This document shows positions 1-64,000 of a stretch of DNA of 64,000 nt, piece by piece. The first letter of the stretch is position 1. The number at the start of each line of letters is the position of its first letter. The stretch is from Flexistipes sp. (GTDB taxonomy: Bacteria > Chrysiogenota > Deferribacteres > Deferribacterales > Flexistipitaceae). The stretch is from positions 186,001 through 250,000 of the forward strand of contig NZ_JAXKVW010000002.1 of assembly GCF_036172515.1 (NCBI RefSeq). The letters run 5' to 3'. The notes beneath the pieces were generated by a model. That model had not been told where the DNA came from and did not search any database. It worked only from the letters and a program-made list of their open reading frames with translations. Made by a program: the position numbers and the translations under genes.

Positions 1-1523
1 ATTTCCACTTTAACGGAATGGTTGTTAATATGCTTACTACTGATGGTTTCTGGGATTCTGTCAGTCTTGGCTCTGGTACATGGCTTGGGGCATTTGTTAT
101 TATAGCTTCAGTGTTATTTATTCAGCTGCTATTGTTTGTTTTGAGCACCAAAATTCATATTAAAAAATCTATAATTTTGAAAGTTTTTGTTTTGTTGCTT
201 ATTATTACTACTTTTGAGAAATTTCTTTATGCCTATGCGGACATTTATAACAAAATAAGTGTTACAAGATATTCAGAGTTGTACCCTTTATACCAACCTC
301 TAACTATGAAAGGGTTTGCAAGTAATTTTATAAATATTAATAAAGAAAAAAGAATAGATTTTAATAAGGAAAACTCAAGGCTGGATTATCCCAAGGAAAA
401 GATTGAAATTTCAGACAACAAATCAAATTTACCAAATATAGTGCTTATCGCGATTGATGGCTGGCGTTTTGATATGTTTAATAAAAGTGTGAGTCCTAAT
501 ATTACAAATTTTGCTGAAAAAGCTCTTGTTTTTAAAAATCATTACAGCGGTGGGAATGCATCCCGTTTTGGCATTTTTAGTATATTTTATGGGATACATG
601 GCTATTATTGGCATTCCTTTTTAAATGAAAGACAAAGTCCTGTCTTTATTGATACACTGCAGAAGTTGAATTACAATTTCAGAATAATTTCCAGCACTCG
701 ATTAACCTTTCCGGAATTCAGGAAAACCGCGTTTGTTAAAATTCCAGAATATATTGAAGATTCTTTGCCAGGCAAAGATACCATATACAGAGATGCTAAT
801 GCAGTAAAAGACTTTGTGAATTGGCATAAAAATTATAATAGTAACGACCCGTTTTTTAGTTTTATGTTCCTTGATGCCCCGCATGCCAAAGAATTTCCCG
901 AGGAGTTTAATAAATTTAAATCAGAAAGCGAAGATCCCAATTACCTTTTTATTAATGAAAAAAATATTACAAAATTAAAAAATGCTTATATGAATGCTGT
1001 ACTTTACGATGACTATTTGATAAGTAAGCTTTTGGATTACTTGAAAAAGTCGGGCTCTTTAAAAGACACTATCATTATTATTACAGCAGATCATGGTGAA
1101 GAGTTTTATGAAGAGGGCAATTTTGGACACAATAGTGCATTTACTGAGTATCAGCTGAAAGTTCCGTTTGTAATGTATATCCCCGGCAGAGGACATGAAG
1201 AAGTTAAATACATGACAAGTCATCTGGATATTGTCCCAACTCTAATGAGAAAACTGGGAGTAAAAAATAATATCTATGATTACAGCTTAGGCACCAATAT
1301 GCTTAATAAGACTGAAAGAAATTACATAGTTGCCTGTAATTGGGACAGCTGTGCTACATATGACAAAAATTATTCTTTTGTATTCTCATTTGAAACATAT
1401 AAGTCAACTTTTGGTGCGTTGTACGATAAAAATTATAATCTTATTGACAATAATACAATCAGGCAAAAGCAGACCAAAAGGGTATTGTCAATTGCAAAGG
1501 ATTTTGCTCATTTTTTTAAATAG
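1..1523 (+). CDS. Sulfatase / phosphoethanolamine-transferase-like membrane protein (YejM type), 5' truncated
   Basis: Inner-membrane protein with a C-terminal alkaline-phosphatase-superfamily (sulfatase) domain. The reading frame is open from base 3 and reads FHFNG before the first ATG at 18, which resembles the membrane part of YejM/DUF3413 proteins, so the gene probably begins left of the window. Counting from the ATG, there are hydrophobic segments near residues 23-45 and 50-70. The sulfatase core starts near 141 (IVLIAIDGWRFD), a candidate nucleophile region lies near 178-183 (NASRFG), and the metal-binding ITADHGEE motif is near 354-361. The family acts on lipids or lipid A at the envelope or senses them. 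Glycosyltransferases downstream fit an envelope role. The exact substrate cannot be read from sequence. Confidence 0.8.
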   Translation, partial: FHFNGMVVNMLTTDGFWDSVSLGSGTWLGAFVIIASVLFIQLLLFVLSTKIHIKKSIILKVFVLLLIITTFEKFLYAYADIYNKISVTRYSELYPLYQPLTMKGFASNFININKEKRIDFNKENSRLDYPKEKIEISDNKSNLPNIVLIAIDGWRFDMFNKSVSPNITNFAEKALVFKNHYSGGNASRFGIFSIFYGIHGYYWHSFLNERQSPVFIDTLQKLNYNFRIISSTRLTFPEFRKTAFVKIPEYIEDSLPGKDTIYRDANAVKDFVNWHKNYNSNDPFFSFMFLDAPHAKEFPEEFNKFKSESEDPNYLFINEKNITKLKNAYMNAVLYDDYLISKLLDYLKKSGSLKDTIIIITADHGEEFYEEGNFGHNSAFTEYQLKVPFVMYIPGRGHEEVKYMTSHLDIVPTLMRKLGVKNNIYDYSLGTNMLNKTERNYIVACNWDSCATYDKNYSFVFSFETYKSTFGALYDKNYNLIDNNTIRQKQTKRVLSIAKDFAHFFK

Positions 1524-1532
1524 GGGATTTTG

Positions 1533-2609
1533 TTGAAAGTTTTGTATGTAATAGGGGCTCTACCTTACGGTGGTGTGGAGAATCTTCTTTTTGAAACTGT
1601 AAATAATATGAAGCATTATGGCGTGACTCCTTACATTGTAAATCTGGCAGGAATAGGTGAGCAGCACCAAGCTTTTGTAAATAGCGGAATAGAGACAATA
1701 AGTGTTGGAAAGGGAAATGGATATATAAAAACTCATAGATTAGATACAGCATGGAAACTTAGAAAAATTATCAAGTCAATTGCCCCAGATGTAATACATA
1801 CTATGCATTTTTCTGCTGATTTTTTCGGACGTTTGTCTGCGTTGTTTATGAATATTCCTGTAATTGTGCATATCCACAATCCTAGAATAGCCGGAAAAAT
1901 TCACCGGAAGATCCTAAATAGAGCTCTTTCATACAAGACGTCTGCTTATATTTCTGTATCACAGGAAGTTAAAAAACAGGTCGAATTATATCATAATCTT
2001 GCTGTTAAGCCAAACAAAGTAATTTATAATGGTATTAATAGAGATAAATTTGCAAACTTACAAAAGGATAAAAACAGTAAGCAGATTTTTGCCTGCGGCA
2101 GACTTGTAAAACTTAAAAATTTTGATATTTTAATTAAAGCATTTGGAAAAATATATGATTATCATCCCGATTATCAATTGGTAATTGCCGGCGACGGTCC
2201 GGAGAAAAATTCTTTAAAAAAACTTATAAAAGACACTGGTCTTGAAAATAATGTCTTTTTGACTGGCTACAGAACTGATATCCCTTATCTGCTGTCAAAA
2301 TCCAACATCTTTGTCATGCCCTCGGAAAGTGAAGGTTTTGGAATTGCACACCTTGAGGCAATGTTTATGGGGGTACCGGCCATTATTTCTGAAAATGTCG
2401 GGACAAAAGAAATTGCTGCTAACTGTTCATTGATTTGTGATAAAACTGAAGAAGATATTGCAGAAAAAATTGATTTGCTTATTAAAGATAAGAAATTATA
2501 TGAGAAACTTTCTTTTGAAGCAAAAAGGCTATCGGAAGATTTTACAATTGATAATTATTGTTCTCAGCTTGTAAATTTGTATAACCAAGTGCTAAAAAAT
2601 GGTTTATAG
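1533..2609 (+). CDS. GT4-family glycosyltransferase
   Basis: Retaining GT-B glycosyltransferase that would add a sugar from a nucleotide-sugar donor to a cell-surface glycan. The N-terminus has the acceptor-side glycine motif (YGGVENL). The C-terminal half has the donor-binding region (GRLVKLKNFDILIKAF) and the E-x7-E signature (ESEGFGIAHLE, near residue 265). About 358 aa, normal for the family. There are two adjacent TTG codons; I chose the second (1533) because AGGGGA at 1522-1527 is then 5 nt away and the product begins MKVLYVIG. It follows the sulfatase gene by a few bases, so co-transcription is likely. Donor and acceptor are unknown. Confidence 0.85.
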   Translation: MKVLYVIGALPYGGVENLLFETVNNMKHYGVTPYIVNLAGIGEQHQAFVNSGIETISVGKGNGYIKTHRLDTAWKLRKIIKSIAPDVIHTMHFSADFFGRLSALFMNIPVIVHIHNPRIAGKIHRKILNRALSYKTSAYISVSQEVKKQVELYHNLAVKPNKVIYNGINRDKFANLQKDKNSKQIFACGRLVKLKNFDILIKAFGKIYDYHPDYQLVIAGDGPEKNSLKKLIKDTGLENNVFLTGYRTDIPYLLSKSNIFVMPSESEGFGIAHLEAMFMGVPAIISENVGTKEIAANCSLICDKTEEDIAEKIDLLIKDKKLYEKLSFEAKRLSEDFTIDNYCSQLVNLYNQVLKNGL

Positions 2610-2611
2610 CA

Positions 2612-3220
2612 TTAATCTTTCTCAAGTCTTTTGTAAACGTATTTTTCTATTTTGTTTTTTGTATAATTATTAGCTTTTAGATTTTGAATGTATTTTCTAA
2701 AAATTTTATTTGTGCTTTTATAACCGATAAGTTTTTTTGTGTTTTTAAAAAGGTCATATACTTCCCTGGCTGCCATATATCTGAAAAATTTAAACTGAGA
2801 GCTTTCAAAGTCAAAAAGCCATACGTTGTTATCTATTACAACAAATTGTCTCAAGCCCAAGTCCCCATGCCTGACCCCTAAACTGTGCATTTTAGCAACT
2901 TTTATAAATGCTTCTTCTATATATTCTATTTTTTTCTCATATTTCATATTTATCAAAAAGCTACCAAGAGGGGTAAAGTCAGCTATTCTATGCATTACTA
3001 CAACAGCTTTTTTTCTTTTAAAATAAAATTTTAACGTTTTGGCAGGTATTCCGGAAACGCTCTTTTTATAAAGTATTTTTGAAAACAAATATTCCATTAC
3101 CGGCTTTTTATACTGGTATACATTATTGCAGTAAAAAATTTTATAAAAATTATTTCCTATTGATTTGTTACTTTTTATGATTTTCATAATTTTTGATAAA
3201 AAATATTTGCAATTATTCAA
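2612..3220 (-). CDS. LPS core kinase-like protein (WaaP/Kdo kinase superfamily)
   Basis: Small protein-kinase-fold enzyme of 202 aa resembling the kinases that phosphorylate LPS core sugars. The catalytic loop HGDLGLRQF is at about residues 118-126 and the metal-binding LFDFE at about 135-139; a basic N-terminal half (FKRKKAVVVMHRI) would hold the ATP-binding lysine. It lies convergent to one glycosyltransferase (2 nt between stops) and divergent from another (42 bp between starts), so it is transcribed alone within an LPS locus. The specific sugar target is unknown, and a RIO/RfaY-like kinase is an equally fair description. Confidence 0.6.
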   Translation of the reverse strand: MNNCKYFLSKIMKIIKSNKSIGNNFYKIFYCNNVYQYKKPVMEYLFSKILYKKSVSGIPAKTLKFYFKRKKAVVVMHRIADFTPLGSFLINMKYEKKIEYIEEAFIKVAKMHSLGVRHGDLGLRQFVVIDNNVWLFDFESSQFKFFRYMAAREVYDLFKNTKKLIGYKSTNKIFRKYIQNLKANNYTKNKIEKYVYKRLEKD

Positions 3221-3261
3221 CTAACCTTTATTATTCTTAAAAAATAAAGGTATCGTATTTT

Positions 3262-4383
3262 ATGACAAAAAGCAAAAAAATTTATCTTTTTATACGCACT
3301 TTTTCAGAATATGGTGGTGTGGAAAGGATTTGCTACAGGTTTTACAATTTTTTGAAAAGTAACAATTATGATGTTTATGTCGTTTGCGGTGAAAATAAAA
3401 GCAATGTAAATGAAAAGTATATTATACAGACTGGTCTTTGGAGGCCTGGACGTTTTTTAAAGACATTAAGTTTTTTCCTGAAGGCAAAGCATATTTTGCG
3501 GAATTTGGATACTGAATACACATTTGCCTTCGGCAAAGTATCTGATTGCAAAATTTTCAGAACCGGTGGTGGATCACATAAAGGATATTTGCGTACATCT
3601 ATACTTGGTTATCAAAAGATATCTCAAAAATATATAAAACAGATGAAAAGACTTGTTTCACCTGTTAATTATCTTAATCCATGGATCGAAAAAAAGATTT
3701 TTAGCAGTGATCAAACAAAATGTTTTGTTGCGATATCGTCGTTTGTAGCAGAAGAGATTAAAAGTGAATTTGACTTAGAGCAATCAAAAATTAAGATAAT
3801 AAATAATAGTGTAGATATAGAAAAATATAATCCTGACATTAAAGCTAAATACAGGCATTCTATGAGAGGCAGTTTGAATATTTCTGAAAATAATACACTT
3901 GTAGGTTTTAGTTCAACCAATTTTGAGCGAAAGGGGTTTGATAATTTGTTGGAAGCAATGAGCCTTTTGCCTGCTGGCTTTCATTTGGCTGTTGCCGGCG
4001 GGAGAAGCAGTAAAAAGTATAAAGCTCTTGTTGAGAGTTTACAATTAAATGATAGGATTCATTTCCTCGGTAAAATCGAGGATATGCCTTGGTTTTATGC
4101 GGGGCTGGATGTTCTTGCTCATCCTTCGTACCATGATACATTTGCCAATGTAGTTTCAGAAGCACTGGCAATGGATATTCCTGTGGTTGTTTCAAAGCAG
4201 ACAGGTGCAAAAGATATTGTGATTGATGGTGAAAATGGATCCATACTGCATGATTTGTCACCCTCAACTATTGCTGAGTCAATAAAAATAACAGCACAAC
4301 TTCAAAATGTCAGAGAAAAAAGCAGTTGCTTAATGACTGATGAAGACATATTTACTAAATATCTTGAACTTCTTCACTCTTAG
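3262..4383 (+). CDS. GT4-family glycosyltransferase
   Basis: GT-B fold glycosyltransferase, 373 aa. The N-terminal EYGGVERI motif and the C-terminal donor site (ERKGFDNLLEAM, then HPSYHDTFANVVSEALA near residues 285-301) place it in group 1/GT4. The usual first Glu of the E-x7-E signature is replaced in a YHDTFANVVSE context, as in the LPS glucosyltransferase WaaG. Its stop overlaps the convergent DUF4254 gene by 4 nt. Start ATG 3262. Likely acts on LPS core or O-chain sugars together with the heptosyltransferase-like gene further right. Confidence 0.83.
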   Translation: MTKSKKIYLFIRTFSEYGGVERICYRFYNFLKSNNYDVYVVCGENKSNVNEKYIIQTGLWRPGRFLKTLSFFLKAKHILRNLDTEYTFAFGKVSDCKIFRTGGGSHKGYLRTSILGYQKISQKYIKQMKRLVSPVNYLNPWIEKKIFSSDQTKCFVAISSFVAEEIKSEFDLEQSKIKIINNSVDIEKYNPDIKAKYRHSMRGSLNISENNTLVGFSSTNFERKGFDNLLEAMSLLPAGFHLAVAGGRSSKKYKALVESLQLNDRIHFLGKIEDMPWFYAGLDVLAHPSYHDTFANVVSEALAMDIPVVVSKQTGAKDIVIDGENGSILHDLSPSTIAESIKITAQLQNVREKSSCLMTDEDIFTKYLELLHS

Positions 4384-4982
4384 CTTCCTTTTTTATACAG
4401 AACCGGATTGAGATTTGGATCGTTGTACATTTTCATTTGCCTGTAAACTTTGAAAAATTTATTCCCTTTTATTAAATCTTCCATAAGTTCATTTAAACAT
4501 TTGGACAGGTCATCTTTTTGCATTTGTAAAATTTTGAGCTTTGATTTGCAGCTTTTTATATGTTCTGCTGTCGCATCTTTTCTTTCCGTTTGTTCTTCCA
4601 TATGATAAATTTTTAACATGTTTATGGAAAGTCTGTCTATTATGCTGCCCGGCGTTTCACTGTTCATTGATGCATTTTCACTTAATTCAATGACTTTTTC
4701 AGACAGCAGCTCAGAAATAATTTCATCCACCTCCTCAATCATATTATTACGTTTTTGATTCAGCTTATCTATATTTCTTTTTACCTGGGCTATTTCAGAA
4801 TCATTCGCATTGGGATCGCGGGCTATATCCTCCTGGTGCCAGAGTTCATAATTATATCTGACTAAAAGAACTATCGCATCATCCAGGCTGCTGTTGAGTG
4901 ATTGCTGGTTGAAATTATCTTTGATATGCCACTCAGATATTAGTTTGTACATCTTATCTGCCAAGTTGTTTGTATCAATCAT
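4380..4982 (-). CDS. DUF4254 domain protein
   Basis: Helical 200-aa protein of unknown biochemical function. The pattern N-Y-x-LWHQED-x-AR near residues 44-56, followed by K-x-NIDKLNQKRN near residues 68-78, matches the DUF4254 family as I know it. Much of the chain is predicted coiled coil with many charged residues. No signal peptide or membrane segment is visible. Its ATG overlaps the stop of the upstream GT9 gene by 4 nt (ATGA), so the two are translationally coupled. This pairing suggests a part in LPS core assembly, but no function can be assigned. Confidence 0.75.
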   Translation of the reverse strand: MIDTNNLADKMYKLISEWHIKDNFNQQSLNSSLDDAIVLLVRYNYELWHQEDIARDPNANDSEIAQVKRNIDKLNQKRNNMIEEVDEIISELLSEKVIELSENASMNSETPGSIIDRLSINMLKIYHMEEQTERKDATAEHIKSCKSKLKILQMQKDDLSKCLNELMEDLIKGNKFFKVYRQMKMYNDPNLNPVLYKKGS

Positions 4983-5986
4983 AATAACGCCTCTCTTCTT
5001 ATTATATTGTTAATTTCACTTATTACTCTCTCCGTTTTAATTGATTTCAGGCATTCCAGACCGCATTCAGGATAGACACAGTTTTTCTTGCATCCGGGGT
5101 CATGGTCAATCCCTATATTAATATTAGAATTCGGGGGGGTCCAGCCTGCTGCTGATGGTTTGCCGAAAACTGCTACAGTTGGAATGCCCGAAGATATTGC
5201 TATGTGCATTGGACCGTTGTCATTGCCTATATGCATCACAGCTTTTTCAAAAACCGCTCTGGTTTCTGCAAGGCTGATAGGTGGATAGAGCGGAAGCGTA
5301 TCATTGTTCATCATCGATTTTACATCTTCAACGAAATGCTCTTCGCCGGGGCCGTAAATGAAGAGAATTTTTGCATTGTGCTTTTCTATGATATAATCGC
5401 AAACTTTTGCAAATCTATCCAATGGCCATACTTTATATGGTTGCCTTGAAACCGGGGATACTGTGATTAACCTGTCATTTTTTTGTGCTCCCAGTGTTGA
5501 TAACAAATTTGAGGCAGCCACTCTTTCTTTTTCGGAGATAAAAAATTCAATTTTACCGAAATCTGGAGTAATGCAGACAGTTTCTAAAAAGCTGAACTTA
5601 GCATATCCTGCATATTTGTATTTGCCAGGTTTAGCAGTTTTTGTGTAAAGAAACCTTCTGGCTTTATGGTATTCTCCTATCCGTTTCTTTGATCCTGAGA
5701 GTAAAGAAAACCAACCGGTAGTAGGGTTGCTGTGGAAATCTATCACCATATCATATTTTTCATTTCTTAATCTTAAAATCATTTTTATTTTTTCGAAAGT
5801 AGATTTATTTTTCTTAAATGTAATCAATTTATCTATATGGGGATTGTATTGTAAGATTTGATCAGCCGGCGGCTCTGTAAGAAAATGTATAACGGCATCC
5901 GGATAAGCTTTTCTCACAGACCTCACAGCCGGAGTGCACATCATAACATCACCGATTCTTCTGAGCTGTATTAAAAGTATTTTCAT
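4979..5986 (-). CDS. GT9-family glycosyltransferase (heptosyltransferase-like)
   Basis: Predicted ADP-heptose:LPS heptosyltransferase-type enzyme of the inner core, 335 aa, GT-B fold. The N-terminus has the family's IQLRRIGDVMMCTPAVR motif. The C-terminal donor site shows HIGNDNGPMHIA near residue 260. The C-terminus carries a Cys cluster (CKKNC, CGLEC) seen in some GT9 proteins. It forms a two-gene minus-strand unit with the DUF4254 gene. Which heptosyltransferase step it performs cannot be told. Confidence 0.88.
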   Translation of the reverse strand: MKILLIQLRRIGDVMMCTPAVRSVRKAYPDAVIHFLTEPPADQILQYNPHIDKLITFKKNKSTFEKIKMILRLRNEKYDMVIDFHSNPTTGWFSLLSGSKKRIGEYHKARRFLYTKTAKPGKYKYAGYAKFSFLETVCITPDFGKIEFFISEKERVAASNLLSTLGAQKNDRLITVSPVSRQPYKVWPLDRFAKVCDYIIEKHNAKILFIYGPGEEHFVEDVKSMMNNDTLPLYPPISLAETRAVFEKAVMHIGNDNGPMHIAISSGIPTVAVFGKPSAAGWTPPNSNINIGIDHDPGCKKNCVYPECGLECLKSIKTERVISEINNIIRREALL

Positions 5987-6078
5987 ATATTAACCCAAAT
6001 AGTATTTGAAAGAGAACTAAAGTATTTTTCACAAAACTTCAAGTATTTTAGATTTCTGAAGTTGAAGTTCAATATTTA

Positions 6079-6106
6079 TTGACACGGCCGGCAGTATCTA
6101 TAAAAT
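6079..6106 (+). promoter_or_regulatory. Predicted sigma-70 promoter
   Basis: TTGACA at 6079-6084, a 16-bp spacer and TAAAAT at 6101-6106, placed 24 bp before the ATG of the 204-aa membrane-anchored protein and its partner sensor kinase. Motif match only. Confidence 0.5.
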
Positions 6107-6129
6107 AACTTAACAACCGAGGGGGCTTT

Positions 6130-6744
6130 ATGGATAGAAATTCTAAACTAATGCTTGTTGGAATATTGCTGGTAATAGCTTTTACCGTTTTTATTTATTA
6201 CAGGTTAAATGTAAGTAAAAACAGCATGAATAATATTGATCAGAAAACAGAGCAATTGTTTTCAAAAGAATTAAAAACTTATAGTTTTGAGAATATAGGG
6301 CTCAAAATTAAGTCACCGGCTCCTCTGAAGGAATTGGATTCAGGACTTAATACTAAAAATGAAGCTGTTATAAAAAGTTTCGGTGCATACGGATATAATA
6401 TGGGTTTTTTCAGTATCAGAGCTTCAAAAGCGGTATTTAGGCAAGAGGGGATGACCAGTTTGTCCCGTATAAAAGATTCTCTGATTCAACAGGTTTCAGG
6501 TGTACAGGGAATATCGGCACCTGAATTCAGCTATGAAAGAACCACTTTTTCCGGTATGCAGGCTATGATGATAAGCGGCAAGGCTGATATTGATGATTAT
6601 AAAAAACAGCTGGGCGTGAGAAGTTTGCTTTTTGTTGATAACAAAACGTTCTGGCAGGTGGTTGTCACTTATGCTAAGGCGGATAAGAGTGTTGCAGATA
6701 AAATTAATGAAATAATGGATTCCATTGCGCTGATTAAAAAGTGA
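6130..6744 (+). CDS. Membrane-anchored extracytoplasmic protein of unknown function
   Basis: 204-aa protein with one N-terminal transmembrane segment (about residues 7-25) and an extracytoplasmic domain. The last ~150 residues (from about FENIGLKIKSPAPL) resemble small PsbP/DUF1795-type folds in pattern (an early KIKSPAPL strand, later SRIKDSLIQQV and VVVTYAKADKS), but I do not recognise the family firmly. A GAGGG RBS lies 4-6 nt before ATG 6130. Its stop overlaps the GTG of the following sensor kinase (GTGA), so the two form one unit and it may be an accessory sensor subunit. That role is inference. Confidence 0.7.
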   Translation: MDRNSKLMLVGILLVIAFTVFIYYRLNVSKNSMNNIDQKTEQLFSKELKTYSFENIGLKIKSPAPLKELDSGLNTKNEAVIKSFGAYGYNMGFFSIRASKAVFRQEGMTSLSRIKDSLIQQVSGVQGISAPEFSYERTTFSGMQAMMISGKADIDDYKKQLGVRSLLFVDNKTFWQVVVTYAKADKSVADKINEIMDSIALIKK

Positions 6745-8276
6745 AGTCATTGAAAAATAAGCGGTACATTAATCTTCAAATTAAGATAACAGTTCTGGTT
6801 TTTGTTATTCTTCTTTCTCTGTCTTATCTTATCGGGCTTTACTTATCCTCAAATGTAAAAAACAAAGCTCTAAGCATTTCTAAAACATATCTTACAAGCC
6901 TGCCTTCTCTGATAGATAATTCTATAAATAATTTTATGGTAGCCGGTGACAAAACTGTTGTTAAACAGCTTGTAAAGGAATTGTCTACGGATGAAAATAT
7001 CATCGGTATTCATATTTTTGATGCGGAAGGTGATATTTCCTGTGCTTTTTCTGACTTTGAATCGCGGTATCCCAACAAATATCTGCATATGATATATTCC
7101 AACTATACGAAAAAAGAGACTTTGAAAGAAATTAAATCGGAAAAGATTGACATGCTGGCATATTACAAACCTTACGAAAATAAAAAAGAATGCAGAAGGT
7201 GCCACCCTTCCGAGAAAAAGATTATCGGTGTATTAAATATTAATGTTGATATGAGCCAGTTTACAGGAGAGTTAAAATCTGAAGCTAATACTGTTCAGGC
7301 TATACTGATGATTTCTGCCTTTGTTTTGGCGGGCCTACTCTCTTATGTTATCAATTATCTCATTACCAGGCCTGTCAGAAAGCTTGAGAATGGGATGAAA
7401 GAAGTATCCAACAATAATCTTAACACAACCGTTGAGGTAAATTCCCGGGATGAGCTTGAAAAGCTTGCCGATTACTTTAACCAGATGGTAAAATCTTTGA
7501 GAAAAGCAAACAAAGAAATAGATTCATTTCAGAAAAGTCTTATCCATACGGACAGATTAATGACGGTAGGTCAACTTACAGCTTCCCTGAGTCATGAGAT
7601 AAAGAATCCTCTCAATTCTATCTTTATAACGGCAGATCTTCTTCATGAAAAATGCGAACAGTTTGATGACCCCTATTATACCAGGCTAATAGATAACATT
7701 GTAAGTGATTCGGAGAGGATAAGGGATATTATCAGTCAGACGCTGAATTTTTCAAAACTGGACAATTCAGGTTTAGAGGCTGTCCCTATAAAAGATCTTC
7801 TGAACAATATCTTAATTTATGCCGGCAGGATACTTTTTGATAATGAGAGAATCAATTTTGAGCTGGATGCAGATGACAGGCTTATGCAGTGTAATTTGAA
7901 GGTTAACAAAACGAGTATGGAGCAGGTGTTTATCAATCTGCTGAAAAATGCGGTTGAAAGTATTCCTGATAATGAGGAAGGTGAAGTAAGGCTTGTCATT
8001 AAAAGGGATGAGGTTAATTACGTCACTTTTGTTATTAGTGACACAGGAGTGGGAATTCCGGAATCTGTTCAGGATGATATCTTTAATCAGTTTTATACCA
8101 CCAAAAAGCAGGGCACCGGTCTCGGACTTTCCATTGTGAAGGAGCTTGTTGAATTCCATGACGGTGAAATCTATGTGGAGTCTGAAGAGGGAAAAGGAAC
8201 AAGTTTCATTGTCAAGCTTCCGGTGGCTGACTGTGAACAGGCTGCTTCCCGTAACGGGGAGCAAAAAAATCATTGA
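6741..8276 (+). CDS. Sensor histidine kinase with a periplasmic c-haem motif
   Basis: Membrane sensor kinase, 511 aa, GTG start overlapping the previous stop. TM1 is about residues 13-33 and TM2 about 188-208. The periplasmic domain between them contains one CRRCH haem-binding motif (residues ~151-155) just before a VLNINVD strand, as in Tll0287/DUF3365-like sensors. HAMP follows at ~210-262, the phospho-acceptor box SHEIKNPLNS near 286, then the ATPase boxes NLLKNA (~396), DTGVGIP (~434) and GTGLGL (~457). A covalent haem suggests redox or small-ligand sensing. No response regulator is adjacent, so it is an orphan here. Confidence 0.9.
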   Translation: MKSLKNKRYINLQIKITVLVFVILLSLSYLIGLYLSSNVKNKALSISKTYLTSLPSLIDNSINNFMVAGDKTVVKQLVKELSTDENIIGIHIFDAEGDISCAFSDFESRYPNKYLHMIYSNYTKKETLKEIKSEKIDMLAYYKPYENKKECRRCHPSEKKIIGVLNINVDMSQFTGELKSEANTVQAILMISAFVLAGLLSYVINYLITRPVRKLENGMKEVSNNNLNTTVEVNSRDELEKLADYFNQMVKSLRKANKEIDSFQKSLIHTDRLMTVGQLTASLSHEIKNPLNSIFITADLLHEKCEQFDDPYYTRLIDNIVSDSERIRDIISQTLNFSKLDNSGLEAVPIKDLLNNILIYAGRILFDNERINFELDADDRLMQCNLKVNKTSMEQVFINLLKNAVESIPDNEEGEVRLVIKRDEVNYVTFVISDTGVGIPESVQDDIFNQFYTTKKQGTGLGLSIVKELVEFHDGEIYVESEEGKGTSFIVKLPVADCEQAASRNGEQKNH

Positions 8277-8394
8277 TTTTTAAATGGATGAGGTTTATAG
8301 GATGTGTGCTGTTTAATGTAGAATATTTTTAAATGCAAGCAAAATTACGCCTTCTCTTCACTAGGCAATCACATATTCTTCGGAGGCATTCTAA

Positions 8395-9111
8395 TTGCAG
8401 GAAGGTTATTCTGTTGTTGTACCGGTTTTCAATGAGGAACGAAATATTGCACTGCTTTACAAAGAACTGAGTACTGTATTAAAATCTCTAGATTTGCCTT
8501 ATGAAATAATTTTCATTGATGACGGAAGTACAGATAACAGCCTACAGGAAATAAAGAGTCTAACGTCAAAAGATGTTTCAGTAAGATACATCTCTTTTAA
8601 AAAAAATCTCGGGCAGTCAGCCGCTTTAAAGAGCGGTTTTCAGCATTGCAGATACAGTGTTACAATAACAATGGATTCAGATCTGCAGAATGATCCGGCA
8701 GATATTCCCGGGCTTTTGCAATTTTACGGCGAGTATCAGATGGTTAACGGCTGGCGTAAAAATCGGAGAGATAATTTTTCCAAAAAAATCGGGAGCAAAA
8801 TCGGAAATTTAGTCAGGAATCTGTTTGTTCATGACAATATAAAAGACACAGGATGTTCCCTGAAAGTAATGGATACGGCGATGCTTAAAAGAATAAAAAT
8901 TTACAAGGGTCTGCACCGTTTTTTACCGGTTTTGATGATGAGTGAAGGAGCAAAAGTAAAGGAGGTGCCTGTTAACCACAGACAGAGAATGCATGGAACT
9001 TCAAAGTATAATAACCTCGGAAGGGCTTTTGCCGGATTATATGATTTGATATGTGTCAGATGGATGATAAAACACCAAATAAATGAAGAAATAAAGGAAA
9101 AAAATGTCTAA
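8395..9111 (+). CDS. GT2-family glycosyltransferase (polyprenyl-phosphate sugar transferase type)
   Basis: Inverting GT-A enzyme, 238 aa, like dolichyl-phosphate mannose synthase and the catalytic part of ArnC. It has VVPVFNEERN at the N-terminus, the nucleotide-binding IDDGSTD near residue 41, and the metal-binding DSDLQNDPADI near 93-103. No C-terminal membrane helices are present. Start is TTG 8395 after GGAGG at 8382-8386. It overlaps the next gene by 8 nt. With the LAB_N and GT39 genes it probably makes a lipid-linked sugar that the GT39 enzyme then transfers to lipid A or another envelope target. Confidence 0.87.
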   Translation: MQEGYSVVVPVFNEERNIALLYKELSTVLKSLDLPYEIIFIDDGSTDNSLQEIKSLTSKDVSVRYISFKKNLGQSAALKSGFQHCRYSVTITMDSDLQNDPADIPGLLQFYGEYQMVNGWRKNRRDNFSKKIGSKIGNLVRNLFVHDNIKDTGCSLKVMDTAMLKRIKIYKGLHRFLPVLMMSEGAKVKEVPVNHRQRMHGTSKYNNLGRAFAGLYDLICVRWMIKHQINEEIKEKNV

Positions 9112-9391
9112 AGCAGAAGTTATTATGCTGACAATAGGCTTTACAGGTCAGTTTATGTTTTTTATGCGGTTTTTTGTACAATGGCTTTATGCGGAAAAGC
9201 ACAGAAAGAGTATAATCCCGGTGGCGTTCTGGTATTTCAGTCTGGGTGGAAGCTTCTGTCTTTTAACATATGCTATTCTGCGTAAGGATATTGTTTTTAT
9301 TGTAGGCCAGTCCACGGGATCCATAATATATCTGAGAAATCTTTACTTTATACATAAGGAAAAGGAAAAGAAACTTTATGAAAACGATTAG
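9104..9391 (+). CDS. Lipid A biosynthesis N-terminal domain (LAB_N) small membrane protein
   Basis: 95-aa membrane protein with three hydrophobic helices and the LAB_N motifs GFTGQFMFFMRFFVQW, PVAFWYFSLGG and VGQSTGSIIYLRNL. This is the conserved small domain found beside or fused to lipid A modification enzymes. It overlaps the GT2 gene by 8 nt and the GT39 gene by 14 nt, so the three are translated together. Function is inferred from the neighbours: a membrane partner, possibly a carrier or flippase-like element, for the lipid-linked sugar. Confidence 0.85.
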   Translation: MSKAEVIMLTIGFTGQFMFFMRFFVQWLYAEKHRKSIIPVAFWYFSLGGSFCLLTYAILRKDIVFIVGQSTGSIIYLRNLYFIHKEKEKKLYEND

Positions 9392-10994
9392 TAACAAAAA
9401 TATAGTATTTTTTTTGCTTTTATACTTTTTTGTTCTTTCTCTGCCCGCTTACAACCTGCCTTTATTGGAAACAACTGAAGCCCGTTATGCCGAAGTTGCA
9501 AGGGAAATGATTGTTACAGGCAATTATCTGGAGCCTCAGTTTGAGGGTGTAAAACATTTTCATAAACCCCCCTTTGCCTACTGGATGATGGCAGCCGGCA
9601 TGAAGATTTTCGGTACAAACGGTTTTGGTGTCAGATTTTTTGGTATTGTTGCAGCGGTTTTTTCGGTGTTCTTTCTGTACAAAACCGCCGGACTGTTTTT
9701 CAGGGAAAGAGATGACCGGTTTTTAAATTCACTGATTCTGGCATCCTCTCTGCTTTTTCTTGTCATAGCCAGGATTGCATCCACTGATATATATCTGACC
9801 TTTTTTACTCTGTCGGCTCAGTATTTTCTGTTTAAACAGATATTTTATGAGAAATCCGTCATTAATGCTTCAATCTACGGGATTCTGCTGGGGCTCGGTT
9901 TTATTACAAAAGGACCTATAATATTTCTTTTTACTGTCCTGCCGTATTTGACAGGGAAAATATTTTTTAAATCCCACCGGCAAAATTTTACATTAAAAGA
10001 GATTGTATATTCGGTTTTGCTTTTCTCAGCCGTATCACTTCCCTGGTATATAGCTGTTATAGTTAAAAATCCCGATTTGCTGTACTATTTTATTAAAGTG
10101 CAGACTGTTGACAGGGTTGCCACCAACAGATTTGACAGGGATAAAGATTTCTATTACTTTTTTATGATATTTCTTGTCTCTTTTTTTCCCCATATCGTGT
10201 ATTTTATCAAATCGCTTATAAATTTCAGAAAGCTGGAGAGTTTTTTAAAGTCTCAATTTTTATATATTTTGGTACCGTTTATTGTATTTCAGATTTCAGT
10301 GAGTAAGCTTGCGACCTATATCCTTCCCTTTTACGGTACAGCCTCTTTGGTCGCATATTATGGGTACAAAAATTTCAGTTCCACCGTTTTAAACAGAACA
10401 ATAATATTTATTTCATTTATTTTTCCTGCAGCATTGGCTCTTTCGGGATATTTTTATGAACCGTTATACGATTTTCGTTATTATGCCATGTTATGTGCTC
10501 TGATTTTGATTGTTTTTCTTTTTTCTCTTTTTAAGCATATTTATAGCTTTAAAAGCTTTTTGACAGGTATCGCTTTCTTTTATATTATGCTTACCTTATT
10601 ACTCTATCTTTTCATTCCATATATTGGTCCGAACATAAAAGGGTATAAACAAATGAGCCATAAACTTAACAGTATTGATCCGGAAAAAAATATTCAAACA
10701 CTGCTTTTCAGGACGAGCAAACCTTCTGTATCTTTCTACAGAAATAAGCTTGCAGTGACTGCATTGGAAGATGACAGATATTTCGGTTTTCAGAAAACGG
10801 ATGAATATGAAAAATATTATTATACATCAGAAGAGCAAGTGCAGCAATTTGTGGGTATCCATGAAATGTTTTTCCTGGTAACAAAGCCGGAAAAATATCT
10901 TGACTTTCAAAAGAAGTATGGAACACAATGCGAGGCAGTGTTTGAACAGAGAAAATACTCAGCTTATAAGTGTACCAACAAGGGGTTAAAATGA
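9378..10994 (+). CDS. GT39 / ArnT-like glycosyltransferase
   Basis: Polytopic membrane glycosyltransferase, 538 aa, with about 10-12 hydrophobic segments. The first periplasmic loop carries the family signature LLETTEARYAEVAREM with acidic catalytic residues (around residues 30-45), followed by the HKPPFAYWM motif, as in ArnT and other lipid A or protein O-glycosyl transferases that use polyprenyl-phosphate sugars. The C-terminal ~110 residues form a soluble periplasmic domain. It is the last gene of the GT2-LAB_N-GT39 set. Transfer of aminoarabinose specifically is not supported, because no other arn genes are visible. Confidence 0.87.
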   Translation: MKTISNKNIVFFLLLYFFVLSLPAYNLPLLETTEARYAEVAREMIVTGNYLEPQFEGVKHFHKPPFAYWMMAAGMKIFGTNGFGVRFFGIVAAVFSVFFLYKTAGLFFRERDDRFLNSLILASSLLFLVIARIASTDIYLTFFTLSAQYFLFKQIFYEKSVINASIYGILLGLGFITKGPIIFLFTVLPYLTGKIFFKSHRQNFTLKEIVYSVLLFSAVSLPWYIAVIVKNPDLLYYFIKVQTVDRVATNRFDRDKDFYYFFMIFLVSFFPHIVYFIKSLINFRKLESFLKSQFLYILVPFIVFQISVSKLATYILPFYGTASLVAYYGYKNFSSTVLNRTIIFISFIFPAALALSGYFYEPLYDFRYYAMLCALILIVFLFSLFKHIYSFKSFLTGIAFFYIMLTLLLYLFIPYIGPNIKGYKQMSHKLNSIDPEKNIQTLLFRTSKPSVSFYRNKLAVTALEDDRYFGFQKTDEYEKYYYTSEEQVQQFVGIHEMFFLVTKPEKYLDFQKKYGTQCEAVFEQRKYSAYKCTNKGLK

Positions 10995-11509
10995 TTGAAC
11001 TGTTAAGAAAAAGAAGAAGTGTTCGTAAATTTAAGGATGAAAGTATTGAATCGGAAAAAATTGAAATATTGAAAGAGGCGGTTCTCAGGGCGCCCACTTC
11101 GAGAAATATCATGCCTTGGGAATTTATTTTTGTTACAGATAAGGATAAATTGAAAAAATTGTCCGAAGCAAAACAGCACGGCTCTGCTTTTGTTGCAGGT
11201 GCTCCTTTGGCTGTTGTAGTCTGTGCTGATACAGACAGATCTGATGTTTGGGTGGAAGACTGCAGTATCGCTTCTATAATACTTCAGTTAACCGGGCTTG
11301 AGCAGGGGCTGGGCAGCTGCTGGGCACAGATCAGGAATCGTAAGCACAATGAATCTGAATCTGCAGAGGAGTATATCCAAAAATTGTTTGATATCCCTGA
11401 GCGCTTTGCAGTGGAAAGTATTATTGCTTTGGGTTATCCCGATGAAGAAAAAGAGCCTGTACCGTATTCAGCTTTGCCGCTGGAAAAAATTCATATGCAA
11501 GAATTCTGA
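10991..11509 (+). CDS. Nitroreductase-family flavoprotein
   Basis: Predicted FMN-dependent NAD(P)H oxidoreductase, 172 aa. The N-terminus has the RKRRSVRKF flavin-phosphate motif, APTSRNIMPWEF follows near residue 38, and the C-terminus has IALGYPDEEKEP. I chose ATG 10991 because AAGGGG lies 6 nt upstream; a GTG at 10970 would extend it inside the GT39 gene. The start overlaps the GT39 stop by 4 nt. The substrate is unknown and the link to the glycosyltransferases may be only positional. Confidence 0.88.
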   Translation: MIELLRKRRSVRKFKDESIESEKIEILKEAVLRAPTSRNIMPWEFIFVTDKDKLKKLSEAKQHGSAFVAGAPLAVVVCADTDRSDVWVEDCSIASIILQLTGLEQGLGSCWAQIRNRKHNESESAEEYIQKLFDIPERFAVESIIALGYPDEEKEPVPYSALPLEKIHMQEF

Positions 11510-11845
11510 ATTTCTTTATAACGTAATAGGTAACAAAGATCTATAGTTTTGGTAAACAAAATACTACTTCTTTATTTCACTACTTTACCAGCTGTCCTAT
11601 TTCCCAAAATCCAAAACCTAAAACCCAAAACCCATATTCAAAGTTTTCTCCTTTAGAAACCATGCGAAAATAATAAGTATTTATAAGGGGGTACAATAAA
11701 AAATTAACAATAAATTATGATATATATTTATACTTAAAATACTTTATGATGATTAAGCATGTGGTGCAAATCAACGCAGAAGTTGTGATAAAATATAATT
11801 ATATTTTTTATTGACTTGTAGGCTAAAAAGAGAGATTATAGTAAT
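11510..11845. repeat. Intergenic gap with heptamer repeat (CCCAAAA)5
   Basis: This 336-bp gap separates the nitroreductase and the GntR-type regulator. Five consecutive heptamers of the CCCAAAA type (CCCAAAA, TCCAAAA, CCTAAAA, CCCAAAA, CCCATAT) occupy 11603-11637. The rest is AT-rich and must contain the regulator's promoter. I see no RNA gene and no convincing promoter hexamer pair at proper distance. Confidence 0.6.
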
Positions 11846-12763
11846 ATGAATAATAAAACTGTATCCGCATTTAACAAATCTGCTGCAGTAAAGGCCTATA
11901 TCATAAAAATGATATTTGAGAAGCGCAGCGGCAATATCCCCACTTCCGAAGAGCTTGCCGCGAAATTCGGCGCCAATGTTAACACCGTCAAAAAAGTCAT
12001 AAAGGATTTAGCCAAAGAAGGCTACATAAAAACAAACAAAAAAGCCGGAACCGCTATAAAGACTCCGATTCCAACAGAGGCTTCCAGCAGTTTCAAGATG
12101 TATATGGAAAATCTTATAAGTCTTATAATGGAGATGAAAAGCAGCGGATTGGGCGAAACTGAAGTTGAATCAATTTTTATAAACGCCTTAAGCGAAAACA
12201 AGAAAGCCGAAAGCAATATTATTTATATAGATACATCACCGGAATCTTTGATTGTCGGCAAAGCAGAGCTGGAAACCAAGCTCGGATTTAATATAACAAC
12301 CATGCTTCTTGAGGATTTTCTGCGCAAATACGAGAAGATTAAAGGTGATGACAAGATTTTTATCACCACTTATATCTGTTTCCAGCATCTGGTAAATAGA
12401 AATATTAATGAAAATATTATCCCTCTCAAAATTACACCGCCTTTGGACCTGCTGGTGAATTTTGATAAAATACCAATAGATACCAATGTCGTTTCGGTTG
12501 TGCTGAGTGAACAGATTCAGGAGCGCATATATGATGTTTACGGCTTAATTCTGGAGAAATTCAGAAATTTTAAGATTTATACTTTGTCTGAAGTTAAAAG
12601 AAAGCCCGTTCTGCTGGATAACTGCGATTTGCTGTTAACACTGAAAAGCATTTACAGAGCAAATGAAGAGTATTTTTCAAAAGTTTCAAATGTTATTACC
12701 TATAACAGGTTTCATGATGATGAGGGGATCGAGCTGATTAAAAGTTATTTGAAAAGACCATAA
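11846..12763 (+). CDS. GntR-type transcriptional regulator
   Basis: 305-aa DNA-binding protein. Residues ~12-70 form a GntR-like winged helix (AVKAYIIKMI, then PTSEELAAKFGANVNTVKKVIKDLAKEGYI and a wing KKAGTAIKT). The C-terminal ~220 residues do not show a familiar FadR, UTRA or aminotransferase motif, so the effector domain is unassigned. It sits 17 bp before the hydantoinase A gene in the same direction and probably controls the downstream hydantoinase/TRAP genes in response to the imported substrate. That is inferred from position. Confidence 0.82.
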   Translation: MNNKTVSAFNKSAAVKAYIIKMIFEKRSGNIPTSEELAAKFGANVNTVKKVIKDLAKEGYIKTNKKAGTAIKTPIPTEASSSFKMYMENLISLIMEMKSSGLGETEVESIFINALSENKKAESNIIYIDTSPESLIVGKAELETKLGFNITTMLLEDFLRKYEKIKGDDKIFITTYICFQHLVNRNINENIIPLKITPPLDLLVNFDKIPIDTNVVSVVLSEQIQERIYDVYGLILEKFRNFKIYTLSEVKRKPVLLDNCDLLLTLKSIYRANEEYFSKVSNVITYNRFHDDEGIELIKSYLKRP

Positions 12764-12780
12764 TTTATGGAGGGTTGGTA

Positions 12781-14760
12781 ATGGAGATCGTAGGTGTTGA
12801 TACTGGAGGCACATTTACTGATTTTATATATAAGTCGGGAAAAAAATGGGGAGTGTTTAAGCATCTCTCAACTCCCGAAAATCCTGCGGAAGCCGTTCTC
12901 GGCGGCTTGAAAAAAGTCCTGAAAAATGAAAATTTTCAGGTGGTTCACGGATCTACTGTGGCGACTAATGCCATACTGGAAAGAAAAGGCGCCAACACTG
13001 CTTTAATAACCAATAAAAAATTTGAAGATGTTTTTGAAATAGGCAGGCAGAACAGAAGCGAGTTGTATAACCTGAAATACAGAAGGGAGAATATGCTCGT
13101 TCCCGCCACTTTAAGATTTGGTCTTAACTGCAGAATAAATGTGGATGGTGAAGAGATTGAACCTTTTGATGAGCAGGAAGCCAGAAGCATTATAGCAAAG
13201 CTGAAACAGGCGGAAGTTGAGTCAGTTGCGGTTTGTTTCCTTTTCTCATATCTGAATCCCGCCCATGAAATCCAAATGGGAGAGCTTCTCAGAGAAGCTG
13301 AAATTCCTTTCTCACTCTCACATAAAGTTTTATCAGAGTTCAGGGAATATGAAAGGACATCCACTACTGTGGTAAATGCCTATGTGTCCCCCAAAATGAA
13401 AAGATATATAACTTATATCATGCAGAATTTCGGCGGTAATGAATTAAGGGTTATGCAGTCCAACGGCGGAAGTATTTCAGCCGATACGGCAATGGAAGAA
13501 TCTGTCAGAACCATTCTCTCAGGCCCTGCAGGCGGTGCAGTTGGAGCTTATGAGATAGCAAAAAAAGCGGGTTTTAACAAAATTATTACATTCGATATGG
13601 GCGGCACTTCCACCGACGTGGCTCTTCTGGATGAAGGACTGCCCCTTACGATGGAATCCACCATATCCAACTTTCCTGTGAAAGTTCCCATGATAGATAT
13701 CCATACCGTGGGCGCAGGTGGCGGATCGATTGCATATATTGACAAAGGCGGATCACTAAAAGTCGGTCCTGAAAGTGCCGGAGCCGATCCTGGCCCCATA
13801 TGCTACGGTAAAGGGAAGGATATAACGGTGACGGATGCCAATCTTTTTCTGGGAAGACTTGTCCCTGAGAATTTTCTGGGCGGCAATATGAAACTTAACA
13901 CCGATAAACTTAAAAAAAGCTTCGGTGAAATGTCAAATAAAATAAATCTGAGCTCAAACGAAGTGGCTGAAGGTATATTGGCGGTTGCCAATACAGCGAT
14001 GGAAAGGGCTATCCGGGTAATATCCGTTGAGCGGGGGCATAATCCACAGGAGTTTGCACTCTTTTCTTTCGGCGGTGCCGGTGGAATGCATGCGGTTTCA
14101 CTTGCCAGACTGTTGAAAATACCAAAAGTTATAATACCGATGAATCCTGGGATTTTATCAGCAATCGGTATGCTTATGGCGGATCTTATAAAAGACTACT
14201 CACTGACAGTAATGCTCAAGAATGAAAATATAAGCCGTGAAGAAATAGACAGCAGGTTTGTGCCGATCCAGGGCAAAGCTTATGATGAAATGAGACTGGA
14301 GGGGATTGATAAAGAGGATGTTATCATCGAAAAGTATCTTGATATGCGCTATCAGGGACAGTCTTATGAAATACTTGTACCTTATAAAGATGATTTTGAG
14401 GATGAATTTCACAGGCTGCATGAGCAAAACTACGGGTATTGTAACAAAAATAAACCTGTTGAAGTTGTAAATATCAGATTAAGAGCCCGGGGAATGCCTG
14501 AGAAACCGGTTTTTGAAAAAATACAAAAGGGTGCAAAAAAACCTGAAAGCAAAGCTTATCTGGGAAGCCAGGATGTTGTTTTTGATGGTGAAACTTACCG
14601 GACAGCGCTTTATGACAGAAAGGAGCTTAAGAGTGGAAATGTAATAGAAGGAGCAGCTATACTTCTGGAATATTCTTCCACGATTGTTCTGCCGCCTCAT
14701 TCAAAAGCGGAAGTTGATGATTACGGCAATTTAGTCATCGATACTGAAGGAGGCATTTAA
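12781..14760 (+). CDS. hyuA: Hydantoinase/oxoprolinase-family protein, subunit A
   Basis: Predicted ATP-dependent cyclic-amide hydrolase (N-methylhydantoinase/5-oxoprolinase/acetone-carboxylase superfamily), large ATPase subunit, 659 aa. The N-terminus shows the actin-like ATP site VGVDTGGTFTDF. Further on are HGSTVATNAILERKG, ILSGPAGGAVGA, FDMGGTSTDVAL and SFGGAGGMHA, all hallmark hydantoinase A motifs. ATG 12781 is chosen over a TTG at 12775 because GGAGGG is at 12769-12774. Its stop overlaps the ATG of subunit B. The TRAP genes downstream probably supply its substrate, whose identity cannot be read. Confidence 0.92.
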   Translation: MEIVGVDTGGTFTDFIYKSGKKWGVFKHLSTPENPAEAVLGGLKKVLKNENFQVVHGSTVATNAILERKGANTALITNKKFEDVFEIGRQNRSELYNLKYRRENMLVPATLRFGLNCRINVDGEEIEPFDEQEARSIIAKLKQAEVESVAVCFLFSYLNPAHEIQMGELLREAEIPFSLSHKVLSEFREYERTSTTVVNAYVSPKMKRYITYIMQNFGGNELRVMQSNGGSISADTAMEESVRTILSGPAGGAVGAYEIAKKAGFNKIITFDMGGTSTDVALLDEGLPLTMESTISNFPVKVPMIDIHTVGAGGGSIAYIDKGGSLKVGPESAGADPGPICYGKGKDITVTDANLFLGRLVPENFLGGNMKLNTDKLKKSFGEMSNKINLSSNEVAEGILAVANTAMERAIRVISVERGHNPQEFALFSFGGAGGMHAVSLARLLKIPKVIIPMNPGILSAIGMLMADLIKDYSLTVMLKNENISREEIDSRFVPIQGKAYDEMRLEGIDKEDVIIEKYLDMRYQGQSYEILVPYKDDFEDEFHRLHEQNYGYCNKNKPVEVVNIRLRARGMPEKPVFEKIQKGAKKPESKAYLGSQDVVFDGETYRTALYDRKELKSGNVIEGAAILLEYSSTIVLPPHSKAEVDDYGNLVIDTEGGI

Positions 14761-16331
14761 TGAAAGTTAATCCTATTCTTTTGGAAGTTTTTAAGAACCG
14801 GTTTTCCTCGATTTCCGAGGAAATGGGTGTGACACTTAACAGAACTGCATTTTCACCTAATATCAAAGAAAGAAGGGATTTCTCCTGTGCTGTGTTCGAT
14901 GAAAACGGCGAAATGGTGGCTCAGGCTGCCCATATACCTGTTCACCTGGGCTCAATGCCTATGTCGGTAAAATCCGCCATTTCAAGCTGTGATTTAAAAC
15001 CGGGTGATATGGTAATGCTGAATGACCCCTATAAGGGTGGAACTCATTTGCCGGATATAACGATTGTTGCTCCCGTTTTTATCGAAGGGGATAAGCCCAG
15101 TTTCTATGTGGCAAACAGAGCTCATCATTCAGATGTAGGCGGGATGACTGCCGGCTCAATGCCGCTGTCCACATCTATATTTCAGGAGGGTGTTATTATA
15201 CCTCCTGTTAAAATTATGGAAAATGACAAAGTGGACGAAAAATTGATGCAGTTTTTCCTGAACAATGTCCGGACTCCTGTTGAGAGGGAAGGGGACTTCG
15301 CAGCCCAGATTATGGCAAATATTACTGGAATCAAAAGGATTAAGGAATTAGTAGAAAAATACAGTGAAGAGACCGTTTGTTTTTACGCTTCTGCGCTTAT
15401 GGAATATTCGGAAAAAATCACAAAAAATACGATAAAAAATATACCCGACGGAAAATATACGTTTGAAGACTTTATGGATGATGACGGCAAGACAAAGGAT
15501 AAAATCCCTGTAAGGGTTAATCTTATTATCAAAGGGGACAAGGCTGAGCTTGATTTCCGCGATTCCGGGGATCAGGTTGCCGGCAGTGTGAATGCCGTTT
15601 ATTCGATAACACTATCTGCCGTTTTGTATGTTTTCAGAGCCTTAACTGAAGAAAATATTCCCACAAATGCCGGATGTCTGAGACCAATAAACGTCAAAAC
15701 AAAAAAAGGTACAATTGTGGATGCTGAATTTCCCTCTGCAGTTGCCGGAGGAAATGTCGAAACATCACAGAGAATTGTGGACGCCATTCTCGGAGCACTT
15801 TCAGAAGCAATCCCGGATAAAGTGTGTGCAGCCGGACAGGGTACGATGAATAATACAGCAATAGGCGGATTTGATAAAAGGAAAAATTCACCCTTTACAT
15901 ATTATGAAACCCTCGGCGGCGGGATGGGAGCATCCAGCGAAAATCATGGAGAAAGCGCTGTGCATTCGCATATGACGAATACCTTAAATACTCCGGTGGA
16001 AGCTCTTGAATACAGCTTTCCTTTTCTTGTTACCGAATACTCCATAAGAAAGAATTCCAGCGGAGGAGGTAAATTTAAAGGGGGTAACGGCATGGTCAGA
16101 GAAATTAAACTGTTAGCCGATGCCGAAGTCAGTGTCCTTTCGGAAAGACGTTCATTTCCGCCATACGGTTTGTGCGGAGGCAAGCCCGGAAAGTGCGGCA
16201 GGAATATTATAATTTCCGGTAAAAGCAGAAAGGAGATGCCCGGCAAATTTCATGCTGAACTGAAAGAAAATGATATAATAAGGATAGAAACTCCTGGTGG
16301 CGGAGGTTATGGAAAAATAAAAGGTAAATAA
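14760..16331 (+). CDS. hyuB: Hydantoinase/oxoprolinase-family protein, subunit B
   Basis: Second subunit of the cyclic-amide hydrolase complex, 523 aa. Family motifs include EEMGVTLNRTAFSPNIKERRDFSCA at the N-terminus, HIPVHLGSMP, MLNDPYKGGTHLPDI, and the C-terminal GGGKFKGGNGMVRE and ETPGGGGYG. It starts one base before the end of subunit A (TAATG), so stoichiometric coupled translation is expected. Both subunits are full length and intact. Confidence 0.92.
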   Translation: MKVNPILLEVFKNRFSSISEEMGVTLNRTAFSPNIKERRDFSCAVFDENGEMVAQAAHIPVHLGSMPMSVKSAISSCDLKPGDMVMLNDPYKGGTHLPDITIVAPVFIEGDKPSFYVANRAHHSDVGGMTAGSMPLSTSIFQEGVIIPPVKIMENDKVDEKLMQFFLNNVRTPVEREGDFAAQIMANITGIKRIKELVEKYSEETVCFYASALMEYSEKITKNTIKNIPDGKYTFEDFMDDDGKTKDKIPVRVNLIIKGDKAELDFRDSGDQVAGSVNAVYSITLSAVLYVFRALTEENIPTNAGCLRPINVKTKKGTIVDAEFPSAVAGGNVETSQRIVDAILGALSEAIPDKVCAAGQGTMNNTAIGGFDKRKNSPFTYYETLGGGMGASSENHGESAVHSHMTNTLNTPVEALEYSFPFLVTEYSIRKNSSGGGKFKGGNGMVREIKLLADAEVSVLSERRSFPPYGLCGGKPGKCGRNIIISGKSRKEMPGKFHAELKENDIIRIETPGGGGYGKIKGK

Positions 16332-16367
16332 AAGCCACAAAAAAAACAAACAAACGGGAGGTTTGTA

Positions 16368-17339
16368 ATGAAAAGGTTACTTTTGTTCCTAATTTTTACT
16401 TGTTTTATCACTTCAGGCGTTTTCGCCGCCGATGTGAAAATGAACCTCAATGCTATTTATGGTCAGAACAGTTTTCATACCCAGGGTGCAATGTATTTTG
16501 CCGATTTGGTTGAAGAGTATACCGACGGTAGTGTTGATATTACCGTTCACCCCGGTGGCAGCCTTGGTTTTAAAGGGCCTGAGCTTTTGAAAGCGGTCAA
16601 AGATGCCCAGGTACCGATGTCAGACATCCTTATGGGTGTTGTTGCGGGCAGTGAGCATGTTTTTGGTATCAGTTCTCTTCCAAGACTGGCTTCATCATTT
16701 GACGAGGCAAAAGAGCTGTATGAAGACACCAAGCCATTGTACAAAGAAGCGGCTGCCAAATGGAACCAAAAGTTTCTCTATGCAGCACCGTGGCCGCCGA
16801 GTGGTCTTGTTACAAAAAACAAGGTGGAAACAGCTGCGGATATTAAAAATGCTAAGATAAGAACATATGATAAAAACGGTGCAAATTTTCTCAGGGAATT
16901 AGGAGCTGCCGGTATATCTATGCCCTGGGGTGAAGTGTATTCTGCGCTCAGAACAGGTCTGATCGATGGTGTTCTCACTTCTGCCGAATCAGCCAAAAAC
17001 GGAAAATTCTGGGAAGTATTGGGACATTTCAACAATATTAACTATGCCTTTCCTCTTAATATGGTTACCATTAACAAAGATTACTGGGATTCATTGAGCA
17101 ATGAACAGCAGAAAGCTATGCTTAAGGCCGCCGCTGAAACGGAAAAACATCAGTGGGAAAGCTCAGAGGCAAAAACCAAAGAAGCACTTGATGTTATTGA
17201 GGAGAACGGCATTGTAATATCCCAGCCCAGCGGGAAATTTGCAGAACAGATGGATGCAGCGGCAAAGGTTATTGTAAACAACTATCTTAAGGATGCATCA
17301 TCAGAGACGGAGAAAGTTCTGGAGAAGTACATTAAATGA
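16368..17339 (+). CDS. dctP: TRAP transporter substrate-binding protein (DctP family)
   Basis: Periplasmic solute receptor, 323 aa, with a signal peptide ending near FAA (residues 1-20). The family pattern is clear: HTQGAMYFADLVEEYTDG early on, then IRTYDKNG and the conserved region GEVYSALRTGLIDGVLTS (around residues 188-205), which includes the arginine-proximal ligand site. GGGAGG precedes ATG 16368. It follows hyuB by 36 bp and overlaps dctQ by 4 nt. TRAP receptors of this group usually bind organic acids; here the cargo is probably the hydantoinase substrate. Confidence 0.92.
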   Translation: MKRLLLFLIFTCFITSGVFAADVKMNLNAIYGQNSFHTQGAMYFADLVEEYTDGSVDITVHPGGSLGFKGPELLKAVKDAQVPMSDILMGVVAGSEHVFGISSLPRLASSFDEAKELYEDTKPLYKEAAAKWNQKFLYAAPWPPSGLVTKNKVETAADIKNAKIRTYDKNGANFLRELGAAGISMPWGEVYSALRTGLIDGVLTSAESAKNGKFWEVLGHFNNINYAFPLNMVTINKDYWDSLSNEQQKAMLKAAAETEKHQWESSEAKTKEALDVIEENGIVISQPSGKFAEQMDAAAKVIVNNYLKDASSETEKVLEKYIK

Positions 17340-17836
17340 TCGGGAAGCTAAACGGTTTTGTAAGGAAGGTATCGGATTTCGGTGCCTTCCTTTCTTCAGT
17401 ATTTATGATTCTGATAACATTGCTGATAGGTCTGGAAGTGTTGCTTCGTTCTGTTTTTGATACCACAACTCACATTTCAACCGAGTACAGTACTTATTTT
17501 TTCATAGCTCTTGTTTCATTGGGGCTGGCTTATACTATGAAAGAAAACGGTCATATAAGAATCACACTTCTCACCGGAAGACTGAAAGGCAAAGCAAAAA
17601 TGATACAGGAAATTTTCACAACTGTTTTAGCTTTAATTATTTCTCTGTTTTTGTTGTATTTTTCTGTATTGATGACTTATGAAACTTATTCATTGGGAAT
17701 GCAGGCCGACACTGTATCGGAAACTCCGTTGTATATATCTCAATTAGCTATCCCGGTAGGGGTTTTATTATTAACTTTTCAATTAATCGGCAGAATCTTG
17801 AGGATAATTTATGATTTCAGATCCACTGATACTTAG
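17336..17836 (+). CDS. dctQ: TRAP transporter small permease (DctQ family)
   Basis: Four-helix small membrane subunit, 166 aa. Hydrophobic segments lie near residues 14-34, 48-66, 88-110 and 130-150, and the SLGLAYTMKENGHIRI loop is typical of DctQ. ATG overlaps the dctP stop (ATGA). It ends 26 nt inside dctM. It works with DctM to couple sodium or proton flow to uptake. Confidence 0.9.
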   Translation: MIGKLNGFVRKVSDFGAFLSSVFMILITLLIGLEVLLRSVFDTTTHISTEYSTYFFIALVSLGLAYTMKENGHIRITLLTGRLKGKAKMIQEIFTTVLALIISLFLLYFSVLMTYETYSLGMQADTVSETPLYISQLAIPVGVLLLTFQLIGRILRIIYDFRSTDT

Positions 17837-19139
17837 TATTGTTCTTTTCGGTTTCATGTTTTTACTTTTGTTTGCCGGCTTGTGGATCGGTTTTTCACTG
17901 TTTGCCGCCGGTGTATTCGGCATGTTTATATACGATCTTAATCTTCCTCCTGTACTTTCCATTTGGGATAAGATTGGAAGTCTCATGGCTAATTCCATGT
18001 ACAACAGTCTTAATTCATGGTCATTAACCGCTCTGCCTCTTTTCATTTTTATGGGCGAAATTCTTTTTAGAACAAAAATTTCCACAAAACTCCTTAACGG
18101 ACTGGTTCCGTGGTTATCTTCAGTGCCGGGCAAGCTCCTGCATATAAATGTGGTTGCATGCTCCTTATTTGCAGCTGTTTCAGGCTCAAGTGCGGCCACA
18201 ACTGCTACCGTTGGCAAAATTACGCTTGAGGAGCTAAAAAAACGTGGTTACGACAGGCAATTAGCTCTCGGGTCTCTGGCTGGTGCAGGAACGCTTGGCT
18301 TTTTAATCCCGCCGAGTTTAATTATGATTATTTACGGTATACTTTCAGATACATCTATAGGAAAACTGTTTATAGGCGGTATCATACCGGGTGTGATACT
18401 GGCTGGTATGTATTCGATTTTCATCATTGTCAGAATTTTATTGAACAGGAATCTGGTTCCCCAATTGAAAGAAAAGTATACATTTACAGAAAAAATTAAA
18501 GCTTCTTACGAACTGATACCGGTCTTGTTTTTAATAATTATTGTACTGGGCGGCATATATATGGGGGTAACTACCCCGACAGAGGCTGCTGCAATAGGTG
18601 TGATCGGTTCTTTTATACTGGCTGCACTGTTCAAGAATCTTTCATGGGAAAATTTCAAAAGCTCCCTAACAAATGCTGTAAAAACTTCCTGCATGATTTG
18701 TTTTATTATAGCAGGTGCCGGATTTTTGTCCCAGGTGGTTGCTTTTATAGGGATAGCCAGAGCACTCAGTGAATTTATAGTATCTCTGGGGCTTAATGCC
18801 TGGATGCTGATCCTTATTGTGGGGCTTATGTATTTTCTTTTGGGGATGATTTTGGACGGAATTTCCATTGTGGTTATGACTCTGCCTATAGTTTTGCCAA
18901 TCGTTTTGGAAGCCGGTTATCATCCGCTCTGGTTTGGAATCTTTCTGGTTATTATGGTTGAACTTTCACAGATAACACCCCCTGTGGGTTTCAGTCTTTT
19001 TGTGATCGAAGGTATTTCCGGTGAAAATATTACAACAATTCTTAAAGCCACTTTCCCGTTTTTCATCATTATGGCTTCGATGGTTTTGATTCTGCTCCTT
19101 TTCCCTGATGTTGTATTCTTCCTGCCGTCTAAAATGTGA
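17811..19139 (+). CDS. dctM: TRAP transporter large permease (DctM family)
   Basis: Twelve-helix transport subunit, 442 aa. Diagnostic stretches are SGSSAATTATVGKITLEELKKRGYD, GTLGFLIPPSLIMIIYG, MGVTTPTEAAAIGV and QITPPVGFSLFVI. The start overlaps dctQ by 26 nt. It completes a DctPQM system and is the last gene of the GntR-HyuAB-TRAP unit. Confidence 0.93.
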   Translation: MISDPLILSIVLFGFMFLLLFAGLWIGFSLFAAGVFGMFIYDLNLPPVLSIWDKIGSLMANSMYNSLNSWSLTALPLFIFMGEILFRTKISTKLLNGLVPWLSSVPGKLLHINVVACSLFAAVSGSSAATTATVGKITLEELKKRGYDRQLALGSLAGAGTLGFLIPPSLIMIIYGILSDTSIGKLFIGGIIPGVILAGMYSIFIIVRILLNRNLVPQLKEKYTFTEKIKASYELIPVLFLIIIVLGGIYMGVTTPTEAAAIGVIGSFILAALFKNLSWENFKSSLTNAVKTSCMICFIIAGAGFLSQVVAFIGIARALSEFIVSLGLNAWMLILIVGLMYFLLGMILDGISIVVMTLPIVLPIVLEAGYHPLWFGIFLVIMVELSQITPPVGFSLFVIEGISGENITTILKATFPFFIIMASMVLILLLFPDVVFFLPSKM

Positions 19140-19545
19140 TTGGGTGTAATTCGAGGTAGTATGGGTCGTAAAGGCCGTAGGGGTAGTAAAGGCATTAGAT
19201 AGGTTAAGATGTAATCGTACAAACAACTATATCAACTTCCTAAATATTTACTCCAATAAGCAGAAACGCAGAAATTGTTAATATATAGATAGAGATTCCT
19301 CGATTCCACTTCGCTCCACTCGGAAGAATGCCTACGGCTAACACCGGTCTTTTAGACTGGTAAATATGTGTAACATTCTATTTAGCTATCGCTGTTAGAC
19401 ATAAAGTCCTGTCATTTCGAACGAAGTGAGAAATCTCTACTGAAAGAAACGATATAGCAAGCAAATATGCGGGTATGATTAGTCTCACTTAATTCTTCTT
19501 CCTGCAGACTTAGCGCTTAGCACTTAGCACTTAAAGCTGTCCTGT
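19140..19545. repeat. Intergenic gap with a dispersed palindromic repeat
   Basis: The gap holds a repeat element at about 19290-19445. Its inner part carries the inverted pair CCGGTCTTTTAGACTGG (about 19344-19360), and the outer parts are ATTCCACTTCGCTCCACTCGG and GTCATTTCGAACGAAGTGAG, which mirror each other near the edges. A second, diverged copy lies at 37470-37610 and pieces occur near 37200, 48440 and 50580. Before dctM's partner strand ends there is also a purine-rich stretch (19150-19200) and three TTAGCAC-type heptamers at 19510-19530. No gene is seen. Confidence 0.6.
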
Positions 19546-21084
19546 TTATTTTCCACTTTGGAGTGTTATTGTAACAAGTGTAAAAGATCCTTCTTTTGAT
19601 TTGATTTCCAATTTACCGTTTAAGTCATCAATAATACGTTTTACAATACTTAAACCCAAGCCGCTTCCTGCATATTTTTTCTTGATATTTTCCACTCTGT
19701 AAAAACGCTGAGTTATCTTCTGAATTTCGCCGCCTGGAATGCCTATCCCTGTATCATAAAAGGATAATATGATTTGCTTATCTTTTTCTTCTGCTGATAT
19801 TTCAATGAGACCTTTTTCTTTGTTATATTTTATGCTGTTGCTGATCAGATTATTTACAACATAAGATAATGCTTGTGAGTCTGCATAAAAGTGAAAATTT
19901 TCAGGAATATTTATTCTAACTTCTAGATTTTTAAGGTTAATTTCTTCCTCAAAAAATTCCATTTTCTCTTTTATAAAGTCATAAAAGTATATCTCTTCAT
20001 TCTGATACTCGTAACCGAAATGCTCAAGTTTGGTAATTGTTATCACCTGGTTAAAGAGCATGTTTAGTGTTTTTGAATTTCTTTTTATCACTTTAACAGC
20101 CTTTTCAAGCACCTCCTCATCATTTTTCATATTTGGGTCTAAGAGAATCTCCGTGTAGGAGAGTATTTTGGTCATAGGAGTTCTTACTTCATGAGCTACC
20201 GAGTCCAACACATCTGTTTTAAACTTGGTTGTTCTTCTCAGCTCCTGATTCTTTTTTCGCAGTTCTTCATTTAGTTTTACATATCCGGATACAGCATCTT
20301 TAAGACGGCTTTTGAGATTCTCTTCGCTTTTTGCCACCCTTTTGCACATTAGCTCAAAAGCATCCGAAAGCTCCTGTATTTCATCGTTTGTTTTTATATC
20401 GGTTTTTATATTGTAATTTTTATTGAATACGGAATGTGCAGCTACATTAAGCTTTTTCAGGTGTTTCAGTATCAGGTTATTCAGGAGTACGATAACGGCG
20501 AACATAATCCCCGTATAAATGATAAAACCAGAGATATAAAAAAGAAAATTGGTGGACTGCATTGCAGCTTCAATGTTTTTCAAAGGGACATATACCGATA
20601 TTCCGCCCCGGAATTCCCCCACTTCATATCCCTGGTAGTAGTGGCACTTAAGACATGCTTTGTTTATATAAAGGGGAGCCATATACCTGTAAATTTTCTC
20701 TCCATTGTCATTCTCAATTATTTTTGCATATTCTTCAGCCCGACCCTCTTTAAAGGCCTGCATCGCCTTTTTTTCAAATTTATCGGGGGCATTTTCCGGA
20801 TTTACCAGCTTGTCGCTTGTTATATGAAATCTGAAATCGGCCATTCTGTTGGCATATTGGGATAGCTCTTTAGTTGCCACTGCAGGCACTGGGTCTATAC
20901 GTTTGTCGTTCTCAGCCACCCACTGCCTGGTGATAACAATCATCTTGAATAACGTTTTTGCTTGAATTTCTGCCTGTTCCATCAAGGTGTTGCGCTGATG
21001 GTTCCATATAAGCAGGGAAGCCGGAATGAGAATTATTAAAGTGATAAATGAAAGAAAAGTGATAATCTTACCGGTTAATTTCAT
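19546..21084 (-). CDS. Sensor histidine kinase with DUF3365/Tll0287-like c-haem domain
   Basis: Membrane sensor kinase of 512 aa. TM1 is residues ~7-27. The periplasmic domain ends with a single CLKCH motif (residues 144-148) followed by GEFRGGISVYVPL, the Tll0287/DUF3365 pattern for a covalently bound haem. TM2 is ~180-202, then HAMP, a coiled linker, the phospho-acceptor box VAHEVRTPMTK near 295, and the ATPase boxes NLISNSIKYN, DTGIGIP and GSGLGLSI. It overlaps its response regulator by 4 nt. Its position beside the nap genes suggests it senses redox state or nitrogen oxides; that is inference. Confidence 0.9.
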   Translation of the reverse strand: MKLTGKIITFLSFITLIILIPASLLIWNHQRNTLMEQAEIQAKTLFKMIVITRQWVAENDKRIDPVPAVATKELSQYANRMADFRFHITSDKLVNPENAPDKFEKKAMQAFKEGRAEEYAKIIENDNGEKIYRYMAPLYINKACLKCHYYQGYEVGEFRGGISVYVPLKNIEAAMQSTNFLFYISGFIIYTGIMFAVIVLLNNLILKHLKKLNVAAHSVFNKNYNIKTDIKTNDEIQELSDAFELMCKRVAKSEENLKSRLKDAVSGYVKLNEELRKKNQELRRTTKFKTDVLDSVAHEVRTPMTKILSYTEILLDPNMKNDEEVLEKAVKVIKRNSKTLNMLFNQVITITKLEHFGYEYQNEEIYFYDFIKEKMEFFEEEINLKNLEVRINIPENFHFYADSQALSYVVNNLISNSIKYNKEKGLIEISAEEKDKQIILSFYDTGIGIPGGEIQKITQRFYRVENIKKKYAGSGLGLSIVKRIIDDLNGKLEIKSKEGSFTLVTITLQSGK

Positions 21085-21776
21085 GACTCAACTTTGTATC
21101 CTACACCTGAAACGGTTTTAATAAAACTGGGGTTCTTTGGATTGTCCTCTATCTTTTGCCTCAGATGCTGCACATGTACATCAAGGCTGCGTGAGAATTT
21201 GTACAAAACATCCTTGCCCCAAAGCTCTTTTATTATCTTATCTCTGCTCAGTGTTTGTCCTTTATTACGAATAAAATATAGCAGAAGTTCATATTCTTTC
21301 GGTGTCATATCAATATATTTGGAGTTTTTCTGTACATTTCGCTCATGTGTGTTAATTATCAGATTTTTATAATGTATCTCCCCGTTCTCATTTTCATCTT
21401 TTTCCCCTTCCGGACAACACCTGCGCATGATTGCCTTTATTCTGGCAACCAGTTCGATGTTTTCAAAAGGTTTTGTCAGGTAATCGTCAGCACCGTATTC
21501 AAAACATAATACCTTGTTTGTAGCGCTTTCTTTGGCGGAAAGAATCAGAATCGGTGTATTGTACTGCTTTCTGATTAGTTTACAAAGCTGCTCTCCGTCG
21601 ATATCCGGTAAACCGAGATCCAGTATTACCAGCGAATAACTGTTGTTTTTTAAAAGCTCCAATCCTTCCAGACCTGAAGTGCTGGTAACAACTTTAAAAT
21701 CCTCCATTTTGAGGAGTATTTTTACCAAATCAAGTATTTCAATGTCATCGTCTATTACAAGTATTCTGCATTTCAT
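21081..21776 (-). CDS. OmpR/PhoB-family response regulator
   Basis: 231-aa response regulator. The receiver domain has the acidic pair IDDDIEI at the N-terminus, phospho-acceptor Asp in LVILDLGLPDIDG (near residue 53) and Lys in YLTKPF. The C-terminal winged helix has MTPKEYELLLYFIRNKG, SRSLDVHVQHLRQKI and IKTVSGVGYKV. It is the first gene of a two-gene unit with the haem-sensing kinase. Likely targets are nearby respiratory genes, but no binding site is identified. Confidence 0.93.
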   Translation of the reverse strand: MKCRILVIDDDIEILDLVKILLKMEDFKVVTSTSGLEGLELLKNNSYSLVILDLGLPDIDGEQLCKLIRKQYNTPILILSAKESATNKVLCFEYGADDYLTKPFENIELVARIKAIMRRCCPEGEKDENENGEIHYKNLIINTHERNVQKNSKYIDMTPKEYELLLYFIRNKGQTLSRDKIIKELWGKDVLYKFSRSLDVHVQHLRQKIEDNPKNPSFIKTVSGVGYKVES

Positions 21777-22125
21777 TTAACAATAATATCATACACATAT
21801 CATAATTCAATAGAATTTAAATTTAATGTTTTTGATAAAGGGTCAAGGGCCGAGGATCAAGAGGAAAACAGGTTGAAATGGTTGAGGGAGTTGAGATGGT
21901 TGAAAAGCTTTATGTGCTCGGTGCAACGCTCGGTCAAGGTTCTACGTTCAATGTTCAACGTTTAGAACCCATGTTACCCTAACCACCTCAAATACCTTAA
22001 CTACCAAGCACACAAAGCTTTAATACCTATAGTTATTAGAATCGTTAATTCCGAATGTTTCGCTTCAGATAACCAATGCAAAATCTTGTGTGCTCGGCTG
22101 GCGCCTTAACTACCTCCAACTACTT
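21777..22125. repeat. Intergenic gap with degenerate short repeats
   Basis: Between the response regulator and napH. It contains, on the plus strand, purine-rich units of the type GGTTGARNN (about 21870-21910: GGTTGAAAT, GGTTGAGGG, AGTTGAGAT, GGTTGAAAA), the reverse complement of the NTCAACNNN arrays in the right half of the window. Further on are mixed-phase relatives (GTTCAACG and CCACCTCAAATACC-like units, 21950-22010). A paired CTTTATGTGCTCGGTGC / AAGCACACAAAGC arrangement (about 21910 and 22005) may fold. No gene is seen. Confidence 0.5.
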
Positions 22126-22935
22126 CTAACTACCCCAAAATTTAAACCTAAGCGTGTTTCTTTTTTTGTTGTCCGGACAGGAATCTATACATATCCCGCA
22201 GTTGTGACATAACGGATTGTTTCCTTCATTCATAGGATTTATTACCATTGGGCAGGATTTGATGCAGGATTTGCACATGCTGCACTCCGGCTGGATTTTT
22301 GTGACTTTCATGGCTTTTTTCCGGTCGATCAGGGATAAAAAAATCCCTGTGGGGCACAGCAGCCGGCACCAGAAAAAGTAAAAGAAAAAAAACTCCATAA
22401 TCAGCAGAAAAAGTATAAATACAATTTCAAATGTAAAATAGTGAAACTTTACCAGAACAAGTGCCTGTGAGGATATTATGCCTGGAGCAGAAATAAGATT
22501 GAGTAAAGGGATCCCCGCTATCCCTGTGATAAACAAACCAATAAGCAGAAAAAGCAGTCGTATGCGGTTACTTCTGTTAACCAAGCTTTCTGAATATTCA
22601 GGCTTTATTGATTTGAGTTTTAATAAATTTCTTAATTTTTGCAGCATCTCGACCAAAAAATGGTAGGGGCAGAACCAGCTGCACCATACACGCCCGAAAA
22701 ACATGGCAAGCAAAACCGGTATGATTACAGAAATCAACATTACTGTATTTATTGTCTCAGACGTAATTACAGACTGGAATACAGCCAACGGGTCAGCCAT
22801 AGCTACATCACCGACATCAATAGAGTAAAAGGTTCCTTTTATGAAATAAATTTCAAGGATATTAAGCAGGGGAATCATAAATATTCCAATCATGACAACA
22901 AGCTGAACGATCCTTCTGTAAAATGAAATTTTCAA
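22126..22935 (-). CDS. napH: NapH-like membrane ferredoxin (quinol oxidation for nitrate reductase)
   Basis: Polytopic membrane iron-sulfur protein, 269 aa, with about four to five hydrophobic helices. It has two membrane-proximal cysteine motifs (CSWFCPYHF and CRLLCPTG) and two C-terminal 4Fe-4S sites (CSMCKSCIKSCP and CHNCGICIDSCP). NapH with NapG passes electrons from menaquinol to the periplasmic nitrate reductase. The start is TTG 22935 with an AGGAGAGGG sequence upstream. It is the last gene of the nap set, 84 bp after napG, a gap that itself contains 9-mer type repeats (CTCAACCTT, CTCAATCCC). Confidence 0.87.
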   Translation of the reverse strand: MKISFYRRIVQLVVMIGIFMIPLLNILEIYFIKGTFYSIDVGDVAMADPLAVFQSVITSETINTVMLISVIIPVLLAMFFGRVWCSWFCPYHFLVEMLQKLRNLLKLKSIKPEYSESLVNRSNRIRLLFLLIGLFITGIAGIPLLNLISAPGIISSQALVLVKFHYFTFEIVFILFLLIMEFFFFYFFWCRLLCPTGIFLSLIDRKKAMKVTKIQPECSMCKSCIKSCPMVINPMNEGNNPLCHNCGICIDSCPDNKKRNTLRFKFWGS

Positions 22936-23019
22936 CAGATAACCCTCTCCTAAAAAAGCTTAATACTAATACTTACTAAAACCCAAAACCAATAAACCAG
23001 TTCAACTTTCTCAACCTTC

Positions 23020-23775
23020 TCAATCCCAGCCTTCTATATTTTTTTGTATTTCAAAGTCATATTCAAAATCGGGCTCCGATCCGAAGGACGATATATTTTC
23101 TTTTCTCTCAATTGTTTTTTTATGTTTATTAATCGCTTTTTTGTCCATCTCTTCTGCAGGTTTTATGTTATATTTCCGGTAAAAGAATCCAGCTTCCTGT
23201 TTATTTATCATCCCTTCAGGAATAATGTTTATCGCTTTTTCCGGTTTAGTGGGGCATTTTTCCGTACATATGCCGCAGCCCACACACTTTTCCGTTGTGA
23301 CAGGGAGAATAAATTTTTCCATTACTATTGCTTCATCCATAAGCGGGCAGGCGTTATAACATGTAGAACAGAGGAGTGCTTTGCCGCTGACTTTCCTTGT
23401 TTTTTCTTCTTTATAATAAATGTAATTATAGCATAGTTCCTGATCTATAACGGCTTTGCCCATTGTTACCTCTCTTTTGTCAGTAACGTCGGGATCAAGA
23501 GCCTTAGTGGGGCAGACTTCCGGACATTTCATACACAGATAACATGCTTTCTCCTCAGCAAATATATACGGTGTGCCGATCTGGAGTCTTTCATAAAGAT
23601 CAGCACGCTTGATGGAATCGTACGGGCATACTTCTATGCATCGTGCACAGCGGATGCACAGCTCCATAAACCGTTTTTCTGGAACTGCCCCGGGCGGTCT
23701 CAGCCTGTTGATTTTGTAATAACCTTTAAAAGGGTTATTATTAAGTAAATTTCTTAAATCCTCCAGGATGCTCAT
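23020..23775 (-). CDS. napG: NapG-like ferredoxin with four 4Fe-4S sites
   Basis: 251-aa iron-sulfur protein. Four cysteine motifs are visible: CIRCARCIEVCP, CYLCMKCPEVCP, CSTCYNACP and CVGCGICTEKCP. The order and the RPPGAVPE stretch near residue 26 fit NapG/MauM ferredoxins. Unlike classical NapG, no twin-arginine signal is visible: the product begins MSILEDLRNLL. Either it stays in the cytoplasm, or it is exported by another route. ATG 23775 overlaps the napD stop (ATGA). It probably links NapH to the nitrate reductase or to another acceptor. Confidence 0.85.
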   Translation of the reverse strand: MSILEDLRNLLNNNPFKGYYKINRLRPPGAVPEKRFMELCIRCARCIEVCPYDSIKRADLYERLQIGTPYIFAEEKACYLCMKCPEVCPTKALDPDVTDKREVTMGKAVIDQELCYNYIYYKEEKTRKVSGKALLCSTCYNACPLMDEAIVMEKFILPVTTEKCVGCGICTEKCPTKPEKAINIIPEGMINKQEAGFFYRKYNIKPAEEMDKKAINKHKKTIERKENISSFGSEPDFEYDFEIQKNIEGWD

Positions 23776-24083
23776 AATTGCTTTTTATTCTTTTTACCAA
23801 AGCCTTTAAGGCTTATATTCCGTTTGTTTCCTTTTTCAATTTCTTCCACCTCTTCTTCAAAATGAAAATAATGATGTGCAATATTTATAATATTTTCATT
23901 ACTGTTTAACGTTTTGCTCAGTTCTTCCAGCTCTTCATCACTTTCTGCTTCAATAGCCACAACAATATTTTGTTTATCTTCAGCAGAGGTATAAATTTCA
24001 ACCTGAGGGTAGTTTTTTAAAAATTCTGTAACATCACTCAGTTTGTTTTCCTTTACGGTAATCAGGCTTCCCGAAAAGATCAT
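23772..24083 (-). CDS. napD: NapD-like chaperone for nitrate reductase maturation
   Basis: 103-aa ferredoxin-fold protein beginning IFSGSLITV, the strand that in NapD binds the twin-arginine signal of NapA, followed by an acidic middle (ESDEELEELSKTL). The C-terminal ~25 residues are a basic extension (GFGKKNKKQ) not present in short NapD proteins. It lies between napA and napG, overlaps napG by 4 nt, and has a hairpin upstream. It would keep NapA cytoplasmic until cofactor loading is complete. Confidence 0.8.
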   Translation of the reverse strand: MIFSGSLITVKENKLSDVTEFLKNYPQVEIYTSAEDKQNIVVAIEAESDEELEELSKTLNSNENIINIAHHYFHFEEEVEEIEKGNKRNISLKGFGKKNKKQL

Positions 24084-24110
24084 TTTGCCTCCTGATATTG
24101 ATTTAATTAA

Positions 24111-24129
24111 GGGCGGTATTATACCGCCC
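24111..24129 (-). promoter_or_regulatory. Intercistronic hairpin between napA and napD
   Basis: A perfect 9-bp inverted repeat (GGGCGGTAT / ATACCGCCC) around one central base, 10 nt after the napA stop and 27 nt before napD. There is no following T-run in the direction of transcription, so it is more likely an RNA-processing or stability hairpin than a full terminator. Confidence 0.6.
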
Positions 24130-24139
24130 CTGTAAACTT

Positions 24140-26533
24140 TTATACTCCGGGAAACTCAGAGTCTATATTTTCAATGACAAATCTATCCGCAACATTCTTG
24201 GGACCGGATATACGCTCGATCTTAACGGCAGCTATTTTGAATTCCGGCTCTTTTGAGCCTTTATCCACAGCATCATTGCAGACAAAGTTTATCATCCTGT
24301 CAATATGTTGATCATGCCACGGTACAAAAAGAATTCCGGGCATCGAGTTTTCAACTATTACTGCAGGAAGGATGTTTGTGCCTCGTCTGCTAGTAACTTT
24401 TATCATATCACCACTGGTAATATTATATTTTTTTGCATCATCCGGGTGGATTTCAAGGTAACCGTTGGGGTGTGCTCTTGCTATTTCAGGCACTCTCATT
24501 GTCATGGTGCCTGTATGCCACTGTTCAATCACTCTTCCGGTTGTCAAATAGAAAGGATACTCTGCAGAAGGGCTTTCAGCAGGTCCTGCATAAGGTCTCA
24601 GGAAAATATTAGCTTTGCCTTCACCTTTTTTATCCATATAGAAATAAATTTTCTCATCCGAAGGGATATCCTTGTTAAACAATTTTTTGAATCCTTCGTG
24701 ATTGAACATCGGGTCCATTCCACGCACATATCTTTTATAGGTGCCGGGATGATCAATGGAAGGGCAGGGCCACTGAAGACCGGCAGGTTCCTTTTTCAGC
24801 CTGTCGTATTTTGCCCCCCACAGGGTATGGTCTGTATCTTTGGTTACAGTAATATATTCGGTCCAGGCTTTTTCGTTTGCGACCATTGAATCATCATCGT
24901 TCCACGGGATAAGCTTTTCCAGCCCCATCCTTTTAGCCAGCTGGGCTGCAATCCATACATCAGGCTTTGCCTCTCCCGGAGGGTTCACGCATTTTTCTGT
25001 CAATTGACTTCTACGTTCGGAACATCCGTATACCCCGCCCTTTTCATAAATGAACGCTGCAGGCAAAACTACGTCTGCAAGCTGCGTAGTTCTTGTTGGA
25101 AAGATATCCAGTACCACCAAAAAGGCATCTTCCATCCCTTTTAGATAGTTATTCAGATTTGGCAGTGATTGAGCAGGATTTGTGGTGGATGTAAGCATCC
25201 CTTTGATCGGTTTATCCGGGTTGTTCTCTCCGCCTAAATTGTCAAACATCTTAATTGTGTGAAAACCAGGCTTCGGATCTATTGTACCCTCGGGTATTTT
25301 CCATGCTTTTTCCACGTAGCTGCGCCACATGTCACTGGCTACAGGCTTTGTGCCCGGCAACAAATGACACAAGGAGCCTGTTTCCCTGACACCGCCGCAG
25401 GCATTCGGCTGACCTGTTAAAGAAAATGAATCAGCTCCCGGTTTTGCTATGTTACCTGTTATCAGATGCAGATTATGTATAAGATTATTTGCCCACACAC
25501 CTCTGATCCTCTGATTCAGCCCCATTGTCCACATTGTATAAGTTGCACCGCTGTTTGCGAACCATTCAGCAGCCTTTCTTATGTTTTCTGCCGGACAGCG
25601 GGTCAGTTTTTCCACTTTTTCAGGAGTGAACTGCTCGACAAAGTCAGCGTATTTCTTAAAGTCATAAGTGTTTTTTCCGTCGGTAATTCTGGCATTGTTT
25701 TTTACAAAATCTTCATTGTGCCAGTTGTTTTTTATAATTTCCCTTGCCATGCTGTGAAATACTGCTAAATCTGTGCCCGGATCCACCGGCAGCCATAAAT
25801 CGGCAATTTTAGCCGTGTTTGTTTTCCTCGGCTCACAAACGATAACTTTTACATCAGGGTTGTTTAACTTATGCCTCATGACACGCCGGAATATGATTGG
25901 GTGGCATTCGCTGGTGTTGGATCCCACAAGAAAGATGCAGTTAGATTTTTCTATGTCGGCATAACTTCCCACAGGCTCATCAGAGCCGAATGTCGTAACA
26001 TATCCGCCTACTGCACTGGCCATGCAAAGTCTTGGATTCCCTTCAACCATGTTACTTCTGAATCCTCCTTTCCAGAGCTTGTTAAACGTATAGCTCTCTT
26101 CTGTCATGCATTGGCCGGAGCCGTAATATGCCACTGCATCTTTACCGTATTTGTTCTGTAAATATTTAAACTTATCTGCAACATGATCCAGGGCTTTATC
26201 CCAGCTTACCCTTTCAAAGTTTCCGTCTTTCTGTCTGATCATAGGATATTTCAATCTGTCAGGGTGATACATTACTTTATAGGCAAGGAACCCTTTAACG
26301 CATAAAAATCCGAAGTTCGTTTTTGCATCCGGATTGCCTTTTATTGCTACCGCCTTGCCGTTTTTTACACCAACGTAAACGCCGCATCCTGTACCGCAGA
26401 ATCTGCATGCACCTTTCACCCATCTGTCCACACTCTCCTGAGCATTGGCTTTTTGTGGAAAATTTATTCCTACTGAAGCAGCAGTAGCCGCTGCAGCACT
26501 TAACTTTATAAAATTCCGTCTGCTTACATTCAT
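24140..26533 (-). CDS. napA: Periplasmic nitrate reductase catalytic subunit
   Basis: Molybdenum bis-MGD enzyme reducing nitrate to nitrite in the periplasm, 797 aa. The N-terminus has a twin-arginine signal (SRRNFIK, residues 4-10, then a hydrophobic stretch ending at ANAQ). A 4Fe-4S site follows with Cys 43, 46, 50 and 78 (CX2CX3CX27C). The Mo-ligand cysteine is in NPRLCMASAVGG (Cys ~170), which fits NapA. The C-terminal molybdopterin dinucleotide domain contains YPFYLTTGRVIEQWHTGTMT. GGAGG precedes the ATG. No napB is visible next to it; NapM upstream may deliver electrons instead. Confidence 0.95.
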   Translation of the reverse strand: MNVSRRNFIKLSAAAATAASVGINFPQKANAQESVDRWVKGACRFCGTGCGVYVGVKNGKAVAIKGNPDAKTNFGFLCVKGFLAYKVMYHPDRLKYPMIRQKDGNFERVSWDKALDHVADKFKYLQNKYGKDAVAYYGSGQCMTEESYTFNKLWKGGFRSNMVEGNPRLCMASAVGGYVTTFGSDEPVGSYADIEKSNCIFLVGSNTSECHPIIFRRVMRHKLNNPDVKVIVCEPRKTNTAKIADLWLPVDPGTDLAVFHSMAREIIKNNWHNEDFVKNNARITDGKNTYDFKKYADFVEQFTPEKVEKLTRCPAENIRKAAEWFANSGATYTMWTMGLNQRIRGVWANNLIHNLHLITGNIAKPGADSFSLTGQPNACGGVRETGSLCHLLPGTKPVASDMWRSYVEKAWKIPEGTIDPKPGFHTIKMFDNLGGENNPDKPIKGMLTSTTNPAQSLPNLNNYLKGMEDAFLVVLDIFPTRTTQLADVVLPAAFIYEKGGVYGCSERRSQLTEKCVNPPGEAKPDVWIAAQLAKRMGLEKLIPWNDDDSMVANEKAWTEYITVTKDTDHTLWGAKYDRLKKEPAGLQWPCPSIDHPGTYKRYVRGMDPMFNHEGFKKLFNKDIPSDEKIYFYMDKKGEGKANIFLRPYAGPAESPSAEYPFYLTTGRVIEQWHTGTMTMRVPEIARAHPNGYLEIHPDDAKKYNITSGDMIKVTSRRGTNILPAVIVENSMPGILFVPWHDQHIDRMINFVCNDAVDKGSKEPEFKIAAVKIERISGPKNVADRFVIENIDSEFPGV

Positions 26534-26561
26534 ATTTCTACCTCCTAATAAAATTTAAATG

Positions 26562-26957
26562 TTATTTGTGAAATGTGAAACTGTGTTCCAGGTGACATGA
26601 ACTGCAGCTTTTTTCAGGTTTAGGGTTATGTGAGTATTCTTCTGCATGGCACCCTCTGCAGGTTTCATTGGGTGTTGCTACAACAAAATTATCCTGGCTT
26701 CCGTGGCAAACCTGGCATTTTACCATTGCAAGGCCGTGCAGACTCTTCTCCCATTCTTTGTATAAATCGGGAGTCATTTCGCTGTGGCACTCACTGCAGT
26801 CTTTACTCCCCATATCAACAGGGTGTTCAGCCGCTTTTTTCATTTTAACATCAGAGCTTTTTCCTGAAACACTTTGACTGTTCATTGCACAGGCGGATAT
26901 AAGCAAAGCTGTGCAAAATATTAATAGAACAGAAAAATAAAAATTTTTGGAATACAT
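26562..26957 (-). CDS. napM: Tetrahaem c-type cytochrome lipoprotein (NapM-like)
   Basis: 131-aa exported multihaem cytochrome. A signal peptide ends in a lipobox (LLISAC, Cys ~23). Four CxxCH haem motifs follow: CSECH, CQVCH, CRGCH and CSSCH. ATG 26957 is preferred over TTG 26969, as GGAGG lies 5 nt before it. Position directly upstream of napA matches napM in the napCMADGH arrangement known from sulfate reducers; here no napC is present. It probably accepts electrons and passes them to NapA. The small size and lipid anchor are notable. Confidence 0.78.
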   Translation of the reverse strand: MYSKNFYFSVLLIFCTALLISACAMNSQSVSGKSSDVKMKKAAEHPVDMGSKDCSECHSEMTPDLYKEWEKSLHGLAMVKCQVCHGSQDNFVVATPNETCRGCHAEEYSHNPKPEKSCSSCHLEHSFTFHK

Positions 26958-27148
26958 GTTCACCTCCAAGGTTTGTATTACTCAAATTTTATAGGCAATT
27001 TTGTTAAAGTGAGGTAAAAAGAAAAAAAAACGGGCAAATTTTGTAAATAAATATCTTAACATTTTTTACATTCCAATAACTTATTTTACCGAACATTAAC
27101 AAGCAACTGAGTTATATTTTAATATCAAAACTTTTCGGAGGTGTATGT
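26958..27148. promoter_or_regulatory. Divergent promoter region between nap and the octahaem cytochrome gene
   Basis: This 191-bp AT-rich gap separates two divergent respiratory genes and must carry both promoters. A TATAAAAT-like -10 lies on the minus strand at about 26986-26993. I found no clear FNR/NarL-type site by eye. Shared control of nitrate and nitrite reduction from this region is likely from position. Confidence 0.4.
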
Positions 27149-28750
27149 ATGAGGAAGTTTTTATTCTTGTTTATTGTGGCGGCATTAACAATGCTGTTTG
27201 CCGGTACAGTATCCGCTATTACCATTAAAGGTGTGCAGGTGGATGCTGAAACGGCCAAGTGTATAAGCTGCCACGAAGACCAGGTTATTGCTCCCAAAGT
27301 TAATGAGCAGTGGTCTCACAGTGCTCACGCAAAAAACGGCATAGGCTGTCTTTCATGCCATATGGCTGAACAGAGCGATTTTGATGCAATGGATCACTAC
27401 GGGCAGTATGTTGCCAAGCATCCGACTCCAAAAGACTGTTCAATGTGCCACCCACAGGAAGTTGAAGAAAACACCAAAAGTAAACACGCTTATCCTTTCT
27501 GGCTGTATGCATCTGCAGACAGGTCTGTTTTCGAACCTATTGTAGGAACCAAACAGGGATGCGAATCATGCCACAATATTTCAGCAATGTGGCCGGATGG
27601 AAGTGTAGGTGAGTGTGATGTATGTCACTCCAAGCACACTTTTGATGTTAAACAGGCAAGACATCCAAATACCTGCGGTGAATGCCACCTTGGACCTGAT
27701 CATCCCCAGAGGGAAATTTACTATGAATCCAAGCACGGAAATATTTTCAGGGCAAATGAAGCACAGGTAAATCTTGACTATGATTCATCAGAAGTGGATG
27801 GAATTCCTCTTCCCTCACCTGTATGCACAACATGTCACATGGATGATGTTCCGGGAGTAAAAGGTACACACAATGTCAGTGCCAGATTGGCATGGGAATC
27901 ACAGGCTCCATGGAGTTACAGAACTATTTGGTTTGAAGAGGAGCTGGGAACCTGGCAGGAAAAGAATGAGAGAATGAAGAGAGTTTGCAGGAACTGCCAT
28001 GCTCCTGATTTTGTTGGAGACTATTTCATGATGTATGATCTTGTAAACCTTCAGTACAACGAAATCAGACGCCAGTTTGTTAAATGGGCAAAACTGTATG
28101 TAAAAGAAGGTCTGATCAAGCCCCTTAAAGAAACAACTGTTGACGGGCATACAAAAACATATTCCGGTACAGTTATTAATGCCAGCTGGTACACCAAAGC
28201 CAGTGAACTTCTTTACAATTCATGGCATCATGAAGGCAGAAGATTCAGAATGGGTGCGGCTATGCAGGCGCCTGATTATGTCCAGTGGCACGGTATCTGG
28301 GAACTTCAGCATAATCTTCAGGAAATGATAGCCTGGGGAGCTGAAAGAGGAGTTGAAGAAGCCAAAAAGATATACGAAAGCAACTCTCCCACAAAATTTT
28401 TCACCTATAAGATTTACGATGTCCCCGGTGGTTTGTATTCACTTGTGACACCGGAGCAGTTTGATGTGCCTATGCTTTATCAGGTAATACCCAATTATTG
28501 GGAAAAAGCAAAAGCAAATGTTAAAGCCGCTTATGAGCAGGGGCTTATTACTAAAGAAACCTGGGAAAGATGGCTTACAAGGTATGAAAACAAAGATAAA
28601 TACCTCGGCAAAGATTATGCCGGTCATGATATTTTCCAGGCGTACCAAAAGAGAAAAGCAATGGAGCTTGCAGCTCCGGACGGACCTCTGCAAAATGTGA
28701 TAGGTCTTGACCTTCCTTCACCGGCACCGTTTGCAGAAAAAGAGAAATAA
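27149..28750 (+). CDS. Octahaem c-type cytochrome of the hydroxylamine oxidoreductase (HAO) family
   Basis: Periplasmic multihaem protein, 533 aa, with a signal peptide ending near VSA (residues ~1-23). Eight CxxCH motifs are present: CISCH, CLSCH, CSMCH, CESCH, CDVCH, CGECH, CTTCH and CRNCH, followed by a helical C-terminal domain (APDYVQWHGIWELQ). This is the octahaem HAO layout. In anaerobic nitrate reducers such proteins can reduce nitrite or hydroxylamine to ammonia rather than oxidise hydroxylamine. Divergence from the nap genes supports a nitrite-reducing role. GGAGG precedes ATG 27149 by about 9 nt. Whether the crosslinking tyrosine of oxidative HAO is present was not determined. Confidence 0.88.
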   Translation: MRKFLFLFIVAALTMLFAGTVSAITIKGVQVDAETAKCISCHEDQVIAPKVNEQWSHSAHAKNGIGCLSCHMAEQSDFDAMDHYGQYVAKHPTPKDCSMCHPQEVEENTKSKHAYPFWLYASADRSVFEPIVGTKQGCESCHNISAMWPDGSVGECDVCHSKHTFDVKQARHPNTCGECHLGPDHPQREIYYESKHGNIFRANEAQVNLDYDSSEVDGIPLPSPVCTTCHMDDVPGVKGTHNVSARLAWESQAPWSYRTIWFEEELGTWQEKNERMKRVCRNCHAPDFVGDYFMMYDLVNLQYNEIRRQFVKWAKLYVKEGLIKPLKETTVDGHTKTYSGTVINASWYTKASELLYNSWHHEGRRFRMGAAMQAPDYVQWHGIWELQHNLQEMIAWGAERGVEEAKKIYESNSPTKFFTYKIYDVPGGLYSLVTPEQFDVPMLYQVIPNYWEKAKANVKAAYEQGLITKETWERWLTRYENKDKYLGKDYAGHDIFQAYQKRKAMELAAPDGPLQNVIGLDLPSPAPFAEKEK

Positions 28751-28759
28751 CATTTATCA

Positions 28760-28779
28760 GGGGGCGGAAAGCCGCCCCC
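28760..28779 (+). terminator. GC-rich hairpin after the octahaem cytochrome gene
   Basis: Perfect 8-bp stem (GGGGGCGG / CCGCCCCC) with an AAAG loop, 9 nt after the stop, followed by a weak CTTTA tail. A second hairpin-forming sequence (TCACCT...GGGTGA) lies at about 28804-28825. Likely a terminator or an attenuator before the SurA-like gene. Confidence 0.6.
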
Positions 28780-28861
28780 GCTTTAAGATATTCATCTCGA
28801 TTTTCACCTAAACCTTTTTGGGTGATTTTCCGGCTGAATATAAAAGATTAGGAGGAGATTT

Positions 28862-29377
28862 ATGAAAAAAGTTTTTGGTGTTTTACTTGTGATTATTATG
28901 GCGGGAGTTTTATCAACAGTCAGTGCGGAGCAGAAAATTGCCCGTCTTGATGATGAGATTATAACAAAAACAACGTTAGAAAAGTATGTCGATAATTTTT
29001 TGGGTAAAGAATATGAAAAAATGCTTAATTCCGATACCGGTTTGAAAAAACTTGCGGATTTTTACATCAACAGACAGATTATACTGGAAAAGGCAAAGAA
29101 AACGATAAAACCTGAAAACGAACTGCTGAAGGGGCATATGCACGGTGAAAAGGAAAATAAGAGAACGGAAAATACCATGTATATTACCGCATTTTTAAAG
29201 CAGGAAATAAATGACAAACTTAACCTTACAAAAAAAGAGATGCAGCGTTATATGAAACAAAACAATATCGACTCAAAGAGGGAAGCTGAAATAAAATTAA
29301 GTAACGAAAAAAGAAAAAAGATGTTCGGTGAACTTATTGCGGGTTTGAGGGCGGAACACACGATAGAGTATTTCTAA
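28862..29377 (+). CDS. Exported SurA-N-like chaperone-type protein
   Basis: 171-aa protein with a cleavable signal peptide (residues ~1-22, ending VSA). The mature part starts IARLDDEIITKTTLEKYV and continues with helices (LKKLADFYINRQIILEKAKK), the pattern of the N-terminal chaperone domain of SurA/PrsA-type peptidyl-prolyl isomerases. No parvulin domain is present. AGGAGGAG precedes the ATG. It follows the octahaem cytochrome by 111 bp and may assist folding of that periplasmic cytochrome, which is inferred from position only. Confidence 0.68.
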   Translation: MKKVFGVLLVIIMAGVLSTVSAEQKIARLDDEIITKTTLEKYVDNFLGKEYEKMLNSDTGLKKLADFYINRQIILEKAKKTIKPENELLKGHMHGEKENKRTENTMYITAFLKQEINDKLNLTKKEMQRYMKQNNIDSKREAEIKLSNEKRKKMFGELIAGLRAEHTIEYF

Positions 29378-29435
29378 AAAAATTTAATAATTCGGGAAAT
29401 GGTTTTGAATACTGAGTCCTGAACGTTAAGAGTTA

Positions 29436-29465
29436 GGCAGAGGCAGAGGCAGAGGCAGAGGCAGA
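29436..29465. repeat. Hexamer repeat (GGCAGA)5
   Basis: Five perfect tandem GGCAGA units followed by looser GTTAAAGGTAAAGGC units, in the short gap between convergent genes. It is the reverse complement of the CCTNNR hexamers upstream of the MntA/HepT cassettes. Confidence 0.85.
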
Positions 29466-29487
29466 GTTAAAGGTAAAGGCGGTTTGT

Positions 29488-30114
29488 TTATCTGTTATTA
29501 AGTAGGTTTTCAAGATCTACAAATGTAAAACAGGTTTCTCTGAAAATACGTTTCATTAATATACGAAAAAAAACGGAAGTAGCTTCAGCGTCGTAAAGCG
29601 CCCTGTGCCTCTGATAAGGCCCTTTGATTTTTATGTTATACATTTCTGTGATATCATCCAGATTGTGTCTGGCTGCAGTTGGATTCATAATGCGGGAAAG
29701 TTTCAGTGTGTCCAGGACGAACCGGAAAGGGTTTGTGATACTGTAGTCTTTCATTTCATTTTTTAAAAAAGCGAAATCTTTCCGGGCGTTGTGCGCAACA
29801 ATTATGCTGTCTTTTGCGAAATCAATAAAATTATAAAGTGCTATGCATATGTCCGGAGCATCGCTGACTTTCTCATTTGTAATCCCGTGAATTTTCGTGG
29901 AGGATTCTGGTATTGCTATTTCAGGATTTACCAGCGTGTGAAATTTGGGATGCTGGATTCTGAAACCGGGTGCTATTTTTACGGCTCCGATTTCAACAAT
30001 TTTATCCCCCTCCTCAGGGTTAGTGCCGGTGGTTTCCAGATCAAAAACAACGTAGCTGAGTTTGTTGAGCGGTGTATCCAAAATTTCAACCGCCTTATTG
30101 TCCAAATGCTTCAT
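29488..30114 (-). CDS. DnaQ-like 3'-5' exonuclease
   Basis: DEDDh exonuclease, 208 aa. Motif I is VFDLETTGTNPEEG (residues ~23-36), motif II includes HNARKDFAFL (near 107-116), and motif III is HRALYDAEAT near 172-181. This matches the epsilon/PolC-type proofreading domain as a stand-alone protein. It may act as the proofreading subunit of DNA polymerase III or in repair. It is transcribed alone; the LarB block begins 317 bp away. Confidence 0.85.
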   Translation of the reverse strand: MKHLDNKAVEILDTPLNKLSYVVFDLETTGTNPEEGDKIVEIGAVKIAPGFRIQHPKFHTLVNPEIAIPESSTKIHGITNEKVSDAPDICIALYNFIDFAKDSIIVAHNARKDFAFLKNEMKDYSITNPFRFVLDTLKLSRIMNPTAARHNLDDITEMYNIKIKGPYQRHRALYDAEATSVFFRILMKRIFRETCFTFVDLENLLNNR

Positions 30115-30431
30115 AATATCCTTTTATATTTGAGTATTTTGATAAAAAATCCCCGGTTGTTTTATAATATCACTGTCTGCTTCATATTTGCATTTTTGGT
30201 TAAGGAAATAATTTTTGTCATACTACCATTTATCGGTGAAAAAGTGAATTAGGCAGAGGTAAGGGTTGAGAAAGTTGGATAGGTTGAAATTTTATAAAAT
30301 TATGTGCTTTGTTGCATATTAAATATTTACTACCTCTACTACCCATAATACCTCAACTATTCCAACAGACTACCCCATCAGGCGTTGCCCATATAAATGC
30401 AAAAATTTTAGGAAGTTGTCCAAAAAGTTTT
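30115..30431. repeat. Intergenic gap with degenerate short repeats
   Basis: Between the exonuclease and larB. On the plus strand it holds GGCAGAGGTAAGG then GTTGAGAAA, GTTGGATAG and GTTGAAAT units (30250-30290), and pyrimidine-rich units TACCTCTACTACC and ACCTCAACTATTCC at 30325-30375. The two halves can partly pair. No gene or RNA is recognised. Confidence 0.45.
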
Positions 30432-31187
30432 TTATTTTTCAACCTGACCTGATTTTAATATGCGGAATGCAGCCATTGCAGCTCCAAAACCGTTGTCTAT
30501 ATTTACCACAGTTATTCCGCCTGCGCAGCTTGAAAGCATCGACAACAAGGCACTGTATCCGCCTGCTGACACACCGTAACCCACTGAAGCAGGTACAGCC
30601 ACCACAGGCTGGGCAAACATGCCGCCGATCACTGTGGGAAGTGCTCCTTCCATCCCGGCGATCACTATCAATACATTTGATTCGGCAATTTCCTTTTTGA
30701 AGTGAAATATTCTGTGGATCCCCGCTACACCTATATCTATAAATTTTTCACAGTTTACACCGAGACAGTTCAATATCTCTCCCGTTTCGTGCGCCACTTT
30801 TGCATCGGAAGTTCCTGCCGTTATTATAGCCGCTTTGCCTTTTATTTTAGTCGGAACGGATGAAATATTTTTCATGATGCCTGCTTTGGGAATAAATTCG
30901 AATTCGGGATACCGTTTTTTTAAAATGTCCATTTTTCTATCATCCAGACCGGTACAGATAAAATCAAGTTTTTCCTGTTTGTATTTATCCGTTATCTTAG
31001 CTATCTGATCCACCGTTTTGGACATTCCGAAAATTATTTCATCAAAACCAAGCCTTTGCTTCCGGTGTCTATCGATGAAATAATCGTCCCCGATCATTTC
31101 ATTCTTTTTTATAAGATTCAACGCCTCATCTGCAGATAATTCACCGGCTTCAATTTTGGTAAAAAGTTCTGCAATTTTATTTTCCAT
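30432..31187 (-). CDS. larB: LarB-like pyridinium-3,5-biscarboxylic acid mononucleotide synthase
   Basis: 251-aa protein with a PurE-like C-terminal half. LarB carboxylates and hydrolyses nicotinic acid adenine dinucleotide in the first step of nickel-pincer cofactor synthesis. Family motifs are ITAGTSDAKVAHETGE, DIGVAGIHRIF and IAGMEGALPTVIGGMFAQPVVAVP. It overlaps rlmE by 11 nt. larC and larE are not in the window. The older annotation for this family is AIR carboxylase-like. Confidence 0.85.
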   Translation of the reverse strand: MENKIAELFTKIEAGELSADEALNLIKKNEMIGDDYFIDRHRKQRLGFDEIIFGMSKTVDQIAKITDKYKQEKLDFICTGLDDRKMDILKKRYPEFEFIPKAGIMKNISSVPTKIKGKAAIITAGTSDAKVAHETGEILNCLGVNCEKFIDIGVAGIHRIFHFKKEIAESNVLIVIAGMEGALPTVIGGMFAQPVVAVPASVGYGVSAGGYSALLSMLSSCAGGITVVNIDNGFGAAMAAFRILKSGQVEK

Positions 31188-31770
31188 CTGTGTATCCTTT
31201 GCATATAAGATAAATTTCGAAAGAGTTTTTTCTTGTGGATTGAGGTCTGTAGATAGAAACCTTTTTGAATGACTTTTTCAGATTATCCACAAAATCTTTG
31301 GTATCTTCCCCGTCGAAAAGTTTAGCAACAAAATTACCGTTATTTTTTAAAACTTTTCTGCTGAAAGCATATATATTTTTGACAAGTTCGATACTTTTTG
31401 CATGATCGGCAAATTTCTGTCCGGAGGTATTGGGAGCCGCATCTGATGCCACAACATCATAAGAGCTGCTTATGCTAAGAATTTTCTCAAGAGTATCATC
31501 CTCAAAAAGATTTCCTTTAATGAATGTAAAATTATTACAGCTGATCCCTTCCACATCAAGTAGATCAACCCCGACAACCATTCCGCCCTTGTCGACGGTT
31601 TCAAGTAAAATTTGAGACCATCCGCCCGGGGCAGCACCGGCATCCAGGACATAATCATTTTTTGATATAATGTTGTGTTTGTCGTTGATTTCTTTCAGTT
31701 TATAAGCAGCTCTGGATTTGTAGCCTTCCTGTTTTGCCTTTTTATAAAACCTGTCCTTTCTTTTGTACAT
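31177..31770 (-). CDS. rlmE: 23S rRNA 2'-O-ribose methyltransferase RlmE (FtsJ)
   Basis: 197-aa SAM-dependent methyltransferase that modifies U2552 of 23S rRNA. It shows the YKSRAAYKLKEI motif with the first catalytic Lys, the SAM-binding LDAGAAPGGWSQIL, the catalytic Asp in VASDAAPNTSGQ, and the C-terminal LFDGED and RPQSTRKNSFEIYLI with the last catalytic residues. It overlaps both neighbours in the larB-rlmE-rng string. Confidence 0.93.
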   Translation of the reverse strand: MYKRKDRFYKKAKQEGYKSRAAYKLKEINDKHNIISKNDYVLDAGAAPGGWSQILLETVDKGGMVVGVDLLDVEGISCNNFTFIKGNLFEDDTLEKILSISSSYDVVASDAAPNTSGQKFADHAKSIELVKNIYAFSRKVLKNNGNFVAKLFDGEDTKDFVDNLKKSFKKVSIYRPQSTRKNSFEIYLICKGYTDGK

Positions 31771-33305
31771 TACATCTTTTCCAGTGGAATGACATCGAAA
31801 TGTTCCAGATGATATTTATCGTTCGGTTTGATTTCTATATCTATGCTGTACGTAAGCTCTATTTCGTCGATGCTTTCCTTTTCATAGTTTAGTATATTGT
31901 CAACCACTTCTGAATGGGCTTCCACAAAAATTCTCTTCTTGCTAAAATAGGGGGCAATTCTCCTGACTTCTCTAAGGATATCGTAACATGTTGTTACTTT
32001 TGATTTAACCAAACCTCTACCCTCACAATAGGGGCAGGCTTCACTCAATGTTTTTGTCAGGCTGTCCTGAACACGTTTCCTGGTTATTTCAAAAAGCCCG
32101 AGCGGGGAAATATTTACCACCGAGGCTTTTGCTCTGTCGCTTTTCAGTTCATTTTCCAGCGTCTGAAGAACTTTCTGCTTATGTTCTTCTTTTTCCATAT
32201 CGATAAAATCAACTATGATGATGCCTCCGAGATTTCTCAAACGCAGCTGCAAAGCTATCTCTTTGGCTGCCTCCAGGTTTGTTTTCAGGACTGTTTCGTC
32301 AAAATTTCTCTTGCCCACATAACGACCCGTGTTTACGTCTATCACTGTAAGCGCTTCAGCCTGGTCAATAACGATATAACCGCCCGATTTTAACCATACC
32401 CTTCTGTCAAGCAGTCTGCTTATTTCAATTTCAATATTATAATAATCGAAAATCGGCATATCATTTTCATAAAGCTGCAAATCCACTTTTAAATCGGGCA
32501 GGTATTCGCGTATAAAGGATTTCATATTCATAAAAGTGGATTTATTGTCAATAATAATGGATTTTACATCATCCGTGGTCATATCCCTTAATATCCTGTA
32601 AACAAGATCCAGGTCTTCATATATCAGAGATGGAACTTTTCCCTGTTGTGAATGATTCTGTGTTTTCGACCAGATACGCATAAGATAATCCATATCCTGT
32701 CTTAACTCCTGTTCCTCGGAGCCTTCACTTACCGTTCTTGCAATCAGACCGATATTATCAGGCTTGATTGAGAGCAGTATATTTTTCAGCCGCTCCCTTT
32801 CCTCCTCGCTTTCAATCCTTCTGGATACCCCGATATGATCGTAAGTGGGCATCAGTACAAGGTATCTTCCCGGTATTGTCAGGTGGGTGGTTATACGGGC
32901 ACCTTTTTGTCCGATGGGTTCTTTTGCCACCTGAACAACTATTTCCTGTTCTTCCTGGAGAAGCTCTTCTATAGGAACAAAAACTTTTTCCTTTATGCCT
33001 CCGTTTTCATCCACATCCACTTCATCATCTATCTCATTGGCAACCCTGTCTTCCATTAGTGAAAAATGATCCATGTCGCTTATATACACATCTGCCACAT
33101 GCAGAAAAGCCGCTTTGTTCAGTCCGATATCCACAAAAGCAGACTGCATACCGGGCAGAACTTTTACAACTTTCCCTCTGTATATGTTGCCTGCAACGCC
33201 TTTGTTTTTAGTTCTTTCTATGTAGATTTCAGATACGCTGCCGTTATCCAGGACAGCGATGCGTGCCTCGTTTACTGTCGAATTTATTATTATGTCTTTT
33301 GCCAA
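31770..33305 (-). CDS. rng: Ribonuclease G/E family endoribonuclease
   Basis: 511-aa endoribonuclease that processes rRNA and decays mRNA. The N-terminal S1 domain contains GNIYRGKVVKVLPGMQSAFVDIGLNKAAFLH. The DNase I-like catalytic core has ALTVIDVNTGRYVGK with one Mg-binding Asp and GGIIIVDFIDM with another. The Zn-link CPYCEGRG sits near residue 422. No long C-terminal scaffold is present, so it is closer to RNase G than RNase E. It overlaps rlmE by one base and lies 3 bp after mglA. Confidence 0.93.
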   Translation of the reverse strand: MAKDIIINSTVNEARIAVLDNGSVSEIYIERTKNKGVAGNIYRGKVVKVLPGMQSAFVDIGLNKAAFLHVADVYISDMDHFSLMEDRVANEIDDEVDVDENGGIKEKVFVPIEELLQEEQEIVVQVAKEPIGQKGARITTHLTIPGRYLVLMPTYDHIGVSRRIESEEERERLKNILLSIKPDNIGLIARTVSEGSEEQELRQDMDYLMRIWSKTQNHSQQGKVPSLIYEDLDLVYRILRDMTTDDVKSIIIDNKSTFMNMKSFIREYLPDLKVDLQLYENDMPIFDYYNIEIEISRLLDRRVWLKSGGYIVIDQAEALTVIDVNTGRYVGKRNFDETVLKTNLEAAKEIALQLRLRNLGGIIIVDFIDMEKEEHKQKVLQTLENELKSDRAKASVVNISPLGLFEITRKRVQDSLTKTLSEACPYCEGRGLVKSKVTTCYDILREVRRIAPYFSKKRIFVEAHSEVVDNILNYEKESIDEIELTYSIDIEIKPNDKYHLEHFDVIPLEKM

Positions 33306-33308
33306 AAT

Positions 33309-33890
33309 TTACCCCTTAATCTTTTTGATCACATCCTTGGCTATGCCCTTCAATGTGTCAAAAACGCCCTTTCCCTGAATGGCGATAGCTTCGTAAGACT
33401 TTATATTTCTGTAATTAAGTGCTTTCTCCAGTTCATTTACAGGGACAATATCCGCAAGATCTCTTTTATTATATTGCAGTGCCAGCGGCATCTTATCCAG
33501 GTTGTAGCCGTGCTCCTGGAGGTTATCACGGAGGTTTTCAAAACTGTCCATGTTTGCATCCATTCTGTCAACCTGCGAATCTGCCACAAAAACAACACCG
33601 TCTGCACCTTTGAGAATCAGCTTTCTGCTGGCATTGTAAAATACCTGACCAGGAACGGTGTAAAGATGAAAACGCACTTTAAATCCTTTGATTTCTCCCA
33701 GTTTGAGGGGCATGAAATCAAAGAAGAGTGTCCTCTCTGTTTCGGTGGCAAGAGAAATCATCTTCCCCTTATTTTTTTCATCCGTTTTATTGTAGATGTA
33801 TTGTAAATTTGTGGTTTTGCCGCATAAACCCGGACCGTAATATACGATTTTACAGTTAAGTTCTTTGGTGGAATAGTTAATAAATGACAA
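33309..33890 (-). CDS. mglA: MglA-family small Ras-like GTPase
   Basis: 193-aa GTPase. The P-loop is YYGPGLCGKTTNL, the G3 region TVPGQVFYNASR lacks the usual Asp (as in MglA proteins), and the base-recognition motif is QYNKRDL. MglA controls cell polarity and motility in Myxococcus and related roles elsewhere. The roadblock protein gene (mglB type) is 11 bp upstream, giving the classic GTPase/GAP pair. Confidence 0.92.
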   Translation of the reverse strand: MSFINYSTKELNCKIVYYGPGLCGKTTNLQYIYNKTDEKNKGKMISLATETERTLFFDFMPLKLGEIKGFKVRFHLYTVPGQVFYNASRKLILKGADGVVFVADSQVDRMDANMDSFENLRDNLQEHGYNLDKMPLALQYNKRDLADIVPVNELEKALNYRNIKSYEAIAIQGKGVFDTLKGIAKDVIKKIKG

Positions 33891-33901
33891 TGTGCACCCC
33901 T

Positions 33902-34396
33902 TTATTGCTCAGATTCTTTTGGGTCGAACAGGCCCTCTATTTCATCATCGGTTATATCTCCAAAAATATTTTTTGGATCATTGTCAGTATCTTGGAAAGA
34001 AGATCTCAGAAATTCCTCTATTTTCGTTATAAATTTCTTTACCCGCAGTCTTATAAGACCCAGTGATGTTGATTCATCGAAGATAACAACAAGAATTATA
34101 ACATTAAAAATCAAGCTTATGTGTACGTGCTCATTCTCACCTTCGTGGAAAAGAAGAGAGAATTCTTTTTCCCCGAGAAGTTTTGCCAGACCATCGGTAG
34201 CAGCTACATTGCCCGCCACTAGTGCTGCAATTGAAGTAGTATCATACTCGGACACCGACGTAGAAGTTGCAACAGGCTGCCCGTTTTTGTCCACAAGGAA
34301 GGCGGCTGTTGCACCTGACTCATTTTTCAGCAGCTCAACTTCTTTTTCCAGTCTTTTTATGATTTTCTCATTATAGATCCATGAACTATCGCTCAT
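33902..34396 (-). CDS. mglB: Roadblock/LC7-domain protein (MglB-like)
   Basis: 164-aa protein with an N-terminal helix (KRLEKEVELLKNE) and a roadblock/LC7 core: AAFLVDKNGQPVATS, DTTSIAALVAGNVAATDGLAKLLGE and VHISLIFNVIILVVIFDESTSLGLIRLR. MglB-type proteins activate MglA GTP hydrolysis. ATG 34396 is chosen because TAAGGA lies about 7 nt upstream; an in-frame upstream start at 34444 would add an unusual 16 residues. The C-terminus is acidic (DDEIEGLFDPKE). Confidence 0.9.
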   Translation of the reverse strand: MSDSSWIYNEKIIKRLEKEVELLKNESGATAAFLVDKNGQPVATSTSVSEYDTTSIAALVAGNVAATDGLAKLLGEKEFSLLFHEGENEHVHISLIFNVIILVVIFDESTSLGLIRLRVKKFITKIEEFLRSSFQDTDNDPKNIFGDITDDEIEGLFDPKESEQ

Positions 34397-34509
34397 AATA
34401 TAATCCTTAGTCAATAAATATATACATCCAAGAGATTTGAACAATTATTTTCATTAACCGGCAGACGGTCAGATGAAAATATTAAACAACTCCCTTCATA
34501 TTAATATTT

Positions 34510-35109
34510 TTAATACATTTCCCTTCTGTTCTCAATAGCTTTTAATATGGTGATATCATCAGAAAACTCCAGCAGTCCGCCGGTGGGGACACCGCTGGCT
34601 ATCCTTGTCATTTTAACATCGAAGTCTTTTAGCAGTTTATACACATAAGTTGCGGTGGTTTCTCCTTCAATATCAGGGTTTGTGGCAATGATAACTTCAT
34701 CAACCTTGTTTTCACAAGCAAGGTCGATAAGTCTCTGAAGATTCAGCTCATCAGGACCTATCCCGTCCAGCGGTGCAATCTTGCCGCCAAGGACATGGTA
34801 CACACCTTTATACCTTCCGCTGGATTCGATAATAAATATATCTTTGGGCTCCTCCACAACACAGACTACTCTTTTATCCCTGTATGAGTCTGCGCAGATA
34901 CTGCATAATTCACCATCGGACAATCCTCCGCACTCTTTGCAGAACTTTATATTCTGTTTCAAATCGACAATGCTGTCTGCAAGCTCTTTGACATCCCTCT
35001 CATTCATTTTCATGATATACATGGCAAGTCTCAGTGCTGTTTTTCGTCCGATGCCGGGCAGCTTGCCCAATTCGAAAACGCATTTGTCAAAACTCTTGAT
35101 TTTTAGCAT
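34510..35109 (-). CDS. recR: Recombination protein RecR
   Basis: 199-aa DNA repair protein working with RecO and RecF at gaps. The helix-hairpin-helix is LGKLPGIGRKTALRLA near residues 13-28, the C4 zinc finger is CKECGGLSDGELCSIC near 57-72, and the Toprim domain starts VVCVVEEPKD. Full length. It follows ybaB by 3 bp, the conserved dnaX-ybaB-recR order. Confidence 0.96.
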   Translation of the reverse strand: MLKIKSFDKCVFELGKLPGIGRKTALRLAMYIMKMNERDVKELADSIVDLKQNIKFCKECGGLSDGELCSICADSYRDKRVVCVVEEPKDIFIIESSGRYKGVYHVLGGKIAPLDGIGPDELNLQRLIDLACENKVDEVIIATNPDIEGETTATYVYKLLKDFDVKMTRIASGVPTGGLLEFSDDITILKAIENRREMY

Positions 35110-35112
35110 TTT

Positions 35113-35427
35113 TTAAAACATGCCGGGGATATTCATCCCCATTCCTCCGGTTATTTCTGACATTCTCTCCTGCACCATATCATGAGCCTTTTTCATCCCC
35201 TCATTAACAGCGGCAATGATAAGGTCGGAAAGCATGTCCTTATCCTCTGGGTTTATCACGTCATCTTCAATGTTGATTTCAATAAGCTCCTGTCTGCCGT
35301 TAACCTTTACAGTAACCATGCCGCCGCCTGCTGATGCCTCTACAACTTCCTTGGCAGCTTCTTCCTGGACTTCTTCCATTTTCTTCTGCATTTTTTGTGC
35401 CTGTTTCATCATTTGCTGAATGTTCAT
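35113..35427 (-). CDS. YbaB/EbfC family nucleoid-associated protein
   Basis: 104-aa DNA-binding protein. It begins MNIQQMMKQAQKMQKKMEEVQEE, a long helix, and has the family core VVEASAGGGMVTVKVNGRQE and DMLSDLIIAAVNEGMKKA. I chose ATG 35427, as GGAGG lies 8 nt upstream; an in-frame start at 35490 adds 21 unlikely residues. It sits between dnaX and recR as in most bacteria. Confidence 0.94.
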   Translation of the reverse strand: MNIQQMMKQAQKMQKKMEEVQEEAAKEVVEASAGGGMVTVKVNGRQELIEINIEDDVINPEDKDMLSDLIIAAVNEGMKKAHDMVQERMSEITGGMGMNIPGMF

Positions 35428-35531
35428 TTTGTATTCCTCCTGAAATTTTACATAATATTTGTTCAATTCTATTTTGTCCAATCTCGTCATTAAACGTAGG
35501 TACGATTTAATTTTAAAATATAAAATTTAAT

Positions 35532-37136
35532 CTATTTGTTAGCTTTGTAAACTTTTATATTCGTTATTTTGCCGTTAAATTCATTTTTAATTTTACTTAT
35601 CATCTCATTTTTATTTATTTCTTCTTTGGTTTTTTTCTCGTGATAAGTCTCAAGTTCCTCTTTTTTCTCACTCAGGCCTTTTTTTTTACTGCCGTTTTCA
35701 AGTACGATAGACAGTTTTCTGTCATCACCGAAAAAATTCCTGACAACGTTTGTTATTATATCCATATGCTCTTTCTTGTTCACAATGTCGTAATGAAAAC
35801 GCTTTGCCTCACTAAAGCCCACTTTAAAGTTATTGCTGTCTGAAGTTATGATATAACCGTGGCTAAGGTTTGCCGAAGTTGAAGGATTATATTTGCTTAT
35901 TTGATCAAGCAGCTTATCCCACATCTTATCCGTGTCGTTTAAATCTATCTTGCTGTCAGTGCTTTTACCGTAAGTGTCAGAAGTTTTTGCGGCAGTTTTG
36001 TTTTCCGGTATCGGGGCTGATTTGGAAGCAGCTGCAGAGGCATCTATAATTTTCGATATATTTGCAGCCTTGTACAGACCGAATTCGAAAACATATTGCT
36101 GCATATCATAAAACTTTAAGTCCTGCAGCAGTTTCTGAAAAAGCTGAAACAGGACAAAAGCCCGATTTTCATCAATCTTTTCCATGATTTTTGTAAAATA
36201 TTTGATTTCTTCCGAGGTGAGTTCTTTCTCGGGGAAATATCCCGTGGCTTTGGCAAACATAATATGTTTCAAATATTCTATAATGGTTTTCGTAATAAAG
36301 ATGTAGTCCAGTCCTTTCAGGTTAATTTCTTCCGTGTGTTTGACTACAGCTGTAATATCCTCGTTCAGCACCAGTTCAAACAGCCGGTTTATAATAGTAT
36401 AATCCGAAAGACCAAGAAGATAGGAGGTGTCCTGGATGTTAACAGTACCTCCGGAATAGGCGACAATTTGATCCACCAATGAGAGGGCATCCCTCATGCA
36501 ACCTTCTGAATTGCGCATGATAACACTTACAGCGTCCTTGTCGTGCTCTATTTCTTCCTTCTGCAGTACTCCGCTTAGGTAGTCATACATGAAGTCCGCA
36601 GGTATTTTCTTGAAATCGTAACGCTGGCACCTTGACAGTATTGTTGGCGGGATTCTGTGTGCATCAGTTGTTGCCATTATAAAAATTACATGCTCGGGGG
36701 GCTCTTCCAGTGTTTTCAGAAGTGCGTTGAAAGCCGGCTCAGTGAGCATATGTACTTCGTCGATAATATATATTTTGTAATTACATTTGGCTGGTATGAA
36801 TCGAACGGACTCTCTGAGTTGTCTTATCTCATCTATGCCCCTGTTGGATGCTCCGTCGATCTCCATGACGTCCATAGATGAACCGTCTGTTATTTCTTCA
36901 CATATTTCACAAGTGTTGCATGGGTTTACACCATCGGGAGTTTTGCAGTTAACGGCTTTTGCAAAAATACGAGCCGTACTTGTTTTGCCGACACCCCTAG
37001 GACCGGTAAAAAGATATGCGTGCGATATTCTTCCCAGTTCGATTGCATTGCTGAGTGTTTTTACCACAAAGTCCTGTCCGACTATTTCATGAAAATTCTG
37101 TGGTCTGTATTTTCTTGCTAAAGCCAAATACGCCAT
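35532..37136 (-). CDS. dnaX: DNA polymerase III gamma/tau subunit
   Basis: 534-aa clamp-loader ATPase. Walker A is GPRGVGKTSTA near residue 45, a zinc module with Cys in VNCKTPDGVNPCNTCEIC follows, Walker B is IIDEVHML near 124-131, and the SRC sensor is in LSRCQRYDFKK. After domain III (to ~375) there is a low-complexity linker and a tau-like C-terminal region with a charged EKKEELETYHEKK stretch. No programmed frameshift site is obvious. First gene of dnaX-ybaB-recR. Confidence 0.95.
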   Translation of the reverse strand: MAYLALARKYRPQNFHEIVGQDFVVKTLSNAIELGRISHAYLFTGPRGVGKTSTARIFAKAVNCKTPDGVNPCNTCEICEEITDGSSMDVMEIDGASNRGIDEIRQLRESVRFIPAKCNYKIYIIDEVHMLTEPAFNALLKTLEEPPEHVIFIMATTDAHRIPPTILSRCQRYDFKKIPADFMYDYLSGVLQKEEIEHDKDAVSVIMRNSEGCMRDALSLVDQIVAYSGGTVNIQDTSYLLGLSDYTIINRLFELVLNEDITAVVKHTEEINLKGLDYIFITKTIIEYLKHIMFAKATGYFPEKELTSEEIKYFTKIMEKIDENRAFVLFQLFQKLLQDLKFYDMQQYVFEFGLYKAANISKIIDASAAASKSAPIPENKTAAKTSDTYGKSTDSKIDLNDTDKMWDKLLDQISKYNPSTSANLSHGYIITSDSNNFKVGFSEAKRFHYDIVNKKEHMDIITNVVRNFFGDDRKLSIVLENGSKKKGLSEKKEELETYHEKKTKEEINKNEMISKIKNEFNGKITNIKVYKANK

Positions 37137-37753
37137 CTGATTTATTCCTTTAAATTAGCTGATATGTTTCATTTTCGGGCTAATTACCCGGTTTGATGCG
37201 TTCCACATATTTACCAGTCTTAGTCTGGGGTTAGCATATAAAAAATTACACATTTGTAAGATTTATTTATGTAAGTTAATTTAGTTTAACAGAATAATCA
37301 ATCATATTTTAGTATCTTTTGCAATAACGAAACGTTTTAGAAACCTCCCCAAGTTTTTGTAATTATGCTATTTACAATACTTTATCTTAATATCGGGTTT
37401 TTCACGTATAAAGATATCCCAATATTAAGCACAGTTGTATATTTATTCGTTATGTCGTTACATATGGCAGAGATCTCTCCCTTCGTTCGGAATAATGCCT
37501 GCGAATAGCACCAGTCTTTTAGACTGGTAAATATGTTTACATTCTATTTATCCGCCCAAGGCGGATGCTAGACAGCATTTTGTCATCCCCAGCGAAGCCG
37601 AGGGATATCTATCTATATACAGTGCTGCTGATTTAGCGGGAAGAAAAGGATAAATAAAAAATATCTTTATTTTTATTAAATCAAAAAATGCTTGAAAAAT
37701 AAGAGATATCCGAGTAAGTTGGAATACATTTATTTATTTAATTCAGCAGGTGG
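37137..37753. repeat. Gap with a second copy of the dispersed palindromic repeat
   Basis: A 617-bp region upstream of dnaX and of the zinc-ribbon gene. The repeat spans about 37470-37610: CCAGTCTTTTAGACTGG at 37519-37535, a CCGCC...GGCGG hairpin (37551-37563), and GTCATCCCCAGCGAAGCCGAGGGAT toward the end. A fragment TTCCACATATTTACCAGTCTTAG lies at 37200. The rest (37240-37440, 37620-37740) is AT-rich and presumably holds divergent promoters. I looked for a signal recognition particle RNA, which often sits near dnaX, and did not find one. Confidence 0.6.
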
Positions 37754-37918
37754 ATGATGAAAAATAAAAAAGATAAAGTGGAAGCCGTTGAAGTCAAGTG
37801 TGTTAAGTGCGGCAGGACACAGATTATCTATATCCCCAGAGAAGATATTCCCAAATGTCCCGAATGCAAAGTAAATATGATAATTAATGAGCTTTTGGAC
37901 GAAGGTAAGTCCTATTAA
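37754..37918 (+). CDS. Small zinc-ribbon protein (54 aa)
   Basis: A short open frame reading MMKNKKDKVEAVEVKCVKCG, then a middle section with IPREDIPKCPECK, and ending DEGKSY. Two CxxC pairs (CVKC, CPEC) about 21 residues apart form a zinc ribbon like those in small rubredoxin- or FmdB-type proteins. AGGTGG precedes two adjacent ATGs (37754 and 37757); the second has better spacing. It ends 21 bp before the amino-acid-binding protein gene, in the same direction, so it likely shares its transcript. Function unknown. Confidence 0.7.
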   Translation: MMKNKKDKVEAVEVKCVKCGRTQIIYIPREDIPKCPECKVNMIINELLDEGKSY

Positions 37919-37939
37919 TAAAATTTTGTGGAGGATAGC

Positions 37940-38749
37940 ATGAGAAAAGTATTACTAAGTATTGCTCTGGTTTTTTTGATGGCATTTTCTGTATTTGCCA
38001 ATTCCAATGAACTTTGGGAACAGTCAACACTTAACAAGGTTATGAAACGGGGTGTTCTTCGTGTGGGAATGGAAGCGGGTTACATGCCTTTTGAAATCAA
38101 AAACAAGCAGGGTGAGATAATCGGATTTGATGTTGATATTGCAAAGCTTATGGCAAAAGAGATGGGTGTGAAACTTGAGCTTGTAAATACGGCCTGGGAT
38201 GGAATTATTCCGGCACTTCTCACCAAAAAATTTGATATCATTATGTCCGGTATGACTATTACGCCCCAGAGAAATCTGCAGATTAACTTTGCCGATCCGG
38301 TTGTTGTTGTCGGTCAGACTATTCTCATTAGAAAAGAGCTGGCTGATGAGGTGGACAGTTACAGAGATCTGAATGATCCCAAATATACAATAGCTACAAA
38401 ACTGGGCGTTACAGCAGATTTCGCCACAAAAAAGTATATGCCGAAAGCTAAGCTGAGACTTTTTGAAACAGAGCCCGAGGCTGCAATGGAAGTAATAAAC
38501 GGTAAAGCCGATGCATTTGTTTACGACCTTCCTTACTGTTCGATTTTCTATTCTCAGTATAAAGATCAACTTGTTTTTCTTGATGAGCCTTTCACATATG
38601 AGCCGCTTGCCTGGGCTGTAAGAAAGGGTGATCCGGATTTTATTAACTGGCTTAATAATTTCCTTGCCCAGATCAAAGGTGACGGAAGATATGATATGAT
38701 TTATCAGAAATGGTTTGAAAGCGACGCCTGGTTAGAGCAGGTTCAGTAG
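37940..38749 (+). CDS. Polar amino-acid ABC transporter, substrate-binding protein
   Basis: Periplasmic binding protein of family 3, 269 aa, with a signal peptide (residues 1-20, FSVFA). Motifs are RGVLRVGMEAGYMPFEIKNKQGEIIGFDVDIAKLMAKEMG and AWDGIIPALLTKKFDIIMSGMTITPQR, including the amino-acid carboxylate and amino contacts (D, R, T). ATG 37940 follows GGAGG by 5 nt. The following two genes supply the permease and ATPase. The precise amino acid is not determinable. Confidence 0.92.
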   Translation: MRKVLLSIALVFLMAFSVFANSNELWEQSTLNKVMKRGVLRVGMEAGYMPFEIKNKQGEIIGFDVDIAKLMAKEMGVKLELVNTAWDGIIPALLTKKFDIIMSGMTITPQRNLQINFADPVVVVGQTILIRKELADEVDSYRDLNDPKYTIATKLGVTADFATKKYMPKAKLRLFETEPEAAMEVINGKADAFVYDLPYCSIFYSQYKDQLVFLDEPFTYEPLAWAVRKGDPDFINWLNNFLAQIKGDGRYDMIYQKWFESDAWLEQVQ

Positions 38750-38768
38750 GTTTAAGGACTTTAAGTAA

Positions 38769-39713
38769 ATGCAGGGTAAAAAATACAATCTGTTCTGGAA
38801 TTTTATTTTTGTACTGATCATCGTTTCCGTCTGTTTCGGAGTTTATTATGCATCCAAAAGGGTGGATTACATCTGGCGTTGGGAACGGTTGTTGCAGTAT
38901 TTTGTTTATGAAGATGTCACCAATATAAGAACTCCGGTGGCTGGTAATGTTAAAGTAACTGATGGGAAAATAAAAGTAATCCCCATGCAGGCAGGAGAAC
39001 CGTACACTGTAAAAAAGTTTGAGACGAAGCAGGTGAGTGATGGTGACCTGGTCTTCGAAGGGGATATATTAGCTTCAAATTCAAGAACAAGGGCCGGTCC
39101 GCTGTTGACCGGTCTTTATATGACCATAAAGCTTTCCATTGTGGCAATATTTTTTGCCATAATTATCGGTGTACTTACAGGTATTGCAAGAATATCCAGT
39201 AATCCTGCTCTAAAAAAGCTGGCAGTCACCTATATTGAACTGATAAGGGGTACCCCCCTTCTTGTTCAGATTTTCATTTTTTACTTTTTTATAGGTACTG
39301 TACTTCATCTTAACCGTTTTACGTCGGGTACTGCAGCACTTGCTGTTTTTACAGGAGCTTACATTGCTGAGATTGTAAGAGCCGGCATTCAGTCCATACC
39401 CAAAGGGCAGATGGAGGCTTCCAGGAGTCTCGGCATGAATTATTTCCAGGCAATGAGACACATAATTATGCCTCAGGCTTTAAAAAGGACACTGCCGCCT
39501 ATGGCAGGACAGTTTATTTCGCTTATAAAGGACTCTTCGCTGGTTTCGGTAATTTCAATAACGGATCTTACCAAATCAGGAAGGGAGATTGTCACATCAA
39601 CCTTTTCACCTTTTGAGGTATGGTTTAGTGTTGCTCTTTTATACCTGGTATTAACGTCATCGCTGTCGTTTTTTGTTCAAATTTTGGAAAGGAGATTATC
39701 AGAGAGTGATTGA
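38769..39713 (+). CDS. Polar amino-acid ABC transporter permease with a periplasmic insertion
   Basis: 314-aa HisM/GlnP-type permease. Between TM1 (residues ~12-28) and TM2 (~118) there is an unusual ~75-residue soluble insertion with a beta-rich pattern ([30 protein letters not shown]). The core carries the permease signature [22 protein letters not shown] (EAA loop). It overlaps the ATPase gene by 8 nt. The insertion resembles a hybrid-motif/biotinyl-like fold by eye only and may contact the binding protein. Confidence 0.88.
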
Positions 39714-40449
39714 TAGCAAAAAGATTATTATAGCCAAAGATGTTGTAAAAACATTTCGCAATGGTGTCAAAGCGCTTAAAAAAGTTTCAATGGATGTAAG
39801 CTACGGAGAGGTTGTTGTCGTTATCGGTCCCAGCGGCTCAGGTAAATCAACGCTCCTTCGGACGCTGAATTTTCTGGAGCCTATTAATGAAGGGGAAATT
39901 ATTATCGACGGTATTTCCCTGACAGATCCGAAAACCAATATCAATAAGGTCAGGGAAGAGGTGGGGATGGTTTTCCAGCAGTTTAATCTGTTCCCGCATA
40001 TGAATGCATTGGAAAATATTACAATAGCTCCCACAACGGTAAGAAAAGTCTCAAAATCCGAAGCCGACAAGACAGCAATCCAGCTGCTTGAAAAAGTCGG
40101 GCTTGCAGACAGGGCAACGAGTTTTCCATCCCAGCTTTCAGGTGGACAGCAGCAGAGGGTGGCCATAGCCCGGGCATTGGCAATGAAGCCTAAGATTATG
40201 CTTTTTGATGAGCCTACAAGTGCCCTGGATCCTGAGATGATTGGTGAGGTGCTTGAGGTAATGAAAACACTTGCCAAAGAAGGTATGACTATGGTAGTTG
40301 TAACTCATGAAATGGGTTTTGCAAGAGAGGTTGCCGACAGAGTAATTTTTATGGATGAGGGTGAGATAATAGAGACGAACACACCTATAGAACTTTTTAA
40401 AAACCCGGATAATGAGCGGCTTCAAAAATTCTTAAGTCAGATACTTTGA
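39706..40449 (+). CDS. Polar amino-acid ABC transporter ATP-binding protein
   Basis: 247-aa ATPase of the GlnQ/HisP type. Walker A is [10 protein letters not shown]-loop [11 protein letters not shown], signature [15 protein letters not shown], Walker [16 protein letters not shown]-loop [12 protein letters not shown] 39706 is the chosen start, after AAGGAG; a TTG at 39673 in frame would extend it within the permease gene. Completes the importer. Confidence 0.93.
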
Positions 40450-40450
40450 T

Positions 40451-42103
40451 ATGTTATTCAATAAAAAATATAATGTAACAATAAAAAACAGAAATATTAC
40501 ACTGGAAGCAAAGTCCGGTACCAATCTTTATAAACTTTTGAAAGAAAATGATATTCCCATATCTTCCCTTTGTAACGGAAACGGTCAGTGCGGCAAATGC
40601 AAGGTGAAAATATCATCTCCGGCCGGAGGGGAAATCAATAAACCCACCAAAAAGGACCGTCTGATTTTAGCGCTGATGAATCTGGAAAACGGCTACAGGC
40701 TTGCCTGTGAATATATCATCAGATCAGATATTGTTGTGGATACCGAAGAGTGGAATGTTTCTTCCGGCAAAGATCCGGATATACTTGGAGTAAAAAAGAA
40801 AAATAAAGATGCGGCTGAAGAGGAACAAAAACCTGCTGAGGAAATCAAAGTGAAAGATGAAGAGCCAGGCCCGGAGGAAGATTTTGAAAGCGTGGAATCT
40901 TCCGAATCCCAAAATCAATCTGAGTATAAGGCAGATTATGAGCCTGAGGTTAAAGAAGGTGAAGAGGGGGGAGTTTCGGTTGAAGAGGATGAAGATCAGA
41001 CTTACGGTGTCAGGGATGGCTTGCTTCTTATCCAATATCCCGGCGGTGTGAAATATTATGTGTATGCAGCAGGGATAAACAATATCGCATCCGAAGGTCT
41101 GGTTAAAATAAGTGAGCCGCTTACCGATATTCTTGACAATAACATACTGTCTGACTTTATTCACGATAATATAGATATTCCCGATTTGGACAGAGTGATT
41201 ATAATTCTGGACAAGGAATACTTTAACGGTGAAATATTTTTTAAGCTTGTCAACTACCATTCTTTTGAAATCGGAACACTAAAATGTGAAGTGTTGCAGC
41301 CCTACAATGACCCTAAAAATCTGCTGACATTTTTAAGGCTTCTTAATTCTGTTAATGGGCAGAATCTTCAGGTTGCGCTGGATAATCTGAGGTTTTCTTA
41401 TTTTTTGAAAGACGGCATTTTTTACTTTTTAAATTCTGAGTACGTTTCCGATACTATAGATATAGACAGACTGCTCACCACAGGCAAAAATCCCATTATT
41501 GATATTGCAGACGATTTGACTCATGTAACAATGAAGGACGATTTAAAGGAACCGGATTCCATCGCTCTGCCCGCATTGCTGAAAACAATCAAAATTCTCA
41601 TGAGAATAGGAGCAGTCAATAACAATTTTGTTCTAAAAGACAGAAATGAATTGGTGGATGAGCTAAAACTGGAGCATCTGGTCAAGTTTTCAAAGAGAAA
41701 TGAAGGTAATATGTTTTATATCTACAGGAAGAAGGATGTTGAAATATTTCTGAGTCAGCAGATGCTTGACCAGCTGAGGGAGCTGAAAATATATCTGATG
41801 ACACTGACTGATTTTGTTCAAAAAGAACTGGGCAATATCGAAAACATAATAATACAGAATCTTACCCACTATGATTATCTGGTGAACAATCTCTTCGATT
41901 TATCAATACTGCCCAAATATTATTCCAAAAAGACAAAATTTTATTCAGGGGATCCCACTATTCTGGCTTCCAAGTTTTTTACAGAGCAGGATGTTAAAAC
42001 GTTCATTGAATCAAGAATAAGCGATATGAGAGAAATTGAGCTTTATAAAAATGAAGAGTTTAACAAAAGGTATGATAAAATAGAGCGCAAACTTACTTCT
42101 TAA
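40451..42103 (+). CDS. 2Fe-2S ferredoxin-domain protein with acidic linker and unknown C-terminal domain
   Basis: 550-aa protein. Residues 1-95 are a plant-type 2Fe-2S domain with ligands Cys 41, 47, 50 and 86 (C-X5-C-X2-C-X35-C), similar to the N-terminus of corrinoid-reducing activators. Residues ~110-185 are a strongly acidic, Glu-rich linker. The remaining ~360 residues are well-folded-looking but match no family I know. No transmembrane segments. It follows the ABC ATPase by one base and ends convergent (11 nt overlap) with a CheY-like gene. Possibly a redox-linked regulator. Confidence 0.7.
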   Translation: MLFNKKYNVTIKNRNITLEAKSGTNLYKLLKENDIPISSLCNGNGQCGKCKVKISSPAGGEINKPTKKDRLILALMNLENGYRLACEYIIRSDIVVDTEEWNVSSGKDPDILGVKKKNKDAAEEEQKPAEEIKVKDEEPGPEEDFESVESSESQNQSEYKADYEPEVKEGEEGGVSVEEDEDQTYGVRDGLLLIQYPGGVKYYVYAAGINNIASEGLVKISEPLTDILDNNILSDFIHDNIDIPDLDRVIIILDKEYFNGEIFFKLVNYHSFEIGTLKCEVLQPYNDPKNLLTFLRLLNSVNGQNLQVALDNLRFSYFLKDGIFYFLNSEYVSDTIDIDRLLTTGKNPIIDIADDLTHVTMKDDLKEPDSIALPALLKTIKILMRIGAVNNNFVLKDRNELVDELKLEHLVKFSKRNEGNMFYIYRKKDVEIFLSQQMLDQLRELKIYLMTLTDFVQKELGNIENIIIQNLTHYDYLVNNLFDLSILPKYYSKKTKFYSGDPTILASKFFTEQDVKTFIESRISDMREIELYKNEEFNKRYDKIERKLTS

Positions 42104-42467
42104 GTATATCTGCCACTGCTTCCTTCAAATCCCTGGCTCTTACTGGTTTGTTCAGAAATGAAACCACGCCCATCTCTTTGGTCTTTTTGTATGTTTTGAA
42201 TGTTCCGAATGCCGTGATAACAATAACCCTTGCTTCCGGGTCGAAATTTCTGAGTTTTTCTATAAAAGTCATGCCGTCCATTTCAGGCATACGCAGATCC
42301 GTGACAATTACCTGGTATTCTTTTCTTTCAGCCTTTTTGAGACCTTCAGCGCCGTTTTGGGCAACGTCCACATCATAGCCGTCAATTCTCAGAACTTCCG
42401 CATAGCCGAGTCTGGTGTGCTCCTCATCATCTACTACCAAAACGCTGTAATCGTTCATATCACTCAT
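42093..42467 (-). CDS. CheY-like single-domain response regulator
   Basis: 124-aa receiver domain. Acidic pair VVDDEEHTR, phospho-acceptor Asp in VIVTDLRMPEMDG (residue ~55), Thr in VITAFGTF and Lys in LNKPVRA. There is no output domain. It lies 5 bp after the tandem-Hfq gene in the same direction, so the two probably share a transcript. Its cognate kinase is not obvious. Confidence 0.9.
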   Translation of the reverse strand: MSDMNDYSVLVVDDEEHTRLGYAEVLRIDGYDVDVAQNGAEGLKKAERKEYQVIVTDLRMPEMDGMTFIEKLRNFDPEARVIVITAFGTFKTYKKTKEMGVVSFLNKPVRARDLKEAVADILKK

Positions 42468-42472
42468 CCGGG

Positions 42473-42976
42473 TTACCTCTCACCGTCATATTTTATTATT
42501 TCACCGCTTTGATAGAGAGGGTATATCGTTGAGATAGCGGTCTTGTAAATCAGTTGCTGCCTGTCCTCATATGTCGTAAGAAGTGTATAATCATCAAAGC
42601 CCACAAGCAGACCTTTAACCTTTACACCGTTTCTCAGGAAAGCCGTTATCGGAGACTTGGATTTCCTTACCTCATTGAGAAATATATCCTGCATAGGCGG
42701 GCGCATGTGCTTGGGATGCTTTCCCTGGTGCATCTGATAGTATATTTTGCTGATATATTCTATATCTATAACATTTCTTGCAGCGGCTATTGTAGCCAAA
42801 TCCTGTTTGTAAATATTTGTTTTGATATCGCAGTCATCTATAATTATATTGTACTGATCAAAACCGACGATTTTGCCTCTGAATCTCTCTTTGTTAGATA
42901 AAATAAAGAGTAAAGGCACATCACGGGTGCGCGCATTTTGCAAATAAACAAACTCAACCTGAGCGTATAAAGACAT
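42473..42976 (-). CDS. Tandem Hfq-domain protein (two Sm domains)
   Basis: 167-aa protein made of two Hfq/Sm-like domains. Domain 2 (~residues 94-157) is clear: FLNEVRKSKSPITAFLRNG, VKVKGLLVGFDDYTLL and the Sm2 motif YKTAISTIYP. Domain 1 (~8-68) is diverged but parallel: FVYLQNARTRDVPLLFILSN, FRGKIVGFDQYNIII and IYKQDLATI. Ordinary Hfq has one domain and forms hexamers; a tandem could form a trimer of dimers. It probably binds RNA. It sits with a CheY-like gene and next to tRNA-Leu. Whether a single-domain Hfq also exists cannot be seen here. Confidence 0.75.
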   Translation of the reverse strand: MSLYAQVEFVYLQNARTRDVPLLFILSNKERFRGKIVGFDQYNIIIDDCDIKTNIYKQDLATIAAARNVIDIEYISKIYYQMHQGKHPKHMRPPMQDIFLNEVRKSKSPITAFLRNGVKVKGLLVGFDDYTLLTTYEDRQQLIYKTAISTIYPLYQSGEIIKYDGER

Positions 42977-43108
42977 TTCCCCACCTATTAAATATCTCTA
43001 TACTATAGACTTTTGTGTTTTTTGTCAACAAAATATCGTTATCAGCCGGATTGCGCCCTGTTGCCAACATTTAGATTGAAAATTCCGGCTGAAAAACTCT
43101 TTTATTTA

Positions 43109-43137
43109 TTGACTTCATTATTATTTATTAGTATAAA
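43109..43137 (+). promoter_or_regulatory. Sigma-70-type promoter of tRNA-Leu
   Basis: TTGACT at 43109-43114, a 17-bp spacer, and TATAAA at 43132-43137, about 21 bp before the tRNA. Confidence 0.7.
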
Positions 43138-43158
43138 CTTCCTGTAAATTTCTTTCCT

Positions 43159-43246
43159 GCCGAGGTGGCGGAATTGGTAGACGCGCATGATTCAGGTTCA
43201 TGTGGGCTTAACGCCTGTGGGGGTTCGAGTCCCCCCCTCGGCACCA
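43159..43246 (+). tRNA. tRNA-Leu (CAG)
   Basis: An 88-nt class II tRNA with encoded CCA. The acceptor stem pairs GCCGAGG with CCTCGGC. The anticodon stem is CATGA/TCATG around a TTCAGGT loop, so the anticodon is CAG, reading CUG. A long variable arm (TGGGCTTAACGCC) follows and the T-loop is GGTTCGAGTCC. The accessory, repeat-rich region begins right after it. Confidence 0.96.
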
Positions 43247-43379
43247 TTATTCTGGATACTCCTTAATATAAATTAATAAAAAATATTATTGAATTATGTT
43301 TCATTAATAATGTTATTTCCAATGGTGAAAAACGAAAATTGCAGTTTTGGTTTCGTCAACAGACGCTATAAAAAGAAGA

Positions 43380-43628
43380 TGTCAAATATAACAATTAATA
43401 ACAAGGAATTACAACAAATACACTATAAATTACGACCAATAAAAATCAATAACCACGATTAACTATGAAGTTAAGGAACCCACAGACTTCCTCAACCGTC
43501 TCAACTTTATCAACCACATCAACGGTTTCAACCGTCTCAACCCCCTCAACTTTTTCAACCTCTTCAACCTATACCTATACCTTTGCCTCTACCTCAACCT
43601 CAACCTCTGCCTTTCCCCGCCTTTCCCC
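43380..43628 (+). repeat. Degenerate 10-mer, 9-mer and 6-mer repeats before MntA/HepT cassette 1
   Basis: From 43380 to about 43465 A-rich AATAACNANN-like decamers occur (AACAATTAATAACAAGG, AATCAATAACCACG). From about 43488 to 43570 there are nine or so 9-mers of form NTCAACNNN in register, including the palindrome ACGGTTTCAACCGT at 43522-43535. From 43570 to 43618 CCTNNR hexamers follow (CCTATA, CCTATA, CCTTTG, CCTCTA, CCTCAA, CCTCAA, CCTCTG). They end at the cassette's constant block. The stretch 43247-43380 is AT-rich with no feature I recognise. Confidence 0.8.
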
Positions 43629-43657
43629 TTGCAATCCCCTGCCGGTATTACTATAAT
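43629..43657 (+). promoter_or_regulatory. Promoter of MntA/HepT cassette 1 (constant block)
   Basis: TTGCAA (43629-43634), 17-bp spacer, TATAAT (43652-43657), then AAAGGAGCTC as RBS. The same -35, spacer length and -10 occur in all four cassettes. Confidence 0.75.
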
Positions 43658-43690
43658 TATTATTAACCTCCACAACAAAGGAGCTCTTAT

Positions 43691-44005
43691 ATGGTTTCTG
43701 CAAAAAATGAGCTGACAAAAGAGCAGATTCTTCAATACTTACGTGAACATAAAAAAGAATTATATGAGAAATATGGTGTCCGGAAAATCGGACTTTTCGG
43801 CAGCTATGCATATGGAGCAGCAAATAGTGACAGCGATATTGATATAGCAGTGGAAATAACCAGAAATAACAAAACGCTTCATAATTTTCTGAGCTTAAAA
43901 AGGGACCTGGAAGAAACTTTTGGCAGACAGGTTGATCTGGGCATTGAAAATAATTTAAAGCCATTTATTAAGGAAAAAGTTGAGCGGGAAATTATATATG
44001 TCTAA
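43691..44005 (+). CDS. mntA: MntA-like nucleotidyltransferase antitoxin, cassette 1
   Basis: 104-aa minimal nucleotidyltransferase. Active-site motif GSYAYGAANSDSDID fits GS-X10-D-X-D (residues ~40-54). In known MNT-HEPN systems this enzyme adds AMP to the HepT toxin and inactivates it. The first ~40 codons are nearly identical to cassettes 2 and 4; the sequence diverges right after the SYA of the motif. GGAGCTC precedes the ATG. It overlaps hepT by 8 nt (ATGTCTAA). Confidence 0.88.
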   Translation: MVSAKNELTKEQILQYLREHKKELYEKYGVRKIGLFGSYAYGAANSDSDIDIAVEITRNNKTLHNFLSLKRDLEETFGRQVDLGIENNLKPFIKEKVEREIIYV

Positions 44006-44342
44006 AAGGGATATAAGGCTTTTTCTCTTTGATATTAAAACCTCTGTGGATGCTGTCCAAAGTTATGTTGAAGGCATGAGCTACGATGACTTTATTAATG
44101 ACAGGAAAACTTACAATGCCGTAATCAGAGAATTTGAAATTATTGGTGAAGCAGTAAAACACCTGCCTTCTGATCTGCTTTCAAAATACAATGAAGTGGA
44201 ATGGAGTGATATAAAAGATTTTAGAAACCTGCTTATTCACGAATATTTTGGAGTTGATCTGGAAATCGTCTGGAATACTGTATGCTCCGATGTACCTATG
44301 CTAAAACAGGCTATAGAGACGATTATTACAGAAAATACCTAA
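43998..44342 (+). CDS. hepT: HepT-like HEPN ribonuclease toxin, cassette 1
   Basis: 114-aa all-helical HEPN/DUF86 protein. The RNase motif RX4HXY is present as RNLLIHEYF, near residue 78, with the AMPylatable Tyr. Other family motifs are DRKTYNAVIREFEIIGEA. ATG 43998 is chosen, overlapping the antitoxin stop; an in-frame start at 43980 gives no RBS. Intact. Confidence 0.9.
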   Translation: MSKRDIRLFLFDIKTSVDAVQSYVEGMSYDDFINDRKTYNAVIREFEIIGEAVKHLPSDLLSKYNEVEWSDIKDFRNLLIHEYFGVDLEIVWNTVCSDVPMLKQAIETIITENT

Positions 44343-44640
44343 AACATAATAACCCAATAACCAAGAATAACAACAAATAACTATTAATACACAATGAATA
44401 ACCAGCAATAACTAAGAATTAACTACGAATAACTATGAGATTACTTAAATCATAAACATTCTATACTTCCCCAAACCGCACTCTCTCAACCATCTCAACT
44501 TTATCAACCACATCAACGGTTTCAACCGTCTCAACCACCTCAACTTTTTCAACCTCTTCAACCTATACCTATACCTATACCTGTACCTGTACCTGTGCCT
44601 TTCCCTCTACCTCAACCTTTGCCTCTGCCTTTCCCCGCCT
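44343..44640 (+). repeat. 10-mer, 9-mer and 6-mer repeats between cassettes 1 and 2
   Basis: Starts with about eight AATAACNANN decamers (44347-44440; AATAACCAAG, AATAACAACA, AATAACTATT and others). Then 9-mers NTCAACNNN (about 44484-44565) with the palindrome at 44516-44529. Then about twelve CCTNNR hexamers: three CCTATA, CCTGTA, CCTGTA, CCTGTG, CCTTTC, CCTCTA, CCTCAA, CCTTTG, CCTCTG, CCTTTC. The order 10-9-6 is as in cassette 1, but the number of hexamers differs. Confidence 0.85.
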
Positions 44641-44646
44641 TTCCCC

Positions 44647-44675
44647 TTGCAATCCCCTGCCGGTATTACTATAAT
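44647..44675 (+). promoter_or_regulatory. Promoter of MntA/HepT cassette 2 (constant block)
   Basis: TTGCAA (44647-44652), 17-bp spacer, TATAAT (44670-44675), identical to cassette 1 in all hexamer positions. Confidence 0.75.
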
Positions 44676-44708
44676 TATTATTAACCTCCACAACAAAGGA
44701 GCTCAGAC

Positions 44709-45020
44709 ATGCCCGCTGCAAAAAATGAGCTGACAAAAGAGCAGATTCTTCAATACTTACGTGAACATAAAAAAGAATTATATGAGAAATATGGTGTCCG
44801 GAAAATCGGACTTTTCGGCAGCTATGCAAGGAATGAAAACAAAAAAAGCAGTGATATAGACATAGTCGTAGAGTTAGAAAGTGACAATAAATTCAGAAGT
44901 TTTTTTGAGCTAAAATATTATCTGGAAGAATCTTTAGATATGGAAGTAGATTTAGGTATAGAAAGTGCTGTAAAAAAGGAAGTGAGAAACCAGATAAACC
45001 GGGATATAATCTATGTATAA
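44709..45020 (+). CDS. mntA: MntA-like nucleotidyltransferase antitoxin, cassette 2
   Basis: 103-aa nucleotidyltransferase with GSYARNENKKSSDID (GS-X10-D-X-D). Residues 4-40 match cassettes 1 and 4 exactly; the rest is different (VVELESDNKFRSFFELKYYLEESLD), so it is a different allele downstream of a shared head. Overlaps hepT by 8 nt (ATGTATAA). Confidence 0.87.
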   Translation: MPAAKNELTKEQILQYLREHKKELYEKYGVRKIGLFGSYARNENKKSSDIDIVVELESDNKFRSFFELKYYLEESLDMEVDLGIESAVKKEVRNQINRDIIYV

Positions 45021-45360
45021 TCGTGATATAAATCTTTATATAAATGATATCCTCGATTCAGCAGAAGCTATTAAAGATTTTGTCGATAATATGGACTATG
45101 AAGATTTTTGCAATGACAGAAAAACTTTCAGTGCTACAATAAGGGAGTATATTGTAATTGGAGAGGCTATATCGTCAATTATGGAGATATTGGAGAAAAA
45201 GTTCCCTAAGTATCCTTGGCGGATGATTAAAGATTTTAGAAACTTTATTGTACATGAGTATTTTGGCATTGATAAAAAAATTGTCTGGGATTTAACTTCA
45301 AAAGAACTTGATGAACTGATAAAAAACATTCAAATTCTGAAAAAAGATTACGACATTTAA
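45013..45360 (+). CDS. hepT: HepT-like HEPN ribonuclease toxin, cassette 2
   Basis: 115-aa HEPN protein with RX4HXY as RNFIVHEYF and the DRKTFSATIREYIVIGEA motif. It is clearly different in sequence from the cassette 1 toxin. Intact frame, start ATG 45013 within the antitoxin end. Confidence 0.88.
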   Translation: MYNRDINLYINDILDSAEAIKDFVDNMDYEDFCNDRKTFSATIREYIVIGEAISSIMEILEKKFPKYPWRMIKDFRNFIVHEYFGIDKKIVWDLTSKELDELIKNIQILKKDYDI

Positions 45361-45640
45361 AAAAACAACGAGTAATAAATAACAGCCCCGTCTCAACCAT
45401 ATCAACTTCCTCAACCTCCTCAACTTTATCAACATGTTTCGTCCTTGTCCCTTGAACCTTGCTCCTCGGCCCTTTAAACTTAGTTCAATCTCAACCTTAT
45501 CAACTCTTTCAACCTCTTCAACCTATACCTATACCTTTACCTCAGCCTTTGCCTGTCTCACATCTCACGTCTAACGTTTTACGCTTTACGCATCACGCAT
45601 TACTCATCACGGCCTTCTCCACTTAGCACTTAGCACTTTT
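45361..45640 (+). repeat. 9-, 6- and 7-mer repeats after cassette 2
   Basis: Short decamer remnant (GTAATAAATAACAGC, ~45370), then NTCAACNNN 9-mers (45390-45435 and 45487-45525), CCTATA/CCTTTA hexamers (45525-45553), and from about 45555 heptamers of form NTNACGN (CTCACAT, CTCACGT, CTAACGT, TTTACGC, TTTACGC, ATCACGC, ATTACTC, ATCACGG), then two TTAGCAC units. There is no MntA gene behind this array; the AAA+ regulator follows instead. Confidence 0.8.
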
Positions 45641-45645
45641 TCTCC

Positions 45646-45673
45646 TTGACACTCCCTTCTTTTTTGGTAGAAT
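45646..45673 (+). promoter_or_regulatory. Predicted sigma-70 promoter of the AAA+ regulator
   Basis: TTGACA (45646-45651), 16-bp spacer, TAGAAT (45668-45673), about 30 bp before the coding start. Confidence 0.6.
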
Positions 45674-45703
45674 CAGTTATGTTTTTGACAAATTCCGTCA
45701 TAT

Positions 45704-46666
45704 TTGGTGGTTCATTTGAGCGCTAATGTTAATACTGTAAGCAACATTATTGGTGCCAATTCAGGCTTGAAGAGTGTTTTGGATAAAATCCATGAATATG
45801 CACATCTTGATCAGCCTATTACGCTTCTGGCAGAGAACGGAGCCGGCAAGGAAGCTATAGCAAGGGCTATACATAAAGCTTCCAAGAGATCCTCAGCAAC
45901 ATTTATCAGGGTAAACAGTGCTTCCGTACCAAAAAGCCTGCAGTGGGAATATCTGTTCGGTGATAACAATGCTCAAAGCAGAGAAAACATGGGCTGGTTT
46001 GGTAAAGCACACAGAGGCACCCTTCTCCTTGATGAAGTAGGCTCCCTTTCAAACGATTCCCAGTCCAGTCTGCTTGAAGTCATATCAAACGGCACTCTTA
46101 CAAATAAATCAGATAAGCCTGTAAGCATTGACGTGAGGCTTGTGGTTTCAGTCAGCGATAATATTCAGGAAATGATTAAGAAAGGTCTCTTTCTATCAGA
46201 ATTATGGGAGCGTTTATCCGTTTTTACCATTGAAATCCCGCCTTTGAGAAAACGTCTGGACGATATAGCCGATCTGGCCGATTATTTTGCAAAAAGGGCA
46301 GCAGAGAGACTGGGATTTTATCCACGCTCTCTTTCGGAATATGATGTTAAAGTTTTAAAATCCTACGGGTGGCCGGGTAATGTGAGAGAGCTTGCTTCGG
46401 TGATGGAGAGGGCGGTTATACTTGGCGAAGGAAAAACCCTTAAAATAAAAGAGGCTTTAGGCGGCGGCTTTGAAGATATTTCTGAGATTAAGCCTTTGGA
46501 TACAGTTATTAAAAATCATATAGAGAAAGTTCTGCGGCACTGTAAAGGACAGGTGGAGGGTAGAAACGGAGCCGCTCATCTTTTACAGATTAATCCCAAT
46601 ACGCTGCGTGGAAAGATGAAAAAGTTGAATATCGATCCCAATGAATTCAGGGAGGAACATAAATGA
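45704..46666 (+). CDS. AAA+ transcriptional regulator without GAFTGA motif
   Basis: 320-aa protein with the central AAA+ domain of NtrC-type activators and a C-terminal Fis-type helix-turn-helix (NGAAHLLQINPNTLRGKMKKL). Walker A is AENGAGKE (GENGTGKE normally), Walker B LLLDEVG, and the arginine-finger region ELWERLSVFTIEIPPLRKR. The sigma-54 contact loop GAFTGA is missing: the region reads YLFGDNNAQSRENMGWFG. There is no receiver or sensor domain. It overlaps the permease gene by 4 nt (ATGA). Probably a repressor or a sigma-54-independent regulator of sulfate genes. TTG start; a GTG at 45707 is an alternative. Confidence 0.8.
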   Translation: MVVHLSANVNTVSNIIGANSGLKSVLDKIHEYAHLDQPITLLAENGAGKEAIARAIHKASKRSSATFIRVNSASVPKSLQWEYLFGDNNAQSRENMGWFGKAHRGTLLLDEVGSLSNDSQSSLLEVISNGTLTNKSDKPVSIDVRLVVSVSDNIQEMIKKGLFLSELWERLSVFTIEIPPLRKRLDDIADLADYFAKRAAERLGFYPRSLSEYDVKVLKSYGWPGNVRELASVMERAVILGEGKTLKIKEALGGGFEDISEIKPLDTVIKNHIEKVLRHCKGQVEGRNGAAHLLQINPNTLRGKMKKLNIDPNEFREEHK

Positions 46667-48435
46667 CTCCTGAAATTGCCTTTACGCTGATAATTTTAGT
46701 CTTGATGATTCTGGGAATGGTTTTTGAGTGGTTTGCTCCTGATGTGATAATGTTCAGCGCACTGGGTATTTTTCTTTTAACGGGTATACTGGATCCTGTT
46801 GACGCTCTCAGCGGTTTTTCAAATAAAGGTATGATGACTGTAGCTGTTTTGTTTCCCATAGCCTTTGCCGTACAAAAATCCGGATTCTTATCTGCAATGG
46901 CGGATCGTTTTATAGGTAAAGCCAAAGACGGTCGAAAATCCCTTCTTAAGATTATGCTCCCTGTATTCGGTCTTTCTTCCTTTTTAAATAATACACCGGT
47001 GGTGGCAATGTTTATCCCTACTGTAAGGGACTGGGCGCTTAAAAGTAAAATCTCACCTTCCAAGTTCCTGATTCCTCTTTCATATGCTTCTATTTTCGGC
47101 GGTATCTGCACTCTGATAGGCACTTCAACCAATCTTGTTGTAAGCGGGATGCTGTATGATTACAGAAATATTTCACTGAATATCTTTGATATTACACTGA
47201 TAGGTGTTCCATGCGCCATAGGCGGGTTTGCATTTATGATGTTTATCGGTCACAAACTGCTGCCTAACAAACCCGATCTTCTTAATTCGTTTGCCAAAGC
47301 AGGTATTGAATACCTTTATGAAATGAAAGTAAAAGGAGAAAATCTTACAGGAAAAACGGTTGAAACTGCAGGTTTGAGGAATTTGGAGGACATATACCTT
47401 GTAACACTTGTAAGAAATGGAAGTCAGATTTCACCGGTAAAACCATCGGAAAAATTATATAAAGATGACATACTTCTTTTCTCGGGCAAAGCCGACGGTA
47501 TTAAGAAATTACAGGCTATAGAAGGTCTTGAGCCCATACATGATGACGACTTTTGCAGAGAGTTGCTGGAGAAAGGCAAGGCAAGATTTACGGAAGTCGT
47601 TGTTTCAAATTCATCCCCAATGCTGGATAAGACAATTAAAGAGGGCAACTTCAGAAGCCGTTACGATGCTGCAGTGGTTGCTGTTCACAGACACGGGGAA
47701 AAACTGAACGAAGGCATAGGTAATCTGAAGCTTAAAGCAGGTGATACACTGTTATTGATAACGGGTGATGATTTTATAAATATCTGGAGTGGTTCCAGAG
47801 ATTTTTATCTTATAAGCAAAGGTGATAAGATACCGATTGTTGATAAGCGCAAATCGTGGATATCACTTATTTCGGTACTTGCAATGATATTGTCTGCTAC
47901 TTTTGGTATCACAAGTATTTTTACTGCTGCATTTGTGGTTTTGGTAGTGCTTTTGCTCACCAAAACACTTTCCGTATTTGAGGCGAGAAGATCACTGGAA
48001 TTGAACGTTATAATAGTTATTGCAGCAGCCCTCGGAGTAAGCAAAGCACTGGAGCAGACAGGAACTGCAGGTTATCTGGCTTCTTTTATTGTTAATTCTG
48101 TGGGAAGTTTCGGAAATATCGGCTATCTGGCTGCTATATATTTTTCAACGACTCTTTTGACTGAAATTATTACCAATAATGCCGCAGCAGCCCTGGTGTT
48201 TCCCATCGCCATGTCCCTTTCTGCACAGTTAGGACTCAGCCCTATGCCCTTTGCCATGGCTATTGCTGTTGCAGCCTCGGCCAGCTTTTCCACACCTTTA
48301 GGTTATCAGACAAATCTTATGGTTTACGGCCCGGGGGGATACAAGTTCAGTGACTTTTTAAAAATTGGCATTCCTCTGAATTTAACATACATGATTATTT
48401 CAGTAATACTAATACCGTTTATATGGAGCTTTTAA
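46663..48435 (+). CDS. SLC13-family permease with two TrkA-C domains (likely sulfate)
   Basis: 590-aa membrane protein of the DASS/ArsB superfamily. It has about 11 hydrophobic segments split by a soluble middle region (~205-385) with two TrkA-C domains (KVKGENLTGKTVETAG... and VVVSNSSPMLDKTIKEGNFRSRYDAAVVAV). Membrane motifs are LNNTPVVAMFIPTV, GTSTNLVVSGML and TEIITNNAAAALVFPIA. This is the layout of sulfate transporters such as SAC1-like/SLT. Location beside cysQ, cysD and cysNC supports sulfate uptake. Confidence 0.88.
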   Translation: MTPEIAFTLIILVLMILGMVFEWFAPDVIMFSALGIFLLTGILDPVDALSGFSNKGMMTVAVLFPIAFAVQKSGFLSAMADRFIGKAKDGRKSLLKIMLPVFGLSSFLNNTPVVAMFIPTVRDWALKSKISPSKFLIPLSYASIFGGICTLIGTSTNLVVSGMLYDYRNISLNIFDITLIGVPCAIGGFAFMMFIGHKLLPNKPDLLNSFAKAGIEYLYEMKVKGENLTGKTVETAGLRNLEDIYLVTLVRNGSQISPVKPSEKLYKDDILLFSGKADGIKKLQAIEGLEPIHDDDFCRELLEKGKARFTEVVVSNSSPMLDKTIKEGNFRSRYDAAVVAVHRHGEKLNEGIGNLKLKAGDTLLLITGDDFINIWSGSRDFYLISKGDKIPIVDKRKSWISLISVLAMILSATFGITSIFTAAFVVLVVLLLTKTLSVFEARRSLELNVIIVIAAALGVSKALEQTGTAGYLASFIVNSVGSFGNIGYLAAIYFSTTLLTEIITNNAAAALVFPIAMSLSAQLGLSPMPFAMAIAVAASASFSTPLGYQTNLMVYGPGGYKFSDFLKIGIPLNLTYMIISVILIPFIWSF

Positions 48436-48472
48436 TGTGTCCACATATTTACCAGTCTCCGGCTGGTGCTAT

Positions 48473-49291
48473 ATGACAAATGAATTGATGGAAGAAATTA
48501 TCCGGGTTGCAGTTGAAGCCGGCGAGAGAATTATGAAAATTTATGAAGGTGATATCCGGATTGAGCACAAGGAGGATTCCAGCCCTCTTACTGAGGCTGA
48601 CAGGCGCTCTCACGAACATATTGTTTCAGAGCTTAAAAAGATAACACCTGAAATTCCGGTTTTATCTGAGGAATCTGCGGATATCAGCTGGCAAAAGAGA
48701 AAAAGCTGGGGTGAATACTGGCTTGTGGATCCTTTGGACGGCACAAAAGAATTTATAAAAAAGAACGGTGAATTTACCGTAAATATTGCTTTGATAAAAG
48801 AAAACGCCCCCGCTGCAGGTGTTGTGGTCATCCCTGCTCAAAAACTAATCTACCGGGCTGATATAAAGAACGGAGCTTTTAGAAGAAATTATGACGGGGC
48901 TGAAACAAAGCTGACGGCTGATAATAATCTAAATACAGATAATCTGAAAATCGTTGGCAGCAGGTCACATCAGAGTGAGCTTATGCAGACATTTGTTTCA
49001 AATTTTGAAAATTATGAGATTGTAGCTGCAGGGAGCTCTCTGAAATTCTGTCTCTTAGCCGAAGGCAAAGCCGATGTTTATCCGAGATTCGGTCCCACAT
49101 CTGAATGGGATACAGCAGCCGGTCAATGCGTCTTGGAATGTGCCGGCGGAGTTGTACTCGATAATGCTGGCAACAAACTGAAATACAATACAAAAGATTC
49201 CGTGCTGAATCCTTATTTTATCGGAATGAGAGAATACAATGAAACTGTTTTAAGTTGGTTTAAGGCGTTAAATAAGGTACTTAATGCTTAG
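48473..49291 (+). CDS. cysQ: 3'(2'),5'-bisphosphate nucleotidase CysQ
   Basis: 272-aa inositol-monophosphatase-family enzyme that removes PAP, a product of PAPS use. Metal motifs include EEIIRVAVEAGERIMKIY, SPLTEADRRSHEHI, LSEES and WLVDPLDGTKEFI (WVDPLDGT type, near residue 84), and C-terminal SEWDTAAGQCVL. ATG 48473 is chosen; an in-frame GTG at 48437 would read through a fragment of the dispersed repeat (CCACATATTTACCAG...CTGGTG). No strong RBS is visible. It follows the permease by 37 bp. Confidence 0.92.
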   Translation: MTNELMEEIIRVAVEAGERIMKIYEGDIRIEHKEDSSPLTEADRRSHEHIVSELKKITPEIPVLSEESADISWQKRKSWGEYWLVDPLDGTKEFIKKNGEFTVNIALIKENAPAAGVVVIPAQKLIYRADIKNGAFRRNYDGAETKLTADNNLNTDNLKIVGSRSHQSELMQTFVSNFENYEIVAAGSSLKFCLLAEGKADVYPRFGPTSEWDTAAGQCVLECAGGVVLDNAGNKLKYNTKDSVLNPYFIGMREYNETVLSWFKALNKVLNA

Positions 49292-49519
49292 TCTTTGAGG
49301 TATTTGATGTATTTGATGTAATTGAAGGGCTAAGGAGCAAGGGCCTAGGGGCAAGGCGGGAGAAGGTAGAGGTAAAGGTTAAGGTTAAGGTACAGGTTGA
49401 AAAAGTTGAGAGGGTTGAGGAAGTTAAGATAAGAGTACTAAATACTAAGTGTTAAGATTTAAATAACACTATATCAACCTTGAACTTTGAACGGAGAACG
49501 AAAAGAGGAGTAAAATTTT
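49292..49519 (+). repeat. Reversed-orientation repeat array upstream of cysD
   Basis: Purine-rich on the plus strand. Hexamer-like units GGTAGA, GGTAAA, GGTTAA, GGTTAA, GGTACA (about 49366-49395) are followed by 9-mers GTTGAAAAA, GTTGAGAGG, GTTGAGGAA (49398-49425). These are the reverse complement of the arrays before the MntA/HepT cassettes. A GAGGAG RBS for cysD lies at its right edge. Confidence 0.65.
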
Positions 49520-50431
49520 ATGATTTCAGATTACAAACTTACACATTTAAAAGAGCTTGAAGCCGAAAGTATCCACATCATACGGGAAGCGGTGGCTGAG
49601 TCCGAAAATCCCGTAATGCTGTATTCAATAGGAAAGGATTCATCCGTCATGCTGCATCTTGCCTTAAAAGCTTTTTATCCGGGCAAGCCGCCTTTTCCCC
49701 TTATGCATGTCGATACCACATGGAAATTTAAGGATATGATAACGTTTCGAGACCGAAGGGCTGAAGAGCTTGGGCTGGATTTGATAGTCCATATTAATGA
49801 GGAAGGTGTTAAACAGAATATCAACCCTTTCATACATGGCAGTAAAGTTCACACGGATATCATGAAAACGGAGGCTTTGAAACAAGCTCTGGATAAGTAC
49901 AAATTTGATGCCGTTTTCGGCGGCGCCAGGAGGGATGAGGAAAAATCCAGGGCAAAAGAGCGTGTTTTCTCATTCAGAGATGAGAAGCACAGGTGGGATC
50001 CCAAAAATCAGCGCCCCGAACTCTGGAATATTTACAATTGTAAAATCAAAAAAGGTGAAAGTATAAGGGTATTTCCCCTATCCAACTGGACGGAGCTGGA
50101 TGTATGGCTTTACGTTTATCTGGAAAATATACCGGTTGTGCCCCTGTATCTTGCCAAAAAACGTCCCGTGGTGGAAAGAGACGGAGTCTGGATTCTCGTG
50201 GATGATGACAGAATCCCCCTTGGGAAGAATGAAAAGCCACAGTACGAAATGGTAAGATTCAGGACACTCGGCTGCTATCCATTAACCGGTGCGGTTAAAT
50301 CTGAAGCTGCAACGCTTCCCGAAGTTATTCAGGAGATGCTTTTGACAAAAGTTTCCGAACGCCAGGGCAGAGTGATCGACTTTGATCAGGCAGGCTCTAT
50401 GGAAAAAAAGAAGATTGAAGGATACTTTTAG
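49520..50431 (+). CDS. cysD: Sulfate adenylyltransferase subunit 2
   Basis: 303-aa ATP-sulfurylase small subunit that makes APS from ATP and sulfate with CysN. The PP-loop is [14 protein letters not shown] (near residues 43-56), followed by [27 protein letters not shown] and [11 protein letters not shown]. Full length. cysN follows after 374 bp of repeats. Confidence 0.95.
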
Positions 50432-50805
50432 TGTTAAGCACTAAGTGCTAAGTATTAAGCGCTAAGTTCAGAGGGCCGCGGGTCAAGGCCAGAGAAGACA
50501 GAGGTAGAGGCATAGGCATAGGCATAGGTATAGGTATAGGTATAGGTATAGGTAGAGATTTGGGCGGGTGTTAGATTTCTTTTCTGTCATCCCGAGCGAA
50601 GCCGAGGGATCTCTCTCTATGTACCAATAATTTCTGCGAATATGCTTACATAGACTTATATAGGTATTGAAATAGGATATATTGCAAAAGAAACAGGAAA
50701 TAATTGGGTTAATGAATCAAATGAAATTTTAAAAATGCTAAGCGGATTAGTTAACAACTTAACACTTAGCACTTAACGCTTAACACTAACACCGGAGGTT
50801 TTTTA
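50432..50805 (+). repeat. Mixed repeats between cysD and cysNC
   Basis: Three families in one gap: TTAAGCACTAAGTGCTAAGTA-type units (50432-50470); hexamers GGTAGA, three GGCATA and five GGTATA in a row (50500-50555); and a fragment of the dispersed element GTCATCCCGAGCGAAGCCGA (50586-50605). Another TTAACACTTAGCAC set is at 50755-50780. The large gap splits two genes that normally sit together. Confidence 0.8.
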
Positions 50806-52749
50806 ATGAGTCACCAATCGGATTTGATAGAAAAAGATATCATGGCTTACTTGAAAGAGCATGAAGAGAAAGAGCTGTTAAGATTTATCACATGCGGCAG
50901 TGTGGATGACGGAAAAAGTACGCTGATTGGAAGGCTGCTGCACGATTCCAAACTTATTTTTGAGGATCAGCTGGAGTCCATAAAAAAGGACAGCAAATAT
51001 AAAGGCTCTTCGGATGACAATCTGGATCTGGCATTAATTGTGGACGGCTTGCAGGCTGAAAGAGAACAGGGCATTACAATAGATGTTGCCTACAGGTACT
51101 TTTCCACAAAAAAAAGGAAATTTATCATAGCCGACACGCCGGGACACGAACAATATACGAGGAATATGGCGACCGGTGCCTCAAATGCCGAGCTTGCCGT
51201 TATCCTTATGGATGCATCCAAAGGGGTTTTGCCCCAGACGAAAAGACACACTTTCATAACCAGACTTCTCGGGATAAAATACCTTCTTGTAGCTGTGAAC
51301 AAAATGGATCTTGTGGATTACAGCGAAGATGTTTTTAAGCAAATTCAGAAAGATTATATGGATTTACTTTCACAGATTGAAAGCGGCCAGGAAAAGCCGG
51401 AAGTTGTTTTTGTCCCCATTTCTGCCCTTAAAGGTGACAATGTCGTTAATCTCAGCGATAGGACACCGTGGTATGAGGGTGTAAGTCTATTGCACAATCT
51501 TGAGAATATAAAAGTTGACGCTAATATAAATTTGAAGGATTTCAGATTTCCCGTTCAGTATGTTAACAGACCGCATTCTTCTTTCCGTGGTTATTCTGGT
51601 ATGGTGGCATCAGGAACAATAAAGGCAGGCGAAAGGATTACAGTTCTGCCTTCAAGGAAAGAATCTGTTGTTAAAGAAGTGGTTCCTGCCTATCACTCGG
51701 AAAGCGAAAAAAATGATTCACTGCAGACTATGGAAATAGCCTGGCCGCCGATGTCTATTACGCTTACTTTGGAAGACGAGCTGGATATCAGCAGGGGTGA
51801 TATGATTGTCAAGTCTGAAAATATCCCCGATGTCAGTGATTCCTTCTATGCAATGGTCATATGGATGAATGAAAATCCTTTGGTGAAAAACAGGCAGTAC
51901 GACATTAAAAGGGCTTCCACTTATACAAGCGGTTATGTTGAGGAAATATTGTACAAGGTCGATGTTAATACACTGCAAAAAAAGGATGCAGACTCACTAA
52001 AGCTTAATGAAATCGGATACTGTAAAATCAACCTCACTTCCCAGATTGCTTATGACAAATATGTGGACCATAAGCAGACGGGCAGTTTTATCTTCATAGA
52101 CAGACTTACCAATGTAACCTCCGGCGCAGGTCTTATTAAAGATAAAGCGGAAAGCAGGAATGTCGTATGGCATGAAACCAATGTGAGCAAAGAGGAGCGC
52201 ATTGCTATAAAGGGGCACAGTCCCTGCGTATTGTGGTTTACCGGCTTAAGCGGTGCAGGCAAGTCTACAATTGCAGGAGCGGTGGAATCTTACCTAAACC
52301 AAAACGGCGTGCATACCTATCTTCTGGATGGTGATAATGTCAGGCACGGATTAAACAAGGATCTGGGATTTTCAGAAGCCGACCGTGAGGAAAATATCAG
52401 AAGAATAGGCGAAGTTGCGAAACTGTTTTTGGATGCGGGCGTCATTGTACTCACGTCATTTATTTCCCCTTTCAGAAGAGACAGGGATAATGTGCGGAAT
52501 ATTGTGAATGATGATGAATTTGTGGAAGTTTTTGTGGATACGCCGCTGGACATTTGTGAGAAAAGGGATCCCAAAGGGCTTTACAAAAGAGCCAGAGCAG
52601 GTGAAATAAAGGAATTTACAGGTGTTGACTCCCCGTATGAAGAGCCGCATGCTCCGGAAATTCATCTGGAAACAAAAGATCTCAGCGTTGATAAAGCCGT
52701 GGAAAAAGTTATCGAACACCTCAAAAACGCCGGAATAATAAATCTTTAA
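50806..52749 (+). CDS. cysNC: Bifunctional sulfate adenylyltransferase subunit 1 / adenylylsulfate kinase
   Basis: 647-aa fusion protein. The CysN part is a GTPase: [26 protein letters not shown] and NKMDLVD in the first 170 residues, then two beta-barrels. From about residue 465 the CysC part has [15 protein letters not shown] and [16 protein letters not shown], and would phosphorylate APS to PAPS. Strong GGAGG precedes the ATG. The fused form is common in bacteria. With CysD it supplies PAPS; the APS/PAPS reductase is not in the window. Confidence 0.95.
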
Positions 52750-52756
52750 GGTGGAT

Positions 52757-52782
52757 AGCTGGCGCTGGTGTTAGAGCCAGCT
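52757..52782 (+). terminator. Inverted repeat after cysNC
   Basis: AGCTGGC and GCCAGCT (7 bp) around a 12-nt loop, 7 nt after the stop. No T-run follows, so it is only a weak terminator candidate. Confidence 0.35.
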
Positions 52783-52834
52783 CCAGTTGCCTTACTTGTT
52801 GGTATAGATTCTAAATTTTACAGGTCGGGCCTTT

Positions 52835-53140
52835 TCAACCTCCTTCAACCGTCTCAACTCTCTCAACCGTCTCAACTTTATCAACCATATCAACGGTTTC
52901 AACCGTCTCAACCCCCTCAACTCTCTCAACCATCTCAACTTTCACGTCTTACGTCTCACGCCTCACGCCTTTCCCTCTACCTCAACCTTTGCCTCTGCCT
53001 TCTCAGGCCTCGGCCCTTTAAACTTAGTTTCAATCTCAACCCCCTCAACTCTCTCAACTTTTTCAACCTCTTCAACCTATACCTATACCTATACCTGTAC
53101 CTTTGCCTCAACCTCAACCTCTGCCTTTTCCCGCCTTTCC
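52835..53140 (+). repeat. 9-, 7- and 6-mer repeats before MntA/HepT cassette 3
   Basis: 9-mers NTCAACNNN (52837-52945) with the palindrome at 52893-52906, heptamers TTACGTC, TCACGCC, TCACGCC (52943-52968), hexamers (52970-53000), the CTCAGGCCTCGGCCCTTT motif (52999-53016), 9-mers again (53030-53080), then CCTATA, CCTATA, CCTATA, CCTGTA, CCTTTG, CCTCAA, CCTCAA, CCTCTG (53075-53124). No decamers here. An apparent 165-aa open frame across it is only the repeat read in triplets. Confidence 0.8.
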
Positions 53141-53142
53141 CC

Positions 53143-53171
53143 TTGCAATCCCCTGCCGGTATTACTATAAT
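53143..53171 (+). promoter_or_regulatory. Promoter of MntA/HepT cassette 3
   Basis: TTGCAA (53143-53148), 17-bp spacer, TATAAT (53166-53171), as in the other cassettes, though the 5' UTR differs slightly (ACTTATAATCTCC). Confidence 0.72.
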
Positions 53172-53204
53172 TACTTATAATCTCCACAAAAAAGGAGCTC
53201 AGAT

Positions 53205-53516
53205 ATGCCCGCTGCAAAAAACGAACGCACAAAAAAACAAACGCTTGAATATCTGCGGGAACTGAAACCTGAGCTGAAAAGACTCTATGGTATAAATGAG
53301 ATAGCTGTTTTTGGTTCCTTCGCCAGAGATAACGAGCCTGAATACAATGATATAGATATAATAATTATTGACATGGACAGAAAAAATGGCTTTTTAATTG
53401 CAAAAGCTAAAAGATATCTGACGGAAAAACTTAATAAGAATGTAGATATTGGGTTTTATAGTGTTATGAATCCGTATATAAAAAAAAATATTCAGGAAGA
53501 TATTATACATGTCTAA
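53205..53516 (+). CDS. mntA: MntA-like nucleotidyltransferase antitoxin, cassette 3
   Basis: 103-aa nucleotidyltransferase with GSFARDNEPEYNDID (GS-X10-D-X-D). Only the first few codons (MPAAKNE) match the other cassettes at DNA level. The rest is homologous but diverged, so here the constant head ends much earlier, near base 53222. Same 8-nt overlap with hepT. Confidence 0.86.
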   Translation: MPAAKNERTKKQTLEYLRELKPELKRLYGINEIAVFGSFARDNEPEYNDIDIIIIDMDRKNGFLIAKAKRYLTEKLNKNVDIGFYSVMNPYIKKNIQEDIIHV

Positions 53517-53931
53517 AAGAATAGAGGAGCTTTTTCTTTTTGATATCTATGTTGCAATATTAAAAATTCAAAAGACTGTTGAAAAATTTGAAAATTCTGA
53601 AGAATTACTTCATGATTTTAATGCTTGGGACAGCGTTATCAGGGAATTTGAAATAATTGGAGAAGCAGCCAGGCATCTTATTGGCTCAAACATATTGGAT
53701 GAAAACGCCCGCGTAGTGGTTGATTTTAGAAATTTGCTTATACATAATTATTTCGGTATCGATCCGGAAGAAGTCTGGGATGTCGTTATAAATGATTTAC
53801 CGTATTTTACTAATGATATATTGGATCAAATAAATAAAATTGAAGAACTCTTAAAAAAAGAGTTAATAGAAGCTTATTGTGAGCATAATAAATATCTGGA
53901 CTTTGTTATTGAAAAATTACAAGTCCTTTGA
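53509..53931 (+). CDS. hepT: HepT-like HEPN ribonuclease toxin, cassette 3
   Basis: 140-aa HEPN protein with RX4HXY as RNLLIHNYF and the SVIREFEIIGEAARHL motif. It has a longer C-terminal helix than the others. Intact. It overlaps the antitoxin by ATGTCTAA. Confidence 0.88.
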   Translation: MSKRIEELFLFDIYVAILKIQKTVEKFENSEELLHDFNAWDSVIREFEIIGEAARHLIGSNILDENARVVVDFRNLLIHNYFGIDPEEVWDVVINDLPYFTNDILDQINKIEELLKKELIEAYCEHNKYLDFVIEKLQVL

Positions 53932-53934
53932 CCA

Positions 53935-54050
53935 AGCCAGGCGGCTCAACCGACTCAACTTATGCCCACTCTCACAACCACGTCCACGTCTCACGCCTCA
54001 CATCTCACGTTTAACGTCTTACGTCTTACGTTTCACTCCCTTAGCACTAA
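53935..54050 (+). repeat. Heptamer repeats before a RelE/ParE-type pair
   Basis: A few 9-mers (CTCAACCGA, CTCAACTTA), then many NTNACGN heptamers (TCACGCC, TCACATC, TCACGTT, TAACGTC, TTACGTC, TTACGTT; 53978-54034), ending with TTAGCAC. Confidence 0.7.
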
Positions 54051-54054
54051 GTTC

Positions 54055-54082
54055 TTGACATATAGCTTGTTAGATATATAAT
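54055..54082 (+). promoter_or_regulatory. Strong sigma-70 promoter of the RHH antitoxin/RelE pair
   Basis: Consensus TTGACA (54055-54060), 16-bp spacer, consensus TATAAT (54077-54082), 25 bp before the ATG. TA-rich flanks (TTAGATATATAATTAGATATA) include direct repeats that could be the antitoxin operator. Confidence 0.75.
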
Positions 54083-54107
54083 TAGATATATTAATCAGGA
54101 GGTTGCT

Positions 54108-54356
54108 ATGCCAACTGTAAAAAAACTTATCTCATTTGAAGAATCTATAGCAAACGAATTGGAGATAGTATCCAAGGCTTTGGGTAAAAGCCAGAAGGAT
54201 ATTGTTGAATCCGCTCTGGATTTTTACTTCGACTATACCGATGGTATTATTGCTGACAAAATTACAGATGATATTAAAGCCGGAAAAATGAAAATTTATG
54301 ACGAAAGTGAAATTTATGAGAATCTGGGTATAGACATTGAAAGTCCAGAAGATTAA
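54108..54356 (+). CDS. Ribbon-helix-helix antitoxin-like protein
   Basis: 82-aa protein. The N-terminus KKLISFEESIANELEIVSKALGKSQKDIVESAL fits a ribbon-helix-helix DNA-binding domain; the acidic C-terminus (IYDESEIYENLGIDIE) would bind the toxin. AGGAGG precedes the ATG. It overlaps the RelE-type gene by 20 nt. Likely represses its own promoter. Confidence 0.78.
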   Translation: MPTVKKLISFEESIANELEIVSKALGKSQKDIVESALDFYFDYTDGIIADKITDDIKAGKMKIYDESEIYENLGIDIESPED

Positions 54357-54618
54357 ATATTCGGAATTTGCTGTAAAAGATCTAAAAAACTTCAATCCGG
54401 CTGAAAGGCAGCTTATTGTTAAAAAAATACGCTATCTGGCTGAAAACCTTGATGAACTAAAAAAAACAAAGAAAATTACAGAACTCAAAGGCACAAAATA
54501 TAAAGGTCAATTTCGTTTTGTTGTTGCAAGAAAAATCAGAGTTATCTTCAGAATCGAAAATGATGATTTAGTTCTGTTGGTGCTCAGAGCGGGAAAAAGA
54601 AAAGACATCTATAAGTAA
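54337..54618 (+). CDS. RelE/ParE-family toxin
   Basis: 93-aa toxin. Pattern IKYSEFAVKDLKNF, then helices (RQLIVKKIRYLAENLDEL) and the beta core LKGTKYKGQFRFVVARKIRVIFRIEND followed by LRAGKRKDIY, typical of RelE/YafQ mRNA interferases that cut mRNA on ribosomes. TTG start at 54337 within the antitoxin gene. Intact. Confidence 0.85.
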   Translation: MKVQKIKYSEFAVKDLKNFNPAERQLIVKKIRYLAENLDELKKTKKITELKGTKYKGQFRFVVARKIRVIFRIENDDLVLLVLRAGKRKDIYK

Positions 54619-54810
54619 ATCTCTTTCACGCATTACGCATCACGGCCCTTTGAACTTAGTTTAATCTCAACCATCTCAACTTTATCAACCACATCAACGG
54701 TTTCAACCGTCTCAACCCCCTCAACTCTCTCAACCATCTCAACTTTCACGTCTTACGTCTCACGCCTCACGCCTTTCCCTCTACCTCAACCTCAGGCCTT
54801 TCCCCGCCTT
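54619..54810 (+). repeat. 7-, 9- and 6-mer repeats before cassette 4
   Basis: Heptamers (TCACGCA, TTACGCA, TCACGGC; 54626-54647), 9-mers NTCAACNNN (54665-54748) with the palindrome at 54697-54710, heptamers again (54748-54775), and CCTCTA, CCTCAA, CCTCAG hexamers (54777-54797). No decamers. Confidence 0.75.
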
Positions 54811-54815
54811 TCCCC

Positions 54816-54844
54816 TTGCAACCCCCTGCCGGTATTACTATAAT
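54816..54844 (+). promoter_or_regulatory. Promoter of MntA/HepT cassette 4 (constant block)
   Basis: TTGCAA (54816-54821), 17-bp spacer, TATAAT (54839-54844). One base of the spacer differs from cassettes 1 and 2. Confidence 0.75.
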
Positions 54845-54877
54845 TATTATTAACCTCCACAACAAAGGAGCTCAGAC

Positions 54878-55192
54878 ATGCCCGCTGCAAAAAATGAGCT
54901 GACAAAAGAGCAGATTCTTCAATACTTACGTGAACATAAAAAAGAATTATATGAGAAATATGGTGTCCGGAAAATCGGACTTTTCGGCAGCTATGCAAGA
55001 GGAAATAAATCAGAAAATAGTGATATAGATTTGTTGTTAGAGCTGGAAAAGCCATTAGGATTTGCTTTCGTCGATTTGTGTGAGTATTTGGAACGAATCC
55101 TTAATCATAATGTGGATGTTTTGACTCCACCAATGCTTCAGCATAATCCTGAGTTATGGGAAGATGTCCAAGAGGATATAGTTAATGTCTAA
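54878..55192 (+). CDS. mntA: MntA-like nucleotidyltransferase antitoxin, cassette 4
   Basis: 104-aa nucleotidyltransferase with GSYARGNKSENSDID (GS-X10-D-X-D). The first 40 codons are identical to cassette 2; the rest (LLLELEKPLGFAFVDLCEYLERIL) is different and resembles the MNT group with a DVLTPP motif. Intact, although its toxin partner is frameshifted. Overlaps the toxin start by 8 nt. Confidence 0.87.
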   Translation: MPAAKNELTKEQILQYLREHKKELYEKYGVRKIGLFGSYARGNKSENSDIDLLLELEKPLGFAFVDLCEYLERILNHNVDVLTPPMLQHNPELWEDVQEDIVNV

Positions 55193-55534
55193 GAGAAATA
55201 CTAAGGTTTTATTAAATGATATTATATTTTCAATAGAAATATTTTTTCCTATACTAAAAACTACGATTTTCTGGCTTTCAAAAATAACAGGAAAACAGTG
55301 GACGCGGTTATCCGCAATTTGGAAATTATCGGAGAAGCTTCTAATAAAATCTCTGCAGATATAAAAAATAATTCTGAGCATATCCCATGGAAACAGACTG
55401 TAGGATTGAGAAACAAGGTAATACACGAATATTTCGGTGTTGACGAATCTATAATTTGGGCTGTTGTCTGTGAAGATTTGCCGGAATTGTATGAAAAGCT
55501 TCAGAAACTAAGTAAAAAATTGAATACGGAATAA
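55185..55534 (+). pseudogene. hepT: Frameshifted HepT-like toxin, cassette 4
   Basis: HEPN toxin gene broken by one missing base. From ATG 55185 the frame reads MSKRNTKVLLNDIIFSIE, then leaves the family pattern. In another frame, from about 55257, it resumes YDFLAFKNNRKT and then VDAVIRNLEIIGEA and RNKVIHEYFGVD, the RX4HXY motif. Adding one base near 55239-55246, in the run ATATTTTTT, restores a single frame (SIENIFSYTKNYDF). The C-terminal part alone could start at GTG 55298, but that would lack the first helices. A true mutation, phase-variable switch or sequencing error are all possible. Confidence 0.82.
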
Positions 55535-55850
55535 AAAGAAAACTTTAAATACACTATGAGTAACCAAAAATAACAATGAATACACCATAAATAACAACAA
55601 ATATACTACGAATATCGATCAATAACCAAAAATAACTATGAGGTTAAGTAAATCACAAACATGCTAAACTACTTCAACCGTCTCAACCATCTCAACTTTA
55701 TCAACCACATCAACGGTTTCAACCGTCTCACCTTCATCAACCCCCTCAACTTTTTCAACCTCTTCAACTGTTTCTCCCTCTACCTCAACCTTTGCCTCTG
55801 CCTTCTCAGGCCTCGGCCCTGTAAACTTAGTTTTATTCAACTCCCTCACC
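55535..55850 (+). repeat. 10-, 9- and 6-mer repeats after cassette 4
   Basis: Decamers AATAACNANN (55558-55645), 9-mers NTCAACNNN (55673-55770) with the palindrome at 55713-55726, then CCTCTA, CCTCAA, CCTTTG, CCTCTG hexamers (55778-55803) and the CTCAGGCCTCGGCCCTGT motif. As in cassettes 1 and 2 the order is 10-9-6. An ATPase gene, not MntA, follows. Confidence 0.8.
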
Positions 55851-55916
55851 TTTCAAATCTTGCGTCTCACTCAGCACATTCATCTTTAAATTTAAATGCT
55901 CAGTAAAGTTTTTTTA

Positions 55917-55944
55917 TTGACCAGCCGGCAAATTGTATTATAAT
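55917..55944 (+). promoter_or_regulatory. Predicted sigma-70 promoter of the AAA/DUF234 gene
   Basis: TTGACC (55917-55922), 16-bp spacer, TATAAT (55939-55944), 30 bp before GTG 55975. Confidence 0.65.
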
Positions 55945-55974
55945 AACGGGAGTTATTACAACTGGAGTTGTTAT

Positions 55975-57297
55975 GTGAAATTTTATGACCGTATCCAGGA
56001 ATTTGATACCCTCAAAAAAGCTGATAATCTAAAAAGCAGCCGTTCAGTTATGACTATAATCACGGGCAGAAGGCGTGTAGGGAAAACTACTTTGACCCTG
56101 CAAAATTTTACAAATGATTCAAAACTTTACTTTTTTGTTTCCAAAAAAGAAGAGTCACTGCTTTGTGATGAATTTGTAGACGAAATAAAAGAACGTCTGG
56201 ATGTTCCTGTTTATGGTAAGATTTCTCAGTTTGAAGATATATTTAAAATGCTTCTGGATTTTTCGAAAAAGCATCCAATTACTTTAATAATAGATGAGTT
56301 TCAGGAATTTTTTGTAGTAAACCCTTCAATTTATTCATCTATGCAAAAATTATGGGATTTAAATAAAGATACATCAAAATTACATCTAATACTTTGCGGC
56401 TCAAAGTTTTCTCTTATGAAGAAAATTTTTGAAGATTACAAAGAGCCTTTATTTGGGAGAGCTGATTTTCGGCTTAATGTAGAACCTTTGGAAGTAAGCG
56501 TACTTGCGGAAATATTGGATGATAAAAGTATGTTGAACAATAAAAATCTTCTTGATTTTTATATATTGACCGGAGGAGTTGCAAAATACATAGAGCTTTT
56601 TGTCTTATATAATGCTTTTGACAGAGATTCCATGGTTTCGGAAATAATAAAGGAAAATTCACTTTTTCTGGATGAAGGTAAAAACAGACTCATTGAAGAA
56701 TTCGGCAGGGAATACAAGGTTTACTTTTCAATCCTTAGTCTTATAGCAAATTCTAAAACCTCTAAAAATGAGATAGAAGGGATTTTGGAAAAAAATATTT
56801 CAGGCTATCTTTACCGGCTTGAGAATGATTATGATATTATAAGAAGCATTAAGCCTATTAATGCAAAAGAGGGTTCAAAAAGACAGAAATACGAAATTGT
56901 GGATAACTTTTTGTTTTTCTGGTTCAGGTTTATCTACAAATATCAGTCTGTTGTCGAAGCTGATAATTTTGAGAGACTGAGAAAAATAGTGCTCAGGGAT
57001 TTCGATACTTTCAGCGGAAAATTCCTGGAAAAGATTTTTATTGAATATTTCAGAAAGCAGCAAAAATATTCCAAAATCGGTTCTTATTGGGAGCGGAATA
57101 ATGAAAATGAAATTGATATTGTAGCCTTAAATGATGAGGAAAAGAAAATTATATTTTGCGAAGTTAAACTATCTGAAAATAAATTGGATAAGAAGAAACT
57201 TGAGGATAAATCCCGAACCCTGTTGAAAAAATATGGTGACTATAAAGTTGAGTACAAGCTGCTGAGCTTAAAAGACATAAATCTTGTTTACATGTAA
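55975..57297 (+). CDS. Archaeal-type AAA ATPase with DUF234 nuclease-like C-terminus
   Basis: 440-aa ATP-binding protein. Walker A is GRRRVGKTTL near residue 28 and Walker B TLIIDEFQEF near 99. After a winged-helix region (SKNEIEGILEKNISGYLYRLEND) the DUF234 domain has ENEIDIVALNDEEKKIIFCEVKLS, a PD-(D/E)XK-like arrangement (D, then E-x-K). GTG 55975 is chosen: GGAG is 7 nt upstream and the product starts KFYDRIQEF as in the family. Function is unknown; such ATPases are often mobile, and it sits among toxin-antitoxin genes. Confidence 0.82.
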   Translation: MKFYDRIQEFDTLKKADNLKSSRSVMTIITGRRRVGKTTLTLQNFTNDSKLYFFVSKKEESLLCDEFVDEIKERLDVPVYGKISQFEDIFKMLLDFSKKHPITLIIDEFQEFFVVNPSIYSSMQKLWDLNKDTSKLHLILCGSKFSLMKKIFEDYKEPLFGRADFRLNVEPLEVSVLAEILDDKSMLNNKNLLDFYILTGGVAKYIELFVLYNAFDRDSMVSEIIKENSLFLDEGKNRLIEEFGREYKVYFSILSLIANSKTSKNEIEGILEKNISGYLYRLENDYDIIRSIKPINAKEGSKRQKYEIVDNFLFFWFRFIYKYQSVVEADNFERLRKIVLRDFDTFSGKFLEKIFIEYFRKQQKYSKIGSYWERNNENEIDIVALNDEEKKIIFCEVKLSENKLDKKKLEDKSRTLLKKYGDYKVEYKLLSLKDINLVYM

Positions 57298-57334
57298 AAG
57301 CCGGGTTGAGCGTAAAACGTTAGATTTACCCCGT

Positions 57335-57587
57335 TAAATGCCGCAGGCAATCAGCCCGCCCGGCTTCGGACGTGGCGGAGCTGATATTTAACATGGGGAG
57401 CAAGGGTTAAGTTATGGCAAACTTTGAAGAATTAGAAAAGAAAGCCAAAGGTTGATAAATGTTGAAATAGCTTGCCCAGTGAAATATGAAATCCATTTCA
57501 CCGGGGTTGAGATGGTTGATGTTGAGGAGGTATTTAAGTAATTTGGGATTGTTTTATCATGATATTTTAGTATTTTAAGTTATAAGA
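57335..57587 (+). repeat. Duplicated remnant, copy A, and repeat remnants
   Basis: A segment at about 57342-57465 recurs at 60331-60445. It carries a 13-codon frame MANFEELEKKAKG ending in TGA (57415-57456), preceded by GCCGCAGGCAATCAG and GGAGCTGATATTTAACATGG. Copy A has an extra ~21 bp (CCCGCCCGGCTTCGGACGTG) that copy B lacks. It looks like a decayed 5' end of a gene. The remainder of this gap has GTTGAGATGGTTGATGTTGAGG (57507-57530), a reversed 9-mer remnant. Confidence 0.75.
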
Positions 57588-57617
57588 ATGAAATATATTA
57601 CTAATGCAGGTGCTTTT

Positions 57618-57827
57618 ATGAATATTACAGAAATTGAAAATGAAAAAATGAAAAAGTTATTCAAGGAATCTTTATTAGAAGTTATTTCGGAAAATAAAGA
57701 CCTTTTTCAGGATATATTTTCTGAAGCAATTGAAGATATTGCATTATCTGAAGCAATTAAAGAAGGTGCAAATAGTAAAAAAGTAGATAGAAGCGAAGTG
57801 CTAAAGGTTTTGGAGCATGAGAAGTGA
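57618..57827 (+). CDS. Antitoxin-like protein paired with RelE/ParE
   Basis: 69-aa acidic helical protein (MNITEIENEKMKKLFKES ... IALSEAIKEGANSKKVDRSEVLKVLE). The ending is typical of antitoxins paired with RelE/ParE-type toxins. I chose ATG 57618, with AGGTG upstream; an in-frame ATG at 57588 gives a longer version. It overlaps the toxin by 4 nt. No DNA-binding motif is certain. Confidence 0.72.
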   Translation: MNITEIENEKMKKLFKESLLEVISENKDLFQDIFSEAIEDIALSEAIKEGANSKKVDRSEVLKVLEHEK

Positions 57828-58090
57828 AAATAGAATTTCGCTCCAGTTTCTTGAGAGATTTGAAAAAGATTAAAAATAAAAATATACGAAATCAAATTAA
57901 AGACTTAATTGATGATATTGAAAACGCTGAAAATTTCTCAGATCTTAAAAATGTAAAGAAATTATCCGGATCTAATCATTACTATAGGATAAGATTGAAC
58001 GAGTATAGAATAGGGATTTACTATAATAATTCTATCTTTGAATTTATAAGATGCCTTCACAGAAAAGAAGTTTATAAATATTTTCCGTGA
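57824..58090 (+). CDS. RelE/ParE-family toxin
   Basis: 88-aa protein starting GTG (overlap GTGA). Pattern IEFRSSFLRDLKKI, IRNQIKDLIDDIENA, then LSGSNHYYRIRLNEYRIGIYYNN and FIRCLHRKEVYKYFP, the RelE-fold mRNA interferase core. It is complete. The antitoxin is directly upstream. Confidence 0.85.
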   Translation: MKIEFRSSFLRDLKKIKNKNIRNQIKDLIDDIENAENFSDLKNVKKLSGSNHYYRIRLNEYRIGIYYNNSIFEFIRCLHRKEVYKYFP

Positions 58091-58119
58091 TTTATAAAAA
58101 ATATGAGAAAACTAAGTGG

Positions 58120-58290
58120 ATGTGAAAGTGAGAGCGAAAGCAGGTTGATGGGGTTGAGAAAGTTTAGCATGTTTTCACAGTTAACAGGGCCGAGGTTCAA
58201 GGGGAAAGGCGTGAAACGTAAGGCGTAAGACGGGGAACGTGAGACGTGAAAATTGCAGTGTCAGTGTTGGTGTGAGTGTTAGTGCTAATG
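58120..58290 (+). repeat. Reversed repeats before a four-helix-bundle gene
   Basis: Plus-strand units GGTTGATGG, GGTTGAGAA (58143-58160), heptamers CGTGAAA, CGTAAGG, CGTAAGA, CGTGAGA, CGTGAAA (58209-58252) and hexamer-like GTGTCA, GTGTTG, GTGTGA, GTGTTA, GTGCTA (58256-58290). All are reversed counterparts of the arrays further left. Confidence 0.65.
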
Positions 58291-58309
58291 CTGGAGGAGA
58301 GGAAGAAGT

Positions 58310-58735
58310 ATGGATGAGATAAAAAGTGTTGATGATTTGGATGTTTTTCAGAGATCACATAAACTTACTCTTGAGTTATATAAAATTACAGAAGATTTTC
58401 CTTCTTCTGAAAAATTCGGACTCGTATCGCAAATAAGAAGAGCAAGCAGCTCTATTTGTGCAAATTTATTAGAAGGCAGTTATAGGATTAACACAAAAGA
58501 ATTCAGACAATTTATAGGAGTATCTAACGGCTCAGTTGGAGAGCTAAAATATCATATTTTACTTGCAAAAGACCTTGGATATATAGAGGAGGAAAAATAC
58601 GATGAATTCATAATTGCTCTCGATACTATTAGCAAAATGCTTAGAGGGTTAATCAAGTCTCTATCACGAAAAATCACCAACACCAACAGTAACACCAACA
58701 CCAACACTAACACCAACACCAACACCAAAAAGTGA
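58310..58735 (+). CDS. Four-helix-bundle protein (23S rRNA IVS/S23-like family) with a repeat-coded tail
   Basis: 141-aa protein of the four-helix-bundle family: FQRSHKLTLELYKITEDFPSSEKFGLVSQIRRASSSICANLLEG, then GSVGELKYHILLAKDLGYI. Function is unknown; relatives occur in rRNA intervening sequences and in mobile regions. The last ~20 residues are ITNTNSNTNTNTNTNTNTKK, coded by AACACC-type hexamer repeats (58677-58725), so the gene has run into a microsatellite. AGGAGAGGAAG precedes ATG 58310. Confidence 0.85.
   Translation: MDEIKSVDDLDVFQRSHKLTLELYKITEDFPSSEKFGLVSQIRRASSSICANLLEGSYRINTKEFRQFIGVSNGSVGELKYHILLAKDLGYIEEEKYDEFIIALDTISKMLRGLIKSLSRKITNTNSNTNTNTNTNTNTKK
58677..58725 (+). repeat. 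AACACC hexamer repeat within a coding sequence
   Basis: About eight hexamers (ACCAAC, AGTAAC, ACCAAC, ACCAAC, ACTAAC, ACCAAC and so on) coding for Thr-Asn repeats at the C-terminus of the four-helix-bundle protein. Period 6 keeps the frame. Confidence 0.85.
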
Positions 58736-58921
58736 GACGTGAAATGTGAACCGAAGTTGTTAAAAGACAAAGCATCTAAAAAACTTCTTGAAAAAACTGA
58801 TGATAAGTAATAAAGTGCATTGTTGTGAAGTAATGTCACAAATAGTATGATAGTTTAACAAATAATAGCAATAGGTTATTCAAACGATATGATAAGTAGC
58901 ATTTGAGGTTGGTGTAAAGTA

Positions 58922-60076
58922 ATGAATAGCATTAAAATTAGAATACCTGAACCAAAATGGGAAAGTGATTTAGCAAACTTCATTATTGACTTAGAAAAGC
59001 TAAAAATAAAAAGGATCGAAGGTGAGATTCCTGAATATATTTTTTTGCAATTAAAGGAAATATTCCATAAATTGGAAACTTTAGGTTCGGCGAGGATAGA
59101 AGGTAACAATACTACACTGTCAGAGTATATTGAAAAAATTATTGAAAATAGATTTGAAGAAGAAGAAAAAGAGATTCTAAATATTGAAGAGGCTATTGAT
59201 TTTATTGAGCAACATATTGAGCATTATTCTATTGACAGGATGTTTATATCCCAGATTCATAAAATTATTACAAAAGATTTAACTCCACCGCCCAAGGGGG
59301 AAGGTTCCAAATATCCCGGAGAACTTAGAAAACATAATGTGATAATCCAAAAATCAAAGCACAGACCACCTGATGTTTCAATATTAAATGATTGTTTTGA
59401 AGAATTTATAAGGTTTATAAATAAGGATAGGAAAGAACAATATCAACTTTTAATGATTGCAATAGCACACCATAGATTTGCATATATCCATCCTTATGAT
59501 AATGCAAATGGAAGAGTCGGAAGGTTATTAAATTATGCCTTGCTAATCAAGTTTGGTTTTAAGGTTAGAGATAAGAGAATACTTAATCCTTCATCAGTAT
59601 TTTATAGCGATAGAGATAGATATTATGAAATGCTTTCGTGTGCTGATAGTTTATTGGATGAAGATTTGCTGACATGGTGTGAATATTTCTTAAAAGGCTT
59701 GAAAAATGAAATAGAAAAAATTGATATTTTATTAAAAAGAGAATTTGTAGTAGGAAAAATATTATTGCCCTCAATTAAATATGCGTTGGAAAGAAAACTG
59801 TTAACTTCCGAAGAAAAAAAGGTTTTGCACTTAATGATCGATTCTCCCGAGATGTCTATAAAATCTCAGGATTTATCAAAAATTGGGATTGATGGAAGTG
59901 TTAAAAAATCACGGTTTATGGAAAAACTCAAAGAAAGAAAGTTTATAAAACCAATCAAGGAAGGTGGCAGAATTTACACAATAAATTTTACAAATAACTA
60001 TTTGCTCAGGGGCGTAATAAAATCTTTAGAAAAAGAAGGATTTGTTTCTGATTTTTTAGAAAGGAGAGATAGTTAA
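58922..60076 (+). CDS. Fic-family protein with N-terminal inhibitory helix
   Basis: 384-aa Fic protein, probably an AMP-transferase. The active-site loop is IHPYDNANGRVGRLLN (HPX4-NGRXGR type, near residues 192-205). Upstream, LGSARIEGNN near residue 58 fits the inhibitory helix motif (S/T)XXXE(G/N), which puts it in class II with an autoinhibitory N-terminal helix. The C-terminus has a winged-helix-like region (MSIKSQDLSKIGIDGS). ATG 58922; the RBS is weak (AAAG). It stands alone in the island. Confidence 0.85.
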   Translation: MNSIKIRIPEPKWESDLANFIIDLEKLKIKRIEGEIPEYIFLQLKEIFHKLETLGSARIEGNNTTLSEYIEKIIENRFEEEEKEILNIEEAIDFIEQHIEHYSIDRMFISQIHKIITKDLTPPPKGEGSKYPGELRKHNVIIQKSKHRPPDVSILNDCFEEFIRFINKDRKEQYQLLMIAIAHHRFAYIHPYDNANGRVGRLLNYALLIKFGFKVRDKRILNPSSVFYSDRDRYYEMLSCADSLLDEDLLTWCEYFLKGLKNEIEKIDILLKREFVVGKILLPSIKYALERKLLTSEEKKVLHLMIDSPEMSIKSQDLSKIGIDGSVKKSRFMEKLKERKFIKPIKEGGRIYTINFTNNYLLRGVIKSLEKEGFVSDFLERRDS

Positions 60077-60145
60077 TTGTATAATAATAACCACTAATAG
60101 CAACAAATAACCACGAATAACTTTAAAATCACTGGAGAACAAATA

Positions 60146-60385
60146 ATGTCAAAATATAGCTCACAAACACCAACACCAACACTAGCACATACTTATGATG
60201 ACAAACAATACAGTACGACACAATTGCTGAACCGCCCGTTTGACGACCAGCTTGAATTTGATGAGAATGGAAAGATTACCAGTGAAACAAAATTTAAAAT
60301 AAATAGTTTAACATTCAATGTTTACCCTGTTAGATGCCGCAGGCAATCAGCGGAGCTGATATTTAACATGGGGAGCAAGGGTTAA
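60146..60385 (+). CDS. Small hypothetical protein, possibly decayed
   Basis: 79-aa frame with GGAG upstream of ATG 60146. It starts MSKYSSQTPTPTLAHTYDD, where TPTP is coded by ACACCA hexamers, and continues DDQLEFDENGKITSETKFKIN. From about residue 60 it runs into the duplicated remnant (copy B), so the real 3' end has probably been lost. No family recognised. Confidence 0.35.
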   Translation: MSKYSSQTPTPTLAHTYDDKQYSTTQLLNRPFDDQLEFDENGKITSETKFKINSLTFNVYPVRCRRQSAELIFNMGSKG

Positions 60386-60445
60386 GTTATGGCAAACTTT
60401 GAAGAATTAGAAAAGAAAGCCAAAGGTTGATAAATGTTGAAATAG
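60331..60445 (+). repeat. Duplicated remnant, copy B
   Basis: Second copy of the segment at 57342-57465, without the 21-bp insert. It contains the same MANFEELEKKAKG frame (60389-60430). It is followed directly by GTTGAGAGGGTTGAT repeat units that supply the RBS of the next gene. Confidence 0.75.
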
Positions 60446-60459
60446 TTGAGAGGGTTGAT

Positions 60460-60825
60460 GTGGCAGATTATGTTTTTCCTTTTGAAAAATTAGAGGTATG
60501 GAAGCTGTCCAAAGCTTTTGCAACAAAAATTTATAAAAACACCGAAAATTTTCCAAATGAAGAAAAGTTTGGTCTGGTTTCTCAGCTCAGAAGAGCTGCA
60601 GTTTCTGTTGCATCTAATTTAGCCGAGGGTTCATCAAGGAAATCCAAAAAAGATCAGGCACATTTTTCACAAATTGCCTACAGCTCACTAATGGAAGTTC
60701 TTTGTCAGCTTGAAATAGCGAGAGATATAGGTTATATATCTAAAAATGATTTACAGGATTTAAGATCTGATGCCAGTAAAATTGCTTATATGATAAACTC
60801 ATTGAGAAGGTCACAAACATGCTAA
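60460..60825 (+). CDS. Four-helix-bundle protein (23S rRNA IVS/S23-like family)
   Basis: 121-aa four-helix-bundle protein: FEKLEVWKLSKAFATKIYKNTENFPNEEKFGLVSQLRRAAVSVASNLAEGSSR and SLMEVLCQLEIARDIGYI. GTG 60460 is chosen, since GAGAGGG (60448-60454), a remnant of the reversed 9-mer repeat, lies 5 nt upstream. A longer frame from 60427 would read through the repeat. Paralogue of the gene at 58310, without its tail. Confidence 0.83.
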   Translation: MADYVFPFEKLEVWKLSKAFATKIYKNTENFPNEEKFGLVSQLRRAAVSVASNLAEGSSRKSKKDQAHFSQIAYSSLMEVLCQLEIARDIGYISKNDLQDLRSDASKIAYMINSLRRSQTC

Positions 60826-61160
60826 ATTTTATCAACTATCTCAACCTCTTCAACTGTTTCTCCCTCAACCGCCTCAACTTCTTCAACCACATCAACGGTT
60901 TCAACCGTCTCAACTATCTCAACCCCCTCAACTTTTTCAACCGTCTCACCTTCCCCGTCTCACGCCTCACGCCTTTCCCTCTACCTCAACCTTTGCCTCT
61001 GCCTTCTCAGGCCTCGGCCCTTTGAACTATTGGATAAGGAATCCAGAATAAACTCTCTCAACCTTCTCAACTTCATCAACCACATCAACGGTTTCAACCG
61101 TCTCACCTTCCCCGTTTCACGCTTTACGCCTCACGCATTACACATCACGGCCTTACCCGG
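60826..61160 (+). repeat. 9-, 7- and 6-mer repeats before the PIN-type pair
   Basis: Two consecutive series. 60829-60950: 9-mers NTCAACNNN with the palindrome at 60895-60908; 60955-61015: heptamers, CCTCTA/CCTCAA/CCTTTG/CCTCTG hexamers and the CTCAGGCCTCGGCCCTTT motif; 61053-61110: 9-mers with another palindrome at 61088-61101; 61112-61150: TTTACGC, TCACGCA, TTACACA, TCACGGC heptamers. Confidence 0.8.
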
Positions 61161-61169
61161 TTTTAAAAG

Positions 61170-61198
61170 TTGCAAAATATTGTTCAAGTATTTATAAT
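61170..61198 (+). promoter_or_regulatory. Promoter of the PIN-type antitoxin/toxin pair
   Basis: TTGCAA (61170-61175), 17-bp spacer, TATAAT (61193-61198). It has the same -35/-10/spacer as the four MntA cassettes, though the surrounding sequence is different. Confidence 0.7.
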
Positions 61199-61258
61199 AT
61201 AAAAAGAAGTAGTCTTATAGCGACATAGTGACTATATATTGCTAAAGAGGAGCATATA

Positions 61259-61489
61259 GTGTTAAGAAAAATTATAAGACCTGATTCAGAGGAATATAAG
61301 CTATATATACCGAAAGAGTATATTAACAAAGATGTTGAAATATTGGTCCTGCCTTTGTTTGAAAGTAATTCAAAAAAAAGCATTCTTGAAACACTTGCAA
61401 ACGGACCTACTTACGAAGAAGAGGAAATAACAGAGTGGGAAAAAAGCATTGAAAAAGGTTATGAAAATTGGGAAATAGAGCTGTCTTAA
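61259..61489 (+). CDS. Antitoxin-like protein paired with a PIN-domain protein
   Basis: 76-aa protein starting at GTG, AAGAGGAG 6 nt upstream. The first half (LRKIIRPDSEEYKLYIPKEYINKDVEILVLPLF) resembles a small beta-rich DNA-binding antitoxin domain (AbrB or Phd-like, not certain), and the C-terminal half is acidic and helical (EEEEITEWEKSIEKGYENW). It overlaps the PIN gene by about 22 nt. Confidence 0.72.
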   Translation: MLRKIIRPDSEEYKLYIPKEYINKDVEILVLPLFESNSKKSILETLANGPTYEEEEITEWEKSIEKGYENWEIELS

Positions 61490-61865
61490 TTGATACATCT
61501 ATTCTGATAAACTATTTTAGGAAAAAGACAAAGAAAACACTTTTTTATATAAGCTTTTTGAAAGAGATTTTGATTTAGTAGTATCCGTTATTACTTTTTT
61601 TGAATATAAGCTGGGTTCAAAAGATGAAGAGTTCGATGATTTTCTTTTTAATAATATAAAAATTATTGATTTCGACAAGAGCCAGGGATTGTTGGCTTCC
61701 AGGTTGTATAAAGAGTTAAAAAAGGAGAATAAAGTTATAGAATTTAGAGATCTTTTCATAGCATCATGTTCGATTTTTCTTTCTATTCCACTTTTAACAT
61801 TAAATAAAAATCATTTTGAACGAATTAAAAAAATTGAAATGTTTGATGAGAGACTGCTTAACTGA
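61468..61865 (+). pseudogene. Frameshifted PIN-domain toxin
   Basis: A PIN-like ribonuclease toxin gene in two frames. From TTG 61468 it reads MGNRAVLIDTSILINYFRKK (the first catalytic Asp is in LIDTS), then loses the frame at AGGAAAAAG (61521-61528). One more A would give KKDKENTFLYKLFERDFDLVVSVITFFEYKLG with the Glu, then EFRDLFIASCSI with the next acidic residues and TLNKNHFERI. With one base added the gene is 132 codons, normal for PIN. All three acidic motifs remain. Mutation, phase switching or an assembly error cannot be separated here. Confidence 0.8.
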
Positions 61866-62232
61866 CAGGTGTTACTCCGATAATTAAGTATACAAACGAA
61901 TAACTATCAATAACCATAAACAACAAGGAATATACTATGAATAACAATGAATATAGTGAGTATTCCGGGTCAAATTGAGCCACCTGTCAGGTGATTGAGA
62001 GCCACCAGTCCATTAAGATAGAACCAGTGTTCCGGTAAAGAGGGCCATTTTCTAACAAAATCAAGAGCTTTGAATAGGTACCCTACCCACAACCTCCCCT
62101 AATTTAGGGAGGAGCTTTATCTCCCATCCTATCAAAGATTTAGGAGGGGATTAAGGGGTGGTAAAATTTATAAAAACACATTATTCAAAAGTCTAAAATC
62201 GGTACTAACCGATCAAGTATTATTACAGCTCT
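61866..62232. other. Gap with decamers and a possible insertion-sequence end
   Basis: Decamers AATAACNANN at about 61897-61950. Then TGAGTATTCCGGGTCAAATT and GAGCCACCTGTCAGGTGATTG, with two GAGCCACC repeats (61976, 62000) and the palindrome CACCTGTCAGGTG (61981-61993). This pattern reminds me of IS21-type element ends, but no transposase gene is present. CCTCCCCTAATTTAGGGAGG at about 62094-62113 is a near-perfect inverted repeat. The last 100 bp are the 3' flank of AbiEii. Confidence 0.35.
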
Positions 62233-63159
62233 TTATTGTTTTTGGATCCATCCATACTTTGGCTGCCACTCTTTTTCAAAATTTGATTCTGATTGAATAC
62301 TGCCGATTACTGGCTGCAGGAATCTGGAAATTTCACCAATAATCAGCGATAAATCATCAATACAGACATTCGGATTCGATTTTCTGATAAAGGTGTTCCA
62401 TTGTATCTTTTTTTGCCGGTCTTTATGAAAATCAGAAGTAAAAGCAAAGGGGACGTCACTTGGAAGAGGTGTTTCGCGTCGGTTAAAGGTATTTTTTATG
62501 GCTGTGCTAAGGATGTCCCCTTTAAAGGGAAAACGTGTCGATAGTAGCCAGATATCGTAGAAATCCTTCATTCTGCTGTTTGCCAAACCAAAGTAAACCA
62601 TAGCTTCTAACTTTTCAGCAACCAACGTATATCGTGGATAAGCTCTTAATTTAGGTGATGGAGAGTCAAGTAGAGTCGGATATTCAATATTTTCCGGAGC
62701 AGGTGTTATAGTATCCCCGAAACCTATATCAATTTGCAAAGGAATTTTGGCTTTATTCAAAAACCCTACGAGAGTTATGCGCACACCATCATATTCGTGA
62801 CCTTCACGAATCTCCTCAACCTTTAATGTATCAGCATCGTAAACCATTCCGTCAACACCACAGCCTATACTGCATATATTGCGAAATATCTCTGCAAGGC
62901 TTTGTAAGTTGGAAGAACCAAAACAAAGAAGATCAGCGTCCCGAGTTACACGATGGTTTTGCCCCATCCAAACCAGAAACAGGCTTGCACCTTTTAAGAG
63001 GAATCGTTCATTATACGATGATATGCTTAGCCTATAAAGGAATCTTTCCATTCCATAACGAGAAAGGAGAAAATTAAAATCTTCTTCGTTGGCTTTTGCC
63101 CGATTCAACAAACGCTGAAGAATCGAATGAGCTATATTCTTATTATTTGCCTTTTTCAT
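62233..63159 (-). CDS. abiEii: AbiEii-family nucleotidyltransferase toxin
   Basis: 308-aa toxin of the type IV AbiE system, a nucleotidyltransferase active on tRNA or nucleotides. It has FLLKGASLFLVWMGQNHRVTRDADLLCFG (G-S, then D-X-D, residues ~54-82), then PLQIDIGFGDTITP and MVYFGLANSRMKDFYDIWLL with the distal conserved Lys/Asp. It overlaps the antitoxin stop by 4 nt and is complete. Confidence 0.88.
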   Translation of the reverse strand: MKKANNKNIAHSILQRLLNRAKANEEDFNFLLSRYGMERFLYRLSISSYNERFLLKGASLFLVWMGQNHRVTRDADLLCFGSSNLQSLAEIFRNICSIGCGVDGMVYDADTLKVEEIREGHEYDGVRITLVGFLNKAKIPLQIDIGFGDTITPAPENIEYPTLLDSPSPKLRAYPRYTLVAEKLEAMVYFGLANSRMKDFYDIWLLSTRFPFKGDILSTAIKNTFNRRETPLPSDVPFAFTSDFHKDRQKKIQWNTFIRKSNPNVCIDDLSLIIGEISRFLQPVIGSIQSESNFEKEWQPKYGWIQKQ

Positions 63160-63752
63160 ACAATCGCTTCCATGTACGGACGCATAATTTTAAGTACTCT
63201 GTTAACTTTAGCAGCTCCAACAAGTTCATCCATAGTGGCCTTTCGGGTTCTCATAACTTCGCGGAGAGCTTCAATGGCAACATCAAGCCCAACCTTGTTC
63301 CGGAATTTAAAGCAATCTGCAACTGTTTTTGCAGGGGTATAAATTTTTACCAATACACCGTTAATATTTACTTCCTGAATACCGAAACTATATGCTTTTT
63401 TATTCATGACCGTGTAATGCAGTGGGGGATAATCAATTTTCGGACGCCATGTATCTCTTGGTACCGCGATCCAAAGTTCATTAGGTATTTGTGTCGTAAT
63501 CTCATGAAAGCTGAGAGCTGAAATTAGGCAAACAACGGCAGCGGGAATCTTTTTTGCAACTTTAATAAGATTCTGATATTCAGTAATTGGCGCATCGGGG
63601 AGCATATACATTCCACGATCAATTTTGATAAGCAGTCCTTTTTTATAAAGACTATACAGAATATGCCTGTTAATGCCGAGCTCTTCGACATCTTTAGGCC
63701 GAACAATACCCTTTTCTTTAGTGAGTTTCAGTATTTGATCTGTTTTGTTCAT
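63156..63752 (-). CDS. abiEi: AbiEi-family antitoxin / transcriptional repressor
   Basis: 198-aa antitoxin with an N-terminal winged helix (ILKLTKEKGIVRPKDVEELGINRHILYSLYKKGLLIKIDRGMYML) and a C-terminal antitoxin domain (VVCLISALSFHEITTQIPNELWIAVPRDTWRPK). AbiEi usually represses the operon and neutralises AbiEii. First gene of the pair. The promoter lies in 63753-63830. Confidence 0.88.
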   Translation of the reverse strand: MNKTDQILKLTKEKGIVRPKDVEELGINRHILYSLYKKGLLIKIDRGMYMLPDAPITEYQNLIKVAKKIPAAVVCLISALSFHEITTQIPNELWIAVPRDTWRPKIDYPPLHYTVMNKKAYSFGIQEVNINGVLVKIYTPAKTVADCFKFRNKVGLDVAIEALREVMRTRKATMDELVGAAKVNRVLKIMRPYMEAIV

Positions 63753-64000
63753 GACTGCACCCTTATCAACAATTCCTCCACAAATATAAACAACTGTATA
63801 GGAATTGCAAGCATTTTCTTTTAAAAAAGAGACTCGAAACTTGCGTTCGGTTTAGTCACTATTGTGATTAATACCAAGCTGCAGTCAAGAAAGTAATAAG
63901 TCCAAATAATGGTGTATAAGTATATTGGTTGATTTGTGTATTGGTGAAGAGATAATCCAACGTTGAATTTATTATTTCCATGCTTTTTGAATGGTTCAAA
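63753..64000. other. Right end of the window, no gene seen
   Basis: AT-rich stretch upstream of abiEi. It should hold the abiE promoter and any inverted-repeat operator; I see no clear hexamers. No coding frame of note reaches the right edge. Confidence 0.4.

Follow-up and report, generated by a model that had tools for sequence, protein, structure and literature searches.

A tandem Hfq paralog encoded next to a receiver-only response regulator in Flexistipes and its relatives

Does a single polypeptide encoded at positions 42473-42976 of this DNA carry two Hfq domains, and what could such a protein do in a cell? A sequence-only reading of the window (the whole 64,000-nucleotide stretch analysed, from Flexistipes sp.) had placed there a protein of 167 aa with a diverged first and a near-canonical second Sm-like domain. 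Its coordinates and length were right, but the coding strand is the minus strand; internal stops interrupt the plus strand of the interval. The motifs quoted in that reading are present in the protein. The features of the locus are listed below.

42473-42976, minus strand: tandem Hfq gene, 167 aa, ATG start, TAA stop; PF17209 matched in two stretches
42779-42970, minus strand: domain 1 (residues 3-66), diverged Hfq/Sm domain; PF17209, hhalign, AF2 model with fold matches, residue table
42695-42778, minus strand: linker (residues 67-94), predicted helix 72-82 at moderate confidence; alignment and model
42515-42694, minus strand: domain 2 (residues 95-154), near-canonical Hfq domain; PF17209, residue table
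42476-42514, minus strand: conserved C-terminal tail (residues 155-167); ortholog alignment
42093-42467, minus strand: CheY-like receiver-only response regulator, 124 aa; PF00072, E 5.1e-29, found at 25 of 25 orthologous loci
43000-43028, minus strand: likely sigma-70-type promoter TTGACA-17-TAGTAT, ending 23 nt before the tandem start codon

Sites of the TTGACA-17-TAGTAT type occurred six times in the stretch against a mean of 4.9 in shuffles, i.e. not above chance. By eye, boxes resembling it were seen in the corresponding position ahead of the relatives' tandem genes. A tRNA-Leu or another upstream RNA was rejected as part of the unit, Rfam giving only a tRNA, on the opposite strand.

Two gene pairs of the MNT-HEPN toxin-antitoxin type, each a PF01909 nucleotidyltransferase with a PF01934 HepT-like ribonuclease, follow one another at 43691-44342 and 44709-45360. 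They are apparently duplicated, as a direct repeat of 244 nt (94%) covers the upstream stretch and the start of each. A 9-nt unit of the type TCAACCNNN is repeated in arrays before or behind each pair (43480-43617, 44462-44629, and 45381-45556).

Two Hfq domains in one chain

The whole protein matched the Pfam family Hfq (PF17209) with 119.6 bits in two stretches. When the halves were searched separately, domain 1 (residues 1-92) scored 38.6 bits (E 7.9e-10) and domain 2 (the last 76 residues) scored 85.6 bits (E 1.8e-24). All three values exceed the curated cut-off of 27 bits, showing that both halves of the chain are homologous to Hfq, as had been proposed. The protein also scored above the cut-off for TIGR02383. 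Upon alignment with hhalign to a profile of 12 single-domain Hfqs, domain 1 reached 97.3% (E 2.4e-11) and domain 2 reached 99.7% (E 1.2e-26). The RimP C-terminal SH3 domain, considered as a different identity for domain 1, was rejected with a score of 16.0 below its cut-off of 26.3.

The sequence-only reading had expected an Sm fold for residues 8-68, and the structure prediction did not contradict it. The AF2 model of domain 1 (mean pLDDT 81, core 91-94) consists of a helix (residues 3-17) and five strands, and Hfqs were its nearest neighbors among solved structures (lowest Foldseek E 1.7e-6). The best superposition was obtained with Aquifex Hfq (5szd), with a Z of 13.1 and an rmsd of 1.4 over 69 residues. 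The alignment from which the model was built had ten rows, of which six were viral-contig Hfqs and two were copies of domain 2; because it contained Hfq sequences, the model indicates compatibility with the fold more than it provides independent proof. A full-length model built from a two-row alignment had a pLDDT of 34 and was discarded. Domain 2 would likewise adopt the Sm fold, judging from its PF17209 score.

Residue conservation was tabulated for the tandem proteins after omission of four near-copies, which left 21 of the 25. The sites tabulated were known functional residues of Hfq on its proximal, rim, and distal surfaces. Using the numbering of the organism's own Hfq, position 57 was occupied in domain 2 by T, S, or N and in domain 1 by R, N, K, or Q, and the Hfq histidine was absent from both in 21/21 orthologs. 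The canonical rows of this table had been picked by a K-H/N-A pattern, which makes them insufficient as proof of the histidine on their own. A recount was made on single-domain loci that had all been fetched by the Hfq family search, independently of that pattern; the KHA signature was present in 30 of 30 and absent from the tandem domains. The Y-K-H-A motif marks canonical Hfq and is not needed to pass the Pfam cut-off. Because it is missing from domain 1 as well as domain 2, the tandem protein counts as a diverged paralog, not as a canonical Hfq. The second domain, described as near canonical, is thus less canonical than had been stated. The H57T variant of Pseudomonas aeruginosa Hfq (3inz) was among the Hfq-fold matches of the domain 1 model, so loss of the histidine need not prevent the fold.

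Apart from the histidine, domain 2 retains Q8, D9, N13, R16, K17, and F39 in 21/21 orthologs, G29, V30, and K31 in 18-19 of 21, and N28 within the range of 18 to 21; the stretch QDIFLNEVRK is invariant. Domain 1 had been called diverged, in agreement with its lower PF17209 score (38.6 against 85.6 bits) and with its altered residues. E8 and F9 replace Q8 and D9, and D58 is present, in every one of the 21 orthologs. Its distal-face loop is replaced by a conserved basic NKERFRG sequence (K29, E30, R31, F32, and R33 in 19/21), where canonical Hfq mostly has G-V-K-L/I-E. The linker contains a conserved D-x-x-Y/F-I-S-K-x-Y-Y motif, with PP ahead of domain 2, and the C-terminal EIIKY is invariant in 21/21 aligned orthologs.

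These patterns bear on whether the protein binds RNA. It could be a ring-forming scaffold whose usual faces no longer bind RNA and whose main role is to serve the response regulator as an adaptor: domain 1 lacks both classic RNA faces, domain 2 lacks the proximal histidine, and linker and tail are conserved about as well as the domains. We regard this as improbable, as 18 to 21 of the 21 orthologs retain N13, R16, K17, F39, N28, G29, V30, and K31 in domain 2, and the conserved basic residues gained by domain 1 suit nucleic-acid binding.

The dN/dS ratio of the whole tandem gene was 0.006 to 0.026 in five of 12 pairs of relatives, dS being saturated in the other seven. As judged from these comparisons, tandem Hfq is shown to be a real conserved gene under selection to keep it. 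The low ratio together with the conserved new residues implies that domain 1 has been reshaped and is not decaying.

Origin of the fusion and known tandem proteins

On a tree of single domains (57 rows, 62 columns; deep forks unsure), all first domains formed one clade and all second domains formed another, which points to probably one fusion, inherited since. The two domains of a Sphingomonas tandem protein (one protein, 62 columns) fell together in a starred group of four with two viral-contig Hfqs, apart from both clades. The tree thus favors an old and single fusion here, separate from that of Sphingomonadales, as far as domain sequences can tell. The fusion looks independent because the sphingomonad tandem keeps two canonical domains and sits elsewhere in the tree.

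Tandem Hfq proteins had been described as noted rarely; they are in fact already in print for Sphingomonadales. The accessible text of PMC2877685 reports them for Zymomonas mobilis (ZMO0347) and six other species of that order and poses the question of a three-chain ring. The Sphingomonadales proteins likewise have two Hfq/Sm domains per chain, as in an example from Sphingomonas parapaucimobilis with two PF17209 stretches. In contrast to the protein studied here, both domains of this example retain QD/QE, YKHA, and an LQG distal loop of the canonical type. The Sphingomonas gene lies between those for a sigma-54-dependent regulator and HflX, whereas here the partner is a receiver-only regulator and the tandem protein is an extra paralog with diverged domains.

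Hfq2 of Burkholderia cenocepacia is also a longer second Hfq beside a canonical one. The model NF010691, which from its length would represent this Hfq2, matched the tandem protein only locally, in two stretches with 80.9 bits, far below its cut-off of 270. Hfq2 differs in that, instead of two Sm domains, it has a single structured region, at the N terminus, followed by a glycine-rich C terminus that is unstructured, according to the accessible text of PMC7074383. The same text mentions four Deferribacteraceae species with two Hfq-like proteins that are possibly paralogs. These two proteins are very probably the tandem gene product and canonical Hfq, but in those passages the double domain, the residue losses, and the response regulator are not mentioned. 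With canonical Hfq itself the tandem protein shares the fold, PF17209 and TIGR02383 scores above cut-off, and the rim residues of domain 2, and differs from it by two domains per chain and the missing KHA signature. No tandem Hfq with a response regulator was found in the open-access literature, which was covered partly through listings alone. Tandem Hfq itself being known, the apparent novelty lies in a divergent double architecture that extends across the order and is strictly paired with a CheY-like gene.

Distribution and coexistence with canonical Hfq

PMC7074383 refers to an early survey of Hfq distribution by Sun and co-authors. We searched 59 genomes with the Hfq family and 50 genomes of the phylum with the tandem alignment. 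The genome also contains an ordinary single-domain hfq of 74 aa on another contig, where the adjoining ORFs read as miaA and mutL (from sequence, no search). Full-length tandem orthologs were present in 25 of the 50 genomes of the phylum, and all 25 also hold a single-domain Hfq, which shows that tandem and canonical Hfq coexist. Among the 45 genomes of the order, these 25 have both, one (G017, 92% complete) has only canonical Hfq, and 19 have none. The latter make up families f3 (four genomes) and f6 (15), in which no Hfq match was detected in 19/19 genomes with completeness of up to 98%. The only named relative found was a metagenome-assembled Deferribacteraceae bacterium with 89% identity.

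In a sample of 384 genomes (50 in the phylum and 334 outside, with possibly few or no Sphingomonadales), matches to both domains were confined to the 25 tandem genomes, and no other match started before model position 44 of 167. In viral contigs, none of the 74 pattern matches was confirmed as a tandem relative. Among 72 plasmid records with a match, one covered at least 80% of the query and was a Sphingomonas tandem. A 151-aa protein of family f9, which belongs to another part of the class (L052 4998-5453, L053 4722-5177), was rejected as a tandem, its N terminus matching domain 1 with 0.2%; its C terminus is domain-2-like (82% probability). No response regulator was found behind its gene at these two loci, and the family also has canonical Hfq.

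Each of three further loci (L128 2354-3427, L129 2118-3124, and L130 2065-3053) contains two adjacent genes for proteins with a C-terminal Hfq domain with YKHAI. They come from three genera (G059, G207, and G346) of one family outside the phylum, and each genome has a further Hfq match elsewhere. In some of these proteins the N-terminal region gave weak helix-turn-helix-type matches below cut-off (GntR, Rrf2, and MarR). A pair of fusions of a DNA-binding-like region with Hfq would be unusual.

Coexistence raises the question of whether the two kinds of Hfq share a ring. Tandem chains might form no ring of their own and instead join canonical Hfq in mixed rings, modifying or dampening its activity. 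Tandem genes never occur without canonical hfq (25/25 genomes), and since neither tandem domain has the proximal histidine, insertion would presumably weaken the U-binding pore. On the other hand, canonical Hfq is also found without the tandem in the phylum (family f10 and G017), and a chain with both repeat halves is the simplest route to its own closed ring. Although mixed rings containing canonical Hfq are equally allowed, we consider it rather unlikely that the tandem chain acts only in this manner.

The response regulator and a possible three-chain ring

The CheY-like gene had been assigned to the transcript of the tandem gene. This agrees with its position: it adjoins the tandem gene on the same strand, starting 5 nt past the tandem stop codon, so that a common transcript is presumed. 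PF00072 covers residues 9-118 of its product, which has no output domain. At each of the 25 tandem loci, including that of the window, the tandem gene is directly followed on the same strand by an orthologous receiver-only regulator, with a possible start codon that lies at most 14 nt ahead of the tandem stop or at most 6 nt past it. The phosphorylation-site residues D13, D14, D57, T85, and K107 are kept in all 25 regulators, and around the first helix DDEEHTR, G21, Y22, and E24 are invariant. A DNA pattern for DDEEHTR occurred once each in 25 of 57 genomes, exactly those holding the tandem; the reversed control pattern was found in none of the 57. Tandem and regulator were thus present or absent in step in 57/57 genomes, which shows a strict linkage. 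The genes upstream vary by family (dnaN-recF-gyrB-like in f5 and others elsewhere, the names being read from sequence), so the two genes do not simply belong to some larger conserved block.

A protein of 550 aa, with a 2Fe-2S ferredoxin domain at its N terminus and an otherwise uncharacterised sequence, is encoded at 40451-42103; it was matched in 46 of 47 genomes searched. Its gene is convergent to the tandem operon and lies nearby in 20/25 loci. It was rejected as a partner, since 18 of the 19 genomes of the order that lack an Hfq match retain it, from which its independence of the tandem follows. On the tree of this protein (32 rows), families f3 and f6 lie together; as the lineages without the tandem/regulator pair group there, their joint absence of the pair may be a single event.

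Adjacency alone shows no interaction, and operon linkage alone is no proof of contact between tandem Hfq and regulator. The regulator could be a passenger, co-transcribed for shared timing and acting on unrelated targets; the Sphingomonas hfq likewise adjoins a gene for a sigma-54-dependent regulator, and we know of no reported contact in that case. This is possible, but we doubt it in view of the linkage at translational-coupling distance in 25/25 loci while other neighbors change, and of the joint presence or absence across the 57 genomes. The strictness of the linkage suggests that the regulator modulates the proposed ring.

We therefore return to an auxiliary Hfq paralog made of two fused domains, each specialised differently. 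A closed ring is expected because the chain combines the Sm fold with two repeats. Most likely, three chains would close into a pseudo-hexameric ring with six Sm domains in alternation. In such a ring, domain 2 would supply an intact rim and most of the distal face, while domain 1 would contribute an altered proximal face, along with NKERFRG as a basic loop on the distal face. This would give three near-normal rim/distal sites and three basic ones, with no histidine at the pore, and a site make-up of this kind would imply a choice of RNA differing from that of the canonical Hfq of the same cell. The phosphorylated regulator most likely would bind the ring or the conserved linker or tail and so control it. 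The trimeric ring, its RNA binding, and its control by the regulator are what we infer from these patterns, and the chances of the reading as a whole, an auxiliary Hfq with two specialised domains in a three-chain alternating ring tuned by the regulator, seem to us evenly balanced. More speculative, and rather unlikely, is the specific proposal of direct control of an RNA-chaperone ring by a two-component system: the receiver, once phosphorylated, would bind a ring of three plus three alternating Hfq domains and change the RNAs that this ring matches, so that bacteria of the order would have a signal-gated second hub for sRNAs beside canonical Hfq.

Whereas the Hfq rings of bacteria consist of identical subunits, the LSm/Sm rings of eukaryotes are built from different ones. 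An Hfq that is fused and has diverged asymmetrically is a natural intermediate with which to test how ring positions divide the work of RNA binding. If the regulator touches the tandem Hfq, the pair would link two-component signalling directly to regulation by sRNAs.
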